Assembly (NCBI RefSeq): GCF_019635935.1
Contig: NZ_JAHBYN010000001.1
Span: 496,001-560,000 of the forward strand
Length of the DNA: 64,000 bases
DNA from: Parvibaculum sp.
GTDB taxonomy: Bacteria > Pseudomonadota > Alphaproteobacteria > Parvibaculales > Parvibaculaceae
Direction of reading: 5' to 3'
The position numbers and the translations under genes were made by a program. The notes beneath the pieces are model-generated. The model worked only from the letters and a program-made list of their open reading frames with translations. It made no database searches and had not been told where the DNA came from. Positions 1-64,000 of the stretch are shown piece after piece. The stretch's first letter is position 1. Every line of letters starts with the position of its first letter.

Positions 1-1103
1 CTGCCGGTCCACTTGGCGGCCAGCGCATTCTTCACTTCGCCGATATAGCTCTCCATGTCGGCGATCTTGAGGCTGACATCGAAAGTGAACATCGGATAGG
101 TGTGCACCACCTGCCCCACATCGTCGCGCAGCGCCCACATCGCGTCGCGCTCGGCCTGGCTCTTGGCGATCACCGCGTCCGAAATCATGCCCTCTTCCAG
201 CGCCGCCATCATCGCCGCCTCGAAGCGCGCGCTGTCGGCTTCCTGGTCGCCGCCCAGCGACTCCACCAGCACATAATAGGGATGCCCATGCGCGATCACC
301 GGCCGCCCCTTGGCCGGTTCGCTGGTCACGAGCTTGTAGAAATCCTCCCACATCACCTCGAAGGCCGACAGCGCGCCGCCGAGCGCGCGCTCCATATGCC
401 GCAGGAACGCCGGCAACTGCGCGAAACTCTCGACCGCCACAAACCCCGTATCCTGCGACGCGGGTTTCGGCCGCAGCCTCAGCACCGCCCGCGTCACGAC
501 GCCGAGCGTCCCTTCCGAGCCGATGAACATCTGCTTGAGGTCGTATCCGGCATTGTTCTTGATGAGCTTGTTCATCGACGTCATCACCGTGCCGTCCGCC
601 AGCACGACTTCAAGTCCCAGCACCATGTCGCGCGTCATCCCGTAGCGGATCACGCGGTTGCCGCCGGCATTGGTGGAAATGTTTCCGCCGATGGTCGCCG
701 AGCCGCGCGCGCCGAGATCGAGCGGAAACATCAGCCCCTTGGCTTCCGCCGCCTCGCACACCGTCTGCAGCACACAACCCGCCTGCACGCTCATCGTGCC
801 GCCGGTCGCGTCGATTTCCTCGATCTTGTTCATGCGTTCGAGCGACAGCGCGATATGGCCTTGCGCCTCGCCGCCTTCGACAAGCCCGGTCTTGCCGCCC
901 CACGGCACCACACCCTCGCCCGCCGCATGGCAAATCTTCAGCGCCTTCGAAACTTCCTCCGTCGATGCGGGCCTGAGCACGGCCGCCGGCACGCCGAGCT
1001 TGCTCCAGCCGCCGACTGCCTTCTCCTCCGCATCCTTGCCCGTCAGCACGCCCTGATCGCCCAGCGCCGCCTTCAGCTTTGCAATGAGATCGTCCGATGC
1101 CAT
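1..1103 (-). CDS. FAD-linked oxidase, D-lactate/D-2-hydroxyacid dehydrogenase type (partial)
   Basis: The reading frame opens at an ATG (1101-1103, minus strand) and runs off the left edge, so about 367 residues are present and the C-terminus is missing. It reads as an FAD_binding_4 (PCMH-type) oxidoreductase: an N-terminal [11 protein letters not shown] stretch, then the flavin-binding [19 protein letters not shown] region and [16 protein letters not shown]. These are typical of GlcD, D-lactate and D-2-hydroxyglutarate dehydrogenases, which oxidise D-2-hydroxy acids and pass electrons on from FAD. The precise substrate cannot be told. It lies 63 bp downstream of glpK on the same strand and may be co-transcribed. 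Confidence 0.85.
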
Positions 1104-1166
1104 GTCATCCTCCCGGGGATCATGTTCTTGTGCAGGACTATAGCGCGAAAGCGGCACCCGCGCGCC

Positions 1167-2669
<1,503 letters not shown>

Positions 2670-2780
2670 CGCCTCTCCCCCTTGATCCTCTGGACCGGGA
2701 GGCTACCCCGCTCCGTCACGCCGCAAAACCCCTCCCATTCAGGGGGCGAAATCCGACTGACCGGATGCTATATTCCGGTC

Positions 2781-3809
2781 ATGGACCTCGACCGCCCCCT
2801 TGCCGCCGCCTCATTGCCGATGATCGACCCCTTCGGGCGCGCGGTCACCTATCTGCGCGTCTCGGTGACGGATCGCTGCGACTTCCGCTGCGTCTACTGC
2901 ATGTCCGAGCACATGAACTTCCTGCCGAAGCCCGAATTGCTGACGCTGGAAGAGCTCGACCGCGTCTGCTCGGCCTTCGTCCACAAGGGCGTCTGCAAGC
3001 TCCGCCTCACCGGCGGCGAGCCGCTGGTTCGCCGCGACGTGATGACTCTCATCAAAAGTCTCGGCCGCCATCTCGAAACCGGCGCGCTCGACGAACTGAC
3101 GCTGACCACCAATGGCAGCCAGCTCGCGCGTCACGCCGCCGACCTCCATGCCGCCGGCATCCGCCGCATCAATGTCTCGCTCGACACGCTGAAGCCCGAT
3201 CTCTTCGCCGAAATCACCCGCTGGGGCCGCCTGCCCCAGGTGCTCGACGGCATCGAGGCGGCAAAACGCGCCGGCCTGAAAATCAAGATCAACACCGTGG
3301 CGCTGAAAGGCGTCAACGAAACGGAAATCCCGTCGCTCGTCGAATGGGCGCATGGGGAAGGCCACGACATCACGCTGATCGAAACCATGCCGATGGGCGA
3401 CATCGACGGCGACCGCACCGATCAATACCTGCCGCTCTCCGCCGTGCGCCGCACGCTTGCCGAACGCTGGACGCTCGACGAAATGGATTTCCGCACCGGC
3501 GGCCCGGCGCGCTATGTCCGCGTGAAGGAAACCGGCGGCAGGCTCGGCTTCATCACGCCGCTGACGCACAACTTCTGCGAAAGCTGCAACCGCGTCCGCC
3601 TCACCTGCACCGGCACATTATATATGTGTCTGGGTCAGGACGACGCCGCCGATCTCCGCGCCGCCGTCCGCGCAAGCGCCAGCGACGACATCCTCAATAC
3701 CGCCATCGATGAAGCGATCGGCCGCAAGCCGAAAGGCCACGACTTCATCATCGACCGCGACCACAACCGCCCCGCCGTCGCCCGCCACATGTCGCTGACC
3801 GGCGGTTGA
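2781..3809 (+). CDS. moaA: GTP 3',8-cyclase (molybdenum cofactor biosynthesis MoaA)
   Basis: 342 residues. A radical-SAM enzyme that converts GTP to 3',8-cyclo-GTP, the first step of molybdopterin synthesis. The N-terminal CDFRCVYCM motif supplies the SAM-bound 4Fe-4S cluster. A C-terminal [11 protein letters not shown]...YMC motif supplies the second cluster. The protein ends in the conserved Gly-Gly tail needed for activity. The ATG at 2781 follows only a weak ribosome site; an ATG at 2820 ([16 protein letters not shown]) is an alternative start. The frame is open far upstream, but that part is antisense to glpK and the FAD oxidase. Other moa genes are not in the window. Confidence 0.95.
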
Positions 3810-3812
3810 ACC

Positions 3813-4151
3813 TCACCCCTTCACCTGCCCCCGCGCCCACGTCAGATAATCTGTGTTCCCCGCAAGAATCGGCAGCACCAGCATCGCAGGCACCTCGTAA
3901 GGATGCAGTTCCCTGAGCCGCGCCATCGCTTCATCCACAAGCCCCGCCCGCGTCTTGATGAAACCCGCGACCTCCGCCTCGACCGTCACCTCACCGTCCC
4001 ATTCGTAAACGGAGCGGAGCCCTGGATAGATATTGACGCAGGCCGCAAGTTTTTCCGTCACCAGCACCCGGCTCAAGGCCTCTGCCGCCGCCATCGAAGG
4101 CAAGGTCGTGTAGATAAAGACGAATTCTCCTTCTTGCGTATCTCCGCCCAT
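3813..4151 (-). CDS. cutA: Divalent cation tolerance protein CutA
   Basis: 112 residues, the usual length of the CutA1 family, a small trimeric cytoplasmic protein linked to divalent-metal tolerance. Family landmarks are [20 protein letters not shown] at the N-terminus, [19 protein letters not shown] in the middle and [15 protein letters not shown] near the C-terminus. The start at 4151 is chosen because AAGGAGG lies 7 bp upstream; a longer frame upstream has no support. The gene converges on moaA with a 3-bp gap and diverges from nadK. Confidence 0.93.
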
Positions 4152-4207
4152 ATGCTTACCTCCTTGCGGCTCCGCCGCTATTATGCCGCCTGACAAGGGA
4201 AGCCGAG

Positions 4208-4975
4208 ATGAAATTCGAGAAGATCGCCTTCGTGGCGACCGACATGCCCGAGGCACAGGCGGCGCTGAAAACCTTGCGCGCGCGCTATGGCGACGTCGCA
4301 CCCGACAAGGCCGAGATCATCGTCGCGCTGGGTGGCGACGGGCTGATGCTGCAAACCCTGCACGACCACATGGACAGGCGCGTGCCCATCTACGGCATGA
4401 ACCGCGGCTCGGTCGGCTTCCTGATGAACGAATACCGCGACAACGATCTTCTGCAGCGCCTCGACGCCGCCGAACTCGCGACGCTCCACCCGCTGCGCAT
4501 GAAGGCGACGCTCGCAACCGGCGAAACCAGGGAAGCGCTCGCCATCAATGAAGTGGCGCTCTTCCGCGAAACCTATCAGGCGGCGAAGCTGCGCATCTCC
4601 ATCGACGGCAAGACGCGCATGGAGGAGCTTGTCTGCGACGGCGTGCTGGTCGCGACGCCGGCCGGCTCCACCGCCTACAATCTTTCGGCGCAGGGCCCCA
4701 TCGTCCCCATCGACGCGGCATTGCTGGCCTTGACGCCGATCAGCGCCTTCCGGCCCCGCCGCTGGCGTGGCGCGCTGCTCTCGCACCGCGCCCAGGTCCG
4801 CATCGAAATCCTCGAACACGGAAAACGCCCCGTCAGCGCCGTCGCCGACCACACCGAATTCCGCAACGTGCGCGACGTCGAAGTCGAGGAAGACGCATCG
4901 ATCGACTTGCTGATGCTTTTCGACGCCGACCACTCGCTCGACGAACGCATCCTGACCGAACAGTTCTTATACTGA
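4208..4975 (+). CDS. nadK: NAD kinase
   Basis: 255 residues. Phosphorylates NAD to NADP. The GGDG motif (residues 42-45, in LGGDGLML) and the nucleotide-binding INEVALFR and [17 protein letters not shown] blocks are intact. The length matches the short NadK form of Alphaproteobacteria. A purine-rich AAGGGAAG ribosome site precedes the ATG. It diverges from cutA across 56 bp. The transposon insertion begins only about 40 bp past the stop codon, so the gene is undamaged. Confidence 0.93.
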
Positions 4976-4997
4976 ACTCTTGGCGGTTGCTTTTCTT

Positions 4998-5015
4998 CCC
5001 ACCCTCCCCTTGGGG
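4998..5015. repeat. Left part of an intergenic palindromic repeat split by the transposon
   Basis: The sequence CCCACCCTCCCCTTGGGG is the start of an intergenic repeat whose remainder lies at 7280-7317. Deleting the transposon together with one 8-bp duplicate restores a complete element of the same design as the copy at 16424-16480. The last 8 bp (5008-5015, CCTTGGGG) are the left target-site duplication. Confidence 0.75.
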
Positions 5016-5040
5016 GGGAATTATATACTTGACGTACCAA
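5016..5040 (+). repeat. Left terminal inverted repeat of the IS1595-type element
   Basis: 25 bp ending in TGACGTACCAA. It pairs with 7247-7271 with six mismatches, all between the outer GGGA and the inner 11-bp block. The target duplication CCTTGGGG abuts it on the left. Confidence 0.8.
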
Positions 5041-5077
5041 CCTTGATTCCCTACATTTGGGGTCAAGGAGATACACC

Positions 5078-6016
5078 ATGCTTGAACTCACGAACCCCAT
5101 CTACACCGACGCCGACAAAGCCCGCCAGCATCTGGAAAGCATCCAGTGGCCGGAAGGCCCGGTTTGCCCGCATTGCGGCAACTGCGATGGTGAGCGCATC
5201 ACGAAGCTTGAAGGCAAGAGCACCCGCCCCGGCGTCCACAAGTGCAAGGAATGCCGCAAGCCCTTCACCGTGACCGTTGGCACCGTCTTTGAGCGTTCCA
5301 AGATACCGCTCAACAAATGGGTTCTGGCCGCTCACCTTATGGCCGCGAGCAAGAAGGGCATCAGCGCCCATCAATTGCACCGCATGTTGGGCATCACCTA
5401 CAAAAGCGCGTGGTTCATGGCCCACCGCATCCGCGAAGCCATGCGCGACGACAAGGCGTCCGGCCCGATGGGCGGCGAAGGCAAGTTTGTGGAAGCCGAC
5501 GAAACCTATATCGGCGGCAAAGAAACCAACAAGCACCGCTCCAAGCGCAACAGCAAGAACATTGGCGGCATGGGCAAGGAAATCGTGTTCTCCCTAGTGG
5601 AGCGCAATGGCCGCGTCCGCTCGCATCATGTGCCGAGTGTTACCGCCAAGACGCTGCGTCCTATCCTTGTCGCTCAACTGGACGCCAAGACGTTCCTTAT
5701 GACCGACGACGCGGGCCAGTACCGCCACATGCACAAGGACTTCGCCCATGAAACCGTGAACCACGGCATTGGGGAGTATGTGCGCGGTGACGCTCACACA
5801 AATACGGTTGAAGGCTATTTCTCGGTTCTCAAGCGCGGAATTGTGGGCACGTTCCATCACGTCTCGCAGCAGCACTTGAAGCGTTATTTGGCCGAATTTG
5901 ATTTCCGTCATAACGAGCGCGAAGCCCTTGGCGTCAATGACACCATGCGCGCCCAAGCCGTTCTCGCCGGTATCCGTGGCAAGCGTCTCACCTATCGGCG
6001 GACTGGTAACGCCTGA
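5078..6016 (+). CDS. IS1595-family transposase
   Basis: 312 residues. The N-terminal zinc ribbon shows two CxxC pairs (CPHCGNC and HKCKECRKPF). The DDE-type catalytic domain (ISXO2-like) has its first Asp in VEADETYIGG, the second in LMTDDAGQY and the third acidic region in HTNTVEGYFSVLKRG. The start at 5078 is chosen because AAGGAG lies 7 bp upstream; an in-frame TTG at 5057 has none. Full length with no frameshift, so probably functional. The C-terminus is basic (GKRLTYRRTG). It transposes the element bounded by 5016 and 7271. Confidence 0.93.
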   Translation: MLELTNPIYTDADKARQHLESIQWPEGPVCPHCGNCDGERITKLEGKSTRPGVHKCKECRKPFTVTVGTVFERSKIPLNKWVLAAHLMAASKKGISAHQLHRMLGITYKSAWFMAHRIREAMRDDKASGPMGGEGKFVEADETYIGGKETNKHRSKRNSKNIGGMGKEIVFSLVERNGRVRSHHVPSVTAKTLRPILVAQLDAKTFLMTDDAGQYRHMHKDFAHETVNHGIGEYVRGDAHTNTVEGYFSVLKRGIVGTFHHVSQQHLKRYLAEFDFRHNEREALGVNDTMRAQAVLAGIRGKRLTYRRTGNA

Positions 6017-6081
6017 TATTCAGGCCCAAGCCGTGCGCTTCATGCGCTGGCGTCGCTGGCGCAGCAAAAAAGAGGGGAAGA

Positions 6082-6450
6082 ATGATGGAAGATGAGCCAA
6101 CGCCAGAATACAGGCGCGTCTTCAAGATTCTCTTTTATTCACGCGATGACCCTGAAACAGTAGGTGCAATTTTGAAAGGCGACGCCATCGAGCACGAAGG
6201 CCGTCTTTGGTTTGTTCCCATGTGGTACGACTCAAAAGAAGAAGCATGGTCAGTACCACTGCGCCTAGTGTGCCTATCGACACCTGAGATTGTCGTGTGC
6301 CTTCAGAAGCTGGTTGATGATCCGAAGGCAGATTTTCTTCTAAACTACCCAATACCCATAGCCGATCTTTCGAAAGAAACCGCACCTGAAAAAAGCAGCG
6401 AATTCTTGGTGATTGAGCGACCACCACTGAAGATTTTGAAAGCACACTAG
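6082..6450 (+). CDS. Hypothetical transposon passenger protein, 122 aa
   Basis: I do not recognise this protein. It begins at an ATG preceded by GAGGGG, 65 bp after the transposase stop and on the same strand, so it may be read from the transposase transcript. It is soluble-looking with no signal or membrane segment, rich in Glu, Pro and Lys, with a central GRLWFVPMWYDS stretch. Base composition is clearly more AT-rich than the flanking chromosome, consistent with arrival on the mobile element. Confidence 0.6.
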   Translation: MMEDEPTPEYRRVFKILFYSRDDPETVGAILKGDAIEHEGRLWFVPMWYDSKEEAWSVPLRLVCLSTPEIVVCLQKLVDDPKADFLLNYPIPIADLSKETAPEKSSEFLVIERPPLKILKAH

Positions 6451-6467
6451 GCATTGGTGCTGCCCGC

Positions 6468-6611
6468 TCAATCGGCGGGCTTCCCCTTCTTCGGTTTGCG
6501 TTTGGGCTTTGTCTTGCCCTTTGGTTCAGCCTCTTTCGGTTGAGGCGGCGTCTTGAGTAGACGGCGCAGTATTTCGTCGCCTTGGTCTTTTTTGCTGTCG
6601 GATGTAGCCAT
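6468..6611 (-). CDS. Small Lys/Pro-rich protein, 47 aa (transposon passenger)
   Basis: Encodes a 47-residue protein whose first half is DEILRRLLKTPPQPK and whose second half is a run of Lys, Pro and Gly ending KGKPAD. The DEILRRLLKTPP type of sequence resembles short conserved hypothetical proteins I have seen in Alphaproteobacteria, which is why I prefer this frame to a chance one. The start ATG (6609-6611) overlaps the start ATG of the divergent 170-aa gene (6610-6612) within a single CCATGG. No strong ribosome site is visible. Function unknown; the basic tail would allow nucleic-acid or acidic-partner binding. Confidence 0.5.
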   Translation of the reverse strand: MATSDSKKDQGDEILRRLLKTPPQPKEAEPKGKTKPKRKPKKGKPAD

Positions 6612-7122
6612 GGATGAACCTAATGCCCCGCCTTTTTTGCCGCCGCATATGTTGCAAGCCATCGGCAACTTAGCTGCTTATTGGGCGTACCTTGAATCTG
6701 CTGTTGAGATAGCAATCTGGACATTGCTTGGAGTTCCTCGCAGTAAGGGGGCAGCAATCACTACCCACATGGGAATAGTGTCTAGGTGCGACGCTCTAAG
6801 AACTCTCGTCTCATCTGAGTTTTCCGACAATCAAGCTTTGATTGATGAGATCAACAACCTTGTATCCCGCATCGGCACAGCAAGAATAATGAGAAACAAT
6901 ATAGTTCACGCCTTCTGGAAACACACACCGGAGGGGCAAGAAGCTGCCGCCCTGAAAATTTCTGCCAGAGGAAAGTTCAAGCAGACCAGCGTAAGTTATA
7001 GTCTCGAAGATATTGTGGCATCAACGAACACAACTTTTGACCTCACTAGCGAGATTCATGCGTTTCTAGAAGTTGTCTTTCCTGACGAAAAGTTTCCATG
7101 GCCACATACAAGCGGCGAATAA
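6610..7122 (+). CDS. HEPN-like hypothetical protein, 170 aa (transposon passenger)
   Basis: A predicted all-helical protein. Residues 20-45 form a helix containing AYWAYLESAVEIAIWTLLG, and residues 93-103 hold RIMRNNIVHAF. The R95-N-N-I-V-H100 string fits the Rx4-6H motif that defines HEPN ribonuclease and nucleotide-binding domains, and the preceding helix with conserved E and W is also common there. This is motif reading only. The start at 6610 is favoured because the longer frame opens with a TTG. Its coding strand starts head-to-head with the 47-aa gene and its 3' end overlaps the convergent 70-aa gene by 77 bp. Confidence 0.6.
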   Translation: MDEPNAPPFLPPHMLQAIGNLAAYWAYLESAVEIAIWTLLGVPRSKGAAITTHMGIVSRCDALRTLVSSEFSDNQALIDEINNLVSRIGTARIMRNNIVHAFWKHTPEGQEAAALKISARGKFKQTSVSYSLEDIVASTNTTFDLTSEIHAFLEVVFPDEKFPWPHTSGE

Positions 7123-7258
7123 GATCAAACGGTACTGGCGGGACTTCATAACCCCCGTCACCGGCCCAATCTTCATAAACCGAAAGACCAACATTAAGCA
7201 TTTCGCGGGTGACTTCGATTTCAGGGGCGAGTGATTCGCATTTATCTTGGTACGTCAT
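7046..7258 (-). CDS. Hypothetical small acidic protein, 70 aa, start codon inside the transposon end
   Basis: Starts at ATG 7256-7258, and the first codons (MTYQ) are read from the conserved TGACGTACCAA block of the right terminal inverted repeat. AGGGGGAG in the flanking target repeat lies upstream and could act as ribosome site. The protein contains SVYEDWAGDGGYEVPPVPFD followed by a helix LIRRLYVAMETFR, a layout seen in short uncharacterised proteobacterial proteins. No known function. It overlaps the 3' end of the HEPN-like gene by 77 bp on the other strand. Confidence 0.5.
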   Translation of the reverse strand: MTYQDKCESLAPEIEVTREMLNVGLSVYEDWAGDGGYEVPPVPFDLIRRLYVAMETFRQERQLLETHESR

Positions 7259-7271
7259 CTCTACTACTCCC
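7247..7271 (-). repeat. Right terminal inverted repeat of the IS1595-type element
   Basis: Inverted match to 5016-5040, with identical GGG tips and an identical TGACGTACCAA inner block. CCTTGGGG follows at 7272-7279 as the right target duplication. Confidence 0.8.
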
Positions 7272-7317
7272 CCTTGGGGGAGGGTCAAAATTTGCAAAGC
7301 AAATTTTGGGGAGGGGT
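7272..7317. repeat. Right part of the transposon-split intergenic repeat
   Basis: After the duplicated CCTTGGGG comes GAGGGT, then a 9-bp hairpin AAAATTTGC-AAA-GCAAATTTT (7287-7307), then GGGGAGGGG. Joined to 4998-5015 it gives a complete repeat with the layout of the 16424-16480 copy but a different central palindrome. Confidence 0.75.
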
Positions 7318-7367
7318 AAGCGTGGAACTTCAGCGCATAACCGGCAACACACGCGCAGCCGCCGTGC

Positions 7368-8186
7368 CTAGGCCTTCGGCTTCGCCACGTTCGCCACCGC
7401 TTCCAGCGGCTCTTCCGTCACCGGATAGCCCGCTTCCGCCGGTATGCGCAGCACGGGCTTGCCCGCCTCGTTTTTGGTGACCACCGGTTCGACCGTCACG
7501 ACGGGTTTGCCCCGCGCCGCCTCGATCGCCGCCGTGACATTCGGGCTGTAGCCGAGCTTCGCCACATTCATCCGTGTCGGGAAGATGATGGTGCGCGTCC
7601 CGGCATCTGCCTCCCGCAACGCCACGTCGGGGCGGATCCACACCGAATCGACTGACTCGTAGCCGTCATGCACTGCGAGGTGATCCTCCGGCGCCGCCGC
7701 GAGATAGAACCGCGTGTCGAAACGCTTCGGCATCATGTTGGGCGTGATCCAGTGCGCGAACGGCGTCAGCATGTCGCCGGCGAGCCGCAATCCTTCCCGC
7801 TCCAGAAAATCGGCAATGCCGATCTCGCCCTTGTTCAACGGATCGCGATAGGGATCGAGCGCCTTCAGCCGCGCCGCATCCACCACCCGCCCCGTGCGTT
7901 CCTCGCGCGCCAGCAGCACCGCCGATTCCTCGAAAGCCTCGCGGATTGCCGCCACCCGCATCGAAAATTCCCAGTCGTCGAGACCCTCCGCGCCGTCGAC
8001 ACGCCCGCGCACGCCTTCCGCACGGTCCAGCGCATCCACCTTGCCGCCCGGAAAAACCAGCGCGCCGGAAGCGAAATCGATCTGGTGATGGCGCACCACC
8101 ATGAACACCTCGATGCCCTCCGCGCCGTCGCGCACAAGCAGGATCGTCGCCGCCGGAATCAGCGCATCTGTCGCCGGTTTGGTCAT
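7368..8186 (-). CDS. NUDIX hydrolase
   Basis: 272 residues. Hydrolyses a nucleoside diphosphate linked to another moiety. The Nudix box is present in an interrupted form: GGKVDALD follows VFPGG, and REAFEESAVLL is the metal-binding REXXEE segment after a long insert, as in the NUDT19-like (CoA diphosphatase-type) subfamily. The start at 8186 has a purine-rich GGGAGAGCGAGA upstream. Substrate unproven; acyl-CoA or CoA would fit the many CoA enzymes nearby. Single gene, divergent from the EAL-domain gene. Confidence 0.85.
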   Translation of the reverse strand: MTKPATDALIPAATILLVRDGAEGIEVFMVVRHHQIDFASGALVFPGGKVDALDRAEGVRGRVDGAEGLDDWEFSMRVAAIREAFEESAVLLAREERTGRVVDAARLKALDPYRDPLNKGEIGIADFLEREGLRLAGDMLTPFAHWITPNMMPKRFDTRFYLAAAPEDHLAVHDGYESVDSVWIRPDVALREADAGTRTIIFPTRMNVAKLGYSPNVTAAIEAARGKPVVTVEPVVTKNEAGKPVLRIPAEAGYPVTEEPLEAVANVAKPKA

Positions 8187-8332
8187 TCTCGCTCTCCCGT
8201 TCGCTCCAATTCGAAGCATTGTTTTTATCGTTTGGCGACGTTGTCCGCCGCTTCTGCCGGCCGGTTAAGCGCTCGTAAACCCGCCCCCGCCAGTCTGGAC
8301 CCATCGCAGAATGCGTGTCGTCCGGGATCAAG

Positions 8333-9574
8333 ATGTACAGCAGTTCCTTTCGCCTGACCAACCGCGACATCGACCTCGCCTTCGAGGCCCGCCACCTGTT
8401 TCTGGTCTGCCAGCCGAAAATTGCGCTCGCCACCGGCGAAGGTCTGGGCGCCGAAGCCTATATCCGCTGGAACCATCCGGACTACGGTCTGCTGCCGCCG
8501 GGCCTCTTCCTCTCCTTCTTCGAACGCCGCGAACGCAGCGGCGAGTTGACGCGTTACGTTGCGTCAGCCGCGGCCGATGTGCTGGCCGAATGGACGGCAG
8601 CAGCCGGCGCCGAAAAATCCGCATGGCCGCTGTCGATCAATCTCGGCGCCGCCGACCTTGCCGACAAACGCCTCCCCGGCGATCTCGACGGCATTCTCGG
8701 CGAACGCGGCCTCGACCCCGCGCGCCTGATCCTCGAAGTGCCCGAAGGCGCCTTCGTTCGCCACGGCGAGGCCGCCGCCCAAATAATCGGCGAGCTGCGC
8801 CGCCTCGGCTTCCGCACCGCGCTCGACGGCGGCGGCGCCGTCATCGTCCCCGACGAGCTCTTGAGTCGCGACTGCTTCGATGAAGTGAAAATCGGCGGCG
8901 CGGCGATCATCCAGTTCGCGAGCCGCCTGCGTCATGCCGGCCTCGGCTTTGTCGGCCGCCGCGTCGCGCTCGCCGCCGCGCGCGGCCTTGAGGCAACCGC
9001 CGTCGGCGTCGAGGACGCAACGACGCTCGCGGCTCTCCCCGCGCTCGGCTTCACCGCCGCGCAGGGCGCGCATATCTGCCGGCCGCTCGCGCCGGCCGAC
9101 CTCACCGGCTGGACCGCGCCGCCGCGCAATGTTGATGTCGAAATCGGCGAGACGCTGGAAACAGCGATCGAACATGCGGACGACACGGAAAACGACGTGC
9201 TTCTCCTCACCGATCCGGTCGAAGACGATGAACCCGGCGAAACGCCCGCGCTGCAAGCAGCGCCGCTCGAAGAACCCGTCCTCTGTCTCTCATGGGAGGA
9301 AGTCGACTTTCACGTGCCCGGCGAGGAAGTGCGCGGCGTTGCCTGGCGTCTCGACCGCGTCTGTCTTTCGCCCGACCGCTGGCTGGTGGCGCTGATCCGC
9401 AAGCCCCGCCGCCTCGCCCACATGCGCAAACCGGAACCCGCGAAGAAGTCGCCGCCGATCCGGGCCGAACGGCAGGCAAAGCCCGCACCGCGTCCGCGCA
9501 ACATCCGCCGCCCGCGCGCGCCGTCGGCGCTCGTCACCCGCCCGAGCCTCGTCCAGCTCGCGCTCGGTTTCTAG
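8333..9574 (+). CDS. Degenerate EAL-domain protein (probably inactive c-di-GMP phosphodiesterase fold)
   Basis: About 413 residues. Residues 20-250 follow the EAL fold: [18 protein letters not shown] (for EALxRWxHP), [30 protein letters not shown] and [15 protein letters not shown]. Several metal and catalytic positions are changed. DDFGTG reads ALDGGGAV, the Asp of KID is Gly, and AEGVE reads AVGVE. Catalysis is therefore unlikely; a c-di-GMP sensing or protein-docking role is more plausible. The C-terminal third is an acidic linker followed by an Arg/Pro-rich basic tail. An in-frame GTG at 8315 is an alternative start. Its stop overlaps the stop of the convergent thiolase in CTAG. Confidence 0.8.
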
Positions 9575-10785
9575 ACCCGCTCGATCACCATGGCGATGCC
9601 CTGCCCGACGCCAATGCACATCGTGCACAGCGCATAGCGCCCGCCGCGCTTTTCGAGCTCGTACATCGCCGTCGTCACAAGCCGCGCCCCGCTCATGCCG
9701 AGTGGATGGCCGAGCGCAATCGCGCCGCCATTCGGGTTGACGTGTTCGGCATCGTCCGGCAATCCGAGGTCGCGCATCACCGCAAGACCTTGCGACGCAA
9801 ACGCCTCATTGAGTTCGATCACATCGATATCGCCAATATTGAGCCCGGCCTTTTCCAGCACCTTGCGGCTCGCCGGTGCAGGCCCGATGCCCATGATGCG
9901 CGGCGGCACGCCCGCCGTCGCCATCGCGACAATCCGCGCGCGTGGCGTCAGACCATGCGTCTCCGCCGCTTCCGCCGAGGCAAGGATCAGCGCACAGGCG
10001 CCGTCGTTGACGCCCGACGCATTCCCCGCCGTCACGCTGCCACCCTCGCGAAACGGCGCCGGCAATTTCGCCAATGCTTCGAGCGTCGTTTCGGGGCGCG
10101 GATGTTCGTCCGCGCTGACAACCGTCTCGCCCTTCCGCCCCGCAATCGTCACCGGCACGATTTCCGCGGCAAAGCGCCCCGCTTCCATCGCCTTGCCGGC
10201 CTTTTGCTGGCTCCGCCACGCAAACGCATCCTGGTCGGCGCGTGAAATCTGGAAATCCTCGGCGACGTTCTCGGCCGTCTCCGGCATCGAGTCGACGCCG
10301 TATTGCCGCTTCATCAGCGGGTTGACGAAACGCCAGCCGATCGTCGTGTCGTAAATCTGCGCATCGCGCGCATAGGCCGCCGTCGCCTTCCCCATCACGA
10401 AGGGCGCGCGCGACATGCTCTCGACGCCGCCGGCAACGGCGAGCGCCGTCTCGCCGGACTTGATCGCCCGCGCCGCGGTGCCGACCGCATCCATGCCCGA
10501 GCCGCACAGCCGGTTGATCGTTGTGCCCGACACCGTTTCGGGCAAACCCGCCAGCAGCGACGACATCCGCGCCACATTGCGGTTGTCCTCGCCCGCCTGG
10601 TTGGCGCAGCCGAAAATCACATCGTCGACCCGCTCCCAGTTGACGCCCGGATTACGCTCAATCAGCGCCATCAGCGGCACCGCGCCGAGGTCGTCGGCGC
10701 GCATACCGGCCAGCGCCCCGCCATAACGCCCGATCGGCGTCCTGACGGCGTCGCAAATGAAAGCGTCCTTGATCTGATGGCTCAT
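9571..10785 (-). CDS. pcaF: 3-oxoadipyl-CoA thiolase / acetyl-CoA acetyltransferase
   Basis: 404 residues. Thiolase of the PcaF type, which cleaves 3-oxoadipyl-CoA to succinyl-CoA and acetyl-CoA at the end of the beta-ketoadipate pathway. The nucleophilic Cys lies in [12 protein letters not shown], the active-site His in [11 protein letters not shown] and the second Cys in [10 protein letters not shown]. The segments [15 protein letters not shown] and [12 protein letters not shown] are characteristic of PcaF rather than PhaA or FadA. No other pca genes are nearby, so a general beta-ketothiolase role cannot be excluded. It abuts the EAL gene tail to tail. Confidence 0.88.
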
Positions 10786-10854
10786 CGCCCGGCCTCCGTT
10801 GAAGTCGAAGGCCGCAACCTAGATCATTTTGTCGGGAAGGAAAACGCTGCGCCC

Positions 10855-11991
10855 TCAGGCGACGTTCTGGTTCCGGACCGCCGGCGCCGGCGCAGCCAGC
10901 CGCCCCAGCTTGTCGATCATCGTATCGAGATCGTCGGCCTCGACCTGCTCGAACGCCTCCTTGAGGCCCTCCAGCACATGGAACCGGAAAAGCGGCAGGT
11001 CCAGCGACCCGTCGCTGCTGCGCACCGCATGGAACGTGTCGAGCACGGTGCGGAACGCCGGATAAAGCGCCTCGGGCATGCCCGCCCGCGCATAGACGGC
11101 GCGGAAACCGAGCGCGCCGACATCGTGAATGAGCCGCCAGATGCGATCCTGCGGAACGCTGGTCAGTTCGGCGAAGGCCGCCTCGACGAAGTTCATGTTG
11201 CCGGTGCCGGCCGCGCGCAGGATCAGCGTCGCCGACAGGCGCTTGTTCTCGATCAGTTGCGTCACCAGCGCGCGCATGTCGTCGTCGTTCATGCGCGTGA
11301 TCGCTTCGGTGGTCGTGCGTTCGCGCGCCTGTTCTTCCAGCGTCGCGGCGGTGCGGCCGTCCATTTCGTGATGCTCGATCAGATATTCGCGCATCTGCTC
11401 GGAAACCATTGCGATCAGCCGTTCGACAAGCATCGCCGGCAATTCGTTGCGCTGCACCAGCGGCGCCGCCACATCGGCATCGTCCGCATAGCGCTCGACC
11501 AGCATCGTCGCCGCTTCCTCGTTGATGATCGCGCCCGCATTGGCGATCAGCCGGAGCACGGCCGAGCGGTCGCCTTTCAGCGCCAGCGCTTCGGAAACGG
11601 GTGCGGCCACCTGCGGCCGCCCGGCAATCGCGCATTGCTTGGCGGGGCTGCCGTAATAGACGAGGCCCGCCAGGTCTTCGTCGGTCAGCACCGGCGAGCG
11701 TTCGAGAACGGGAATGGCAACCGCGTCGATATCGCGCGCAAGCTGCAGCACGATGTTGCGCGGCGCGTCCGGCACGTCGTTGAGGCAGCGCGACAGCGCC
11801 TCGCGCACATTGACGGCGACGTCATGCACCAGATAGCCGAGAATTTCGTGCGCCAGCTCGCGCTCGCGCGGCGCCAGCTCGATCTCCTTGAACTGTGTCG
11901 CGACCTTGGCGGCAACTTCGGCCCGCGCGTCTTCCGACGGGTCGGACAGCAGCCGTTCCACATCGGCGATCGTCAGCTTCTTGTCGCTCAT
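10855..11991 (-). CDS. DUF2336 domain protein
   Basis: 378 residues of helical, HEAT-like sequence typical of DUF2336, a family of unknown function found mostly in Alphaproteobacteria. It opens MSDKKLTIADVERLLSDPS and shows repeated paired helices such as VVGDVAVNVREALSRCL-type and ISNAGAIINEEAAT-type units, with no signal peptide. The start at 11991 is preferred because GGGGGG lies just upstream; the frame extends to 12060 without a ribosome site. Single gene; the 147 bp upstream is a divergent region shared with the CoA-transferase gene. Confidence 0.8.
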   Translation of the reverse strand: MSDKKLTIADVERLLSDPSEDARAEVAAKVATQFKEIELAPRERELAHEILGYLVHDVAVNVREALSRCLNDVPDAPRNIVLQLARDIDAVAIPVLERSPVLTDEDLAGLVYYGSPAKQCAIAGRPQVAAPVSEALALKGDRSAVLRLIANAGAIINEEAATMLVERYADDADVAAPLVQRNELPAMLVERLIAMVSEQMREYLIEHHEMDGRTAATLEEQARERTTTEAITRMNDDDMRALVTQLIENKRLSATLILRAAGTGNMNFVEAAFAELTSVPQDRIWRLIHDVGALGFRAVYARAGMPEALYPAFRTVLDTFHAVRSSDGSLDLPLFRFHVLEGLKEAFEQVEADDLDTMIDKLGRLAAPAPAVRNQNVA

Positions 11992-12207
11992 CTGGCCCCC
12001 CGGCCCCACCTTGACGGTCGGCGCGCCCCGGAAAACGGGACGGCGCAATTCCATAACCAAGCCTAGTCCGAACCGCTTAATGAACGGTTTACGTTAATGG
12101 CTGTGGACAACGGGAATCGGGCGCATACCGGCGACTTTTTGACTCCCCCGCCGTTTCATGGATGATCCGCCCCAACAAGAAATTCAGCCAAACGGGGATC
12201 GGACATC

Positions 12208-13407
12208 ATGCTTGAGGGCCTCAAGGTCGTGGAAATGGCCACCTATATCGCCGCGCCCGGCGCCGGCGGCATTCTGGCCGATTGGGGCGCGGACGTAATC
12301 AAGATCGAGCCGCTGTCCGGCTGCCCCATGCGCTACACCATGGCCAACATGGGCGCCGACCACCTGAAGGGTTCGCCGATCTTCGATCTCGACAATCGCG
12401 GCAAGAAGGGCCTCGCCATCAACACCGCGACGCCGGAAGGCGTCGAGGCCGTGAAGCGGCTGGTGAAAGACGCCGACGTCTTCATCACCAATGTCCGCCC
12501 CGGCGGCCTCGAACGCGCCGGTCTCGACTACAAGGCGCTCGCCGAAGTGAACCCGCGCCTCGTCTATGCCAGCGTCACCGGCTACGGCCTCGAAGGCCCG
12601 GACCGCGACAAGCCCGGCTTCGACATCGCCGCCTTCTATGCCCGCTCCGGCGTCGGCTGGCTGCAGACGGTCAAGGGTCAGGAACCGACGACGCTCAGGA
12701 CCGGCATCGGCGACCACACCACCAGCATGGCGACCGTCGGCGGCATTCTCGCCGCCCTTTTCGAACGCGAGAAATCCGGCAAGGGCCGCCTCGTCGAAGC
12801 CTCGCTGCTGCGCGTCGGCGTCTATGCGGCGGGCTCCGACACCGCCGTCCAGCTTCGCTACGGCAAGCTCGGCTCCACCAAGCCCCGCCTCGAAACCATC
12901 GCCCCCTTGAACAACTTCTTCCACACGAAGGACGGATGGATCGTCATCGTGCCCCGCCAGGGCACCGTCGACTGGACCGCCGTCTGCCGCGTCATCGGCA
13001 AGCCGGGGCTCGAAAAGGACCCGCGCTTCGACAGCCCGAAGACGCGCCGCGCCAACGCCGCCGAACTGGTCCACATTCTCGACGCCGCCTTCGCCGAACA
13101 CGACACCGAATACTGGCGCGCGAAGCTCGACGCCGAAGACATGATCTGGGCCCCGCTGATGCGCCCCGCCGATGTCTATGCCGATCCGCAGGCCCATGCC
13201 GCCGGCGCCTATGTCGAGGTGATGGAGGAAGGCGGCAACGGCACCTACATCGCCCCCGCCTCGCCGATCCGCTTCCCCGGCGCCGAACCCGAAGGCCCGC
13301 GCGCCGCCGCGCCGATACTCGGCGAACACACCGTCGAAACATTGAAGGCGGCCGGCTTCGCCGACGCCGAAATCGAAAATCTCCGCAAGGCCGGCGCCAT
13401 CGCATAG
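12208..13407 (+). CDS. CaiB/BaiF family III CoA-transferase
   Basis: 399 residues, normal for family III CoA-transferases, which move CoA between carboxylic acids. Landmarks are VVEMATYIAAPGAGGILADWGADVIKIEP, the NRGKKGLAIN segment, DVFITNVRPGGLERAGLDY (where the catalytic Asp normally resides) and VYASVTGYGLEGPDRDKPG. The substrate cannot be read from sequence. It is followed after 25 bp by yghU on the same strand, suggesting co-transcription. Confidence 0.9.
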   Translation: MLEGLKVVEMATYIAAPGAGGILADWGADVIKIEPLSGCPMRYTMANMGADHLKGSPIFDLDNRGKKGLAINTATPEGVEAVKRLVKDADVFITNVRPGGLERAGLDYKALAEVNPRLVYASVTGYGLEGPDRDKPGFDIAAFYARSGVGWLQTVKGQEPTTLRTGIGDHTTSMATVGGILAALFEREKSGKGRLVEASLLRVGVYAAGSDTAVQLRYGKLGSTKPRLETIAPLNNFFHTKDGWIVIVPRQGTVDWTAVCRVIGKPGLEKDPRFDSPKTRRANAAELVHILDAAFAEHDTEYWRAKLDAEDMIWAPLMRPADVYADPQAHAAGAYVEVMEEGGNGTYIAPASPIRFPGAEPEGPRAAAPILGEHTVETLKAAGFADAEIENLRKAGAIA

Positions 13408-13432
13408 CCGGATTGGAAAAAGGAAACGCTTG

Positions 13433-14299
13433 ATGAGCGACACCGATTACACGCCGCCGAAAGTCTGGGTCTGGGAAACCGACAAGAACGCCAACCGCTT
13501 CTCCAACATCAATCGTCCGATCGCCGGTCCGACGCATGACAAGGAACTTCCCGTAGGCAAGCACCCGTTCCAGCTCTATTCGCTGGCGACGCCGAACGGC
13601 GTCAAGGTCACGGTGATGCTCGAAGAGCTGCTGGAAGCCGGTCACAAGGGCGCCGAATACGACGCCTGGCTGATCAACATTTCGGAAGGCCACCAGTTCG
13701 GCTCGGGCTTCGTCGCCGTCAATCCGAATTCGAAAATCCCGGCGCTGATGGACCGTTCCACCAACCCGCCGACCCGCATTTTCGAAAGCGGCGCGATGTT
13801 GCTTTACCTCTCGGAGAAATTCGGCGGCGCCTTCATGCCGAAGGATCTCGTGAAGCGCGCCGAAGTCTGGTCATGGCTGATGTGGCAGATGGGCTCCGCG
13901 CCCTATCTCGGCGGCGGCTTCGGCCACTTCTATGCCTATGCGCCCTTCAAGAGCGAATACGCGATCAACCGCTTCGCAATGGAAGTGAAGCGCCAGCTCG
14001 ACGTGCTCGACCGTCAGCTTGCGCAAAGCGAATACATCGCCGGCCCCGACTACACCGTCGCCGACATGGCGATCTGGCCCTGGTACGGCGCACTCGCCAA
14101 GGGCCTGCTCTATGAGGCGGGCGAATTCCTCAGCGTCCATGAATACAAACACGTCAACCGCTGGACCGATCAAATCGCCGAGCGCCCGGCGGTCAAACGC
14201 GGCCGCATGGTCAACCGCGCCTGGGGCGACCCGGCAAGCCAGCTCCCGGAGCGTCACGACGCATCGGATTTCGACAAGGCCGGGAAAACCGGCACATAG
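13433..14299 (+). CDS. yghU: Glutathione-dependent disulfide-bond oxidoreductase (YghU-type GST)
   Basis: 288 residues. Glutathione-transferase fold of the Nu class that reduces disulfides with glutathione. The long N-terminal extension containing VWVWETDKNANRFSNINRP is diagnostic for YghU/YfcG. The thioredoxin-like part has NPNSKIPAL and ESGAMLLYLSEKFG. The helical domain has ADMAIWPWYGAL. Start at 13433 (ATG) with AAGGA upstream. It lies in the same transcription unit as the CoA-transferase. Confidence 0.92.
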   Translation: MSDTDYTPPKVWVWETDKNANRFSNINRPIAGPTHDKELPVGKHPFQLYSLATPNGVKVTVMLEELLEAGHKGAEYDAWLINISEGHQFGSGFVAVNPNSKIPALMDRSTNPPTRIFESGAMLLYLSEKFGGAFMPKDLVKRAEVWSWLMWQMGSAPYLGGGFGHFYAYAPFKSEYAINRFAMEVKRQLDVLDRQLAQSEYIAGPDYTVADMAIWPWYGALAKGLLYEAGEFLSVHEYKHVNRWTDQIAERPAVKRGRMVNRAWGDPASQLPERHDASDFDKAGKTGT

Positions 14300-14357
14300 G
14301 CCGGGCAGCAATTGCATGACATGACGTGACGGCGCGGAAGGCGGATAAAACCCCAAA

Positions 14358-16373
14358 ATGAGTTCAACGGCCTTCCGTCCGGGCATTCAGGGCTTGCGCG
14401 CCGTCGCCGTGCTGACGGTGTTGATCTTTCACGTCTGGCCGGCCGCCATGCCCGGCGGCTATGTCGGCGTCGATGTCTTCTTCGTCATCTCGGGCTACCT
14501 GATCACCGGCCTCTTGCTGCGCGAGCTTGAGCGCGACCGCACCATCGGCATCGCGCGCTTCTATGCGCGCCGCATCCGCCGCCTGCTTCCTGCCTCGACG
14601 CTGGTGCTGGTTGCCGTCGCACTGCTGACCTTCACCCTGCCGCCGCCGCAATGGCGCGGCGTCGCATGGGAAGTCGTCGCCAGCGCGCTCTATTTCGAAA
14701 ACTGGTGGCTTGCCGCGCAATCGGTCGACTATCTGGCCGCCGACAACGCGCCGGGACCGCTCCAGCATTTCTGGTCGCTCTCCATCGAGGAACAATTCTA
14801 TTTCGTCTGGCCGCTGCTGATGATCGCGGGCGGCGCGCTCTGCACGCGCCGCAACTGGCCGTTGCGGCCGGTGCTCGGCGCGGCACTCGGCACGGTCTTC
14901 GTCATTTCTCTGGCTCTATCGGTCCACGAAACCATCCACGCGCCGCAAGCCGCCTATTTCGTTTCGCACACGCGCTTCTGGGAACTGGCGCTGGGCGGCC
15001 TGCTTGCGGTCGCCGGCGCGCGCGCGACGATACCGGGCGAAGCAGCAAAAATCGTGGCGGCGCTTGTCGGCCTCGCCGCCATCGCGGCTTCGGCGATGCT
15101 TTATTCCGGCGCCACCGCCTTTCCGGGCTACGCCGCGCTGCTGCCGACGCTCGGCACGGCACTGGTGCTGATGAGCGGCAGCGCGGCGGCGCGCTTCGCC
15201 CCGCACCGCCTGCTCGAAAACCGCGCCGCCATGTGGATCGGCGACCTTGCCTATTCGATTTATCTCTGGCACTGGCCGGCGATTGTTTTCTATCGCGCAT
15301 GGACCGGCAACGTGCCCGGCCTTTGGGACGGCTTCATGCTGATCGCCGTTTCGGTCTTCCTCGCCGCACTGTCGAAACATTACGTCGAGGATCGTTTTCG
15401 CGAACGCGGCGCGACGCCCGCCATCGCCCGCAGTCTCGCGGGCGGGTTTGCGACGATCCTGCTCTGCCTCGCATCGGCGGCCGTCGTCTTCGCCGTGATC
15501 GAAAGCCAGCGCCCCGGCGAACTGACGGCGCGGAACTATCCCGGCGCCGCCGCTCTCACCGACGCCGCGCCGGTGCCGGCCGGCATCGCGCCCGCGCCGC
15601 CGCTGTCGCAAGTGCTCGAGGACATCGCCGCCGCCTATTCGAACGGTTGCCATCTCGACATCGGCGAGACCGAACCGCGCGTCTGCGGCTACGGCGCGCC
15701 TGACGGCGGCTTTCACATCATGCTGATCGGCGACTCCCATGCCGCAAGCTGGCTTCCGGCCTTCGACAAGCTGGCCGGTGCGCGCGGCTGGCGGATGACG
15801 GCGCACACCAAATCCGCCTGCCCGATGGTCCTCGGCAGGCTCGCCAAGGATCCGTCATGCTTCGTCTGGGGCGAAAACATGCTGCGTGAAGTCGCGCGCG
15901 AGAAACCCGATCTTGTCGTGCTGGCGATGTCGGCCGACAACATGATCGTGGGCGGCGGCACGCGCGAGGAACGCTTCCCGCTGCTGGTCGCCGCCATGCG
16001 CCGCACCGTCGAGGCCCTGCGCGCCGAAGGCGCTTCCGTTGCGGTCATGCGCGACACGCCGCGCTTCGCTTTCGATCCGCCCACCTGCCTGTCCGCAGAT
16101 CCCGGCTGCGCCGCCCGCGAGGCCGATGCGTTTCCGCTTCCCGACCCGATGCCGTCTGCCTTCGGCCGCGATCCCGCCGTGCCGGTGATCGACATGACGC
16201 ACGCCTTCTGCGCCGACGGCACATGCCCGATGGTCGTCGGCAACGTCACCGTCTGGCGCGACTATCACCACTTCACGCAAACCTACGCCCACACCCTCGC
16301 CCCGGCCCTCGGCCGCGAACTCGACAAGGCAATAGCCGCCCTCCCCGGCGAACCCCAACGCGCCGCACAGTAG
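14358..16373 (+). CDS. OafA/YrhL-type acyltransferase with C-terminal SGNH domain
   Basis: 671 residues. The N-terminal half is a multi-pass acyltransferase_3 membrane domain opening with GIQGLRAVAVLTVLIFHVWP, whose His is catalytic, followed by GVDVFFVISGYLITG. From about residue 445 an SGNH hydrolase-like periplasmic domain begins with IMLIGDSHAASWLP and closes with the DxxH element of DYHHFTQTYA. Such fused proteins O-acylate lipopolysaccharide, exopolysaccharide or peptidoglycan. It has its own gap upstream (58 bp) and no glycan genes nearby, so the acceptor is unknown. Confidence 0.9.
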   Translation: MSSTAFRPGIQGLRAVAVLTVLIFHVWPAAMPGGYVGVDVFFVISGYLITGLLLRELERDRTIGIARFYARRIRRLLPASTLVLVAVALLTFTLPPPQWRGVAWEVVASALYFENWWLAAQSVDYLAADNAPGPLQHFWSLSIEEQFYFVWPLLMIAGGALCTRRNWPLRPVLGAALGTVFVISLALSVHETIHAPQAAYFVSHTRFWELALGGLLAVAGARATIPGEAAKIVAALVGLAAIAASAMLYSGATAFPGYAALLPTLGTALVLMSGSAAARFAPHRLLENRAAMWIGDLAYSIYLWHWPAIVFYRAWTGNVPGLWDGFMLIAVSVFLAALSKHYVEDRFRERGATPAIARSLAGGFATILLCLASAAVVFAVIESQRPGELTARNYPGAAALTDAAPVPAGIAPAPPLSQVLEDIAAAYSNGCHLDIGETEPRVCGYGAPDGGFHIMLIGDSHAASWLPAFDKLAGARGWRMTAHTKSACPMVLGRLAKDPSCFVWGENMLREVAREKPDLVVLAMSADNMIVGGGTREERFPLLVAAMRRTVEALRAEGASVAVMRDTPRFAFDPPTCLSADPGCAAREADAFPLPDPMPSAFGRDPAVPVIDMTHAFCADGTCPMVVGNVTVWRDYHHFTQTYAHTLAPALGRELDKAIAALPGEPQRAAQ

Positions 16374-16423
16374 AGCGCGATGCAATAGTTCCCGGAACAA
16401 TAATTTGCATACTGATAAAATAG

Positions 16424-16480
16424 CCCACCCTCCCCAAGGGGAGGGTCAAACGGCCTTCAGCCGTTTGGGGCGGGGGCAGG
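16424..16480. repeat. Intact intergenic palindromic repeat
   Basis: Layout: CCCTCCCC-AA-GGGGAGGG (16428-16445), then a hairpin AAACGGC-CTTCA-GCCGTTT (16448-16466), then GGGGCGGGGG. The conserved outer sequence matches the transposon-interrupted copy at 4998-5015 plus 7280-7317, while the central palindrome differs in sequence but keeps its pairing. It lies in the convergent gap between the acyltransferase and globin genes. Confidence 0.75.
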
Positions 16481-16501
16481 CGCGAAGCGCCGTCCTCCTT
16501 C

Positions 16502-16945
16502 TCACCCCACCAACCTTGGCCCCTTCCGCGCCGGATCGTGCAGCACCGGCTTGAAGAACATGCCGAGTTGCAGGCTCTCGGCAATCCGCCCCGCCTTTTC
16601 GATGAAGCGTTCGGCCGCCTCCGGCGCACAGACTTCCTCGGCCGTCTCGCGGAACAGCATCAGCCAGCGGTCGAAATGTTTCGGCGTCACCTGCTTCAGC
16701 TTCAGATGCGCCCGCATCGGCTGACCTTTGTAGCGCCCGGTCGTCAGCATCACGCTCGACCAGAAATCGATCATCTTCAGGAGATGCGGCTCCCAGTTGT
16801 CGCCGATCACGCCGTCGAAAATCGGCCCGAGCACGGCGTCTGCCCGGATGCGCGTATAGAAGGCGCGCACCAGCCGCTCGATCTCGGCCTCGTCGGTCAC
16901 CGGCCGGTCATCGTCCTTGCACCACACGCCCTGGCTGTCCGTCAT
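16502..16945 (-). CDS. Group III truncated haemoglobin
   Basis: 147 residues, all-helical globin. AFYTRIRADAVLGPIFDGVI is helix A/B, MIDFWSSVMLTTGRYKGQP is the conserved helix with the Trp, and PKHFDRWLMLFRE carries the proximal haem-ligating His. Group III globins bind O2 or NO, and several are linked to NO detoxification. The start is set at 16945 because GGAGG lies 5 bp upstream; the ATG at 16957 is only 12 bp further and lacks one. An NsrR-like operator sits directly upstream and nsrR is divergent, which ties this gene to the nitric-oxide response. Confidence 0.9.
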   Translation of the reverse strand: MTDSQGVWCKDDDRPVTDEAEIERLVRAFYTRIRADAVLGPIFDGVIGDNWEPHLLKMIDFWSSVMLTTGRYKGQPMRAHLKLKQVTPKHFDRWLMLFRETAEEVCAPEAAERFIEKAGRIAESLQLGMFFKPVLHDPARKGPRLVG

Positions 16946-16957
16946 CGCCGCCTCCAT

Positions 16958-16980
16958 AACATGTATTTCAGATATATATT
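16958..16980. promoter_or_regulatory. NsrR operator
   Basis: An 11-1-11 interrupted inverted repeat with half-sites AACATGTATTT and AGATATATATT. Compared with the enterobacterial NsrR consensus (AAGATGYATTT-N-AAATRCATCTT), 10 of 11 and 8 of 11 positions agree. It ends 13 bp upstream of the globin start and overlaps the likely -10 region, as expected for a repressor. It lies 87 bp upstream of nsrR on the other side and could also autoregulate it. Confidence 0.7.
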
Positions 16981-17066
16981 AAATCTGGACAGGTTCGGCC
17001 CCGAAGGCAATACTTCGCCGGCGCCGCCGCCTGCGGCATATCGTCGGCAACGCACGGGAAACCGCC

Positions 17067-17504
17067 ATGCGCCTCACCCTCCACACCGACTACGCGCTGC
17101 GCCTGTTGATGTATCTCGCCGTCAAGCCGGACGGGCGCGCCACCATCCGCGAAGTGGCGGAGACCTACGGCATCTCGCGCAATCATCTGGTCAAGGTCGC
17201 CCATGAGCTTGGCCGCGCCGGCTTCGTCGAAACGCTGCGCGGTCGCGGCGGCGGCCTGAGCCTCGCCCGCCCCGCCGAAGACATCGGCATCGGCAAGGTC
17301 GTGCGCGCGATGGAGGAGGATTTCAGTCTGGTCGAATGTTTCGATCCGCAGACGGATCGTTGCCGCATCAGCCCGTCCTGCCGGCTAAGGCGTCTGCTGC
17401 GCGAGGCGCTTCAGGCTTACATGGATGTGCTGGGCGATGCGACGCTCGCCGATCTCGTCGAGAAGCCGAAGCCGCTCCGCCGCCTGCTGGCGCTCACCGC
17501 CTGA
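17067..17504 (+). CDS. nsrR: Nitric-oxide-sensing Rrf2-family repressor NsrR
   Basis: 145 residues. The N-terminal winged helix-turn-helix opens MRLTLHTDYALRLLMYLAV, with recognition helix ISRNHLVKVAHELGRAGFVE and wing RGRGGGLSLARP. Three cysteines (C91, C99, C105, in VECFDPQTDRC and ISPSC) form the Fe-S cluster site that NO nitrosylates. ECF-N7-C and the IxPxC spacing separate NsrR from IscR. It is divergent from the globin gene with the operator between them. Confidence 0.88.
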   Translation: MRLTLHTDYALRLLMYLAVKPDGRATIREVAETYGISRNHLVKVAHELGRAGFVETLRGRGGGLSLARPAEDIGIGKVVRAMEEDFSLVECFDPQTDRCRISPSCRLRRLLREALQAYMDVLGDATLADLVEKPKPLRRLLALTA

Positions 17505-17507
17505 CGG

Positions 17508-18500
17508 TCAGCCGTAAGAGAAGCCCGATCGCGGCAACAGCCGCGCCCGCTCGCGCCGTTCCTCGGCACGCACCTCGTCGCGCCGCTCATCGCTGCGGTC
17601 GCTCGTCCGCAAACTGTCGCGGCCCTGCGGGATCGGATCGAGCGACGCGAGGATCTCGACCACCGCCGGCGTCAGGTGCAGCGTCGCACCGTAGCGCTGC
17701 GTTCCACTTGTCCCCGCATTTGCGGGATAACTCGGGCTCGGCAGGCTCGCGCCGCGCGTCGCATAGCCCGTCCGCGCGTGTCCCGCCGGCGCCTCGAAAT
17801 GTCCCTCGGCGCGGTTTGTGACAGTTTTTTGACTGTTCGATGACAGTGGCCGGTTTTCGGCTGTCTGTGCGAGCCGCGTCGCGTCGGTATTCTCGTGTTT
17901 GCCGATCAGGTTCGCATAGACCTCGGCGGCGCTGCGCGCCCGCCCCGAACGGTCATAGAAGATCGACTTGTTGGCCGCCGCCGCCGCCGGGAAAAGCGTG
18001 TCCGCACGGGCATTTGGCGTGTCCTCGGCAGCCGAGATCAGCTTCGCCGCGCCGCCCGCGCCAAGGAAATGCGCGATGTAAAGTTCACCCTCGCTTGTCG
18101 CCCGCCCCAGCCGGTTTCCAAGCAGATCCGCGCTTTCCTGCGTATAGGCGCCCGCCATCAGCGCCGAAGTCGCCGCATCGAACCGCAGGGCAAGAATTTC
18201 CTGCCTTTCGGCAGCATTTTCCACCACATAGCGGCCATTGGCGTTGCAACAGATCGCTTCCGCATAGCGTCCGAGCCCGAGCTCCGCGCCATATTTTTTC
18301 AGCGTGCCGAGCCAGCTCTGTTCGGTGAACTGGAACAGGCCGGAGGCCGACGAAGTACTTGATTTTGCTTGGGTATCGAGGCTCGACTCGCGCATCGCGG
18401 TCTTCAGCAGATAGTCGAAATCGGCGCCCGTCCGCTCGCTCGCTTGCACAAGCGCGGCATGGATCGTCTGCGGTCCGCCAATGATTTCGACAAGGCTCAT
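17508..18500 (-). CDS. Lytic transglycosylase (SLT-like), probable flagellum/envelope-associated
   Basis: 330 residues. The N-terminal 180 residues form an SLT/lysozyme-like fold. The catalytic Glu38 is in KTAMRESSLDTQA and is followed by SGLFQFTEQSWL, the equivalent of the GLMQ motif. The enzyme would cleave peptidoglycan glycan strands. There is no obvious cleavable signal peptide, as in other alphaproteobacterial members exported with surface apparatuses. The C-terminal half is disordered, rich in Ser, Pro and Arg. A consensus sigma-54 promoter lies 35 bp upstream of the start. The gene converges on nsrR with a 3-bp gap. Confidence 0.8.
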   Translation of the reverse strand: MSLVEIIGGPQTIHAALVQASERTGADFDYLLKTAMRESSLDTQAKSSTSSASGLFQFTEQSWLGTLKKYGAELGLGRYAEAICCNANGRYVVENAAERQEILALRFDAATSALMAGAYTQESADLLGNRLGRATSEGELYIAHFLGAGGAAKLISAAEDTPNARADTLFPAAAAANKSIFYDRSGRARSAAEVYANLIGKHENTDATRLAQTAENRPLSSNSQKTVTNRAEGHFEAPAGHARTGYATRGASLPSPSYPANAGTSGTQRYGATLHLTPAVVEILASLDPIPQGRDSLRTSDRSDERRDEVRAEERRERARLLPRSGFSYG

Positions 18501-18534
18501 CGGGCCATTTCCCTTTCGTCTCGCGAATGAGGTC

Positions 18535-18549
18535 GCAAGCCCCGTGCCA
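18535..18549 (-). promoter_or_regulatory. Sigma-54 (RpoN) promoter of the lytic transglycosylase gene
   Basis: On the minus strand this reads TGGCACGGGGCTTGC, a complete match to TGGCACG-N4-TTGC with the invariant GG and GC ten bases apart. Initiation about 12 bp downstream would give a leader of roughly 20-25 nt before the ATG at 18500. Confidence 0.8.
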
Positions 18550-18668
18550 CGCGCTTTCGGCAGGTTTCCGGCATTTTTTTAAGGAGCGTTTCTCCGCATC
18601 CGCGTTAAGCTTGATCAAAAGCGCGCTTGAAGCGCGCGACGGGATGCTTCAGGGGGAGGAACGGCCGA

Positions 18669-20087
18669 ATGAGCGAGGTCGACGTCGCGGCGGAAGTCGA
18701 GGAGGGAATTCACCATCCGAAAAAGGATGTCGTCGAAAAGCCTTATCCCAACGCCATTTACGCCTGGTATGTCGTCGCCGTCCTGGTCCTCGCCTACACC
18801 TTTTCCTTCATCGACCGCCAGATCCTGAGCCTGCTGGTCGGCCCGATCAAACGCGACCTCGGCATCTCCGACACCCAGATGAGCCTGCTGCAAGGCTTTG
18901 CTTTTGCAGCCTTTTATTGCGTGGCTGGCCTCCCCATCGGCCGACTTGTCGACCGCTACCACCGCTTCAACATCATCGCGCTCGGCGTTTTCGTCTGGAG
19001 CATCATGACGGCGCTCTGCGGCACGGCGCGCTCGTTCCTGATGCTGTTCGTCTTCCGCGCCGGCGTCGGCGTCGGCGAGGCCGCGCTCTCGCCGGCCGCC
19101 TATTCGATCATCGCCGACTATTTTCCGCCGAAACGCTTGGGTTTCGCCCTCGGTGTCTATGGCATGGGCGTCTATATCGGCGCCGGCCTCGCCCTCATCA
19201 TCGGCGCCGCCGTCATTGCGCTGGTCTCCGAAGGCGGCAGCGCCACCCTGCCGCTGATCGGTGAAATCTACGCCTGGCAGATCACCTTCCTCGTTGTCGG
19301 CCTGCCGGGCATTCTGGTCGCCCTCTGGGTCTGGACCCTGCGCGAGCCCGAACGGCGCGGCCACATCCGTCAGGAAGTCGGCACAGATGGCGTCAGCCGC
19401 CGTGTCGAGGTGCCGGTCGCCGAAGTCTTTGGCTACATGGGCAAAAACTGGCGCACCATGGTGCCGCTCAACCTCTGCTACGCGCTGTCGGCGATGATGG
19501 CCTATGGCGTCGCGGCATGGATCCCGACCCTGTTCGTCCGCACCCATGGCTGGTCCTATCCGGAAGCCGGCTTCTGGTACGGCATCATCATCGTGATTTT
19601 CGGCACCTCCGGCGTCATTGCCGGCGGCTGGATGGGCGATTTCCTGACCGGCAAGGGCATCCGCAACGGCCGCATGATGGTCTGCGCCTTCACCGGCCTC
19701 GCCGCCTTCCCCTTCACCGTCGCCTATCCGCTGCTCGACGATCCCTGGATCGCCCTGCTGCTGCTCTGCCCGTCGACCTTCTTCGCCACTTTCACCACCG
19801 GCGCCGGCCCCTCGGCCCTTCAGGAGCTGATGCCCAACCAGATGCGCGGCTTCGCTTCCGCCGTACTGATTTTCGTCGTCACCATCATCGGCCTTGGCCT
19901 GGGGCCCACCTCGATCGCGCTCGTGACCGACTATGTCTATGGCGATGAAATGATGCTGCGCTACTCGCTGGCGGTCGTTCCGGCCGTCGTACTGACGCTC
20001 GCCATCACGGCCGGATTGCTGGGTCTGCGCCCCTATATCGGCAGCCTCGACTACCTGAATCGCTGGAGCGCCGAGAACGAGAAATAA
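18669..20087 (+). CDS. MFS transporter (spinster/sugar-phosphate-like)
   Basis: 472 residues with about 12 hydrophobic segments. The first begins YAWYVVAVLVLAYTFSFIDRQILSLLVGPIK, and the MFS loop reads GLPIGRLVDRYHRFN. The FIDRQILSLLVGPIKRDLGISDTQ type of start is typical of a large proteobacterial clade often near catabolic genes for organic acids, but the substrate is unknown. The start at 18669 follows GGGGGAGG. A GCGCGC-TTGAA-GCGCGC hairpin lies in the leader at 18621-18637. Confidence 0.88.
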   Translation: MSEVDVAAEVEEGIHHPKKDVVEKPYPNAIYAWYVVAVLVLAYTFSFIDRQILSLLVGPIKRDLGISDTQMSLLQGFAFAAFYCVAGLPIGRLVDRYHRFNIIALGVFVWSIMTALCGTARSFLMLFVFRAGVGVGEAALSPAAYSIIADYFPPKRLGFALGVYGMGVYIGAGLALIIGAAVIALVSEGGSATLPLIGEIYAWQITFLVVGLPGILVALWVWTLREPERRGHIRQEVGTDGVSRRVEVPVAEVFGYMGKNWRTMVPLNLCYALSAMMAYGVAAWIPTLFVRTHGWSYPEAGFWYGIIIVIFGTSGVIAGGWMGDFLTGKGIRNGRMMVCAFTGLAAFPFTVAYPLLDDPWIALLLLCPSTFFATFTTGAGPSALQELMPNQMRGFASAVLIFVVTIIGLGLGPTSIALVTDYVYGDEMMLRYSLAVVPAVVLTLAITAGLLGLRPYIGSLDYLNRWSAENEK

Positions 20088-20230
20088 TTAACAAAATCAA
20101 TAGATTAGGTTAATTGTTCAACGTGAAACATCAATATGTGGGATGACTTCGGCCGCCCCGCACCATATCTGGCCAATAACACAATATGTAGCGGGATCAA
20201 TGGTTTGTGGGGCAATCCACAGGATTTGCC

Positions 20231-20704
20231 TCAAACAGCCTTGCCAAACGACTGAAGCCGCCAGCCGGGCCCTTCCGGCGCCGCATTGTCCTGCACCAGC
20301 CGCGGCACCGGCTTCAGCCGCCCCCGCGTCCGCGCCTGCGCCAGCTTGAAGCCCAGCAATGCCGCGTCATAGGGCTTCACCAGATAATCGTCTGCCCCGG
20401 CCTCCATCGCCCCGCGCACGCCGGCGGCCCCACCATCGGCGCTGACATGGAAAAGGCAGACCCCCGAGATTTTGCGGATCGCGGCAATTGCGAGCCCACC
20501 ATCGGCCGTTTCGAGCCGCGCATCGGCCAGCACCAGACCGGGTGCAAGCTCCCGGACCAACGCCAGCGCTTCGGCCGCATTGCAAGCCGTCGCGACCCGA
20601 AAACCGAGGCTTTCAAGCATTCTGGCGGCGGTCTGCCGCGCGGCTTCCGATGGATCGGCAACAAGGGCGGTGGTCAATTCCCGGCTCCGCTGTGAATCGC
20701 TCAC
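20231..20704 (-). CDS. Single-domain response regulator receiver protein
   Basis: About 157 residues from a GTG start at 20704; no ATG lies upstream within plausible sequence. A receiver fold fills residues 12-125. Acidic Asp17 is in LVADPSEAA, the phospho-acceptor is Asp61 in LVLADARLE, and the conserved Lys110 is in YLVKPYDA. The output is only a short basic tail, so it probably acts by protein contact in a phosphorelay. No histidine kinase is adjacent. It converges with the MFS gene across a 143-bp AT-rich gap. Confidence 0.8.
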   Translation of the reverse strand: MSDSQRSRELTTALVADPSEAARQTAARMLESLGFRVATACNAAEALALVRELAPGLVLADARLETADGGLAIAAIRKISGVCLFHVSADGGAAGVRGAMEAGADDYLVKPYDAALLGFKLAQARTRGRLKPVPRLVQDNAAPEGPGWRLQSFGKAV

Positions 20705-20744
20705 ATTTGCCGGCAAGACTAGGGCCCGAGTCTTAAACCAATCG

Positions 20745-21152
20745 TTAACCGTGAAGCGCCTGCGCCAGCTTCTCCACCAGCGCCGCCGCCTCGGCCGCCG
20801 CATAGGGCTCGGCGGTCCCGACGCCCCACACCGGCGCCGGCCAGGCGGCATCGGCGGCAAATCGGGCGATCACATGCACATGGAGCTGCGGCACCATATT
20901 GCCGAGCGCCGCCACATTCATCTTTTCGGCCCCCGTCGCCGCCCGCAGCACCGCCGAGGCAAGGTCGATCTCCGAATGGAAATGCGCCTTCTCGGCCGCC
21001 GCCACATCGTCGAAATCCCGCAATCCCTCGCGCCGCGGCACCAGGATCAGCCAGGGAAACCGACGGTCGTTCATCAGCAGCACCCGGCAAAGCGTCAAAT
21101 CCGCGACCCGGAATGTATCGGCCGCCAGCCGCTCGTGAAGTTCGAAGGACAT
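20745..21152 (-). CDS. HIT-family protein
   Basis: 135 residues. Histidine-triad fold with NDRRFPWLILVPRREGLRDF near the N-terminus and the motif QLHVHVIARF. The usual third His of HxHxH is Ile here, as in a known proteobacterial subgroup, so nucleotide hydrolase activity is uncertain. It begins 8 bp after the acyl-CoA dehydrogenase stop, with GAGG upstream of its ATG, and is probably co-transcribed with that gene. Confidence 0.88.
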   Translation of the reverse strand: MSFELHERLAADTFRVADLTLCRVLLMNDRRFPWLILVPRREGLRDFDDVAAAEKAHFHSEIDLASAVLRAATGAEKMNVAALGNMVPQLHVHVIARFAADAAWPAPVWGVGTAEPYAAAEAAALVEKLAQALHG

Positions 21153-21160
21153 CTGTAGCC

Positions 21161-22330
21161 TCAATAAGACTTCGGCAGATCGAGCACCCGCTCGGCGATG
21201 AAACTCAGGATCAACTCGCGGCTCACAGGCGCGATGCGCGCGATCATGATTTCGCGCATATAGCGCTCGACATGGAACTCCTTGGCATAGCCCATGCCGC
21301 CATGCGTCATCACCGCGGTCTCGCAAGCGCGGAAACCGGCCTCCGCCGCCAGATACTTGCCCGCATTGGCCTCCGCGCCGCAATTCTCGCCCGCGTCGTA
21401 AAGCGCCGCCGCCTTGAAGACCATCAGGTTCGCCGCCTCGAGCTCTGCCCAGACCCGCGCCAGCGGATGCTGGATCGCCTGGTTCTGTCCGATCGGCCGT
21501 CCGAACACCTCGCGCTCCCGCGCATAATCCGTCGCCTTCTTCAGCGCGATGCGTCCGACACCGACGGCCTCCGCGCCGATCAGCACCCGTTCGGGATTGA
21601 GCCCGTGCAGCAGATAGTGAAACCCCTTGCCCTCCTCGCCGATCAGATCTTCCTTCGGCACGCGAAGCCCGTCGAAGAACACCGCGTTGGAGTCGACGGC
21701 CTTCCGGCCCATCTTCTCGATCTCGCGCACCTCCGTCGCGCCGCCCCGGTCGAGATCGGTATAGAAAAGCGACAGCCCCTCGGTCGCCTTTTTACACTTC
21801 TCCTTCGGCGTTGTGCGCGCCAGCAGCAGGATCTTGTTGGCCGTCTGCGCGGTCGAGGTCCACATCTTGCGCCCATGCACCACATAGGCCTTGCCGTCCC
21901 ATTCCGCTTTGGTCGAGATCGCCGTCGTGTTGAGCCCGGCATCGGGCTCCGTCACGCCGAAGCAACAGCGATCCTCACCCCGGATCAGCGGCGGCAGGTT
22001 CTTCTGCTTCTGCGCGTCGGTGCCGAACACCACCACCGGCATCGGCCCGAAGAGATTGATGTGAACGGCCGAAGCGCCGGAGAGGCAAGCGCCCGATTCG
22101 GCGATTGCCTGCGCGACGATGGCCGCTTCGGTGACGCCGAGCCCCGAGCCGCCATAAGCCTCCGGCATCGCGATCCCGAGCCAGCCGCCCGCCGCGATAT
22201 CGCGCACGAAATCGTCCGGGAAGCCGCCCTCCCTGTCCCTCTTCAACCAATAGGCATCGTCGTAGCGCGCACAGACACGCCCCACCGCATCGCGGATCGC
22301 CTGCTGCTCCTCGCTGAACCTGAAATCCAT
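21161..22330 (-). CDS. Acyl-CoA dehydrogenase
   Basis: 389 residues. FAD-dependent alpha,beta-desaturation of an acyl-CoA. The N-terminal helical domain opens MDFRFSEEQQAIRDAVGRV. CFGVTEPDAGLNTTAIST is the flavin/substrate loop, WTSTAQTANKILLLART the middle beta domain, and the C-terminal MTHGGMGYAKEFHVERYMR matches the signature region. Chain-length specificity cannot be read. It is co-directional with the HIT gene and divergent from the MaoC operon across about 100 bp. Confidence 0.92.
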   Translation of the reverse strand: MDFRFSEEQQAIRDAVGRVCARYDDAYWLKRDREGGFPDDFVRDIAAGGWLGIAMPEAYGGSGLGVTEAAIVAQAIAESGACLSGASAVHINLFGPMPVVVFGTDAQKQKNLPPLIRGEDRCCFGVTEPDAGLNTTAISTKAEWDGKAYVVHGRKMWTSTAQTANKILLLARTTPKEKCKKATEGLSLFYTDLDRGGATEVREIEKMGRKAVDSNAVFFDGLRVPKEDLIGEEGKGFHYLLHGLNPERVLIGAEAVGVGRIALKKATDYAREREVFGRPIGQNQAIQHPLARVWAELEAANLMVFKAAALYDAGENCGAEANAGKYLAAEAGFRACETAVMTHGGMGYAKEFHVERYMREIMIARIAPVSRELILSFIAERVLDLPKSY

Positions 22331-22431
22331 GCCCTACCCTTATGCGCTTTTCGTTTTTTGGATCGACGGCGCTATAACCTAGCCGAAGGACGGGGAGCGA
22401 GACAGCCCGCACAACAACCGCAGGAACGGAC

Positions 22432-22896
22432 ATGCCGGGACTATATTTCGAGGAATTCAAGGAAGGCCAGGTCTTCAAGCACGCCATCCGGCGCACGGTC
22501 ACCGAGACCGACAACGTGCTCTTTTCGACCATGACCATGAACCCGGCCGCGCTGCATCTCGACCACCACTATGCCGCGACCGAAACCGAATTCGGCAAGC
22601 CGCTGGTCAACAGCCTGTTCACATTGGGCCTGATGATCGGCATTTCGGTCCACGACACGACGCATGGCACCACCATTGCCAATCTCGGCATGACCGATGT
22701 GGTCTTCCCGAAGCCCGTCTTTCAGGGCGACACGCTGCGTATCGAGACCACGGTAATGTCGAAGCGCCGCTCGAAATCGCGCCCCACCGCCGGTATCGTC
22801 ACCTTCCTGCACAAGGCCTACAACCAGCGCGACGAGGAAGTCGCCTCCTGCACGCGGCAGGCCTATATGCACGCGCATGGCACGGAAGAGGTCTGA
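22432..22896 (+). CDS. MaoC-family (R)-specific enoyl-CoA hydratase
   Basis: 154 residues, single hot-dog fold. The hydratase motif region reads [25 protein letters not shown], with the Asp/His-type hydratase residues, and the [18 protein letters not shown] helix follows. It is the first gene of a tight operon (3-bp gap to the CoA-ester lyase). Single-domain MaoC proteins paired with CitE-like lyases occur in citramalyl-CoA and mesaconyl-CoA interconversion; that assignment is inference. Confidence 0.88.
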
Positions 22897-22899
22897 CAG

Positions 22900-23751
22900 A
22901 TGCGTTCCTTCCTCTTCGTTCCCGCCGACAGCGAAAAGAAGCTTGCCAAGGGCGCGGGCGCGGGCGCCGACGCGCTGATCGTCGATCTCGAAGACTCGGT
23001 CGCCTTGTCCAACAAGGAGGCCGCGCGCAAATCCGCCGTCGCCTATCTGAAAACCGCCGACCGCACGGGCCCGAAACTCGTCCTTCGCATCAACGCGCTC
23101 GACACGCCCTTCTGGGAAGCGGACCTCGAAGCCGTGGTTCCTGCAAAGCCGGACATGATCGTCGTTCCGAAAACCATCTCCGGCGCCTGCGTGAAAAAGG
23201 TCGGAGACCGGATCGACCGTCTCGGCGGCGGCGACATCGGCATCGGCTGCGTCGCCACCGAAACGGCCGCCTCTCTTTTCACGCTCGGCACCTATGCCGG
23301 ATCGCACCCCCGCCTCGCCTTCCTGACCTGGGGCGCCGAAGACCTCGCCGCTGCGCTCGGCGCGCGCGACAACAAGGACGAACAGGGCAACTACACCGGC
23401 CCCTATCGCCTTGCCCGCACGCTGACGCTGCTCGGCGCCGTTGCCGCGGGCGTCGCGCCCATTGACGGCATCTACAAGGATTTTCGCGACGAGGCCGGGC
23501 TTGAAGCCGAAGCCCGCGCCGCCATCCGCGACGGCTTCACCGGCAAGATGGCGATCCATCCGGCGCAAGTCGCGATCATCAACGCGGTCTTCACACCGGG
23601 CGAGGCCGACCTCGCCCATGCCCGCGCCGTCATCGAAGCCTTCGAGAAGGCGGGCGATGTCGGCGTCGTCGCGCTGGACGGCGTGATGCTCGACATCCCG
23701 CACCTGAAACAGGCAAAGGCGCTGCTTTCCCGCGCCGCCAAGGCGAACTGA
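22900..23751 (+). CDS. HpcH/HpaI (CitE-like) CoA-ester lyase
   Basis: 283 residues, TIM-barrel fold of the malyl/citramalyl-CoA lyase group. Opens MRSFLFVPADSEKKLAKG, followed by VDLEDSVALSNKEAARKS. LRINALDTPFW holds the substrate Arg, GCVATETAASLFTLG a conserved metal-site Glu, and LTWGAEDLAAALGA the metal-ligand Asp. GKMAIHPAQVAIIN is the C-terminal signature. It would cleave or form a 3-hydroxyacyl-CoA such as malyl-, methylmalyl- or citramalyl-CoA. Second gene of the operon with maoC. Confidence 0.9.
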   Translation: MRSFLFVPADSEKKLAKGAGAGADALIVDLEDSVALSNKEAARKSAVAYLKTADRTGPKLVLRINALDTPFWEADLEAVVPAKPDMIVVPKTISGACVKKVGDRIDRLGGGDIGIGCVATETAASLFTLGTYAGSHPRLAFLTWGAEDLAAALGARDNKDEQGNYTGPYRLARTLTLLGAVAAGVAPIDGIYKDFRDEAGLEAEARAAIRDGFTGKMAIHPAQVAIINAVFTPGEADLAHARAVIEAFEKAGDVGVVALDGVMLDIPHLKQAKALLSRAAKAN

Positions 23752-23766
23752 ATTTCCGGAGTCCCC

Positions 23767-24690
23767 ATGAAGCCGCCCGTGTTCCTCGCCCTGCCACTCG
23801 GCAAGGCCTTTCAGCAAAAACTTGCCGAGCGCTACGAGGTGATTACCGACCCTGCTCTCAGCAAAAATGCGAAGGCGATCATCACCGTCGGGACGCATGG
23901 TGCGGACGGCGCCTATATGGACACGATGCCGGAGCTCGGCATCATCTGCTGCCTCGGCTCGGGCTATGAAGGCATCGACGTCGCCGCCGCGTCGGCGCGC
24001 GGCATCGCCGTCACCAACACCGTCGGCGCAAATGCCTCGACCGTTGCCGACATGGCGCTCGCCCTGCTGCTCGCCTCGATCCGCCATGTCGTCACCGGCG
24101 ACAGGCTGACGCGCGCCGGCGAATGGCGCGGCAAGAACCCGGCGCCGCTCCTCTTCGCGCGCGGCCTCACCGGCCGCAAGGTCGGCGTGCTCGGCCTCGG
24201 CGCCATCGGCCGCAAGATCGCCGAACGCTGTGCCGCCTTCGAAACGGAAGTTGGCTACTTCAACCGATCGAAAAAGCCGGACGCGCCGTGGCGCTATTTC
24301 GAAACGCTGGCTGCGCTCGCCGAATGGGCCGATGTTCTGATGGTCGCCCACCGCGCCGACGAAACGAACCGCCACATCGTCAATGCGGATGTGATGAAGG
24401 CGCTGGGACCCACCGGCCACATCGTCAACATCTCGCGCGGCTCGGCCATCGACGAAGACGCGCTGATCGCCGCCCTGAAAGACGGCACCATCGCCGGCGC
24501 CGGGCTCGACGTCTTCGAAGACGAACCGCAAATCCGCCCCGACCTTGCGGCACTCCCCAACATCGTGATGACGCCTCACATCGGCGGCGGCACATCGGAA
24601 GCGCTGAAGGCGATGGGCGATGCGGTGATTGCGAATATCGACGCCTTTTTCGACGGCCGGCCGCTGCCAAACCCGGTCACGGCGGCGTGA
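23767..24690 (+). CDS. D-isomer-specific 2-hydroxyacid dehydrogenase (glyoxylate/hydroxypyruvate reductase type)
   Basis: 307 residues. The NAD(P)-binding Rossmann motif is GLGAIGRKIAERC, the substrate Arg lies near VAHRADETNR, and the His/Glu pair in FEDEPQIRPDL...VMTPHIGGGT completes the active site. It sits 15 bp after the CoA-ester lyase, last in the operon. If the lyase releases glyoxylate, this enzyme could reduce it; that link is inferred from position only. Confidence 0.9.
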   Translation: MKPPVFLALPLGKAFQQKLAERYEVITDPALSKNAKAIITVGTHGADGAYMDTMPELGIICCLGSGYEGIDVAAASARGIAVTNTVGANASTVADMALALLLASIRHVVTGDRLTRAGEWRGKNPAPLLFARGLTGRKVGVLGLGAIGRKIAERCAAFETEVGYFNRSKKPDAPWRYFETLAALAEWADVLMVAHRADETNRHIVNADVMKALGPTGHIVNISRGSAIDEDALIAALKDGTIAGAGLDVFEDEPQIRPDLAALPNIVMTPHIGGGTSEALKAMGDAVIANIDAFFDGRPLPNPVTAA

Positions 24691-24693
24691 ACG

Positions 24694-26025
24694 TCAAACG
24701 AGCTTGATCGCAAGCCCGAGCGCAGCGGAGACGCCGAGCACCGGCAGCATGCCGATGTGAAAGCGCAGCATGGCGACGAGCGCGCCTGCGCTCAAAAGCA
24801 GCGCCCACGGGTCGAGCGTCGCAATCTCCGGCACCCAGAGCCGCAGCACCGACACGCGCACCTCCTCCACCGTGCCGAACAGCACATGGAGGCCGAACCA
24901 GAGTGCGAGGTTGAGAATGACGCCGACGACCGCCGCGGTGATCGCGGCGAAAGCGGCGTTGAGCAACGCGACCTTGCGCAGCCGCTCGATGTAAGGCGCG
25001 CCGAGAAAAATCCACAGGAAGCACGGCGCGAACGTCACCCAGACCGTGATGAGCGCGCCGATGATGCCTGCCGTCACCGGATCGAGCCCACCCGCCTCGC
25101 GATAGGCGGCGAGATAGCCGACAAACTGCAGCACCAGAATGAGCGGCCCGGGCGTCGTCTCGGCCAACCCGAGCCCGTCCAGCATTTCGCCCGGCGCAAG
25201 CCACCCATAAAACTGCACCGCCTCCTGCGCCACATAGGCAAGCACCGCATAGGCCCCGCCGAAAGTGACGACCGCCATCTTGCTGAAGAAAACGGCTTCC
25301 TGCGCGAACACATGGCCGGGCCCGAGCGCCAGCAACAAGGCGGCGACAGGACCGAGCCACACAAACCCGCCGACCAGCGCAACGGCAATGGTGCGTCCGG
25401 CCGTTGTGCGCGTATGCGCCGGCGCTTCGGCTTCCGCCTCGCCGTCCGCCTTCGCCGCCAGCAGCGCACCGAACACGCCCGGCGCCGCCCGCGCCGCAAC
25501 GAGCCCGAAAGCCGCCGCCGCGCCGACGACCAGCGGAAACGGCACGTCGAAAAAGAAGATCGCCGCGAAGGCCGCGCCCGCCAGCGCGTAAAGCGCGGTG
25601 GATTTCAGCATCCGTTTCGATATCCGGATCAGCGCCTCGATGACGACGGCAAAGACGGCCGCCTTGATGCCGAAGAACAACGCCTCCACAAGCCCGAGAT
25701 CGGCATAGGCCGCATAGAGAATGCTCAAGCCCAGCATCACCGCGACACCGGGCAGAATGAACATCAGCCCGGCGGCGAGCCCGCCCCGGATGCCATGCAG
25801 CAGCCAACCGGCATAGGTCGCGAGCTGCTGCGCCTCCGGCCCCGGCAGCAACATGCAGAAATTGAGCGCATGCAGGAATTGCGGCTCGGAAAGCCACTTC
25901 TTCTCTTCGACCAGAATGCGGTGCATCAGGGCGATCTGACCCGCCGGGCCGCCAAAGCTCAAAAAGCCGATCCTTGTCCAGACACGAAAGGCTTCCGCGA
26001 AGGTGACGGCGGGCAGGTTGGCCAT
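24694..26025 (-). CDS. chrA: Chromate efflux transporter ChrA (CHR family)
   Basis: 443 residues, a long-chain (two-domain) CHR protein with about ten membrane segments. The N-terminal signature FLSFGGPAGQIALMHRILVEEKKWL and its partner LNFCMLLPGPEAQQLATYAGW are intact. The second half repeats the motif as KMAVVTFGGAYAVLAYVAQEAV and LAETTPGPLILVLQFVGY. Exports chromate using the proton gradient in characterised relatives. It converges with the hydroxyacid dehydrogenase (3-bp gap). No chrB regulator is nearby. Confidence 0.92.
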   Translation of the reverse strand: MANLPAVTFAEAFRVWTRIGFLSFGGPAGQIALMHRILVEEKKWLSEPQFLHALNFCMLLPGPEAQQLATYAGWLLHGIRGGLAAGLMFILPGVAVMLGLSILYAAYADLGLVEALFFGIKAAVFAVVIEALIRISKRMLKSTALYALAGAAFAAIFFFDVPFPLVVGAAAAFGLVAARAAPGVFGALLAAKADGEAEAEAPAHTRTTAGRTIAVALVGGFVWLGPVAALLLALGPGHVFAQEAVFFSKMAVVTFGGAYAVLAYVAQEAVQFYGWLAPGEMLDGLGLAETTPGPLILVLQFVGYLAAYREAGGLDPVTAGIIGALITVWVTFAPCFLWIFLGAPYIERLRKVALLNAAFAAITAAVVGVILNLALWFGLHVLFGTVEEVRVSVLRLWVPEIATLDPWALLLSAGALVAMLRFHIGMLPVLGVSAALGLAIKLV

Positions 26026-26145
26026 ATCGTTAATCGTGCCTGTGATGAGCGGGTGGGCCGGGCTGCCCGACTATGCCACCTTGGCGGCCGGGATACAGCC
26101 CGACCGACTTCCCCGGCCGACATCATTGACGGGCGCGGCCCGTCT

Positions 26146-27627
26146 GTGCAGGTTGAGCCCGTCCTTGAACGCGACCAGCAGGAACCGGAAAGAAAATTGG
26201 CCGACGAACAACCAGCCGCGCCCGAAATTCCCGAACGCTACCGGCAAGTCCTCGATCTGATAAAGCAGGGCAAGCGCGGGATCGCCGAAAAGCAGGCCCG
26301 CACCATGCTGGCCGAAACGCCCGAAGACGGCGACACGATGGCGCTGCTTGCCTCCATCGTCGTCGAGCGGGGCGAATTCGACGAGGCCGAGCGGCTCCTG
26401 AAACGCGCGCTGCAGATCACGCCGATGGAGCCGACGCCCTGGCTCAATCTTGGCCGGCTCTTCCAGCAGCGGCGGCGCTGGGGCGATGCGCTCACGCATT
26501 ATGAAGCGGCCGTGCGGGTCTTTCCCGACCATCCCGCCATCGCCGCAACCTATGGTCAGCTCCTGCAACGGGCCAACCGCTTCGCCGAGGCGGAAGCGCA
26601 ATACCGCCGCACGCTCGAAGCCGATCCGAGGCCCATCCACCACGTATCGCTCGGCATGGTGCTGCTCCGGCAGGAGCGCGTCGAGGAAGCGGTCGAGGCA
26701 TTCCAGACCGCGATTGCCGGCAACCCGAACCTTTCGGCCGCCTGGGGCAATCTCGGCAATGCCGAACAGAAGCGCGGCAACATCGAAGCGGCCGCCGCGG
26801 CTTATGAAAAAGCCGTCGCGCTCAATCCGCAGGACAGCATGTCCTATGTCAGCCTCGGCCTCGCGCAACTGCGGCTCGGCCAGGCGCGGCAGGCCACCGA
26901 AATTTTCGAGCGCACACTGGCGCGGATGGGGCCGGAGCGCCGCGCCGCCGCATGGCTGCCCTTCGCCCGCGCGCAGGAGTTCGGCGAAATGCCGGCCGGC
27001 TACCGCGCCGAGATCGGCAATCTTGTTTCGCGCGTGGCGCTCACGCCGCCGGAAGGCTTCGACGGCATCAAGGCGCTCAACGCGGCGCTGGCGGCGGCGC
27101 TGCGCGAAGACCCGACGGTTGTGTGGGAACCGCAGGGCAAGGCGACGCGCAAGGGCGGGCAGACCGGACTGCTTCTCGACAACCCGCGTGAACCCTTCAT
27201 CGCCTTCGAGAAAACCTTGCGGCGCGCCATCGACGCGCATTTCGACTCGATCAGGCGCGAGCCCGGCCACCCCTATCGCCGCCAGGTGCCGCGGACCTAC
27301 CAGCTCGACCTCTGGGGCACGCTGCTTTCGGAAGGCGGCCACCAGCATTCGCACATCCATGTCGGCGGCTGGATGAGCGGCGTCTACTACGTCGCGCTGC
27401 CCCCGGCGATGGGCAAGGGCGAGGCGCATGACGGCTGGATCGAATTCGGCCACCCGCCGCCGGAATTCGACGCGAAATTCGAACCGCAGACCATCGCCTA
27501 TGAGCCGCGCGAAGGCGACGCCCTCTTCTTCCCGTCCTATCTCTTCCACCGCACCCTGCCCTTCTCGGGCGATGTGCAGCGCATCAGCCTCGCCTTCGAC
27601 GTCAAGCCGACAAGCTGGCGCGACTGA
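26146..27627 (+). CDS. TPR-repeat 2-oxoglutarate/Fe(II) oxygenase
   Basis: About 493 residues from a GTG at 26146; the start is uncertain because no ATG or strong ribosome site is present, and the open frame further upstream is antisense to chrA. Residues 25-255 hold tetratricopeptide repeats, for example PTPWLNLGRLFQQRRRWGDA and AWGNLGNAEQKRGNIEAAAA. The C-terminal 200 residues are an oxygenase domain of the 2OG-FeII_Oxy_5 type, with HSHIHVGGWMSGVYYVALPP carrying metal-site His, and FFPSYLFHRTLPFSG...QRISLAFDV carrying the distal His and 2-oxoglutarate Arg. Probably a protein or small-molecule hydroxylase; it is followed by a second oxygenase gene. Confidence 0.8.
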   Translation: MQVEPVLERDQQEPERKLADEQPAAPEIPERYRQVLDLIKQGKRGIAEKQARTMLAETPEDGDTMALLASIVVERGEFDEAERLLKRALQITPMEPTPWLNLGRLFQQRRRWGDALTHYEAAVRVFPDHPAIAATYGQLLQRANRFAEAEAQYRRTLEADPRPIHHVSLGMVLLRQERVEEAVEAFQTAIAGNPNLSAAWGNLGNAEQKRGNIEAAAAAYEKAVALNPQDSMSYVSLGLAQLRLGQARQATEIFERTLARMGPERRAAAWLPFARAQEFGEMPAGYRAEIGNLVSRVALTPPEGFDGIKALNAALAAALREDPTVVWEPQGKATRKGGQTGLLLDNPREPFIAFEKTLRRAIDAHFDSIRREPGHPYRRQVPRTYQLDLWGTLLSEGGHQHSHIHVGGWMSGVYYVALPPAMGKGEAHDGWIEFGHPPPEFDAKFEPQTIAYEPREGDALFFPSYLFHRTLPFSGDVQRISLAFDVKPTSWRD

Positions 27628-27709
27628 CCCCCCGGCAAAGGCGCGGTATGGACGGCGCCCGCCGGGCGCGTATCATGCCCGGCAAGCAGGAAGACGCCGG
27701 GAGAGACGC

Positions 27710-28516
27710 ATGACCGAAGATGAAAAGACCCGCCATGTCGCGGCGGTCGAGGCCCACGGCTACACGATCGTCGAAAACGCGATCGAGCCCGCCCTGATCG
27801 ACGAGTTGAACGAGACATTGCTGCGCCTCGAACGCGACATGAACGTCGTGCCGGCGAAAAACACCTTCGAGGGCCACAAGACCGTCCGCATCTACAATTT
27901 GCTGGCGCTCGCGCCCGTCTTCCAGCGCATTCCGGTCCACGCAAACGTCCTGCCCGTCATCGAAGGCGTGCTCGACGAGGGCTGCCTCGTCTCCTCGCTC
28001 TCCTCCATCTCCATCGACCCCGGCGAAACCGGCCAGCCGATCCATGCCGACGACCAGGTGATGCCGGTGGCAAAACCGCACGCGCCTTTCGTCTGCAATT
28101 CGATGTGGGCGCTGACCGACTTCACCGAGGAAAACGGCGCGACGCGGATCATTCCCGATACGCATAAATGGGACCGCTCGCCCACCTACGGCCAGCACTA
28201 TGACAGCATCCCGGCCGAAATGCCGAAAGGCTCGGTGCTGATCTGGCATGGCAGCCTCTGGCATGGCGGCGGCGCCAACAAGTCGGACGCGCGCCGCGTC
28301 GGCATCGCGATGAATTACTGCGCCGGTTACATCCGCCAGCAGGAGAACCAGCAGCTTGGCATTCCGCTCGACCTCGTGAAATCCTTCGAACCGCGCCTGC
28401 GCGACCTTTGCGGTTTCGGCACCTATCAAAACCTGATCGGCCACATCGACAAGAAGACGCCGGCGCAGCGCCTGCTTGGTGAGCATCGCGATTTCAAGTC
28501 GATCTGGGATGCCTAA
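27710..28516 (+). CDS. Phytanoyl-CoA dioxygenase-family (PhyH) oxygenase
   Basis: 268 residues. Fe(II)/2-oxoglutarate oxygenase of the PhyH superfamily. The facial triad is HxD in GQPIHADDQVMP and the distal His in LWHGGGANKSDARRVGIAMNYC, whose Arg binds 2-oxoglutarate. The start at 27710 has GGGAGAG upstream. It lies 82 bp after the TPR oxygenase on the same strand. Substrate unknown; PhyH relatives hydroxylate acyl-CoAs and other lipophilic or amino-acid substrates. Confidence 0.9.
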   Translation: MTEDEKTRHVAAVEAHGYTIVENAIEPALIDELNETLLRLERDMNVVPAKNTFEGHKTVRIYNLLALAPVFQRIPVHANVLPVIEGVLDEGCLVSSLSSISIDPGETGQPIHADDQVMPVAKPHAPFVCNSMWALTDFTEENGATRIIPDTHKWDRSPTYGQHYDSIPAEMPKGSVLIWHGSLWHGGGANKSDARRVGIAMNYCAGYIRQQENQQLGIPLDLVKSFEPRLRDLCGFGTYQNLIGHIDKKTPAQRLLGEHRDFKSIWDA

Positions 28517-29235
28517 CGCTTGAGGCCGTCGAGAAGTGCCGGCAGCGCAACGATGCTCTCGATCACATGATCGGCGAAGGGCGCCAGATCGTCATGCGCG
28601 CTGGTGCCGGTCAGCACACCGATATTGAGCCCGGCCCCGGCGCTGCGCCCCATCTCGAGGTCGTGCCTGTTGTCGCCGACGACAGCGATCTGATGCGGCG
28701 CGAGCCCCGTCGCGGCGCAAAAGGCAAGCGCCATGCCAGGCCCCGGCTTTTGTCCATGTCCGCTGTCATAACCGGCCGAAAAATCGACCAGCGTTCCGAT
28801 GCCGAACCGTTCAAGCGTCGCGCGCGCCGATGCTTCGACGTCGTTGGTCGCAATGCCGAGCGTCAGCCCGCGTCCGCGCAATCCACCGAAGAATGCCGGC
28901 AGGTCGGTCACCGGCAGTGAACGCTCCGGCGCCAGCCGCGTAAACAAGTCATCCATCTCCGCGATCAGCGCCGCCCGCTCCCACCCGCCTGCTATCGCCA
29001 GCCATGCGTCGGCAAGACCGAACGTGTCGCCGCCGCCGGCGATGCTGCCGGGCCTGATCCTGTGGCACGACGTGTCGTAGCCGATCGCTTCGAGCAATTC
29101 GGGCACAAGGTCGCGCTGCCCGCGCGCGGCCGCCTCCGCGGCCTCCACGAGGATCGGCGCCCATGTGCCGTGATATTCGAAAAGCGTCCCGTCCTTGTCG
29201 AAAAGCACGCCGCGCAAGCCATCCGCCGCGCTCAT
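28513..29235 (-). CDS. HAD-superfamily phosphatase (phosphoglycolate phosphatase-like)
   Basis: 240 residues. HAD motif I is VLFDKDGTLFEYHGTW with the nucleophile Asp. Motif II is LGIATNDVEAS. The motif III Lys lies in SGHGQKPGPGM and motif IV is VVGDNRHDLEMGRSAG. Substrate not readable; Gph-like by length and cap. Its ATG overlaps the nitroreductase stop as ATGA, so translation is probably coupled. Its 3' end overlaps the PhyH gene by 4 bp, convergent. Confidence 0.88.
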   Translation of the reverse strand: MSAADGLRGVLFDKDGTLFEYHGTWAPILVEAAEAAARGQRDLVPELLEAIGYDTSCHRIRPGSIAGGGDTFGLADAWLAIAGGWERAALIAEMDDLFTRLAPERSLPVTDLPAFFGGLRGRGLTLGIATNDVEASARATLERFGIGTLVDFSAGYDSGHGQKPGPGMALAFCAATGLAPHQIAVVGDNRHDLEMGRSAGAGLNIGVLTGTSAHDDLAPFADHVIESIVALPALLDGLKR

Positions 29236-29882
29236 TCCGCTTTCCCCGGCCACACCGAGACGATTTCCGACAGCACCGGGCGCGGACGCTCGTCCTTCGC
29301 CACGCTCTCGCTGCCGAGATAGATGAAGCCGGCGACGCGCTCATTGTCCTTCAGCCCGAGCGCCTGCCCGATTTCGGGATCGAACGCATACCATTCGGTC
29401 AGCCACTGCGCGCCATATCCAAGCGCCGTTGCCGCGACCAGCATGTTCTGGCAGACGGCGCCCGCCGACAGCAATTGCTCCCATTCGGGTATCTTGATCC
29501 CCGGCGTCACCCGCGAGATCACCGCCACAACGGTCGGCGCGCGCAGGAAGCGGCCCGCCTCGAACTCGATCTGGTCGTCCCCCGCATTCGGCTGCACCCG
29601 CGCGTAAACCTCGCTCAGGATCGCGCCGAAGGCACGCCGCGCCTCGCCTTGGAAAACGACAAACCGCCACGGCGCGAGCTTGCCGTGATCGGGCACCCGC
29701 GCGCCGATGCGCAGGATCGTTTGCAGCTCCGTCGCGTCGGGCCCCGGCTCGACCATGGTCAGCGCCTTGGTCGAGCGGCGCGTCAGCAGCAATTCGATGG
29801 TTTCGGGCGAGCGGGCCAAGGCGGCATCCTTTGCATGAACGGGCGTCTGAAACGGCAGCGCCCGCCTCCTACTTAGGTCCAT
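29232..29882 (-). CDS. Nitroreductase-family flavoprotein (YdjA-like)
   Basis: 216 residues. FMN-dependent NAD(P)H oxidoreductase. LLLTRRSTKALTMVEPGPDA is the FMN-phosphate-binding RRS region, ILRIGARVPDHGKLAPWRFVV the core, and the ALGYGAQWLTEWYAFDPE helix follows. The start at 29882 is the only ATG before the conserved core; an AGGAGG occurs just inside the frame rather than before it. First gene of a two-gene unit with the HAD phosphatase (ATGA overlap). Confidence 0.88.
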   Translation of the reverse strand: MDLSRRRALPFQTPVHAKDAALARSPETIELLLTRRSTKALTMVEPGPDATELQTILRIGARVPDHGKLAPWRFVVFQGEARRAFGAILSEVYARVQPNAGDDQIEFEAGRFLRAPTVVAVISRVTPGIKIPEWEQLLSAGAVCQNMLVAATALGYGAQWLTEWYAFDPEIGQALGLKDNERVAGFIYLGSESVAKDERPRPVLSEIVSVWPGKAE

Positions 29883-29978
29883 CGCTTTACAGGGGCAAGG
29901 CCATCGGCCACCATCGTTCCGGGGTGGGGAGGAAAATTGCGGCCGGGGCAACCGCCAGAACATCGAAACCTGACCGTT

Positions 29979-30755
29979 ATGGCGCTCGTCGTCGCTTTCT
30001 CGCTTGCCGCGGGAAATGCGCAAGGCGGCGGCTGGCCGCTTGCGCCCGGCACCGGCGAGTTGATCGTGCCCGTGACTCACATGAGGGCCGGCGAACGATA
30101 TGACGGCAGCGGCAAAAAGCAGTGGAAGCCGCGCTACACGAAAATCGAAGTCGCGCCCTATGCCGAATACGGATTGACCTCGCGCCTGACGCTGACCGGC
30201 GAAGCCGCCTGGGCGGCCGACAAGACCGATTTCTTCGGCATGAACTTCCGCGAAAACGGAATGACGCGCATCAAGGCCGGCGCGCGCTATGCGCTCGGCA
30301 CATGGGCCGGCACGCACTTCTCGGTACAGCCGCTGGCAACGCTGCATCTTGCAGGCGCCGCAAACGATCCCGCCGCAACGGCCAAAGGCGACATCGATGC
30401 CGAAATGGTGCTTGTCGTCGCGCGCAATGAAAAGCTGTTCGGCATCGACGCTTTCTCGGTGCAGGAGATTGCCTGGCGCTACCGCGATAGCGGACGGCCC
30501 GACGAAGTCCGCGCCGACATCACCTTCGGCGCAAAGCCCTGGCCCGGCATCATGCTCCTGGCAAAGAGCCTCAACACCGCCGCACTATCTTCCACTGCCG
30601 CGGGAGACTCCTACCAGTCGGGCAAGCTTGCGCTGTCGCTGGTCCACGACGTGGCGCCCGGCTTGGCAATCGAAGCCGGCATGGAACATTCAGTCTTCGG
30701 CCGCGACGCCATCGCCGAGCGCACGCTCCGCTTCGCCGTCTGGCGCCGCTTCTAG
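29979..30755 (+). CDS. Putative outer-membrane beta-barrel protein
   Basis: 258 residues. N-terminal signal peptide (MALVVAFSLAAGNAQ). The mature part is built of alternating amphipathic strands such as YTKIEVAPYAEYGLTSRLTL and MTRIKAGARYALGTW, and ends in LRFAVWRRF, an aromatic C-terminus usual for barrels inserted by the Bam complex. No specific family recognised; strand spacing would suit a small pore or transporter-like barrel. The last 66 bp overlap the 3' end of the convergent gene on the other strand. Confidence 0.7.
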   Translation: MALVVAFSLAAGNAQGGGWPLAPGTGELIVPVTHMRAGERYDGSGKKQWKPRYTKIEVAPYAEYGLTSRLTLTGEAAWAADKTDFFGMNFRENGMTRIKAGARYALGTWAGTHFSVQPLATLHLAGAANDPAATAKGDIDAEMVLVVARNEKLFGIDAFSVQEIAWRYRDSGRPDEVRADITFGAKPWPGIMLLAKSLNTAALSSTAAGDSYQSGKLALSLVHDVAPGLAIEAGMEHSVFGRDAIAERTLRFAVWRRF

Positions 30756-32519
30756 GTCGTTGCGCGGAAACGCCGTTGCATCGGCCGCCGCAACGCTCTC
30801 CTCTCGCGCCGCCAAAGCCCTGAGTGCCGCCATCGCGTCGGTGTCGGGCGGTGCGTCCTGTCCGCTGCCCGGCGCACGGGCCCTGAGATCGGCGAGCGAA
30901 AATCCCATGCGCGCATCGTAGGTGCGGTCGGTCTGGTTTCTGAGCCGCTGCTGCGCGTCATACCAGGAAAGTTTTGTCTCTCCGTCGGGACAGGTCGCAA
31001 GTTCGGCCTCCGAGCGCGCGCCCCAGCGCAACTCGGGGCAATGATGCGGATCGAACGAAAAATCGAAAACGCGCGCCCGCGCCTCGTCGAAACTCAACAC
31101 CCGCTCCGAACCATCGCTTGCGACATAGGACACTTTACAGGCATCTGCTTCTTCCCGGTAAGCCTGCTTCAGATCGCCGGCAAGGTCCGCGCCCGCATAG
31201 TCGAGCTTTTCGTCGCCGGCTTCCGCCATCGCGACAAAACGCACCACCTGATCGCGCAATTCGGCGAAGGAGGCTTTCAGCCGTGCATCGCGCGACGGCG
31301 TCGAATAGGTTTCCCAGTCGCCATGCGTGCCATAGATATTGTCGGGCAGGCGCGGCGGCTGCGGCCGCTGGTGAAGCCCGGCCTTGACCGCGATATCGAC
31401 CGAGATCGCGCGGTAGTAGAGATCGTCGCAGAGCTCGCGCACCATCGCCCGCGTTTCGACGATGGGATCGTAGGTCACGTCGCGCCCGGCAACGGCCTGC
31501 CGCACATAGTCGTAATAGTCGAGCCGCTCACCCTGATAGACGAAAGCCGCCGCCGACCAGCTCTTCGGCCGCGGGTTTTCGGTGCCGTAGAATTGTTCGT
31601 CCGACCAGTCATCAAGCGCGTCGTCGCCGGCCAGCACGACGCGCCCGCCATACCACGTGCCGTCGGCGCCCTGTTGCGCGCCGGCAAGCTTCATCGGCCG
31701 CCAGTTCTTGAAGCCCGCCCCCATCGGCGGTGACGCGCGTACGAAGCGCTTGCCATAGCTGCCGCGCGTCAGCGAATTGTCGGGATGCGTGTCGATGAAG
31801 CGGATGCGCCCCTCGTCATCGACGCTGTAGACGACGGCAACGTGACCGTTCGGATCGTAGATCACGGTGCCCGGCCGGACGCTGTCCTTCTGCAGTTTCA
31901 CCGGATAGAAGTCGAAAAGCTCTCCCCGCGCGGGCTCCGGCGCGAAGCGGAACATCGCGCTCGAGACGATGTTGTTGACGGTGTTGAGCACCGTGCGCGC
32001 ATTCGGAAACGCGCCCTCGGCGCGCGGCACGACGTCGGTGCGCCGCACCGCGTAATTGCCATAGCGCGAATAACGGAGATCGCGCGATTGCCCGACCGGC
32101 GCGACGCCGCTGACATAGGAAAACGGCAACCCGTTCTTCCACGCAAAATAGGCGCGCAGCGCATAAGGCAGGTCGGCGCAATCGGCATAGAAGTACATGC
32201 CCTTCGGGTCGCTCGCCCGGTAGATGTTCCACGGGCCCTTCAGGCATTCGTCATAGGTGCGGCAATTGCTGTTGCCGATCGCCGCCACGAACTCGCCGAA
32301 GGCGCGCTCGTCGCGTTCGGTCCATTGAAGCCGTGTGATGCGCCAGCGAAATCCCTCCGGCGTTCGCGTCAGCGACGGATCGACATGCTCGCCGCCGCTG
32401 GCAACCGGCGCCATCGTCGCCGTGTCGACCGACGCATGAATCTCCGCACCCGCCCCGCCGGCGCCGAAGGCCAGCCCGGCCGCAACCAGCGCGCCCGGCA
32501 TCCATTTCCGAAAATTCAT
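30690..32519 (-). CDS. Exported protein of unknown function with NlpC/P60-like features, 609 aa
   Basis: Signal peptide MNFRKWMPGALVAAGLAFGAGG, cleaved near AGA-EI. Unrecognised overall. The region 105-250 shows a Cys in FYADCADLPYALRAYFAWKNG (C114), a His in DPNGHVAVVYSV (H226) and an Asp in RFIDTHPDN (D243). That order resembles the Cys-His-Asp arrangement of NlpC/P60 and other papain-fold peptidoglycan peptidases. The C-terminal 300 residues are helical and charged with several Cys. The start at 32519 has GGAGCC upstream. Its 3' end overlaps the convergent barrel gene by 66 bp. Function open. Confidence 0.75.
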   Translation of the reverse strand: MNFRKWMPGALVAAGLAFGAGGAGAEIHASVDTATMAPVASGGEHVDPSLTRTPEGFRWRITRLQWTERDERAFGEFVAAIGNSNCRTYDECLKGPWNIYRASDPKGMYFYADCADLPYALRAYFAWKNGLPFSYVSGVAPVGQSRDLRYSRYGNYAVRRTDVVPRAEGAFPNARTVLNTVNNIVSSAMFRFAPEPARGELFDFYPVKLQKDSVRPGTVIYDPNGHVAVVYSVDDEGRIRFIDTHPDNSLTRGSYGKRFVRASPPMGAGFKNWRPMKLAGAQQGADGTWYGGRVVLAGDDALDDWSDEQFYGTENPRPKSWSAAAFVYQGERLDYYDYVRQAVAGRDVTYDPIVETRAMVRELCDDLYYRAISVDIAVKAGLHQRPQPPRLPDNIYGTHGDWETYSTPSRDARLKASFAELRDQVVRFVAMAEAGDEKLDYAGADLAGDLKQAYREEADACKVSYVASDGSERVLSFDEARARVFDFSFDPHHCPELRWGARSEAELATCPDGETKLSWYDAQQRLRNQTDRTYDARMGFSLADLRARAPGSGQDAPPDTDAMAALRALAAREESVAAADATAFPRNDLEAAPDGEAERALGDGVAAED

Positions 32520-32673
32520 TCTGGAGGCTCCACCGGCATCCAAATCAGCACCCCGCACCGCGATTTAACCATAAGCCGCCGTGGCCTGTCAGTCACAATC
32601 GGATGGCGGGCGCAGAACGAATCGCAGGGAGCCGCCGGTCAGACGGCCCCCTGCCCGATGCCGAATCGAAACC

Positions 32674-34632
32674 TCACCGCAGGTCCGGCGGCGTCGCCTC
32701 CTCGACAAGCGCCTTGATCGCCGCTTCGAGCGGCAGCGTTTCCTGCTGCTGCGAACCGAGACGCCGGATCGACACCGTGCGTTCTTCGGCCTCACGGCGT
32801 CCGGCAACGAAAATCGCCGGCACCTTGGCGACCGAATGTTCGCGCACCTTGTAGTTGATCTTCTCGTTGCGAAGATCGATCTCGACGCGCAGTCCCGCCG
32901 CCCGCATCGCCTGCAGCATTTCTTCCGCATAGGGATCGGCGTCCGACGTGATCGTCGTCACCACTGCCTGCACCGGCGCCAGCCAGAGCGGGAAACGGCC
33001 CTCGTAGTTCTCGATCAGGATGCCGATGAAACGCTCCATCGAACCGAGGATCGCCCGGTGCAGCATCACCGGACGGTGCCGCGCGCTGTCCTCGCCGATA
33101 TAGGAAGCGTCGAGCCGTTCCGGCAGCACGAAGTCGAGCTGGATCGTGCCGCATTGCCATGTCCGCCCGATCGCATCCTTCAGGTGGAACTCGAGCTTCG
33201 GTCCATAAAACGCGCCCTCGCCCGGCGCCACCGTGTATTCGAGCCCGGCCGCCTCCACCGCATCGGCCAGTCCCTTCTCGGCCCGGTCCCACACCGCATC
33301 CTCGCCGGCGCGCACATCCGGCCGCGTCGCCAGCCGCACTTTCACCTGGTCAAAGCCGAGGTCGCGATAGACGCTGAGCAGCAATTCGCAAAACGCCACG
33401 CTCTCCGCCGTGATCTGGTCCTCGCGGCAGAAGATATGTGCATCGTCCTGCGTCATCTGCCGCACGCGCATCAGCCCGTGCAACGCCCCATGCGGCTCGT
33501 TGCGGTGGCAGCAGCCGAATTCCGCCATCCTGAGCGGCAGGTCGCGATAGGATTTGACGCCCTGCTTGAAAATCTGCACATGCGCCGGGCAGTTCATCGG
33601 CTTGATCGCCATCAGCTTGGCCTTTCCGCTCAGCACCGGCGCTTCTTCGTCCGTGGACGGAATTTCGTCCGGCACCACGAACATGTTCTCGCGGAATTTC
33701 GACCAGTGGCCCGACTGCTCCCAGAACTTCGAGTCGAGAAGCTGCGGCGTCTTGACCTCCAGATAGCCGGCGGCGTCGATGCGGCGGCGGATATATTGTT
33801 CCAGCGCCTGCCAGATGCGATAGCCCTTGGCGTGCCAGAACACCGAGCCTTGCGCTTCTTCCTGCAGATGAAAGAGCTCCATCTCGCGGCCGATCTTGCG
33901 GTGGTCGCGGCGCTCGGCCTCTTCCACCATCGTGAGATACGCCTTGAGGTCGTTGTCGTTGGCCCAGCACGTCCCGTAAATGCGCTGGAGCATTTCGTTG
34001 CGGCTGTTGCCGCGCCAATAGGCGCCGGCAAGCTTCGTCAGCTTGAACGCCTTGCCGAGCTTGCCCGTCGAAGGCAAATGCGGCCCCCGGCAGAGATCGA
34101 GCCAGTTGCCCTGCCGGTAGATCGACACATCCTCGCCCGCCGGAATGCTCTCGATGATTTCGGCCTTGTAGTGCTCGCCGATCTTCTTGAAATGCGCCAC
34201 CGCGTCGTCGCGCTTCCACACTTCGCGCGTGATCTTCTCGTCGCGGTCGACGATCTCGCGCATCCGCGCCTCGATCTTTTCGAGGTCTTCGGCCTTGAAG
34301 GGCTCGGCGCGCGCGAAGTCGTAATAGAAACCGTTCTCGATCACCGGCCCGATCGTCACCTGCGTGCCCGGAAAAAGCTCCTGCACGGCCTCGGCCATCA
34401 CATGCGCCGCGTCGTGGCGCAGCAGGTCGACGCCGTCCGCCGTCTCGCGCGTCACGACTTCGATTGCCGCGTCGCGGTCGATCACCGTCGCAAGGTCCAT
34501 CATCTTGCCGTCGAGCTTGACGGCGATCGCCTTCTTGGCCAGCGACTTCGCAATGCTTTCGGCAAAGGCGAGCCCGTCCAGCGGTTTTTCATGTTCACGA
34601 ACGGAACCGTCGGGAAGTTTCAGCTTGATCAT
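32674..34632 (-). CDS. thrS: Threonyl-tRNA synthetase
   Basis: 652 residues, full length. N-terminal TGS domain ([20 protein letters not shown]). The editing domain has [12 protein letters not shown] (H73, H77) and [10 protein letters not shown]. The class II core has [20 protein letters not shown] and motif-2-type [20 protein letters not shown]. The C-terminal anticodon-binding domain starts near [15 protein letters not shown]. The start at 34632 is the conserved MIKL. It lies 10 bp after yidD on the same strand. Confidence 0.97.
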
Positions 34633-34642
34633 TGTCTTTCTC

Positions 34643-34960
34643 TCAATGCGTTCCGTGCGTGCATTCCGACGGCGCCGGCGGCATCCGCCAGCGCCCGTAT
34701 CGCCACGGCGCCCAGAAGGGCTGGCTCTCCAGCCGCTCCGGCACCGGGTCGAACCCGTGGCTGCCCCAGGGGTGGCACCGCGCGATGCGCGCAAGCCCCA
34801 TCCAGAAACCGCGCCACGCGCCATGCCGCTCCATCGCCTGCAGGGTGTAGTCCGAGCAGGTCGGCAGATGGCGGCAGGAGGGGCCCAGCAGCGGCGAAAT
34901 GAACCACTGATAGAACCGGATCAGGCCGCGCATCGGGAGCGAAAGGAGGTCGCGCCGCAT
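34643..34960 (-). CDS. yidD: Membrane protein insertion efficiency factor YidD
   Basis: 105 residues. The family core is complete: [22 protein letters not shown], then [22 protein letters not shown] and [14 protein letters not shown]. YidD is a small membrane-associated protein helping YidC-mediated insertion. It is more often found with rpmH-rnpA-yidC; here it precedes thrS, an arrangement seen in some Alphaproteobacteria. A GTG at 34987 is an alternative start. Confidence 0.92.
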
Positions 34961-35061
34961 GGGAAACCACGTCGTTATGACACGCACTTGTTAGCTTTTA
35001 ATCGGAGGGCGCACAACCGAGGCGGAAACCGCCACGTCTGCGATCCGATTGATTCGTCTGG

Positions 35062-35100
35062 AAAAAAGCCGCCCGGGCGGAAACGCGGGAGCGGCCGGGC
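35062..35100 (-). terminator. Putative terminator after the cysS/Fe-S scaffold genes
   Basis: On the minus strand a GC-rich self-complementary stretch (CCGCCCGGGCGGC) is followed by six T residues (35062-35067 as A on the plus strand). A GCCCGG...CCGGGC pairing can also form. It lies just past the scaffold gene stop. Confidence 0.5.
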
Positions 35101-35107
35101 CCGGCGC

Positions 35108-35623
35108 TCAGGCGGCCGGGCCGGTTCTAGTGGCGGTGCCGGTCTGCGCGGCAGTCCCACTCCCCCGTTTGGCGGCCCCCTGCTTCGCAGCAAGCGCGGT
35201 CTCCACCGCCTCTTCCACCGCATCGAACACCAGCAGCGTCGAGGCATGGCGCGCCTTGTAGTCGCGCACCGGCTCCAGCACTTCGAGGTCTTTCCACTTG
35301 CCGCCGAATATCTCGCGCGGTGGCGCGGCGCCCTCTTTCAGCATCGCCCGCATCGCGGCGCCGACTTCGTGCAGCTCGGCGGCGCTGGCGCCGATCACAT
35401 GCCGCGCCATGATCGACGACGACGCCTGCCCCAGCGCACAGGCTTTCACATCCGCGCCGTAAGCCGCGACCTTGTCGCCTTCGAGCCGGACATCGACCGT
35501 CACCTTCGAGCCGCAAAGCTTCGACACCGCCGTCGCCGAGGCGTCGGGCGCGGACAAGCGCTCGCTGAACGGAATATCCGAAGCGAGTTCGAGAATGCGC
35601 TTGTTGTAGATCTCGTTGAGCAT
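35108..35623 (-). CDS. SUF-type iron-sulfur cluster scaffold (NifU/IscU-like)
   Basis: 171 residues. Fe-S assembly scaffold fold: ALGQASSSIMARHVIGASAAEL is the IscU-like core helix, with the cluster Cys in AVSKLCGSKVTV and ADVKACALGQA, and a third ligand position replaced. Homologues are annotated as SUF-system NifU-like scaffold proteins in Alphaproteobacteria. The C-terminal 30 residues are a disordered Ala/Gly/Thr tail. Its ATG directly follows the cysS stop (TAG-ATG), so translation is probably coupled. Confidence 0.85.
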   Translation of the reverse strand: MLNEIYNKRILELASDIPFSERLSAPDASATAVSKLCGSKVTVDVRLEGDKVAAYGADVKACALGQASSSIMARHVIGASAAELHEVGAAMRAMLKEGAAPPREIFGGKWKDLEVLEPVRDYKARHASTLLVFDAVEEAVETALAAKQGAAKRGSGTAAQTGTATRTGPAA

Positions 35624-37027
35624 CTAGCCCGCCACTCTCCAGCTTGTGCCTTGCGGTCCATCTTCGATGGCTACGCCCATATCGGCAAGCGCGCCGCGGA
35701 TGCGGTCGGCCTCGGCGAAATCCTTGGCCTTGCGCGCCGCATTGCGCGCCGCGATCAGCCGCTCGACCTCATCCCCATCGATATGGGAAGCCGCCCCCGC
35801 CCCTGCAAACCAGGCCTCGGGCGTCATTTCGAGCAAGCCGATCAGCCGCCCCGCGCCGATCAGCGCCGCCTTGAGCTGTGTGCGCGTGCCGGGATCGGTC
35901 GCCGTGTTGGCCTGCTTTGCGAGATCGAACAGCACCGCCAGCGCTTTCGGCGTGTTGAGGTCGTCGGTCAGCGCCGCCATGAACTCGTCCGGCGCCGCGT
36001 CGTTGGTCGGCTCGGATTTGACGTCGGCCAGCCCCTTGAGCGCGCCGTAAAGCCGGTCGAGCATGCGCTTGGCCTGCGCCAGCCCCTCTTCCGTCCAGTC
36101 GAGCGGCTGCCGGTAATGCGCGTTCAAAAGCGCCAGCCGGATCGCCTCACCGGGCGCCTGGCCGATCAGATCGTGCACCAGCAGCACATTGCCGAGCGAC
36201 TTCGACATCTTCTCGGCCCCCATGTTGACGAAGCCGTTATGCAGCCAGAACCGCGCCAGCGGCACACCATGCGTGCATGTCGATTGCGCCAGCTCGTTCT
36301 CGTGATGCGGGAACTGCAGGTCGATGCCGCCGCCATGAATGTCGATGGTCGTCCCGAGATGCTTCTCGATCATCGCCGAGCATTCGATATGCCAGCCGGG
36401 CCGCCCGCGTCCCCAGGGGCTGTCCCAGCCGGGCTGGTCGGGCGTACTCGGCTTCCACAGCACGAAATCCGCCGGGTCTTTCTTGTAGGGCGCCACTTCC
36501 ACCCGCGCGCCCGCGATCATGTCGTCGCGGTCCCGCCCCGACAGCTTCCCGTATCCGGCAAAGCTCGGCACATGAAAGAGCACATGCCGCTCCGCCGCAT
36601 AGGCGTTGCCGCTGGCGATGAGGCGCTCCATCATCGAAATCATTTCAGCGACGCTCTCCGTCGCCTTCGGCTCGAGGTCGGGCCGCAACACGCCGAGCAC
36701 ACCCATGTCGTCGCGATAGATCTGCGCGTATTTCTCGGTCACGACCGAAATCTCGACGCCCTGTTCTTTTGCGGCGGCGATGATCTTGTCCTCGATATCG
36801 GTGATGTTGCGCGCATAGACGACATGCGGGTAAAGCCGCCTGAGCAGCCGCGCCAGCACGTCGAACACGACCGCCGGCCGCGCATTGCCGATATGGGCGT
36901 GGTTGTAGACCGTCGGCCCGCACACATACATCGTCACGCGGTTGGGGTCCGCGGGCTCGAAGACTTCCTTCTTGCGCGTCAGCGTGTTGTAGAGGACGAG
37001 CTTGTGTCGGTTGGGTTGGGCGTTCAT
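35624..37027 (-). CDS. cysS: Cysteinyl-tRNA synthetase
   Basis: 467 residues, full length. The class I signature reads [16 protein letters not shown] and the KMSKS loop is [15 protein letters not shown]. The zinc site begins with [10 protein letters not shown] and continues with [13 protein letters not shown] and [11 protein letters not shown]. The start [10 protein letters not shown] at 37027 is the only reasonable one; upstream in-frame sequence is Arg/Pro-rich and lacks a ribosome site. Leads directly into the Fe-S scaffold gene. Confidence 0.96.
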
Positions 37028-37533
37028 CGTGCAGGCCTTTATGTCGTCGGGGCTTCGCGGGGTGCGGCCCGTGCGACGACGGGCCTCAGGCGGCCGGACA
37101 GCCGGCCGCGCAACGGGTGGTCGTGCCACCCGTAGTCGGCGAAGTTCGACAACATGTCGTCAGACGCATCATGGCCTTTGAGGCTCCGGAATCCGCGAAT
37201 CACGCGCCGCGCAGGGCGGCAGCTCGGCCTTTCTTAAGCGAGCCCATCCTGCCCGGCAAGCCTTTAAGAATTAACCAACCGGCCCCGCCGCCCGCCGCAT
37301 TTTGCGCCGCCTCGCTGTCCCCCGGGTCTTGATAGGCCGTTTCTGCAAGGCTATATGCATGGTTGAGACGATGTCACATCAACTTCAGCATGGCATAAGA
37401 CCCCGTGCTTGATGGGCAAAACGGGCGGCTTTCCTCGAAATTTCGATGAGGAATTCGGCCCGTGACTTGAACCGGGTGCCGCTCCTCGGCGTAGAGGAAA
37501 GGCTGCCGGGAAACCCCTAACGAGATTGGTCGA
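37028..37533. other. 506-bp divergent intergenic region with a structured folE leader
   Basis: No coding sequence. The left 250 bp belong to the cysS side and are GC-rich and featureless. The right 150 bp before folE can fold into a chain of hairpins: CCCGT/ACGGG near 37411-37425, CCTCG/CGATGAGG near 37433-37451, and CGGCCCG/CGGGTGCCG near 37456-37481. CTTTCCTC (37429-37436) is also exactly complementary to GAGGAAAG (37494-37501), so mutually exclusive structures are possible. The folE start has no good ribosome site. I do not recognise a known riboswitch here. Confidence 0.45.
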
Positions 37534-38169
37534 ATGGACATGAATGCTGTAGTTGATGGGCTCCGGGCCCGGACGGAGGACGACCGCCTGTCTCCCGTCG
37601 AAAAGCCGAGCCGCGAAGAGGCCGAAGCCGCCGTCCGCACCCTCATCGCATGGGCCGGCGACAACCCCGACCGCGAGGGCCTGATCGACACGCCCGGCCG
37701 CGTCGTGCGCGCCTACGAGGAGTTCTTCGAGGGCTACAACGAAGACCCCTACAAGGAATTGAGCCGCACCTTCGAGGAAGTCGAGGGTTACAACGACATG
37801 GTGATGCTGCGCGACATCAACATCGAGTCGCATTGCGAGCACCACATGGTCGCCATTCTCGGCCGCGCACATATCGCCTATGTGCCGACCAAGAAGGTTG
37901 TCGGCATTTCCAAGCTCGCCCGCGTCATCGAGATCTTCGCCCGCCGCCTGCAGACGCAGGAAACCATGACGGCGCAGATCGCCGACACGATCAACGCCGC
38001 GCTGCAGCCGCAGGGCGTCGCCATTCTGATCGAGGCGAAGCATCAATGCATGACGACGCGCGGCATCAAGAAGCCGGATGTCGCCACCATCACCACGCAG
38101 TTCACCGGCGTCTTCCGCGACGATCCGCGGATGGAAGCCCGTTTCATGCAGATGATCCGCGGATACTGA
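37534..38169 (+). CDS. folE: GTP cyclohydrolase I
   Basis: 211 residues. Converts GTP to 7,8-dihydroneopterin triphosphate, the entry step to folate. Zinc and catalytic residues are in [21 protein letters not shown] and [15 protein letters not shown], and the GTP-binding segment [20 protein letters not shown] is intact. The start is at 37534 (MDMN) or the next ATG at 37540. It ends in the [11 protein letters not shown] helix. It stands alone with a long structured leader upstream and a strong terminator downstream. Confidence 0.95.
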
Positions 38170-38197
38170 GCCAGTCAAGACGCAGGTTTTGACAAGA

Positions 38198-38230
38198 GGC
38201 CCCGCCTTCATCTGAATGGCGGGGCCTTTT
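38198..38230 (+). terminator. Rho-independent terminator of folE
   Basis: Perfect 9-bp stem GGCCCCGCC (38198-38206) / GGCGGGGCC (38218-38226) with an 11-nt loop, followed by TTTT. Confidence 0.85.
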
Positions 38231-38247
38231 CAATTCAGGAACAGGAC

Positions 38248-38682
38248 ATGACAGGCACATCCCCCTTCGCACCGCGCGGCACCGCGCAGGAAATTGAGGA
38301 AGGCGCGGCCTTCGCGCCGAAATTCGACAAGGACGGCCTCATCACCGCCGTCACGACGGATGCGAATACGGGCGAACTGCTGATGGTCGCCTGGATGAAC
38401 GCCGAGGCGCTGGCCCGCACCATCGAAACCGGCGAGGCCTGGTACTGGAGCCGCAGCCGCAACGAACTCTGGCACAAGGGCGACACCAGCGGACAGATTC
38501 AGACGGTGAAGGAACTCCGCACCGATTGCGATCAGGACACGGTCTGGCTGAAAGTCGAAGTCGGCGGCGACGGCGGCTGCTGCCATGTCGGCTACAAGGC
38601 CTGTTTCTATCGCCGCGTGCCGCTCGGCAAGCTCCCCGCCACGCTCGAACGCACCGGCGCCGAAAAATTGCCGCAACGCTGA
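38248..38682 (+). CDS. hisI: Phosphoribosyl-AMP cyclohydrolase
   Basis: 144 residues. Third step of histidine synthesis: opens the adenine ring of phosphoribosyl-AMP. Catalytic and metal residues are intact: the magnesium-binding DxDxD as RTDCDQD, the zinc Cys pair in [17 protein letters not shown], and the [26 protein letters not shown] core. A free-standing HisI without fused HisE, as usual in Alphaproteobacteria. No other his genes in the window. Confidence 0.95.
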
Positions 38683-38782
38683 GCGGCGTTGAAATTCGGT
38701 CACATTTACCGCCCATACAGCCGGCGTCGCCTTCCCCGCGAGGCGGCGCTGTTGCATTGTCTGACAAGCGTCGGGTTTCACC

Positions 38783-39853
38783 ATGAAGTCGTTTCGCATG
38801 CCCAAACCGAAAATCGGCCCGAAAATCGGCATCGCCCTTGGCGCCGGCGTCGCGCGCGGATGGACGCATATCGGCGTGCTGCGCGCCTTGTCCCGCGCCG
38901 GCATCGAAGCCGACATCGTGGCCGGCACATCGATCGGCGCGCTTGTCGGCGGCTGCCTCGTGGCAAACCGGCTGGACCCGCTGGAAGATTTCGCCCGCTC
39001 GCTGACGCGGCGGCGCATGTTGAGCCTGCTCGATCTGCGCTTCCGTTCCTCGGGCCTGATCGGCGACACGAAACTCGCCGAACTGATGCGCGAACAGCTT
39101 TCCGATCTGCGCATTGAAGACCTCGAGCGCACCTTTGTCGGCGTCGCCACCGAACTGACCACCGGCCACGAACTCTGGCTGCACAAGGGCGATCTCACCC
39201 AGGCGATCCGCGCCTCCTATGCGCTGCCCGGCGTCTTCGCGCCGGTCGCGGTCGACGGCCGCTGGCTGATCGACGGCGCGCTGGTCAACCCCGTGCCGGT
39301 TTCGGTCGCCCGCGCGCTGGGCGCCCGCGTCGTCATTGCGGTCAATCTCAACAACGATCCCTTCGACCCCTCGATTCACCGCCAGACCCGGTCCGCGCGT
39401 TTCCCCGGCTATGTCGGCGGCGCGCCGCCGGCCTTGCCGGAAGACGAACTCTTCCGCGAATTGCAGGAGCGCATCGAGGAGGAAACGTCGGCGGAGGAAG
39501 ATGCCTCGCTGACGCAGGGCGAAGCCACGCCCGTCGCCGCCCGCATCCGCGAAAAGCTGAAAACCCTGCGCTGGAAGAAGACGCCCGAACAGGAATTGAT
39601 GCGCCGCGTCATCGGTGGCCGCAAGCGCGGCCCCGGCATCGCCAGCGTCATGCTGGCCTCGCTCAACATCGTTCAGGATCGCCTTGGCCGCATGCGCATG
39701 GCCGGCGACCCGCCCGACGTGATGATCGCGCCGAAAGTCGGACATCTGAGCCTGCTCGACTTCGACCACGCGGACGAACTGATCCGTCTCGGCGAAGAAG
39801 CAGCCGAAGACGCGATCCCGCACATCCACGAGACGATTGAATTGATGAGTTAG
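38783..39853 (+). CDS. Patatin-like phospholipase (RssA-like)
   Basis: 356 residues. Serine/aspartate lipid acylhydrolase: oxyanion loop IALGAGVARGWTHIGVL, nucleophile elbow VAGTSIGALVGG (Ser of GTSIG) and catalytic Asp in LIDGALVNPVPV. The last 130 residues are an acidic helical extension specific to this subgroup. No signal peptide; probably cytoplasmic or membrane-peripheral. Single gene, convergent on the CBS-domain gene with a 3-bp gap. Confidence 0.9.
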   Translation: MKSFRMPKPKIGPKIGIALGAGVARGWTHIGVLRALSRAGIEADIVAGTSIGALVGGCLVANRLDPLEDFARSLTRRRMLSLLDLRFRSSGLIGDTKLAELMREQLSDLRIEDLERTFVGVATELTTGHELWLHKGDLTQAIRASYALPGVFAPVAVDGRWLIDGALVNPVPVSVARALGARVVIAVNLNNDPFDPSIHRQTRSARFPGYVGGAPPALPEDELFRELQERIEEETSAEEDASLTQGEATPVAARIREKLKTLRWKKTPEQELMRRVIGGRKRGPGIASVMLASLNIVQDRLGRMRMAGDPPDVMIAPKVGHLSLLDFDHADELIRLGEEAAEDAIPHIHETIELMS

Positions 39854-39856
39854 CCG

Positions 39857-40285
39857 TCAGCCGGTGGCGATATAGAGCTTCAGCGCTTCGGTCTCCATCA
39901 CCGTCTCGGCGATCCGGTGCTTCACCACGTCGCCGATCGAAACGATCCCGACAAGCTCGCCATCCTCGATCACCGGCAGATGGCGGAACCGCCCCGCCGT
40001 CATCGAATCCATCAATTCGTCGATCGAGTCGTTGAGGCCGCATGTGATGATGCGCGACGTCATGGCCTCGCGCACCGGCGTTGTCAGCGCCGCCGCGCCG
40101 ACCCGCGCGATCGCCTTGATGACATCGCGCTCCGAGACGATGCCGAGCACCTTGCGGTCCTGCATCACGACAATGGCGCCGATCCGCCGTTCGCTCAGCG
40201 TCGTCGCTACCTGACCCAGCGTGGCGTTCGGATCGACCGTCACCACCTCCGGGCCCTTCGCCTTCAAAATCGCCGCAACGTTCAT
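39857..40285 (-). CDS. Tandem CBS-domain protein
   Basis: 142 residues made of two CBS modules (about 5-60 and 70-130): GAIVVMQDRKVLGIVSERDV and RHLPVIEDGELVGIVSIGDV. Such stand-alone pairs bind adenosine nucleotides and act as energy sensors. The start at 40285 has GGGAGGAG upstream. Single gene. Confidence 0.92.
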   Translation of the reverse strand: MNVAAILKAKGPEVVTVDPNATLGQVATTLSERRIGAIVVMQDRKVLGIVSERDVIKAIARVGAAALTTPVREAMTSRIITCGLNDSIDELMDSMTAGRFRHLPVIEDGELVGIVSIGDVVKHRIAETVMETEALKLYIATG

Positions 40286-40515
40286 GGCATCTCCTCCCGG
40301 TCGGGTCCCGGCGGACAAGCCGCGACCACGGGCAATCGCCCGAACCGAAATGATGCGACATTCCGCCGCAGCGAGCAAGGACAACAACAAAAACCCACGG
40401 ATTCCGCGACGTAAAGATGGGCCCTTTGACTTCCAGGCCCGCCCGCCCGGATACTGCCTCACCGTTTACCGAGTCCCGCCCCCGCGTCCCGCAGCAACAA
40501 TCCGGCTCCCGCCTC

Positions 40516-41820
40516 ATGTGGCAACGCGCCTATCTGAACCGTCTGAAGCGCGACCTCGATCTCTGGATCGAGCGCGGCTGGGTGACCGCGGCCAATGCCG
40601 ACGCGATCCTCGCCTCCGCCGCCGAGCCCGGCGCGTCCACGCGCCGCATGCCGGCCATCCTCGCAATTCTCGGCGCGGTGCTGATCGGCTTTGCGGTGAT
40701 GAGCTTCGTTGCCGCCAACTGGCAGGAAATCTCGAAACTCACCAAGATTGTCCTGATCTTCGCGGCGATGTGGACGGCCTATGGCGCGGCCATCGTCCTC
40801 GAAAAGCGCGGCCATGCGAATTTCGCACAGGCCGCTGTCCTGATCGGCCTCGGCCTCTTCGGCGCCGGCATCATGCTGATCGCGCAGATCTACCACATCG
40901 TCACCGACGATCCGGGCGGCGTGCTTGCATGGTGCGTCGCGGCGCTCGCCACCGCATGGCTGCTCTCGTCGCGTGCCGCACTGGCGCTCGGCATCCTGCT
41001 GGCTGTCGTCTGGACATGGTTTGCAATCGACATGAACGACGCGGTGCCGCACTGGGCCTTCTGGTTCGCATGGGCGGCCGCCGCCGCGCTGGCGCTGCGC
41101 CTCTCCTGGACACCTGCCCTTCACCTGGTCCTGATCGCCGGTTTCCTGTGGCAGGCCATCAACGTCGAGGCGATCATGGGCCTCACCGGCCTCTCGCCCT
41201 CGCAATTCGCGGTCTTCGTCGCCCTCGAAGCGCTGGCGCTGTGGATGGCGGCGCTCGCCTTCGCACGTGACGGCGCCCGTCTGGGCAGCGTCGCCGAGGC
41301 CTATGGCATCGTCGTCGCCTTCGCGCTGGTCGGCTTCTTTCAGGTCGACCCCGGCGAATATGACCGCGCCGCCGAGGGCGCCGCCGGTCCGACCTTGATC
41401 GCGGCCACCGCCATGCTCGCCGCCGCGCTCGCCGCCCTTGCCGTCATGCGCGGTCGCTTGCCGTCGCGCCATGTGGCCGGCGTCGCCGCGCTGGCCGCCC
41501 TCGCCATCGCCTATCCGCTTCTCTCCGCCTCGGAGAACGCCGCCTTGATCCCGTGGATCTATGCCGCCGCCATTCTGGTGCTTGCCGCATGGCTGGTTTC
41601 ATGGGGTTCGGCGAGCGGCAGCCGGTTTGCCGTCAATTTCGGCTTCGTCGTCTTCGCGGCCGAAGTCCTCTGGCTCTACTTCGCGACGCTCGGCACGCTT
41701 CTCGACACCGCGATCTTCTTCGCACTCGGCGGTGTCTTGCTGATCGTCGGCAGCATCGTCTTCGAGCGTATGCGCCGCCGCATCGTCCGCGGCACCGCCA
41801 CCGAAGGGGGTGCGGCATGA
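40516..41820 (+). CDS. DUF2157 polytopic membrane protein
   Basis: About 434 residues. A cytoplasmic N-terminus (RLKRDLDLWIERGWVTAANA) typical of DUF2157 is followed by twelve or so hydrophobic segments beginning AILAILGAVLIGFAVMSFVA. Function unknown. Start uncertain: ATG 40516 begins at the conserved domain, ATG 40417 adds 33 Pro/Arg-rich residues. Its stop overlaps the next start as ATGA; in many genomes DUF2157 and GDYXXLXY proteins are similarly paired. Confidence 0.85.
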   Translation: MWQRAYLNRLKRDLDLWIERGWVTAANADAILASAAEPGASTRRMPAILAILGAVLIGFAVMSFVAANWQEISKLTKIVLIFAAMWTAYGAAIVLEKRGHANFAQAAVLIGLGLFGAGIMLIAQIYHIVTDDPGGVLAWCVAALATAWLLSSRAALALGILLAVVWTWFAIDMNDAVPHWAFWFAWAAAAALALRLSWTPALHLVLIAGFLWQAINVEAIMGLTGLSPSQFAVFVALEALALWMAALAFARDGARLGSVAEAYGIVVAFALVGFFQVDPGEYDRAAEGAAGPTLIAATAMLAAALAALAVMRGRLPSRHVAGVAALAALAIAYPLLSASENAALIPWIYAAAILVLAAWLVSWGSASGSRFAVNFGFVVFAAEVLWLYFATLGTLLDTAIFFALGGVLLIVGSIVFERMRRRIVRGTATEGGAA

Positions 41821-42434
41821 ACCCCCGTTTCGGCATGGCGCTGATCGTGCTGGCGCTCGGGCAAACGCTGTTTCTCGGCGCCATGATCTGGGACCGGGTG
41901 ACGCTGCTGCGCTCGCCCGACGTCGTCACCTTGAAGACCGCGCCCATCGACCCGCGCGACATTTTCCGCGGTTACTACGTCATTCTGAGCTACGAGATTT
42001 CGCAACTGCCGCTCGACAAACTTTCGGGCGACGACGAATTCACCGAAGGCGATACCATTCATGTCGAGCTTGCGCCGGACGGCGACACATGGAAAGCCGT
42101 CGCCGCATGGCGCGACCGCCCGGAGCCGGCGGACGGCAACAAGATCATCCGTGGACGTATCACTTACGTCCTTGAGAACCGGATGGTCACCCGCGCCCCG
42201 GTCGACGACACGGAAATGACGGCGCCCGAAGCGCCCTGCCCCGGCTGCAAGACGGTCACCATCGTCTACGGCATCGAAAGCTATTTCATCCCCGAAGGCG
42301 ACGGCCAGGAACTTGAGGACGAACGCAACGCCGGCATCCTCACCGTCGATGTTGCGCTCGGCCGCAGCGGCACCCCCGCCATCAAGGGCCTGCGCCTCAA
42401 TGGCGAACCGGTCTACGAAGAGCCGGTCTTCTGA
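41817..42434 (+). CDS. GDYXXLXY domain protein
   Basis: 205 residues. One N-terminal membrane helix (MALIVLALGQTLFLGAMIWD), then an extracytoplasmic domain with the family motif FRGYYVILSYEIS and the closing segment IKGLRLNGEPVYEE. A CPGC pair (PEAPCPGCKTV) could bind metal or form a disulfide. Translationally coupled to the DUF2157 gene by a 4-bp overlap, implying a joint membrane complex of unknown function. Confidence 0.85.
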   Translation: MNPRFGMALIVLALGQTLFLGAMIWDRVTLLRSPDVVTLKTAPIDPRDIFRGYYVILSYEISQLPLDKLSGDDEFTEGDTIHVELAPDGDTWKAVAAWRDRPEPADGNKIIRGRITYVLENRMVTRAPVDDTEMTAPEAPCPGCKTVTIVYGIESYFIPEGDGQELEDERNAGILTVDVALGRSGTPAIKGLRLNGEPVYEEPVF

Positions 42435-42506
42435 GGCGGGGATAAGTTTTCTCGAAAATTCGATTTTGGAAATTTGAGTCGGAAATTCGGACCGCGTTCG
42501 AGTCGA

Positions 42507-42542
42507 TTCCGGGATCGGTTGGCGTCGCTCCCGATCCCGGAA
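42507..42542. terminator. 12-bp perfect inverted repeat between convergent genes
   Basis: TTCCGGGATCGG (42507-42518) pairs with CCGATCCCGGAA (42531-42542) around a 12-nt loop. No T-run follows on either strand, so it is a probable bidirectional transcript end or 3'-stabilising hairpin between the GDYXXLXY and carotenoid oxygenase genes. Confidence 0.5.
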
Positions 42543-42616
42543 ATTCGCTCGCAACAGTAACGTGACAGTTTTTGACAAAACGGTGACAGACGCTGCCAAA
42601 ACCGGGGATAAGTGCC

Positions 42617-44044
42617 TCAGCCGGCGTCCCGCCAGTTGCCGTGAAAGCCGAACGGCACCCGCGCCGGCAGCTCGACACGCGCCAGCGGCCCCTTGGAAAT
42701 ATCGTCCGTATCGAGAACGATGAAGTCGCTGATATTGCGCGCCGTGTCGTAAACCAGCGACACCACAAAGCCGTCGCCCTCCGCCGCGCCTTCCTTGCGC
42801 GGCACGAAAACCGGCTCATGCACATAGCATCCCGCACCCGCTTCCCATTCGCGCCGCTTGCCGCTCGCAAGATCGATATGCACCAGCGTGTCGAAGGACG
42901 CGCCCGGCACCTTCGGTGCCTTTGTCGCCGCGTAATAGCCGTGGCGATAGCCATGCCCGGCGAAACGTTCGTCGAGACGCGGAAACTCGCCGCCGAGATC
43001 GGTCAGTGCTTCTTCGGTGTAGCTGTCGGAATTTCCGTCGAGGTCGAACGTCCAGCGCACAAGCTGTCCCTGCTCGTCGAGAAGATCGGTCGGCGCCTTC
43101 TTGCCGTCGGCGCTCGGGAAAAGCGGCACGCGGCTGTATTTCATCATGTCGGCAACGATGCGCGTACGTCCGCCATCATGCGTCGTATAGGCGTTCATCG
43201 GGTGATAGACATAGCAGGGATCGCCCTTGAACCAGCGGATCGTATCGGTCGAGGCATTGCGCGCCATGATGCCGATATGCGTGCCGGCATCGGGATCCCA
43301 CGCAATCACCGGCCCGCCTTTCATGATGCGCTCGACATCGATCGTCGCCGGAAAGATCGGGAAGATCACATGCTCGTCGGTAACGATGAAGTCATGCACC
43401 ATGCTGGCGTAAGGCGCCTTGAAGGTTTCGCTGCGCGTCAGCTTGCCGTCGCGGTCGACGACCTGGTACGAAATGTCCGGCGTCCCCGGCCCCGCCGCCA
43501 TGTAGCCGAAGAAAATCATTTCGCCGGTCTTCGGATCGAATTTCGGATGCGCCGTCATCGGGCCGTTATACTTGCCCTCGAAGTTCCACGAGCCCGTCGT
43601 CTCCAGCGTGTCGCCATCCATCGCCACCGGCGAACTTCCCTCGTCCAGCGCCATCAGCTTGCCCGCATGCCACACGACATTTGTGTTGGCGACATTGCGC
43701 TTGATGTTTTCGGCGCCCGGCAGCGGCGCTTCGCCGAACGCCATCGAAATCCGCCGCTCGCCGGCCTTGCGCTGCGCTTCGTATTGTTCGGTCCTCACCC
43801 AGCGGTTGCGATAGCTCGCCTTGCCGCCCTCGACATGGATCGCATGGATCATGCCTTCGCCGAGAAACCAGTGATGCTGGTGACCGAGCGGCGGAAACAT
43901 CGGGTTCGGACCGTTCCGATAAAGCGTGCCCGCCAGCGCTGCCGGCAATTCGCCATAGACCACGAGGTCGGGCGCATCGCATTCGGCCGCTACCGGCGCG
44001 AAATTGTGCTGCAGGAAAGGATTGTTCGGATAGGGCTTGGACAT
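42617..44044 (-). CDS. Carotenoid oxygenase / lignostilbene dioxygenase family protein
   Basis: 475 residues, RPE65-type seven-bladed propeller. Iron-ligating His are expected in GPMTAHPKFDPKTGE, APYASMVHDFIVTDEHVIFP, YVYHPMNAYTTHDG and the C-terminal PFGFHGNWRDAG, all present. It cleaves C=C double bonds of carotenoids, apocarotenoids or stilbenes; which one is not readable. The start at 44044 has GGGAGGAG upstream. Divergent from a TetR regulator with a palindromic operator between them, so probably substrate-induced. Confidence 0.92.
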   Translation of the reverse strand: MSKPYPNNPFLQHNFAPVAAECDAPDLVVYGELPAALAGTLYRNGPNPMFPPLGHQHHWFLGEGMIHAIHVEGGKASYRNRWVRTEQYEAQRKAGERRISMAFGEAPLPGAENIKRNVANTNVVWHAGKLMALDEGSSPVAMDGDTLETTGSWNFEGKYNGPMTAHPKFDPKTGEMIFFGYMAAGPGTPDISYQVVDRDGKLTRSETFKAPYASMVHDFIVTDEHVIFPIFPATIDVERIMKGGPVIAWDPDAGTHIGIMARNASTDTIRWFKGDPCYVYHPMNAYTTHDGGRTRIVADMMKYSRVPLFPSADGKKAPTDLLDEQGQLVRWTFDLDGNSDSYTEEALTDLGGEFPRLDERFAGHGYRHGYYAATKAPKVPGASFDTLVHIDLASGKRREWEAGAGCYVHEPVFVPRKEGAAEGDGFVVSLVYDTARNISDFIVLDTDDISKGPLARVELPARVPFGFHGNWRDAG

Positions 44045-44080
44045 GGCGCGCTCCTCCCGGAATGGCGGCAAAAACCAATT

Positions 44081-44108
44081 CTATAACACTGTTATGAACA
44101 TGTTATAG
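44081..44108. promoter_or_regulatory. Palindromic operator of the TetR-type regulator
   Basis: CTATAACA (44081-44088) is inverted as TGTTATAG (44101-44108). A second palindrome TAACA-C-TGTTA (44084-44094) overlaps the left arm. The site lies 36 bp upstream of the oxygenase start and 43 bp upstream of the regulator start, in the position for a shared TetR operator. Confidence 0.65.
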
Positions 44109-44151
44109 TTAGCGCTGGACAGAAGGTCAAGCCTGTTCGATAGAGAAACCG

Positions 44152-44835
44152 ATGAGTACAGACGAAAAAACAACCGCCGCCGAAGACCGCCGCAACGCGC
44201 AACGCGAAGCATTGCTCGACGCAGCTAGCGAAATGCTGATGCATGGCGGGCCGGACGCGATCTCGCTGCGCAAACTGGCAACGAAGGTCGGCACCTCCAC
44301 AATGGCCGTCTACACGGCATTCGGCGGCAAGGAAGGTCTGATCACCGCACTGTTCGAGGAAGCCTTCGACCGGCTTGCGGCGGCGCAGAACGCGGTGCCG
44401 CGCAATCCCGAGCCGATCCTCTGGCTCGCCAGCCTCTCGCGCGCCTATCGCGACTTCGCGCTGAAGAACCCGTCCTATTATGCGTTGATGATCAGCGCCA
44501 CATTGCCGGTGCCCGCGTCATTGCGCCACGACGAACCGGCGGCGGGCGAACCGGCGGCGCGCAGCATCGCGCGGCATCCCTCCTATCAGAACCTGCTCGA
44601 TGCGATCGAAGCCTGCATCGCCGAGGGCAGCATGCCGGCAGATGCCGGCCCGGCGATCATCGCCGATGCCCTTTGGGCAACGGTGCACGGACTATGCAGT
44701 CTTGAGCTGGCGGGCTTTCACATCAGCGCCGAAGACGCGGAGAAACGCTTCGGCGTCGCGGCGGGCGCCGTCATGCGCGGCCTGCTGACGCCGAAGGGCC
44801 TCAAGAAATACGAGAGCTTCACTCGTTCCCGCTGA
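44152..44835 (+). CDS. TetR/AcrR family transcriptional regulator
   Basis: 227 residues. N-terminal helix-turn-helix: AREALLDAASEMLMHGGPDA-type helix 1, then ISLRKLATKVGTSTMAVYTAFGGKEGLI as helices 2-3. The C-terminal ligand domain includes RDFALKNPSYYALMIS and DALWATVHGLCSLELAGF, resembling the WHG type. Likely represses itself and the divergent carotenoid oxygenase gene. Its 3' end overlaps the convergent DUF4389 gene by 17 bp. Confidence 0.9.
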   Translation: MSTDEKTTAAEDRRNAQREALLDAASEMLMHGGPDAISLRKLATKVGTSTMAVYTAFGGKEGLITALFEEAFDRLAAAQNAVPRNPEPILWLASLSRAYRDFALKNPSYYALMISATLPVPASLRHDEPAAGEPAARSIARHPSYQNLLDAIEACIAEGSMPADAGPAIIADALWATVHGLCSLELAGFHISAEDAEKRFGVAAGAVMRGLLTPKGLKKYESFTRSR

Positions 44836-45151
44836 CCGACGGAAACTTGCCGAGCGGAAACGGCTTGTCCTCGCGTGCGAAGATCACGAAGGCGAGGCAC
44901 TCCCAGACATATTGCACGAGGTTGCGGCTGAAGCTGCGCAACTCCTCGTTCTTGTCGCCGGTGACCAGAATGACGACGAACTGGATCGCGCCAAGAAAGA
45001 TCGCCACCGAAAAGGCGACATTGCCGAGAAACCAGAACACGACCATGTAAAGCAGCCGTATCCAGAGATCGCGGCGTTCCGGCGCCGCCGCCGCGCCATC
45101 GGCTTGCGATGCGCCAGGCTGGGGGTCCGAATGGGCAGATGTATCGCTCAT
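44819..45151 (-). CDS. DUF4389 membrane protein
   Basis: 110 residues. A disordered N-terminal 25 residues are followed by one long hydrophobic hairpin (RLLYMVVFWFLGNVAFSVAI, then LGAIQFVVILVTGDKNEELR) and the DUF4389 tail FSRNLVQYVWECLAFVIFA. Function unknown. AGGAGGAG lies upstream of the ATG. Confidence 0.85.
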   Translation of the reverse strand: MSDTSAHSDPQPGASQADGAAAAPERRDLWIRLLYMVVFWFLGNVAFSVAIFLGAIQFVVILVTGDKNEELRSFSRNLVQYVWECLAFVIFAREDKPFPLGKFPSVSGNE

Positions 45152-45235
45152 GGATCGTCTCCTCCTGAAAGTCCCGGTCCGCCAAAGGCCGTTATTGTGA
45201 TGTGGTTATGCCGGCACGAAAGTCAACGCCCGGCG

Positions 45236-46045
45236 CTATTTCTCGCGATCCTTGCCGAGCCATTCGCCGTAGCCGACATTGCCCGGCCCGCCCGATGGCG
45301 AATAGCGGATCGGATCGAAAAGACCGAAAAGCAGCAGCCCCGCCAGAAATCCGCCGAGATGCGCCTCCCATGCGACCTGCGCGGTCACGCCGAGCGCACC
45401 GGAAAGCGCGGTCGCGCCGAACAGAAAGTTGAGACCGATCCACACGCCGACGAATATCAGCGTCCGCCGGTCGGCCAACGAGGCGAAAATACCGGCGCTG
45501 CGCTGCGGCGCGCCGTCGAGCCTGTTGCCGCCAAGCGCACCGAGCGGCCCGTCGCCGAGGAACACGAAACGCGCCGCGCCGCCCATCAGCCCCGAAATCG
45601 CCGCCGACGCGCCGACCACCGGCACGGGCGATGCCGGATAGATCGCCACATGGAGGAACGCGCCGGCCGCGCCGCAAACAAAATAGAAAACGAAAAAGCG
45701 CAACGCGCCGAAGCGCCGCGCCAGCGGCGAACCGAAGGCGAGCAGCCACACCGAATTGACGATCAGATGCGTCCACCCGCCATGCAGGAAGGTGTAGGTG
45801 ATCGGCGTCCAGATTGCGGCGGCAAACCCACCCGGCAATCCTTCGACGACACCGTTCACACCGGAGTAGCGCAAGGGAAACAGCGCAAAACGGAAAAGCA
45901 CCTCGCGCTGCGCGGCGAGCGGCAGCCATTCGATCAGCAGGTGCAGCCCGACAATGGCGGCAAGCAAAGCCAGCACCGCTCCGGGGATGTTGAAAGCCGG
46001 CGGCTCTTTATAGGGCGGCGCCTCCCTCTGCCACGGATCAGCCAT
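45236..46045 (-). CDS. Rhomboid-family intramembrane serine protease
   Basis: 269 residues with about six to seven membrane segments. The WTPITYTFLHGGWTHLIVNS segment carries the HG/N region, the nucleophile Ser is in VVGASAAISGLMGG, and the catalytic His in QVAWEAHLGGFLAGLLL. Cleaves transmembrane substrates. It overlaps the upstream isomerase gene by 8 bp, so the two are translationally coupled. Confidence 0.92.
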   Translation of the reverse strand: MADPWQREAPPYKEPPAFNIPGAVLALLAAIVGLHLLIEWLPLAAQREVLFRFALFPLRYSGVNGVVEGLPGGFAAAIWTPITYTFLHGGWTHLIVNSVWLLAFGSPLARRFGALRFFVFYFVCGAAGAFLHVAIYPASPVPVVGASAAISGLMGGAARFVFLGDGPLGALGGNRLDGAPQRSAGIFASLADRRTLIFVGVWIGLNFLFGATALSGALGVTAQVAWEAHLGGFLAGLLLFGLFDPIRYSPSGGPGNVGYGEWLGKDREK

Positions 46046-46640
46046 TGGCAAGTGCCGCCTCGACGAGCGGCAACCGGTCATTGCCGAAATACATGTCCGT
46101 CTTGTTGACGAACATTGTCGGCGAGCCGAAGCCGCCGCGCGCGATCAACTCCTCGGTGTTGGCGCGCAAGCGGCCCTTGACGTCGTCATCCTTGATCCGC
46201 CGGCTGACGGCATCCCAGTTGAGGCCGGACGCGGCGCAAACTTCCGCCAGCACATCCGGCTGGCTGATGTCCTTGAGCGCGCCCCAATAGCTGCGAAAGG
46301 TCGCCCAGGCGAATTCCGGCAGCTTGCCCTCGTCCTGTGCGACTATGGCGGCGCGCATCGCATCGACAGAGCGCACCGGAAAAACCGGCGGCCGCCCGAT
46401 CTCGATGCCGCAATAGCGCGCCCAGTCCTGCAGATCCTTGACGTAATAGCGGCCCTTGACGGGATGCGGGTTCGCCCGCGCTTCGTAGACGCTTTCGTTA
46501 ACCGCGTTGAAGACGCCGCCGACCAGGATCGGCCGCCAGTCGATATCGACCCCCGCCCGCCCGGCCAGGGCCTCGATGCGGCTGAAGGCCAGATAGGTCC
46601 AGGGGCTCGAACAGTCGAAAAAGAACTCAAGCGTCGCCAC
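46038..46640 (-). CDS. 2-hydroxychromene-2-carboxylate isomerase-like (DsbA family)
   Basis: 200 residues. Thioredoxin-like with helical insert, as in HCCA isomerases and kappa-class glutathione transferases: the FFFDCSSPWTYLAFSRIEAL start contains the glutathione-site Ser/Pro region, with FGSPTMFVNKTDMYFGNDRL near the C-terminus. Glutathione-dependent isomerisation in aromatic degradation is the family role; the actual substrate is unknown. First gene of a two-gene unit with rhomboid. Confidence 0.88.
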   Translation of the reverse strand: MATLEFFFDCSSPWTYLAFSRIEALAGRAGVDIDWRPILVGGVFNAVNESVYEARANPHPVKGRYYVKDLQDWARYCGIEIGRPPVFPVRSVDAMRAAIVAQDEGKLPEFAWATFRSYWGALKDISQPDVLAEVCAASGLNWDAVSRRIKDDDVKGRLRANTEELIARGGFGSPTMFVNKTDMYFGNDRLPLVEAALANG

Positions 46641-46985
46641 GGCGTCGGCTCCTCGAAAATATGGTTACCCGATTGCGCGCGGGAGTGTCGCGCGCATGAC
46701 GGAGAGCCGCAACCGGCATTCCGGCCCACGGCAATGTTTCAAACCCGGACAGTCTTAACGTCCCGTTTACGTCTTCCGGCGGGATCGGCCGCGTCTATCC
46801 AGACCGCCCGCCCACCGGCGTTAACCAAAGAACCTCAGCATTTCCGCGCCTCTTAACAAAACGTAACGGCTGGCACAGCGGTTGCAATCCCCTTGGCAAC
46901 CGAACGGTCGGCGGCGCGCCGGCAGAATCAAAAAACAATGATCGCCAGCGCCAACCGGACGACCGATGACCACCAGGAGGCCAAC
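46641..46985. other. 345-bp divergent intergenic region
   Basis: No credible coding sequence. The right part contains a sigma-54 promoter (46871-46886) serving the CsgG-like gene. Several TTAAC elements precede it (near 46820, 46854). The left part holds an unremarkable promoter region for the isomerase gene. Confidence 0.6.
46871..46886 (+). promoter_or_regulatory. Sigma-54 (RpoN) promoter of the CsgG-like gene
   Basis: TGGCACAGCGGTTGCA has both the -24 TGGCAC and -12 TTGCA elements, with GG and GC ten bases apart. Initiation about 12 bp downstream leaves a leader of about 90 nt to the GTG at 46986. Confidence 0.75.
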
Positions 46986-48047
46986 GTGTTTACTCAGGCT
47001 CTGTCGATCGCGACGAACAAGGGATTGCCCAAGCGGACGCTGGGTGCTCTCGCCATGGCATTCGCCCTCACCGGCTGCGTCAGCGCAAACGCCGGATCGG
47101 ACGGCCGCTATGCGACGCCGATCGGCAACGCGCCCGTCATCACCAACGAAACGCCCTATTCCAACGCGCTGCGTTGCCTCGCCGGCCATGTGCCCGGCAG
47201 CACGGCGGCGACGCGCATTGCGGTCGGCAACATCCGCGACTACACCGGCAAGCAGGAAGCCGACGGCACCGGCATGAAGATCACGCAGGGCGCCTCGCTG
47301 ATGGCGATGTCGGCGCTGGGCAAGGCCGGCGTGCCGCTGGTCGAACGCTACGACACGGCGATCACCGAACTCGAGCTGAAATACACCAACAACAAGCTGA
47401 TCGGCGATGCGGCGGAAGGCGACTATCGCAAGATCTACGCGGGCGAAATCCGCGGCTCCGACTACTATCTCGTCGGCGGCATCACCGAATTGAATTTCAA
47501 CATCCAGTCGGGCGGTCTCAATGCCGGCTTCGCCGAAGGCGGCGACATGGGCGCGGCGGCGAATGCCTCCTACTCGGTCTATGTGATGAACATCGGTCTC
47601 GACCTGCGTCTGGTGAACAGCCGCACGCTCGAAGTCGTCGATTATGTCTCCTACCAGAAGCAGATCGTCGGCCGCGAAATCCGCGCCGGTGTGTTCGACT
47701 TCTTCGGCGGCAACCTGTTCTCGATCGGTGCGGGCACCGGCGGCCAGGAACCGATCCAGCTCGCGGTCCGCTCCGTCATCGAACGGGCCGTGCTGAAGCT
47801 GCTCGTGCCGCTCTATGGTGTCAACCCGAGCGACTGTGCCCGCTTCCCCGGCAACAAGGATCCGCTGGGCAAGATCGACTATCGCCAGGCCAACCCGGAC
47901 GCCGTGCAGCCGGCCGCAAACCGCCAGCGCGTCGCCGAAGCGCCTGCAGCGCGCCCGGCTCGCGCCGAAGCGGACGGCAACGATCCCTACGCCTACTACA
48001 GCGAACCCGTCTTCGAACGCGGCGGCCTTCGCGGCGGCCTCAACTAA
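46986..48047 (+). CDS. CsgG/HfaB-family outer-membrane lipoprotein
   Basis: 353 residues from GTG 46986, chosen because AGGAGG lies 6 bp upstream; an ATG at 46938 lacks this. The lipoprotein signal ends in ALTGC (Cys about residue 31). The CsgG fold follows: TRIAVGNIRDYTGKQEADG, the VPLVERYDTAITELE region and DYYLVGGITELNFNIQSGG. The strands SVYVMNIGLDLRLVNSRTLE and VVDYVSYQKQIVGREI are the membrane and periplasmic strands. Relatives form oligomeric outer-membrane channels secreting curli (CsgG) or anchor holdfast (HfaB). The C-terminus is an Ala/Arg-rich tail. Transcribed from a sigma-54 promoter. Confidence 0.85.
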   Translation: MFTQALSIATNKGLPKRTLGALAMAFALTGCVSANAGSDGRYATPIGNAPVITNETPYSNALRCLAGHVPGSTAATRIAVGNIRDYTGKQEADGTGMKITQGASLMAMSALGKAGVPLVERYDTAITELELKYTNNKLIGDAAEGDYRKIYAGEIRGSDYYLVGGITELNFNIQSGGLNAGFAEGGDMGAAANASYSVYVMNIGLDLRLVNSRTLEVVDYVSYQKQIVGREIRAGVFDFFGGNLFSIGAGTGGQEPIQLAVRSVIERAVLKLLVPLYGVNPSDCARFPGNKDPLGKIDYRQANPDAVQPAANRQRVAEAPAARPARAEADGNDPYAYYSEPVFERGGLRGGLN

Positions 48048-48228
48048 GTCAGCCAACCAGATCGCCGATGATGTCGACCGAGAATTCCGCGAAGCATCAT
48101 CGGCCCAACCCCTCAGTCTGTCTGCGCCTGGTCGGCCTCCGGCCGGACACTGAGAGCCCGCGCGGAGCTTGTCCGCCAAACCGGAAGCGAAGCAGCGAGT
48201 TTCCGTTTCGCAATTCGGAAGACCACTT

Positions 48229-48257
48229 GGGGAGGGCTTGGCCCTCCCCCTTTTTTT
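48229..48257 (+). terminator. Rho-independent terminator of the CsgG-like gene
   Basis: GGGGAGGGC / GCCCTCCCC stem of 9 bp with a 3-nt loop, then C and seven T residues (48251-48257). It lies 180 bp past the stop codon. Confidence 0.85.
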
Positions 48258-48325
48258 GGCCGAATTCCGCCCGTCTTCGAAATTTCAAACACGCTGCTGC
48301 AAAAGCGGTTGCATTCGCTTCAAAT

Positions 48326-48362
48326 CCGAATATATTGACACGTCTAATGCCAATATATTCGG
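48326..48362. promoter_or_regulatory. Perfect 11-bp inverted repeat upstream of the DUF2147 gene
   Basis: CCGAATATATT (48326-48336) and AATATATTCGG (48352-48362) are exact inverted copies separated by 15 bp. A TTGACA (48335-48340) lies between. The right arm abuts the GGGAGG ribosome site. Either a dimeric operator or a 5'-UTR hairpin affecting translation. Confidence 0.5.
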
Positions 48363-48369
48363 GAGGACG

Positions 48370-48816
48370 ATGATGACGTTGTACAGTTTCGCAAAATTCG
48401 TGGCGACGGCATGTCTTGCCCTATCCTTCGCAAGCGCCGCGGCGGCCGACACATCGTCGCCCGTCGGCAAGTGGCGCACCTTTCATCCCGACTCCGGCGC
48501 GCCCAACACGATCGTCGAGATCACGCAAGCTGGCGGCAAACTCGAGGGAACGATCGTTGAGCTGCTGGCCGGCGCCACGGAAACGAATTGCGCGAAATGC
48601 GAAGGCGAACGAAAGGATCAGCCGCTTGTCGGCATGGTCATTCTCTGGGACCTGACGCCGGAACGCGGCGGCTGGGGCGGCGGCACAATCCTGAGGCCGG
48701 CAACCGGCGGCACCGCCAACGCCAGCGTCAAACTCGCAGACGGCGGTCAGAAGCTCGACGTCAAAGGCTCGCGCGGCATCGCCAGCCGCACACAGACCTG
48801 GGAACGCGTCGAATAA
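48370..48816 (+). CDS. Exported DUF2147 protein
   Basis: 148 residues. Signal peptide (LYSFAKFVATACLALSFASAAAA). DUF2147 features: VGKWRTFHPDSGAPNTIVEI, a CAKCEG pair, KDQPLVGMVILWDL, GGTILRPATG and the closing GIASRTQTWERV. A small periplasmic beta-rich domain of unknown function. The ATG at 48370 follows GGGAGGACG. Own terminator downstream. Confidence 0.85.
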   Translation: MMTLYSFAKFVATACLALSFASAAAADTSSPVGKWRTFHPDSGAPNTIVEITQAGGKLEGTIVELLAGATETNCAKCEGERKDQPLVGMVILWDLTPERGGWGGGTILRPATGGTANASVKLADGGQKLDVKGSRGIASRTQTWERVE

Positions 48817-48903
48817 CGTCAAGCGGGCGCGGCGCCTCCTCCACTCCGCCTTGCCATTCCCCTCGCAGGCGAGGCGTGACCCGCCGAAGAACCCGCGATC
48901 GGC

Positions 48904-48938
48904 AACGGGGAGGGTCCCCCCCCTCCCCGTTCGCTTTT
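48904..48938 (+). terminator. Rho-independent terminator of the DUF2147 gene
   Basis: AACGGGGAGGG (48904-48914) / CCCTCCCCGTT (48921-48931) with a 6-nt loop, followed by CGCTTTT. Confidence 0.75.
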
Positions 48939-48997
48939 CCTCCGTCGCGACATAACATGTTCGCCGCCGCGTATCGATGAACGCCGGAGGGACAGTC

Positions 48998-49525
48998 GTG
49001 ACCGACAAGATTCGCATCAGGCGCCTCGACAAACTGGATCCGCCCGAAATCGCCGGCCTCGGCGACGTGCTGATCGACTGCGTCGAGGGCGGTGCCTCGG
49101 TGAGCTTCATGTGGCCAATGACGCGCGACAAGGCGGACACCTTCTGGCGCGGCGTGGGCGAAAGCGTGGCGCGCGGCGAGCGCGCCGTGCTCATCGCCGA
49201 GGATTCGGAAGGCATCGTCGGTACGGTGCAGGTGATCTGGGCGGCCCCCGAAAACCAGCCGCATCGCGCCGATGTCGCAAAGATGCTGGTCCACCGCCGC
49301 GCGCGGCGGCAGGGGCTTGGCGACGCACTTCTAGCGGCGGCCGAGGCAGAGGCCCGCAAGGCCGGGAAAACCCTGCTGGTGCTCGACACGGTGACGGGAA
49401 GCGATGCCGAACGCCTCTATGCGCGCGGCGGCTGGCAACGCGTCGGCGAGAGCCCGAACTACGCGCTGATGCCCGACGGCGCACCTTGCCCGACGACGGT
49501 CTTCTACAAGGCGCTGCGGGACTAA
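48998..49525 (+). CDS. GNAT-family N-acetyltransferase
   Basis: 175 residues from GTG 48998 (GGAGGG 6 bp upstream); an ATG at 48977 is the alternative. Acetyl-CoA-binding motif A is VAKMLVHRRARRQGLGDALL (R/QxxGxG/A), followed by AEAEARKAGKTLLVLDTVTG and AERLYARGGWQRVGESPNYA. Acetylates an unknown amine; the WPMTRDKADTFWRGV start is typical of a broad aminoglycoside-acetyltransferase-like or small-molecule clade. Confidence 0.9.
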   Translation: MTDKIRIRRLDKLDPPEIAGLGDVLIDCVEGGASVSFMWPMTRDKADTFWRGVGESVARGERAVLIAEDSEGIVGTVQVIWAAPENQPHRADVAKMLVHRRARRQGLGDALLAAAEAEARKAGKTLLVLDTVTGSDAERLYARGGWQRVGESPNYALMPDGAPCPTTVFYKALRD

Positions 49526-49550
49526 CCGCCGTCACAATCTCAAACCAAAA

Positions 49551-49579
49551 CGGGGAGAGCCTTCGCCCTCCCCGCTTCG
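49551..49579 (+). terminator. Rho-independent terminator of the GNAT gene
   Basis: CGGGGAGAGC-CTTC-GCCCTCCCCG with one mismatch in the stem, then CTTCGATTTTG. Nearly identical to the hairpin at 51926-51957. Confidence 0.7.
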
Positions 49580-49596
49580 ATTTTGTTTACCGCCAA

Positions 49597-49745
49597 TCAG
49601 AATTTGAAGCTGACATTGGCATGAATTCATCGCGACCGTCCGACGGCAGCGGCGCCGCGATGATGCGTTCGCGCTCCACATCGTGCGCATGGATCAGGCC
49701 GACATAAGGCATCATGTTCCCGGTGTAGTAGCTGACGCGGCCCGC
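49597..49745 (-). pseudogene. Remnant of an outer-membrane autotransporter-type barrel, C-terminal fragment
   Basis: Minus-strand reading gives RVSYYTGNMMPYVGLIHAHD then AAPLPSDGRDEF in one frame, and after a frame change HANVSFKF and a stop. The first part resembles a late strand of alphaproteobacterial autotransporter barrels, and the aromatic-ended NVSFKF is a typical barrel terminus. The rest of the barrel is missing and no start is available, so it looks like a deleted and frameshifted remnant. Pattern recognition only, no alignment. Confidence 0.45.
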
Positions 49746-49749
49746 AATC

Positions 49750-50592
49750 CTAAAAACGAAACTCCCGCTCGGCACTTGCCCCCGGGGCCGGCGGCCGCGG
49801 CCCGTAGCGAATCCTGAGGACGGACGGCCCGGCCGCACGCGGCCCGGCCTCGCCGAAAAGCACCGGCCAGCCTGCAAAATCCTTCGACACGAATGTCATG
49901 GCGCGTCCGTCAAGCGTTGCCTGCGACTGCCCGCCCGGCGGCAGACGATCGAGCGCGAAGAGCACGACCCAGCAGTCTTCTTTTCGGGCCTGCTCCGGCG
50001 CCGCCGCCAGTGCGCGCATCGCATCCATCGCCTCGCCCCAGGTCTGGAGCTTCTGCCAGTCCGCCATCGAAGCGCGCGATTTCGGCACGAGATAGAGCAT
50101 CCATCGCGGGTTTTCCGGCATGACCGTGTAGAGCGACACGCGGCGCACCGTCATCGCATCGGCGGTGAATCCATAGTCGATCGTAAATCCTTCAAGCGCC
50201 GCGCGCCCCGCCTCCTCGACGAAGCGCAATGTACCGACAAGTTTGCGTCCCTGCTTGCCGCCAGCCGGTTCCAGAATGGCCGACAGGCCGAAACGATCGG
50301 CGACGAAGTCCGGCAAGGTTGTCGTCGGCTTCGCCAGCGAGGCCATGACGCCACGCTCGAACGTGACCGGTCGCAAGGAACGCTCATCGCGCACGCCCCT
50401 GGCGAGCAGGGACGCCGTACGGATTGCGACGCGAACGTCTTCCGGCAGCGACGCTTCGTCGAGCGCGGCGCCGGACTGAACGCGATCGTAATTGCTGGCA
50501 GGTGGGTTCGCGGGCTGCGCCAAGGCGCCGCCGGCCAGCGCCACACAGGCACTCAGCAGCGAACCGAAGAGCAAGGAAATGGAATTGTTCAT
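49750..50592 (-). CDS. Exported protein of unknown function, 280 aa
   Basis: Signal peptide ISLLFGSLLSACVALAGGAL ending ALA-QP. The mature protein is mixed alpha/beta with SLRPVTFERGVMASLA and a strand-rich C-terminus ending ASAEREFRF. I do not recognise a family. Its start lies 14 bp after the stop of the upstream exported protein, so they form an operon. Single Cys in KEDCWVVLFALD. Confidence 0.7.
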   Translation of the reverse strand: MNNSISLLFGSLLSACVALAGGALAQPANPPASNYDRVQSGAALDEASLPEDVRVAIRTASLLARGVRDERSLRPVTFERGVMASLAKPTTTLPDFVADRFGLSAILEPAGGKQGRKLVGTLRFVEEAGRAALEGFTIDYGFTADAMTVRRVSLYTVMPENPRWMLYLVPKSRASMADWQKLQTWGEAMDAMRALAAAPEQARKEDCWVVLFALDRLPPGGQSQATLDGRAMTFVSKDFAGWPVLFGEAGPRAAGPSVLRIRYGPRPPAPGASAEREFRF

Positions 50593-50606
50593 GGCCATCC
50601 CCGGTC

Positions 50607-51800
50607 TCACTGTTCGAGCTGATATTGTTGGCCGGGCGGGAACGGCTGTTCGTACCGCCAAGCATCGGGACGCGGTTCGCCTGCGATCTCGCCCAACGCG
50701 TAAAGTCCGCTTTCGGCAAAATTGCCGATCAGGTTCGACGCCGCATCGATATTCAGCGCCACCAGCGCCCGCGCGCGTTCGGTCAACTGTCCGATCGATT
50801 GCGCCAGCAGGGGATTGCTCTTCAACGCTTCGGCAAGCTTGCCGCCGGTCAGGTTGATCGCGACATTGACGCCGGCCGCGCCGAGGCCACGCATCAACGC
50901 CTCCGATTCCGAGGCGCCGCCTTCGAGCGCCGCCAGATAGGCATTGGCGAAGCCACGCCCGCCGCCGATGATCGCGCCCGCCACCGGGAGCGCCGTCGAG
51001 GTGACGAAGATGCCGGCCTCAAGTCCGATATTCGCAATCTGATGTGCAAGCTCGCGCGTCTGCGCCGCCCGCTCCTCGTCGCGCATCGCGAGACCCTTCG
51101 AATAGTCGATCGCTGCCTGGTCATGCGCCGGCAGGTTGAGGCCGAGCCCCTCGCGCAGATCGTGCGGAATTTCATCGACCGGAATGTGCGAAAAATCTTC
51201 CTGCGGACGCACCGGCTCCCGTGCCGGCTCGGACCGCGGCTGATCCACCGTCAGGTCGAGCGTTCCCACGCCGCGACCGGCATCGTCATAGGGCCAACCA
51301 AGCTTGCCGCTGGAATTGTCCCACTCGGCTGACCATCCCTCCGCATTCTGCGGATAGTCGATCCCGAGTTCGCCCGCGGAAACCCAAAAAGTGATCTCCC
51401 ATCGGTCGCCGGCCGGAGCCGTGTATTTCTTCGTAACGAGAAATGCCCCATTGGTCGCGGTCACTGACAAATAGGTCGGCTTGGTGTCGCCGCTCTGCTG
51501 CTTCATCAACTCATTGAGTGCCTGCACCGCCGTGCCTCGCTCGTGATAGCCCGTCGGCCAGAGCGGCGGCATACCCCTGCTGATCCGTTCCTGCATTACT
51601 TCCGGCGTCGGCGGCGTCGGACGCGCAAACCCGTCCGGCAGGTTCCGCTCGATTTGCTTCTGCTGCAATTGCTGCTGAACCGGCGCTGTCGGTTGCTTCG
51701 GGACCGGCGGGGTCGGCGTCGGCCCGTGATGCTGCGCCAATGCGCTGCCCGTGAGCCCCGCCGTCAGGACCAGAAGAACCGCGCCAAGCCCTATCCGCAT
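50607..51800 (-). CDS. Exported protein of unknown function with Pro/Gln-rich linker, 397 aa
   Basis: Signal peptide MRIGLGAVLLVLTAGLTGSA-LAQ. Then a low-complexity segment (HHGPTPTPPVPKQPT..., Gln-rich) to about residue 55, a beta-rich domain of about 110 residues (YLSVTATNGAFLVTKKYTAP, WEITFWVSAGELGIDYP), and a C-terminal helical Gly/Ala region (GIFVTSTALPVAGAIIGGG, then GFANAYLAALEGGASESEAL). The last resembles the glycine-rich pre-domain of polymorphic toxins and other secreted proteins, but no toxin domain follows. A TTGACG (-35-like) lies upstream. Operon with the 280-aa exported protein. Confidence 0.7.
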   Translation of the reverse strand: MRIGLGAVLLVLTAGLTGSALAQHHGPTPTPPVPKQPTAPVQQQLQQKQIERNLPDGFARPTPPTPEVMQERISRGMPPLWPTGYHERGTAVQALNELMKQQSGDTKPTYLSVTATNGAFLVTKKYTAPAGDRWEITFWVSAGELGIDYPQNAEGWSAEWDNSSGKLGWPYDDAGRGVGTLDLTVDQPRSEPAREPVRPQEDFSHIPVDEIPHDLREGLGLNLPAHDQAAIDYSKGLAMRDEERAAQTRELAHQIANIGLEAGIFVTSTALPVAGAIIGGGRGFANAYLAALEGGASESEALMRGLGAAGVNVAINLTGGKLAEALKSNPLLAQSIGQLTERARALVALNIDAASNLIGNFAESGLYALGEIAGEPRPDAWRYEQPFPPGQQYQLEQ

Positions 51801-51925
51801 CGCCGATGCACCCGTGTAAAATTGCCTGTCTGTCTTGATGTGATAGCTGCGCCCTCAAACCGTCAATATGCGCCGGCGTCGCAGCACGATGCGTAAGTGT
51901 CGCAGGTAAAACGGTGAGTACAGAC

Positions 51926-51957
51926 AAAAACGGGGAGGGCCTTCGCCCTCCCCGTTT
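51926..51957 (-). terminator. Rho-independent terminator of the YN/NT-repeat gene
   Basis: Perfect 13-bp stem: AAACGGGGAGGGC (51928-51940) and GCCCTCCCCGTTT (51945-51957) around CTTC. Read on the minus strand, the stem ends in TTTTTG, as expected for termination of the gene ending at 52019. Confidence 0.8.
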
Positions 51958-52018
51958 GCCCGGAAATATGCGGGACGCGGGATGAAGCCGTCCGCGTCCC
52001 GCCGCCCCGCCCGTTGTC

Positions 52019-52960
52019 TCAGTAGCCGACGCCGCCGGTGAAGAAACCGCCGCCGCCATCGTTGGACGAAACCTGCTCGTGGCGCTCGCTCTTGCGGATC
52101 AGCACTTCGGCATAGGCCTTGCGCGTCTGCTGCGGGATGCGCGTCATCGACGGCGCACGTTGCGGCACACAGGCGAGCATGCCGTTGGAGCCGTGATGAA
52201 GCGCTTCGCCCGGACGGCACTCGATGACATAGCCGCCGACATAGTCGGGCGTCTTGCCGTCGGCGCCCGCGAGGCGGCCGATCGTCGTCACCAACATGTC
52301 GCCGGCGACGCAATGGAAGAGCTCGACATCCTGGCCGGGCGTCGCTTCGCTGACGGGCGAGCTCAACCGTGCCGCTTCCTCGAGACCCTTGGCGCTGACG
52401 CAGATGCCCTTGACCGGCTTCGCGACATATTTTTCACGTACGATCACATTGAGCGAACCCATCGGCGTGACGGGAGCCGCCGCCGCGAAGAAGCCGCCAC
52501 CGCCACCGCCGCCGAAGCCGCCACCGCTGCCATTGCCGACCGCGACCGCGCTGCCGCGATCCATCGCCTGCGAGGCGCTGTCGGCCGCCGCATTGGCGTT
52601 TGCGATTGCCGTCGCGGTCGCCGTCGCTTGCGCGGAGGCGTTGACATTGACCTGAACGTTGACGTTGTTGGTGTTCGTATTGGTGTTCGTGTTCGTGTTG
52701 GTATTGGTGTTCTGGTTGTAATTCTTGTTGTAGTTCGAGTTGTAGTTCTTGTTGTAATTGGAATTGTAGTTCTTGTTGTAGGTCACGTCGTGGCTCGGCT
52801 TGGACGGCTTGCCGCCGCCACCGCCGCCGCAACCGCCACAGCTGCTGCCGGCATTGGCCGGCCCCGCACCCATCGATGCGAGAAGGAGAGCGGCGGCCAG
52901 CGCCGCACCGCTCAGGGCCAGTCCACGGCTGGAAAAGGTAAACTTCATCATCTGCTTCAT
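52019..52960 (-). CDS. Exported protein with YN/NT tandem repeats and Cys-containing C-terminal domain, 313 aa
   Basis: Signal peptide (LALSGAALAAALLLASM, cleaved near ANA-GS), then a CGGCGGGGGG turn. Residues 61-83 are repeats of YNKNYNSN, and residues 84-99 NT dipeptides. An Ala/Thr/Asn-rich stretch (ASAQATATATAIANANAAAD) and a Gly-rich run follow to residue 156. The C-terminal 150 residues form a domain with four Cys (GICVSAKG, FHCVAGDM, VIECRPGE, MLACVPQ). Asn/Tyr/Gln-rich repeats favour amyloid or fibre formation. Not a recognised family; a surface or matrix role is inferred. Confidence 0.75.
   Translation of the reverse strand: MKQMMKFTFSSRGLALSGAALAAALLLASMGAGPANAGSSCGGCGGGGGGKPSKPSHDVTYNKNYNSNYNKNYNSNYNKNYNQNTNTNTNTNTNTNTNNVNVQVNVNASAQATATATAIANANAAADSASQAMDRGSAVAVGNGSGGGFGGGGGGGFFAAAAPVTPMGSLNVIVREKYVAKPVKGICVSAKGLEEAARLSSPVSEATPGQDVELFHCVAGDMLVTTIGRLAGADGKTPDYVGGYVIECRPGEALHHGSNGMLACVPQRAPSMTRIPQQTRKAYAEVLIRKSERHEQVSSNDGGGGFFTGGVGY
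52664..52780 (-). repeat. In-frame tandem repeats encoding YNxN and NT units
   Basis: Short direct repeats built on GTTGTAGTTC / GTTGTAATTG (plus strand) encode YNKNYNSN units, then GTGTTC / GTATTG repeats encode NT dipeptides. Low-complexity DNA of this kind is prone to slippage and length change in multiples of 6 bp. Confidence 0.8.
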
Positions 52961-53448
52961 CCTGACACTCCCGGCCCTCGGGGGGGCTCGTTGGCCTGCG
53001 TCTTAACGGGAACTCAGGGAAGCGGATGCAGAAGCCATGCCGGAGTGCCAACCGCGCAAACATGGCTTCCAAACCGTTAATGCAACAATCCGGCCCGTCG
53101 CTATCGGCACAAAACCGGACGCCGCGTTAACTTTTCATCGCAGGGGCGGCAGCGCCTTGGACCTCTCAACCCATTGTTTTATAAACGATATTTCGGAGAA
53201 CAGGGCCGCCGCCACCGCTGTCGTCACGCGGCCATTAACATCTGGCACAGTTTCTGCTCCCTGATGCCTGTCCGCCCGGATCGGGGCGCCGTCGCGTACC
53301 GGATCGGTACGGAGCGCCACGCGGGGACAGGACGGAGACGGTGAGACCCGAAACGGGACGATCCGTTTTGAATGGGCTAACATCCGTTCTGGCAAGAGGG
53401 GCACCCCTCGCCGGGCGGATACGCGGCCCGAGGCGAGGGATGAGGGCG
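52961..53448. other. 488-bp divergent intergenic region
   Basis: No convincing gene. It contains a sigma-54-like site at 53243-53258 facing the PAS_5 gene, several GTTAA/TTAAC motifs, and a GC-rich stretch just before the PAS_5 start. The left 100 bp serve the YN/NT-repeat gene. Confidence 0.55.
53243..53258 (+). promoter_or_regulatory. Sigma-54-like promoter upstream of the PAS_5 gene
   Basis: TGGCACAGTTTCTGCT carries a full -24 TGGCAC and a -12 CTGCT (consensus TTGCW), with GG and GC ten bases apart. The start codon is about 190 bp downstream, a long leader, so assignment to the gene is tentative. Confidence 0.5.
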
Positions 53449-54120
53449 ATGAAGCACAAGACGACACAAGCGCTGTTCGACTACTGGAACGCGATCCGCG
53501 CCGGACGCCCGGCGCCGCGACGCAGCGAGATCGAACCCGGCGAGATGCGCGCCATCCTCCCCTATGTCTTCATTCTCGAGCGCAAGGACCGCGACACCTA
53601 TCGCTTCCGCCTTGCCGGCACCGGCCTTTGCAGCGTTTACGGCATGGAGTTCCGCGGCCACAACATGATTTCGATGTGGGGCGACGACTGCGCCGAAAAC
53701 CTGAAGGAAGCGCTCGACGACGTGATCCGCAACGCCGGCGTCGCCGTCGTCGAATATACCGCCGCGACGACCGATGGCCGCGAAGCCACTTTCGAGATGG
53801 TGCTGCTGCCGCTGCTGCACGAGGACGGCTCGCTGTCGCGTGTGCTTGGCGCCGCCGTTCCCATCGACCGGGCGCCCTGGGTCGGCGACCGGCTGCTGGC
53901 GCGCCAATGGATCGACCGGCTGCGCCGCCTCGACCCCGAACATATGCCCAAGCGCGCACCGGCCGCACAGGTCGCCGCCCGCCGTCTCGCCGCCGAAAAA
54001 CCGCCGGTCACAGTCGCCAGCCTCGGCAAGCGCATGTCGCAAGGCGCGCCGCTCCGCAGCGAGCGCTCCTATCTGCGGCTTGTGAAAGGCATGCTGAGCA
54101 ACACCGAGGAACATGGCTGA
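53449..54120 (+). CDS. PAS_5 family protein
   Basis: 223 residues. The PAS_5 family (mostly Alphaproteobacteria) opens with ALFDYWNAIRAGRPAPRRSE and continues IEPGEMRAILPYVFILERKD and YRFRLAGTGLCSVYGMEFRG, all present. A PAS-like sensory fold without an attached output domain; some relatives are linked to cell-cycle or light control. An ATG at 53440 is an alternative start. The 3' end nearly meets the convergent membrane-protein gene. Confidence 0.88.
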   Translation: MKHKTTQALFDYWNAIRAGRPAPRRSEIEPGEMRAILPYVFILERKDRDTYRFRLAGTGLCSVYGMEFRGHNMISMWGDDCAENLKEALDDVIRNAGVAVVEYTAATTDGREATFEMVLLPLLHEDGSLSRVLGAAVPIDRAPWVGDRLLARQWIDRLRRLDPEHMPKRAPAAQVAARRLAAEKPPVTVASLGKRMSQGAPLRSERSYLRLVKGMLSNTEEHG

Positions 54121-54124
54121 AGTT

Positions 54125-54499
54125 TCAGCGTTCCGGCAACCACGCCCGCCAGCCCTGCGTTAGCCAATAGCAGAAAAGCGTCACCGCCGAGAGAATGCTG
54201 TCGACGACGATAGTGAGCTCGGGATCGGAAGCCTCGAATACGAACACAAGCAACACGACCTTTCCGGCTTTGTGGAAGAAGACAAGTTCCCACAGGCCCG
54301 GCAACCGGCGTGGAAAAATCCCGAGCAGAACGAACAGCCCGGCGAAAACGAGATAGCCGAGCATCCGCCATATCTCGACGCCGACGCGATCCGGCGCAAA
54401 CTCGCCGATCGTCGCAGCGGCGCCTGCAAAAGCGCCGGCGGCTGAAAGGCCGAGCAGGATCATCAATATCTTCGCAATGCGGTCGCGGGCGGGCGTCAT
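54125..54499 (-). CDS. Small integral membrane protein, 124 aa
   Basis: Four predicted membrane segments: ILMILLGLSAAGAFAGAAA, MLGYLVFAGLFVLLGIF, then KVVLLVFVFEASD and SILSAVTLFCYWLTQGW. No recognised family or motif. The start at 54499 has AGGAG at good spacing; ATG 54505 is too close to it. Monocistronic, convergent with the PAS_5 gene. Confidence 0.7.
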   Translation of the reverse strand: MTPARDRIAKILMILLGLSAAGAFAGAAATIGEFAPDRVGVEIWRMLGYLVFAGLFVLLGIFPRRLPGLWELVFFHKAGKVVLLVFVFEASDPELTIVVDSILSAVTLFCYWLTQGWRAWLPER

Positions 54500-54610
54500 C
54501 GGCATTTCTCCTGAGGGAAAAGAAGCGCCATTCTCCGCGCGCCGACGCCGCGCCGAAAGCAACAAAGACGTTTGACGTCCATGCACCAATGTATGACCGG
54601 CCTGGCGGTC

Positions 54611-54642
54611 GCAAAAAGCCGGTGTCTCGCGACACCGGCTTT
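54611..54642 (-). terminator. Rho-independent terminator of the GMC oxidoreductase gene
   Basis: AAAGCCGGTGTC (54615-54626) / GACACCGGCTTT (54631-54642), a perfect 12-bp stem with loop TCGC. On the minus strand it is followed by further T residues, and it sits 22 bp past the gene's stop. Confidence 0.85.
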
Positions 54643-54664
54643 CTTCTTGGCCGTCGGCAAAAAA

Positions 54665-56311
54665 TCAGGCGGCGTGGCCGACGCGATCCTCGGCAATCGT
54701 GACGTTCTCGGCCGGCAGCGGCGCCTTGCCGAGCATGTCGTCGGAGATTTTCTCGGCGATCATGATGGTCGGCGCATTGGTGTTGCCGCCAACCAGCGTC
54801 GGCATCACCGAGGCATCGACCACGCGCAGGTTTTGCAGCCCGTGGACGCGGCACTTGGCATCGACCACCGCCATCGGATCGGTGCCCATCTTGGCGGTGC
54901 CGACCGGGTGATAGATCGTCTCGGCGGTCTCACGAATCCAGGCGTCGATCTCGGCATCGGTCTGCACGCCAGCACCGGGCCAGAATTCGGGACCGCGATA
55001 GGGATCCATCGCGCGCTGAGCGATAATGTTACGCACCATCTTGACGCCATCGCGCATCACCTTGCGGTCGTATTCGGCCGCCAGATAGTTCGGCTGGATC
55101 AGCGCGTGATCGGCCGGATCAAGCGACTTCAGCGCCACATAGCCTTTGCTTTCCGGACGAAGCTGACAGATGTGAACCGTGAAGCCGTGCCGGTCGGATT
55201 TGACACGCGCATGATCGCGCATCATCGCGGCGACAAAGTGTAGCTGGATGTCGGGAATTTCCAGTTCCGGCCGCGTTTTCAGGAAAGCACCGCTCTCAAG
55301 GCCGTTCGACGTCGCAAGGCCCGACTTGAAGAAAGTGTATTGCATGCCGGTCATGATCTGCTTCAGCGGATTGCTGACCTGGCTGTGCAACGTGATCGGC
55401 TGCGTGCATTCGTTCAGCACGACGCTGTCGAGATGGTCCTGCAGGTTCTGGCCGACGCCCGGCAGGTCGGCAACGACGTCGATGCCGAATTTGCGCAGAT
55501 ATTCGCCCTTGCCGATACCGGACAAGAGCAGCACCTGCGGCGAGTTGACGGCACCGCCCGACAGCACGATCTCCTTCGCAGCCCGCGCAACTTTCTTCTC
55601 GCCCTTCTGCGTGTACTCGACGCCAACCGCCTTCTTCCCGTCGAAGAGAATGCGCGAGGTCAAAGCCTCGACCTCGACGGTCAGGTTCGGGCGGTCGAGA
55701 ACCGGCGTCAGATAGCCCTTGGCGGCGCTGCAGCGCTGGCCGTTCTTGATGGTGAGTTGATAGGGGCCGACGCCTTCCTGCTGCGGACCGTTGAAGTCGT
55801 CCGTATAGGGATGACCGGCCTGCTTGCCCGCCTCGACAAAGGCCTCGAACAGAACGTTGGTCTTGCGCGGATTGGTGACGCCCAGCGGGCCGTCGCCGCC
55901 ATGAAAGGCGCTGTTGCCGTTCTCGTTGCCCTCGGCGCGGCGAAAATAGGGCAGCACGTCCGAAAAGCCCCAGCCTTCGAGACCGAGCTGACGCCACATG
56001 TCGTAGTCGCGCGCATGGCCGCGAATATAGATCATGCCGTTGATGGACGAGGAGCCGCCGAGCACCTTGCCGCGGGGCCAGAAGAGCTTGCGATTGTTCA
56101 GGAAGGGCTGGCCTTCGGTGTAGTAGTACCAATTGGCCATGTCGGTGCCGATCAGCTTGCCGACGCCGGCCGGCATGTGGATCATGAAATTCTTGTCTTT
56201 CGACCCCGCCTCCAGCAACAACACCTTGTTGGCCGGATTTTCAGACAGCCTGTTTGCCAGAACGCAGCCCGCGCTGCCGGCGCCGATGATGATGAAGTCG
56301 AAATCGCTCAT
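54665..56311 (-). CDS. GMC-family oxidoreductase (choline/alcohol dehydrogenase type)
   Basis: 548 residues. The FAD-binding dinucleotide motif is FIIIGAGSAGCVLANRLSE. GMC signature 1 is RGKVLGGSSSINGMIYIRG and signature 2 is VLSGGAVNSPQVLLLSGIG. The catalytic His is His468 in YHPVGTAKMG, with the partner Asn in VGGNTNAPT. Oxidises a primary alcohol with FAD; annotated homologues range from choline dehydrogenase to long-chain alcohol dehydrogenase. No betaine genes accompany it, and with acyl-CoA enzymes all around an aliphatic alcohol is plausible. Confidence 0.9.
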   Translation of the reverse strand: MSDFDFIIIGAGSAGCVLANRLSENPANKVLLLEAGSKDKNFMIHMPAGVGKLIGTDMANWYYYTEGQPFLNNRKLFWPRGKVLGGSSSINGMIYIRGHARDYDMWRQLGLEGWGFSDVLPYFRRAEGNENGNSAFHGGDGPLGVTNPRKTNVLFEAFVEAGKQAGHPYTDDFNGPQQEGVGPYQLTIKNGQRCSAAKGYLTPVLDRPNLTVEVEALTSRILFDGKKAVGVEYTQKGEKKVARAAKEIVLSGGAVNSPQVLLLSGIGKGEYLRKFGIDVVADLPGVGQNLQDHLDSVVLNECTQPITLHSQVSNPLKQIMTGMQYTFFKSGLATSNGLESGAFLKTRPELEIPDIQLHFVAAMMRDHARVKSDRHGFTVHICQLRPESKGYVALKSLDPADHALIQPNYLAAEYDRKVMRDGVKMVRNIIAQRAMDPYRGPEFWPGAGVQTDAEIDAWIRETAETIYHPVGTAKMGTDPMAVVDAKCRVHGLQNLRVVDASVMPTLVGGNTNAPTIMIAEKISDDMLGKAPLPAENVTIAEDRVGHAA

Positions 56312-56633
56312 GGAGATACTTCCCAGCCTTTGACTTGTTTTCCATACGCGCCGCCGCGTGAAACCGCGAAGGTCCCGCCATGTCTGGCTTCGGCCGCGCC
56401 TGGCCCGATTCCCTGATTGATCGGAATTTGACGGCGATTGTCGGGAATCGCCGAAGCTGACGCAAGCGTCAATTTTCATGGCGGCCGACAAGCCCTTGCG
56501 GCACCGGGGAAAAATAATCGTTTCGGGAAGCTGTCTGAGTAAAATTTCATTAACCGTGTCGGGGCTATTCTTTACCCGGAAAGGCCGGTGCCGCGTGTAC
56601 GTCGCCGATTCTGGGACAATCCGGACTGAACAG
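56312..56633. other. 322-bp divergent intergenic region with palindromes
   Basis: No gene seen. It contains CGGCGATT-GTCGGG-AATCGCCG (56432-56453) and TGACGC-AA-GCGTCA (56458-56471) close together, both suitable as operators or hairpins. An AT-rich stretch (56515-56560) precedes the PilZ gene and may be its promoter. Confidence 0.55.
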
Positions 56634-57242
56634 ATGCAATCCGACGAGATCGAACAGAAAGAACGCCGCAAACACCCCCGTGTCGCTTTCGAGGCGAAGG
56701 GCCGCTTTCTTGCGCCCGATGGCTCGGAGCATGAATGCTCGATCCGCGACATGTCGCTGGGCGGTATTGCACTGTCGACGGATGTCGCGATCGAAATGGG
56801 CGAGAACGTCATTGTCTATCTCGACGAGTTCGGCCGCTTCGAAGGCAAGATCGTCCGCGTCTACGAGGGCGGTTTCGCCATCGAAACCGCGATCAGCGGC
56901 CCACGCCGCGAACGCCTCGCTCAGCGCCTGGAGGCGCTGGCCCGCGGCGAAAAGATCGAAGTCTCGGCGCGTCGCTCTTTCGCGCGCTACGCGCCCGGCG
57001 AAGCGGGACTGGAAGAAAGCTCCGTGCTGACCATCGATGGCGGCGGCTCCATGCCCTGCCGCATCATCGACATGTCGCTGGGCGGTGCCCAGGTGGCGGT
57101 CGATGACCGCCCGCCCATCGGCACCGAAGTCTCGATCGGCCGCATGTCGGGCCGCGTCGTTCGTCACACCGAGGAAGGCGTCGGCATCCAGTTCACCAAC
57201 ATCCCCGAACGCGCCTCCGCGCTCTCCCGGCCGTTCGGCTGA
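56634..57242 (+). CDS. Double PilZ-domain c-di-GMP-binding protein
   Basis: 202 residues made of two PilZ domains. Domain 1 has RKHPR (R12-R16) and DMSLGG (39-44). Domain 2 has RSFAR (R114-R118) and DMSLGG (146-151). Both keep the RxxxR and D/NxSxxG elements that bind cyclic di-GMP, so both are probably competent. No other domain is attached, so it likely works as an effector by protein contact. The start at 56634 begins MQSDEIEQKERR; the frame extends upstream without support. Confidence 0.9.
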   Translation: MQSDEIEQKERRKHPRVAFEAKGRFLAPDGSEHECSIRDMSLGGIALSTDVAIEMGENVIVYLDEFGRFEGKIVRVYEGGFAIETAISGPRRERLAQRLEALARGEKIEVSARRSFARYAPGEAGLEESSVLTIDGGGSMPCRIIDMSLGGAQVAVDDRPPIGTEVSIGRMSGRVVRHTEEGVGIQFTNIPERASALSRPFG

Positions 57243-57308
57243 TCCGCCGCTCGGCTTTCCCGCCGCAATCGCGCTAGACTGCCCCCGGAAAACAAAAGGG
57301 GACGTCCT

Positions 57309-58016
57309 GTGACCGCGCAGATACTCAATTACTCGGTAAAAAACGATGTCGCCATGCTCGCCATGGACGACGGCAAGGCCAATGCGCTCGGCCATGCAAT
57401 GATCGCCGCGCTGTCGGAGGCGCTCGACCGCGCCCAAAACGAGGCCAAGGCGGTGCTGATTTCGGGCCGCGAGAAGCGCTTCTGCGCCGGCTTCGACCTT
57501 GAAGTGATGGCATCCGGCCCGGAAAACGTCCGCAAGCTGGTGGGTGCGGGCGCCGAATTGCTGCTGCGGATCTACGAGCATCCCCTGCCCGTCGTCATCG
57601 CCTGTACCGGCCATGCGCTGGCCGCCGGCGGCCTTTTGCTGCTGGCCGGCGATGTGCGCATCGGCGCCGAGGGCGAATTCCGCATCGGCCTGCCTGAAGT
57701 CGCCATCGGCATGACCATGCCCGTCTTCGGCATCGAGCTCGCCCGCGACCGGCTGGCCCGCAACCGCTTCACCGAGGCGGTGACGCAGGCCCGTATCTAC
57801 AATCCCGCCGAGGCGGCCACGGTCGGATATCTCGACGAGGCCGTGCCGCCCGCCGCCCTGATCGAAACGGCGACGGCCCGAGCGACTGCGCTGGCAGCGC
57901 TTGCACAACCCGCCTTCGCCAACACCAAGCGCAAGGAGCGCGCGGCAACGATCGCCCATATCCGCGCCACACTGGCGGCCGATTCCGGCACATTCGACGG
58001 CGCGCAGACCCGCTGA
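57309..58016 (+). CDS. Crotonase/enoyl-CoA hydratase family protein
   Basis: 235 residues. Crotonase fold: AMDDGKANALGHAMIAALSE at the start, oxyanion-hole segments ISGREKRFCAGFDLEV and TGHALAAGGLLLLAGDVRIG. The usual catalytic Glu of enoyl-CoA hydratase is not clearly placed, so another crotonase reaction is possible. It follows the PilZ gene by 66 bp on the same strand. Confidence 0.88.
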   Translation: MTAQILNYSVKNDVAMLAMDDGKANALGHAMIAALSEALDRAQNEAKAVLISGREKRFCAGFDLEVMASGPENVRKLVGAGAELLLRIYEHPLPVVIACTGHALAAGGLLLLAGDVRIGAEGEFRIGLPEVAIGMTMPVFGIELARDRLARNRFTEAVTQARIYNPAEAATVGYLDEAVPPAALIETATARATALAALAQPAFANTKRKERAATIAHIRATLAADSGTFDGAQTR

Positions 58017-58335
58017 ACCGGCCCTGCGACATTTTTTTCCGAAAATTTCGTGGTGTCCCGAAAGCGGAATCGGCGGCAACGAGGTTCGGCCATTTTGAAC
58101 GATACCTCACACCGAATTTCGAAAAAGCGTTGCGGCACAACGACTTTTTGTAACGGCCAATACGTTCAATTTTATTCAAATTGAATCGTTTCGACTTTTA
58201 GGAAAATGCCCGTCGAATTAGCACCGTATTTAGTTCGAATGTGATTCACACGTTTAAACCGGTGAAAATCCCTCGCTGCCATTCTGCGCTCATAGGCCCA
58301 CAAGACCGGGCTTGTGAGATATCGGGGTGGCGACA
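58017..58335. other. 319-bp AT-rich intergenic region
   Basis: No coding sequence. Markedly more AT-rich than its surroundings. Contains TTCAATTT-TATTC-AAATTGAA (58165-58185), an 8-bp perfect inverted repeat, and CACAAG-ACCGGG-CTTGTG (58299-58316) 20 bp before the LapG-like gene. Probably a regulated promoter region for that gene. Confidence 0.55.
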
Positions 58336-59133
58336 ATGTGGTTGCGTAAACTTGCTCTTCTGACGACAGGTCTCTTGCTGGCGGTTGCTGGCTGTCAGGC
58401 GCCGGATCGCGTCGGCAGCATCGGCTTCACACAGGACGGCGGCATCCGCGATTATCGCGTCGCCGCGGCAATGCCGGTCGGCCAGCAGTCTCCGCCCCCT
58501 TACGGCTATATCGGCTTCTGCATCCGCAATCCGGACGAATGCGCCGGCGGCACCGACGAGCCGGCAGATATGGTGCTGACGCCGGCGCGCTGGGCCGAAC
58601 TCGCCGAAGTCAACGACTGGGTCAACCGCGCGATCCCGCAGGTCGACGACATGACGCTCTTTCAGCGCGCCGAGTGGTGGGCCATTGCCGACGAGCGCGG
58701 CGGCGACTGCGAGGACCTGGCGCTTCTGAAGCGCAAGATGCTGATCGAACGCGGATGGTCGCCGGACCAGCTCCTGATGGCGGTTGTGCGCGAATGGAAT
58801 GGCGACGGTCATGCCGTATTGCTGGTCAGGACCGACCGCGGCGAATTCGTGCTCGACAACAAGACCTGGGACATCGCTCTCTGGAACGACACGCCCTATC
58901 AGTGGATCAAGCGGCAATCGCGCGAACGGCCCTTCATCTGGGTCAATCTCGACCGGAAGACCTTCCGCGAGATCGCGCAAAACGATTTCCCGCCGCTCGG
59001 GGAACCCGCGTCATTCCTTGCCGCGCTTGAAAGGAACTTGCCCGCCGACTTGCGGCCGGGCATCGCCGAAGGCCAGACAGCGAGCCGCGAAGCCTTGAAG
59101 GAGGAACCGACCGCAGCGCTCGCTTTCAACTGA
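58336..59133 (+). CDS. Transglutaminase-like cysteine protease lipoprotein (BTLCP, LapG-like)
   Basis: 265 residues. Lipoprotein-type signal ending LAVAGC (Cys20). The peptidase triad is C125 in RGGDCEDLALLK, H159 in GDGHAVLLV and D174 in FVLDNKTWD, the arrangement of LapG-type bacterial transglutaminase-like cysteine proteases that cleave large surface adhesins in the periplasm. No LapD or adhesin gene is adjacent. A GTG at 58327 is an alternative start. Followed by a strong terminator. Confidence 0.88.
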   Translation: MWLRKLALLTTGLLLAVAGCQAPDRVGSIGFTQDGGIRDYRVAAAMPVGQQSPPPYGYIGFCIRNPDECAGGTDEPADMVLTPARWAELAEVNDWVNRAIPQVDDMTLFQRAEWWAIADERGGDCEDLALLKRKMLIERGWSPDQLLMAVVREWNGDGHAVLLVRTDRGEFVLDNKTWDIALWNDTPYQWIKRQSRERPFIWVNLDRKTFREIAQNDFPPLGEPASFLAALERNLPADLRPGIAEGQTASREALKEEPTAALAFN

Positions 59134-59184
59134 CCTGCCGACCGGCCCCCTCCGCCCCCCGATTGGGGTCCGGTCCTGTCGAGG

Positions 59185-59226
59185 CCGGCTCTGCCGCTCC
59201 CCCCGCGGCAGGGCCGGTTCTTTTTT
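59185..59226 (+). terminator. Rho-independent terminator of the LapG-like gene
   Basis: CCGGCTCTGCCGC / GCGGCAGGGCCGG with one mismatch, then TTCTTTTTT. Confidence 0.85.
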
Positions 59227-59232
59227 GGGGAC

Positions 59233-60006
59233 CTACTTCCCTTTCCAGTTCGGCTTGCGCTTTTCGGCAAAGGCGCGTGGCCCCTCGATCAGGTCCTCGC
59301 TCTTGAAGAGCGCATTGACCGCCGGATATTTGCCCGTCACCGCCTCGTTGAGATTGGCAATGTCGAGACCCTTGTAGACCGCCTCCTTCGAGGCGCGGAT
59401 CGACATCGGCGAGCATTCCATGATGAGCCCGGCCCACCGTTTGGCCGACGCCATCAGTTCAGCCGCCGGCACGACTTCGTTGACGAAACCGAGTTCCATG
59501 CCTTCCGCCGCCGGAACCTGGCGTCCGGTCAGGATCATCCCCATCGCCCGCTTCGCGCCGATCTGGCGCGGCAGCCGGTGCAGCCCGCCCGCCAGCGCCG
59601 CAAGGCCGACCTTCGGCTCCGGCAGGGCGAACTTCGCATTGTCGGAGGCAATAATGAGATCGCAGGCCAGCGCGATTTCGAAACCGCCGCCCATGGCGAC
59701 GCCGTTGACGGCCGCGATGACCGGCTTGGTGAGATCGAAGCGCGCGGTGAGGCCCGCAAAGCCCGTTGCCGGCACTTCCAGCTTGTTGCCCTCGGCCTGC
59801 CACCGTAGATCGTTGCCGGCGCTGAAAGCGCGATCCCCCGCACCCGTGATGATGGCGACCCAGAGATCGGGGTCGGCGGCGAAATCGTTAAAGATACCTT
59901 CCAGCTCGAAATTGGCCGGCGGGTGAAGCGCGTTCATGCGCTCCGGGCGGTTTATGGTGACGACGAGCAGGTGGCCATCGCGCTCAGCCGTACAAAATTC
60001 GGTCAT
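59233..60006 (-). CDS. Enoyl-CoA hydratase/isomerase (CaiD-like crotonase)
   Basis: 257 residues. Crotonase with ITGAGDRAFSAGNDLRW as first oxyanion-hole segment and NGVAMGGGFEIALACDLIIA as the second. The catalytic Glu region is PEPKVGLAALAGGLHRLPRQ. The C-terminal AEKRKPNWKGK is the usual crotonase tail. Similar to crotonobetainyl-CoA hydratase but with no carnitine genes around. Monocistronic; converges on the LapG-like gene's terminator. Confidence 0.9.
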   Translation of the reverse strand: MTEFCTAERDGHLLVVTINRPERMNALHPPANFELEGIFNDFAADPDLWVAIITGAGDRAFSAGNDLRWQAEGNKLEVPATGFAGLTARFDLTKPVIAAVNGVAMGGGFEIALACDLIIASDNAKFALPEPKVGLAALAGGLHRLPRQIGAKRAMGMILTGRQVPAAEGMELGFVNEVVPAAELMASAKRWAGLIMECSPMSIRASKEAVYKGLDIANLNEAVTGKYPAVNALFKSEDLIEGPRAFAEKRKPNWKGK

Positions 60007-60177
60007 GGACGTTCCCCGGTAATGTTCGTGTGCATTTTTCGCAGTCTGCCGCGACTTTGCCCGGTCCAAACCGGTGCGGCAAGCGGCGCCGCGTTGACGC
60101 AACGGTAACCAAACCGCCCTAAAAATAAACCTTGGAACCGGCGCCGAACGCGCCACGAACCTGTGCGAAACGAGAAA

Positions 60178-60957
60178 ATGGCCCAACCGAACGAAATGCG
60201 CGCAACAAATCCGGCGGACCACCCCGGCACCACGGCGATGCGCTGGGTGCTGAAATATGGCGATCGCGTCTATGGTCCCTACAGCTTCGACGCGATGGCG
60301 GCCTATGCCGCCGAGGGCCGCGTCGCGCCGCACAGCCTCGTTGCGCCGGAAGGCACGCCCGCAGGCGCCAGCACATGGCGCGCCGCCGGCGACCTGCCGC
60401 AATTCGCCGTCCTTTTCGGAGGCGAGCCTGCAGCCGAAGTCGAGGTCGAGGCGGACGTCGAAACAGAAACGGCTGCGCAACCGGATCCTACTGTCGCGGC
60501 GGAGATCAATGCCCCCGCTGACGAAGAAACCGTCGCGCATGCCGAAACGCCGTCCGAACCCGTCGCACAGCCCGCTATCGAAGCGCAGCCTGCGGCAGCC
60601 TCCGCACAGTCAGGCGAACAGCGCCGCCAGCCCTATGGCCCCGGCAAAGGCCAGGTCGATCGGCGCAAGCAACCGGAGACGGCGAACTTCCTGATCGTGC
60701 TCGACATCAAGGCGCGCTTTGCCGGCCCGCTGGAACAGGCGATCATGTCGCTCGGGCCCGCCTACAAACTCGCGGCCAATGTGTGGTGCGTCAACACCGA
60801 CGCGACCGCGCCCGGCCTGCTCAACGATCTGAGCGTGCATATCGGCAAGACGGATTCGATGTTCATCGTCGATACGACGCGTGATCGCACTGCATGGAGT
60901 TCGATGGGGCCGGAAGTCGACGCAAAAATTCGCCGCGTCTGGCGCCGCACTTACTGA
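60178..60957 (+). CDS. GYF_2-like domain protein, 259 aa
   Basis: Residues 22-75 look like a GYF_2-type domain: RWVLKYGDRVYGPYSFDAMA and VAPHSLVAPEG. A long acidic Ala/Glu/Pro linker (80-155) follows, then a compact C-terminal domain beginning NFLIVLDIKARFAGPLEQAI and containing YKLAANVWCVNTDA. The C-terminal part recalls small SinR/CRISPR-Cas2-like ferredoxin folds but I cannot assign it. Cytoplasmic. ATG at 60178; a GTG at 60163 is also possible. Confidence 0.75.
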   Translation: MAQPNEMRATNPADHPGTTAMRWVLKYGDRVYGPYSFDAMAAYAAEGRVAPHSLVAPEGTPAGASTWRAAGDLPQFAVLFGGEPAAEVEVEADVETETAAQPDPTVAAEINAPADEETVAHAETPSEPVAQPAIEAQPAAASAQSGEQRRQPYGPGKGQVDRRKQPETANFLIVLDIKARFAGPLEQAIMSLGPAYKLAANVWCVNTDATAPGLLNDLSVHIGKTDSMFIVDTTRDRTAWSSMGPEVDAKIRRVWRRTY

Positions 60958-61034
60958 CGTTCTCCGCTGCATTCGCAAAAATGCCGCCGCAAGGTGGCCA
61001 AATGCGATGTCGGGTGCTAGTATTTTCGCCGTTG

Positions 61035-61070
61035 GGGCTCTCAGGTCATTCACCTGAGAGCCCTTTTGTT
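61035..61070 (+). terminator. Rho-independent terminator
   Basis: GGGCTCTCAGGT / ACCTGAGAGCCC, a perfect 12-bp stem with a 5-nt loop, then TTTTGTTTT. Ends the GYF_2-like gene, 38 bp before the FKBP start. Confidence 0.85.
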
Positions 61071-61107
61071 TTCGCCCCTCCCCTCATCGAAACGCAAAGG
61101 CAGAACA

Positions 61108-61533
61108 ATGGCAGCAGCAAACGGCAACACGGTGCGCGTGCACTACACCGGCACGCTGGATGACGGAACCGTGTTCGACACGAGCCGCGGCGGCGACCCG
61201 ATCGAGTTTGCGGTCGGCAAGCGCATGGTCATCGCCGGCTTCGAGGAGGCCGTGGTCGGCATGGAGCCCGGCGACAGCAAGAAGCTGACAATTCCGGCGA
61301 CGGAAGCCTATGGCGAACACGATCCGCGCCTCGTGCAGGACGTGCCGCGCTCCGAGCTTCCACAGGGACTGGAGCCCGAACCCGGCATGCAGCTCAAGGC
61401 AAGCGGTGGCGATGGCCGCGAAATCGCGCTGGTCGTTACGGACGTCACGAGCGAGATGGTGCGGCTCGACGCCAATCATCCGCTGGCCGGGCAGGACCTC
61501 ACCTTCGAGATCCAGCTCGTCGAGGTCGCCTGA
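61108..61533 (+). CDS. FKBP-type peptidyl-prolyl isomerase (SlyD-like)
   Basis: 141 residues. FKBP fold with VRVHYTGTLDDGTVFDTSRG, IEFAVGKRMVIAGFEEAVVG and IPATEAYGEHDPRLVQDVPR. An inserted-flap (IF) domain is placed as in SlyD, ending LDANHPLAGQDLTFEIQLVE. Lacks the His/Cys-rich metal tail of E. coli SlyD. Cytoplasmic chaperone and prolyl isomerase. Confidence 0.93.
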   Translation: MAAANGNTVRVHYTGTLDDGTVFDTSRGGDPIEFAVGKRMVIAGFEEAVVGMEPGDSKKLTIPATEAYGEHDPRLVQDVPRSELPQGLEPEPGMQLKASGGDGREIALVVTDVTSEMVRLDANHPLAGQDLTFEIQLVEVA

Positions 61534-61543
61534 ACGGCAACAC

Positions 61544-62671
61544 CTAGCCACCCGGCCGGGGCAGCGGCAACCGCATGGGGTGCTGCGCCGGCGATGTGCG
61601 CGTCGAAATGTCGGGCTCGAAATCCAGGACGCTCGCGTCATCGGATTGCGCACGCGGCGCGGGAAGCGGCACGCGCCGCACCGGAACCGGTTCCGGCGCC
61701 GCCGTCTCCGTTCCTTCGGTCGCTATTTGTGCCGGTTCGTCCCGAGGATGCGCGGCGGCGGTCCGCGCCATGTCCGCCATGATCGAAACGGCACGGCGCC
61801 AGCGCAGGATCAGCGGTGCTCCGAGCGCGCTGACATCGGCGCATTTCGCCGTCGGCGTCTCCCCGCGGTCGCATAGCGCCGTGGCGCGCACGATCTCGAA
61901 CTGAAACTGCGCCCGGCGCAGGAACTCCGGAAAAACGCCGCTCTCCCGCGCCGCCTCGACCAGCGGCAGATATGTCGCGCAATCTGTCTGCTGGCGTTCG
62001 AGCATTTCGGCGAGCCGCACCGCCTCGCGCGAGCCTTCGGATGGCGCCGCCTCGCAAATGCGCCACATCAGCTCCGCCGTCGCGTGATCGTAGAGCAGAA
62101 TCAGCCCCCGGCTGCGATCGTCGAGCGACGCGTAAAGCCGCGCCGTATCGCGCGGGTCCCAGCGGCGAAACTGATCGATGAACACCGTGATGTCGGCGCG
62201 GGCGCCGGGTGGCGGCGCGGGCAGAAAGCGGCTTTCCGGTTTTGCGGGAACGGCGGGCCGAACGCCGCGCTTCAGAAAAGAAAACTCGCGCGACGACGCC
62301 ATGTCGGGCTGGCCGCCGCTCGATGGAATGAAAAGAAACTGCAATCCGAGCGGCCGTTCCTCGATATGAAAAAACGCCGCATCGCTTGTGCCGCCGGAAA
62401 GGCGCAGTGCGCCCTGCGCCTCGCCCGTATCGCCGCCCGCACGCTCGCCGTTGATCGCATAGACACTGCCGCCCGGCGTCGTCAGCCGGCCGACGACGCG
62501 GGTTCCGACCTGTTGCAGCGTCAGTTCCATGCCCGCCGCATCGCCGATGCCGTCATAGCCGCCAGTGAACTCCGCCGCCGGCGCGCGCACCATCGTCAGC
62601 AGTCCGAACAGCACGACCGCCGCCGCCAGTTTCGCCGCCAATGCCGCACGCCGGGCGGCAAGCCTCCGCAT
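61544..62671 (-). CDS. Exported protein of unknown function, 375 aa
   Basis: Signal peptide (KLAAAVVLFGLLTMVRAPA-AE). Mature domain 1 (about 35-130) is beta-rich with FTGGYDGIGDAAGMELTLQQ and VGTRVVGRLTTPGGSVYAIN, like small beta-barrel periplasmic domains. Domain 2 is helical with Cys pairs (WRICEAAPS, QTDCATYLP, LCDRGETPTAKCADV). The C-terminus is a Pro/Arg-rich tail. I do not recognise a family. AAGGGGGCAAGG precedes the ATG at 62671. The gene upstream on the same strand is a crotonase. Confidence 0.72.
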   Translation of the reverse strand: MRRLAARRAALAAKLAAAVVLFGLLTMVRAPAAEFTGGYDGIGDAAGMELTLQQVGTRVVGRLTTPGGSVYAINGERAGGDTGEAQGALRLSGGTSDAAFFHIEERPLGLQFLFIPSSGGQPDMASSREFSFLKRGVRPAVPAKPESRFLPAPPPGARADITVFIDQFRRWDPRDTARLYASLDDRSRGLILLYDHATAELMWRICEAAPSEGSREAVRLAEMLERQQTDCATYLPLVEAARESGVFPEFLRRAQFQFEIVRATALCDRGETPTAKCADVSALGAPLILRWRRAVSIMADMARTAAAHPRDEPAQIATEGTETAAPEPVPVRRVPLPAPRAQSDDASVLDFEPDISTRTSPAQHPMRLPLPRPGG

Positions 62672-62706
62672 CCTTGCCCCCTTGCGCCTTTCGGGCGCGG
62701 CCTCGT

Positions 62707-63531
62707 CTAGCGTCCCTTGAATTTCGGTTCGCGCTTTTCGATGTAGGCCGTCATCCCTTCCTTCAGGTCTTCGGTCCGCATCAGCGGCAGCAATTGCAGA
62801 TAGACATGATGCACATGTTCCGGGAACGGCTCGTTGAGCCCCATGCGCATCATCCGCTTGGCGGCACGCACGGCGAGCGGCGCGTTGCCGGCAATCTCGG
62901 CGGCAAGCGCACGGGCGCGCGGCATCAGATCGGCATCGGCAACGACTTCGGATGCAAGCCCCCACGCGACGCTCTCTTCGGCCGACAATGTGCGCCCGGT
63001 GAAAATCAGTTCCGCCGCCTTCGACCAGCCGAGAAGACGCGGCAGGATCCATGTGCCACCCGATTCAGGCAGCAACCCGCGCTTGCAGAATGCGGCGGCG
63101 AACTTCGCCGACTTCGCCATCAGCCTTATGTCGCAGCCGAGCGCCGTGTCCATGCCATAGCCCGCCGCACCGCCATTGACGGCGCAGACGGTGGGCGTCT
63201 CCATCGCATGCAGCACAGTCGGCGGCGTATGATTGAGATCGAGCGTCGTCGAGGTGACGCCGCCGCTCTGGCCGATCGAAAGATTGCCGCTCGCCTGCGG
63301 GCGCAGGTCGAGGCCCGCGCAGAAGGCGCGACCGGCGCCGGTCAGGATCACGCAGCGCACCTCCGGATCGCGGTCCGCCTCCAGCAGCCTTTCGGTCAAC
63401 TGGTTCAGCATGACGCCCGAAATCGTGTTCATGCGCTCCGGCGCATTGAGCGTGATGGTCGCGATATGGTCGGAGACCTCGTAGAGGACTTCCTGCGGCG
63501 CGGCTTCGGGCGCCTGTTTGGCCTGGCTCAT
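62707..63531 (-). CDS. Enoyl-CoA hydratase/isomerase family protein
   Basis: 274 residues. Crotonase: VILTGAGRAFCAGLDLRPQA and NGGAAGYGMDTALGCDIRLM form the oxyanion hole. CKRGLLPESGGTWILPRLLG carries the catalytic-region Glu and the tail is EKREPKFKGR. In the same broad class as PaaG-like hydratase/isomerases. Followed by the exported-protein gene after 35 bp; preceded by the DUF192 gene. Confidence 0.92.
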   Translation of the reverse strand: MSQAKQAPEAAPQEVLYEVSDHIATITLNAPERMNTISGVMLNQLTERLLEADRDPEVRCVILTGAGRAFCAGLDLRPQASGNLSIGQSGGVTSTTLDLNHTPPTVLHAMETPTVCAVNGGAAGYGMDTALGCDIRLMAKSAKFAAAFCKRGLLPESGGTWILPRLLGWSKAAELIFTGRTLSAEESVAWGLASEVVADADLMPRARALAAEIAGNAPLAVRAAKRMMRMGLNEPFPEHVHHVYLQLLPLMRTEDLKEGMTAYIEKREPKFKGR

Positions 63532-63580
63532 TTGTTTCTCCCTGTCCGGATGACGTTGCCGCCGAGACTAGCCTAAAAGC

Positions 63581-64000
63581 TCAGCCGCAAACAGCCGCCC
63601 CGCCCTCGCCGAACCACGGGTGGCGGACATAGTCGCCGGGCGCTATGCCACGCGCCGCCGCAACCCCGCCGCCGATTTCCAGCACCCCGTTGACCGGCAC
63701 GCCGGAGGCATGAATGTCGAGCGACAGCGGCTCGGTCATCGCCGCGATGGAAGCGATCCGCCCGTCGGCCTCGATGAAGATCATGTCGAGCGGAATAAGC
63801 GTGTTCTTCATCCAGAAATGGGCGATCCGGCATTGGGAATAGAAAAAGAGCATGCCCGCGTCCTCGTCGAGGCTCTCGCGGAACATCAACCCCCGCCGGA
63901 TTTCCTCGTCGCTCCGCGCCAGCTCGACGGTGAAACGATGCGTCGTGCCTGCCGCCGTCTCGACATTGAGCGTCGTCTCCGCGCCGGCCAGCGGCGCACA
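63581..64000 (-). CDS. DUF192 family protein (partial, N-terminus beyond the window)
   Basis: 140 residues visible; the frame continues past the right edge. DUF192 features are complete: LARSDEEIRRGLMFRESLDE, MLFFYSQCRIAHFWMKNTLIP, LDMIFIEADGRI and the closing GVLEIGGGVAAARGIAPGDYV. The visible upstream residues (CAPLAGAETTLNVETAAG) suggest an exported form with a signal peptide just outside the window. Function unknown. Confidence 0.88.
   Translation of the reverse strand, partial: CAPLAGAETTLNVETAAGTTHRFTVELARSDEEIRRGLMFRESLDEDAGMLFFYSQCRIAHFWMKNTLIPLDMIFIEADGRIASIAAMTEPLSLDIHASGVPVNGVLEIGGGVAAARGIAPGDYVRHPWFGEGGAAVCG

Follow-up and report, generated by a model that had tools for sequence, protein, structure and literature searches.

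A probable Parvibaculum orthologue of the holdfast anchor component HfaE, and its co-occurrence with HfaB across families of Alphaproteobacteria

How bacteria keep hold of an adhesive that ranks among the strongest in biology has yet to be settled. In the 64,000-nucleotide stretch of Parvibaculum DNA analyzed here (the window), a gene for an exported protein with an asparagine-rich tract lies near a gene for a CsgG-type channel, raising the question of what this protein is and whether it is tied to the channel. Based on sequence comparisons, we conclude that the protein probably belongs to the holdfast anchor, as the HfaE orthologue of Parvibaculum, and we put the probability of this reading at roughly 85%. 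HfaE was described as a holdfast-anchoring factor in Caulobacter in 2019 (PMC6372794); in the literature consulted, it is represented by a single mutant of a single species, and no homology had been recognized. The gene and the parts of its product are as follows.

52019-52960, minus strand: putative HfaE orthologue, an exported protein of 313 amino acids (open frame, homologues, synteny with Caulobacter hfaE)
52850-52960, minus strand: signal peptide, residues 1-37, with inferred cleavage after ANA (inspection; comparable N-termini in homologues)
52664-52780, minus strand: Asn-rich low-complexity tract, residues 61-99, with YNKNYNSN and NT repeats (TRF, Asn fraction; length and composition differ among homologues)
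52022-52480, minus strand: conserved C-terminal domain, residues 161-313, with four conserved cysteines, predicted to be all-beta (alignments A1, A2 and A4; AlphaFold2)
52022-52036, minus strand: C-terminal GGVGY motif (near invariant across families)

The frame is open from an ATG start, and the same frame is open in 33 of the 61 genomes searched, that of the window counted, at identities down to 35%, indicating that this is a real gene. The architecture given by the sequence-only reading was confirmed in this frame, and a CGGCGGGGGG segment follows the signal peptide; next come YNKNYNSN repeats, (NT)n, a tract of Ala, Thr and Asn, a run of Gly and, at the C terminus, the four-Cys domain. The export signal, judged by eye, is hydrophobic and of the Sec type and ends in GAGPANA. 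Tandem arrays found by TRF at 52666-52781, covering the YNKNYNSN and NT repeats, have periods of 6, 12 and 24 and scores up to 106. The Asn tract cannot be put down to chance within the window: the peak Asn fraction per 50 residues is 0.46 in this protein, and none of the 60 other called genes exceeds 0.12. The conserved cysteines of the C-terminal domain are residues 187, 217, 248 and 264.

The channel encoded nearby can be named with more precision than its CsgG-like character alone would allow.

46893-48047, plus strand: HfaB, a lipoprotein channel of the CsgG type that serves the holdfast anchor in the outer membrane (NF037935, Pfam CsgG, PDB CsgG)

A CsgG-type channel had been placed 4 kb away, and the distance between the two genes is indeed 3,972 bp. 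The product matches Pfam CsgG at 3.7e-18 and CsgG of the PDB at 4.6e-10. The curli system (CsgBAC-DEFG) likewise has a CsgG-type channel, but that of Parvibaculum scores as HfaB, with 387.2 bits against the HfaB equivalog model NF037935 (cut-off 300), while the CsgG equivalog gives it no more than 38 bits (cut-off 505). It carries the lipobox LTGC, and its true start is probably downstream of 46893. In Caulobacter, HfaA and HfaD reach the cell surface only with HfaB (PMC6707917).

The link to HfaE comes from gene order in five Caulobacter-type genomes (G507, G512, G537, G488 and G541). There, hfaA, hfaB and hfaD are followed by eight genes and then by a gene with the target domain, which is therefore at position hfaB+10. 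The eight genes encode an ABC-F ATPase, a sensor kinase, a substrate-binding protein, an ATPase, a permease, a small exported protein, an uncharacterized protein and an M16 peptidase, names that, the M16 peptidase excepted, are our own reading. All eight were called in G512; elsewhere, one or two are hidden under antisense ORFs in the output of our own gene finder, with the spacing unchanged. In G541 (L219), hfaA, hfaB and hfaD score 160, 452 and 442 bits, respectively, against their NCBIfam models. In G442, which has the same genus label but is more distant, a shorter interval separates hfaB from the domain. An HMM built from Parvibaculaceae alone matches the hfaB+10 gene of the five genomes at E values of about 1e-5 to 1e-9, and it matches the target gene in 40 of 40 loci tested in family f57 (E 1e-5 to 1e-19). 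The label Caulobacter-type and the equation of f57 with Caulobacteraceae are our reading of gene content and high HfaB scores.

This position can be compared to the locus tags of C. crescentus, in which hfaB is CCNA_02712 (PMC12340889) and hfaE is CCNA_02722 (PMC6372794). The offset is 10, equal to the position hfaB+10; this locus-tag identity is based on genes counted, using our own gene finder, in close relatives of C. crescentus NA1000. In another set of tags, hfaA is CC2628, and CC2639 is a hypothetical protein counted as a signature of Caulobacter, Oceanicaulis and Maricaulis (PMC2241609). The equal offset suggests that the tags CC2639 and CCNA_02722 designate the same gene. A C. crescentus hfaE mutant sheds its holdfast, and the description of HfaE presents it as an exported protein that lacks known homology (PMC6372794). 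Because of the hfaB+10 position, the equal locus-tag offset and the match to the Parvibaculaceae-only HMM, we identify the Parvibaculum protein as a probable HfaE.

Further comparison reveals both likenesses and differences. Like HfaE of C. crescentus (CCNA_02722/CC2639), the Parvibaculum protein is exported and has a Cys-containing C-terminal domain with a GGVG tail, as seen in the Caulobacter-type relatives; the gene lies on the same side of hfaB, at the same class of distance, and always occurs with HfaB. The N-terminal stretch, however, is Pro-rich in the Caulobacter-type proteins and Asn-rich in Parvibaculum, and HfaE is accompanied by HfaA and HfaD in Caulobacter, whereas neither was detected in Parvibaculum. 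HfaA and CsgA resemble the Parvibaculum protein in being exported, tied to a CsgG-type channel and of low-complexity polar composition, but its C-terminal domain is different from theirs. The HfaA model NF037934 (cut-off 50 bits) matched neither the 313-residue protein nor anything else in its genome, and a Pfam search with the protein gave no family at E<=1, the curlin repeat included.

The C-terminal domain has not been captured by existing models. Scans of the 313-residue protein and seven distant homologues with Pfam and NCBIfam returned no model for it, and a phmmer search of the PDB with the protein returned low-complexity matches only, mostly to single-chain antibodies. AlphaFold2 predicts an all-beta core of moderate confidence (mean pLDDT 62.7, about 80 in the core). 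A Foldseek search of the PDB with this moderate-confidence model gave nothing at E<=0.001, and the best VIA Z was 2.9; such weak or missing matches are no proof of a new fold. Among the homologues in the 61 genomes, the N-terminal tract varies in length and composition, and the C-terminal domain is well kept, with four invariant cysteines and the GGVGY end. A profile of this domain also finds members in other families, which have a similar plan and different low-complexity stretches: Pro-rich with PPPP and NVNVNANA in f57, INKNININ in f5, Pro/Val-rich with PSPVVPG in f4 and Glu-rich in f108.

This variation bears on the proposal that the locus may encode a system for secretion and matrix formation not described before, in which a prion-like subunit would form fibres or amyloid after secretion by the CsgG-type channel, together with two neighboring exported proteins. 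Both of these proteins exist as ORFs with overlapping ends, located between hfaB and hfaE.

50607-51800, minus strand: lineage-specific exported protein, outside the conserved system (of 20 regions compared, present in that of G017 alone; no family match)
49750-50661, minus strand: lineage-specific exported protein, outside the conserved system (of 20 regions compared, present in that of G017 alone; no family match)

We dropped the two as members of the system, as synteny confines them to very close relatives. Asn-rich repeats beside a CsgG-type channel are what a fibre system might be expected to offer. Nevertheless, we consider such a system, as distinct from amyloid formation by the protein itself, improbable, given that the repeat composition is not kept among families, the curlin repeat is unmatched, the two companions are not conserved, the channel scores as HfaB and the family to which the protein belongs is the one at the hfaE position. 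The claim of an undescribed system thus gives way to an HfaB channel and a probable orthologue of a protein already described (PMC6372794).

The distribution of the domain can be compared to that of HfaB. In a class-wide sample of 387 Alphaproteobacteria, the domain was found in 18 genomes and HfaB above its cut-off in 21, with HfaB present in all 18 domain-positive genomes. In 149 genomes of f57, the domain was found in 108 and HfaB above its cut-off in 112, and 37 had neither; again, every domain-positive genome (108/108) had HfaB. The profile used in the f57 scan (A2) was built with two f57 sequences; no f57 sequence went into the profile of the class scan (A1) or that of the A4 test. Fisher tests gave 3e-28 for the class and 7e-31 for f57, values that exaggerate the association, given the relatedness of the genomes. 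A better argument comes from two genera of f57, g275 and g288, each of which includes genomes with both genes and genomes with neither, and by family f5, in which the HfaB and HfaE-domain genes are on separate contigs, yet occur together in five of five positive genomes. Across both samples, no case of the HfaE domain without HfaB was found among 124 distinct domain-positive genomes; HfaB above its cut-off without a detected HfaE was found in G338, G453, G476, G564, G106 and G203. Together, these genome comparisons show that the putative HfaE tracks HfaB in no fewer than five alphaproteobacterial families. The tie to the CsgG-type channel, drawn at first from proximity and composition, is therefore upheld by co-occurrence and by an arrangement in which the two genes are convergent and close in four families.

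In Parvibaculaceae, hfaB and the target gene are convergent and about 1-10 kb apart, between DsbA/rhomboid genes on one side and PAS/GMC genes on the other, and the intervening genes vary. The convergent order, at a spacing in this range, is also found in f4, f57 and f108 (four families with f1), and hfaA is upstream of hfaB in the examined loci of f4, f57 and f108. Loss has been joint as well, which fits a link between the two genes: in the sister genus g2 (G027, rated 100% complete, and G031), GMC adjoins DsbA and the block from HfaB to PAS, target included, is missing.

53341-54120, plus strand: PAS_5 protein, a conserved neighbor of hfaE given as context and not claimed for the anchor (Pfam PAS_5, 5.4e-40; adjoins hfaE in Parvibaculaceae and f57)

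One interpretation of this arrangement is that HfaB and HfaE are associated by inherited synteny alone, with no functional tie. The flanking rhomboid, DsbA, PAS and GMC genes are conserved too, and the joint absence in g2 may reflect a single deletion. We regard this interpretation as very improbable in light of the separate contigs of f5, the mixed genera g275 and g288 and the holdfast shedding of the hfaE mutant (PMC6372794).

HfaB-type genes were also seen in other arrangements. Several f57 genomes have, besides hfaABD, a second locus with two tandem HfaB-type genes (G512:C1:2759497-2761220 and G460:C1:775289-776913; also G520, G510 and G541). Contig C1 of G050, in family f15, has five HfaB/CsgG-like genes that score 141-154 bits, below the HfaB cut-off, and HfaE was not detected in this genome. 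At G242:C19:32518-33282, one TAG stop codon breaks the HfaB reading frame.

We propose that HfaE would be exported via Sec and then passed to HfaB, or through this CsgG-type pore, for display on the outside of the cell. There, the beta domain with its cysteines would engage the anchor together with the GGVG(x)Y tail, and the long low-complexity N-terminal stretch would reach outwards and entangle or bind polysaccharide, such that the adhesive is not shed. Among the 61 related genomes, HfaB was found in 34, HfaA past its cut-off in four and HfaD in none, a pattern of missing matches to the NCBIfam models that is compatible with diverged forms of HfaA and HfaD. Since neither was detected in Parvibaculum, HfaB and HfaE may form the entire protein anchor there, possibly a minimal one. 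We tentatively suggest, while giving it less than an even chance, that HfaB has its most constant partner in HfaE rather than in HfaA or HfaD, and that Parvibaculaceae use a two-protein minimal anchor whose surface work, shared by HfaA and HfaD in Caulobacter, falls to the Asn-rich tract of HfaE.

Alternatively, the HfaE-family protein of Parvibaculaceae may no longer serve a holdfast and may instead anchor another exopolysaccharide or a capsule through HfaB. The HfaA and HfaD models are unmatched in most Parvibaculaceae, the holdfast-synthesis marker HfsF is weakly matched (27 bits in Parvibaculum, cut-off 700) and a description of Parvibaculaceae, in the portion available, mentions neither stalk nor holdfast (PMC7179689). 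On the other hand, a missing match does not equal a missing pathway, HfaB is well over its equivalog cut-off and an exporter-flippase-deacetylase cluster is present in the same genome, and we consider the loss of a holdfast role somewhat unlikely. HfsF is uninformative as a marker here, as no relative reaches the 700-bit cut-off.

The genome has three Poly_export genes, one of them within a polysaccharide cluster at about 225-236 kb of G000:C1 (L233:8340-18667). This cluster encodes a glycosyltransferase, a Poly_export lipoprotein, a Wzz/tyrosine-kinase protein, a flippase weakly like HfsF, an Acetyltransf_6 protein and a polysaccharide deacetylase. It is a candidate source of polymer for HfaE to anchor; we do not assign it to a holdfast because the HfsF score is far below the cut-off.

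The data presented here delimit the HfaE domain and show its tracking of HfaB. What appears to be new is that HfaE extends beyond Caulobacterales, that its domain has no Pfam or NCBIfam model and that, in Parvibaculum, HfaE stays with HfaB while HfaA and HfaD are undetected. With an anchor perhaps reduced to HfaB and HfaE, Parvibaculum could provide a simple system for testing the role of each part. The window also includes, at 58327-59133, a gene for a BTLCP (LapG-type) cysteine proteinase (Peptidase_C93, 3.2e-61) that is kept within a few genes of hfaE across Parvibaculaceae. LapG-type proteases free surface adhesins in other bacteria.
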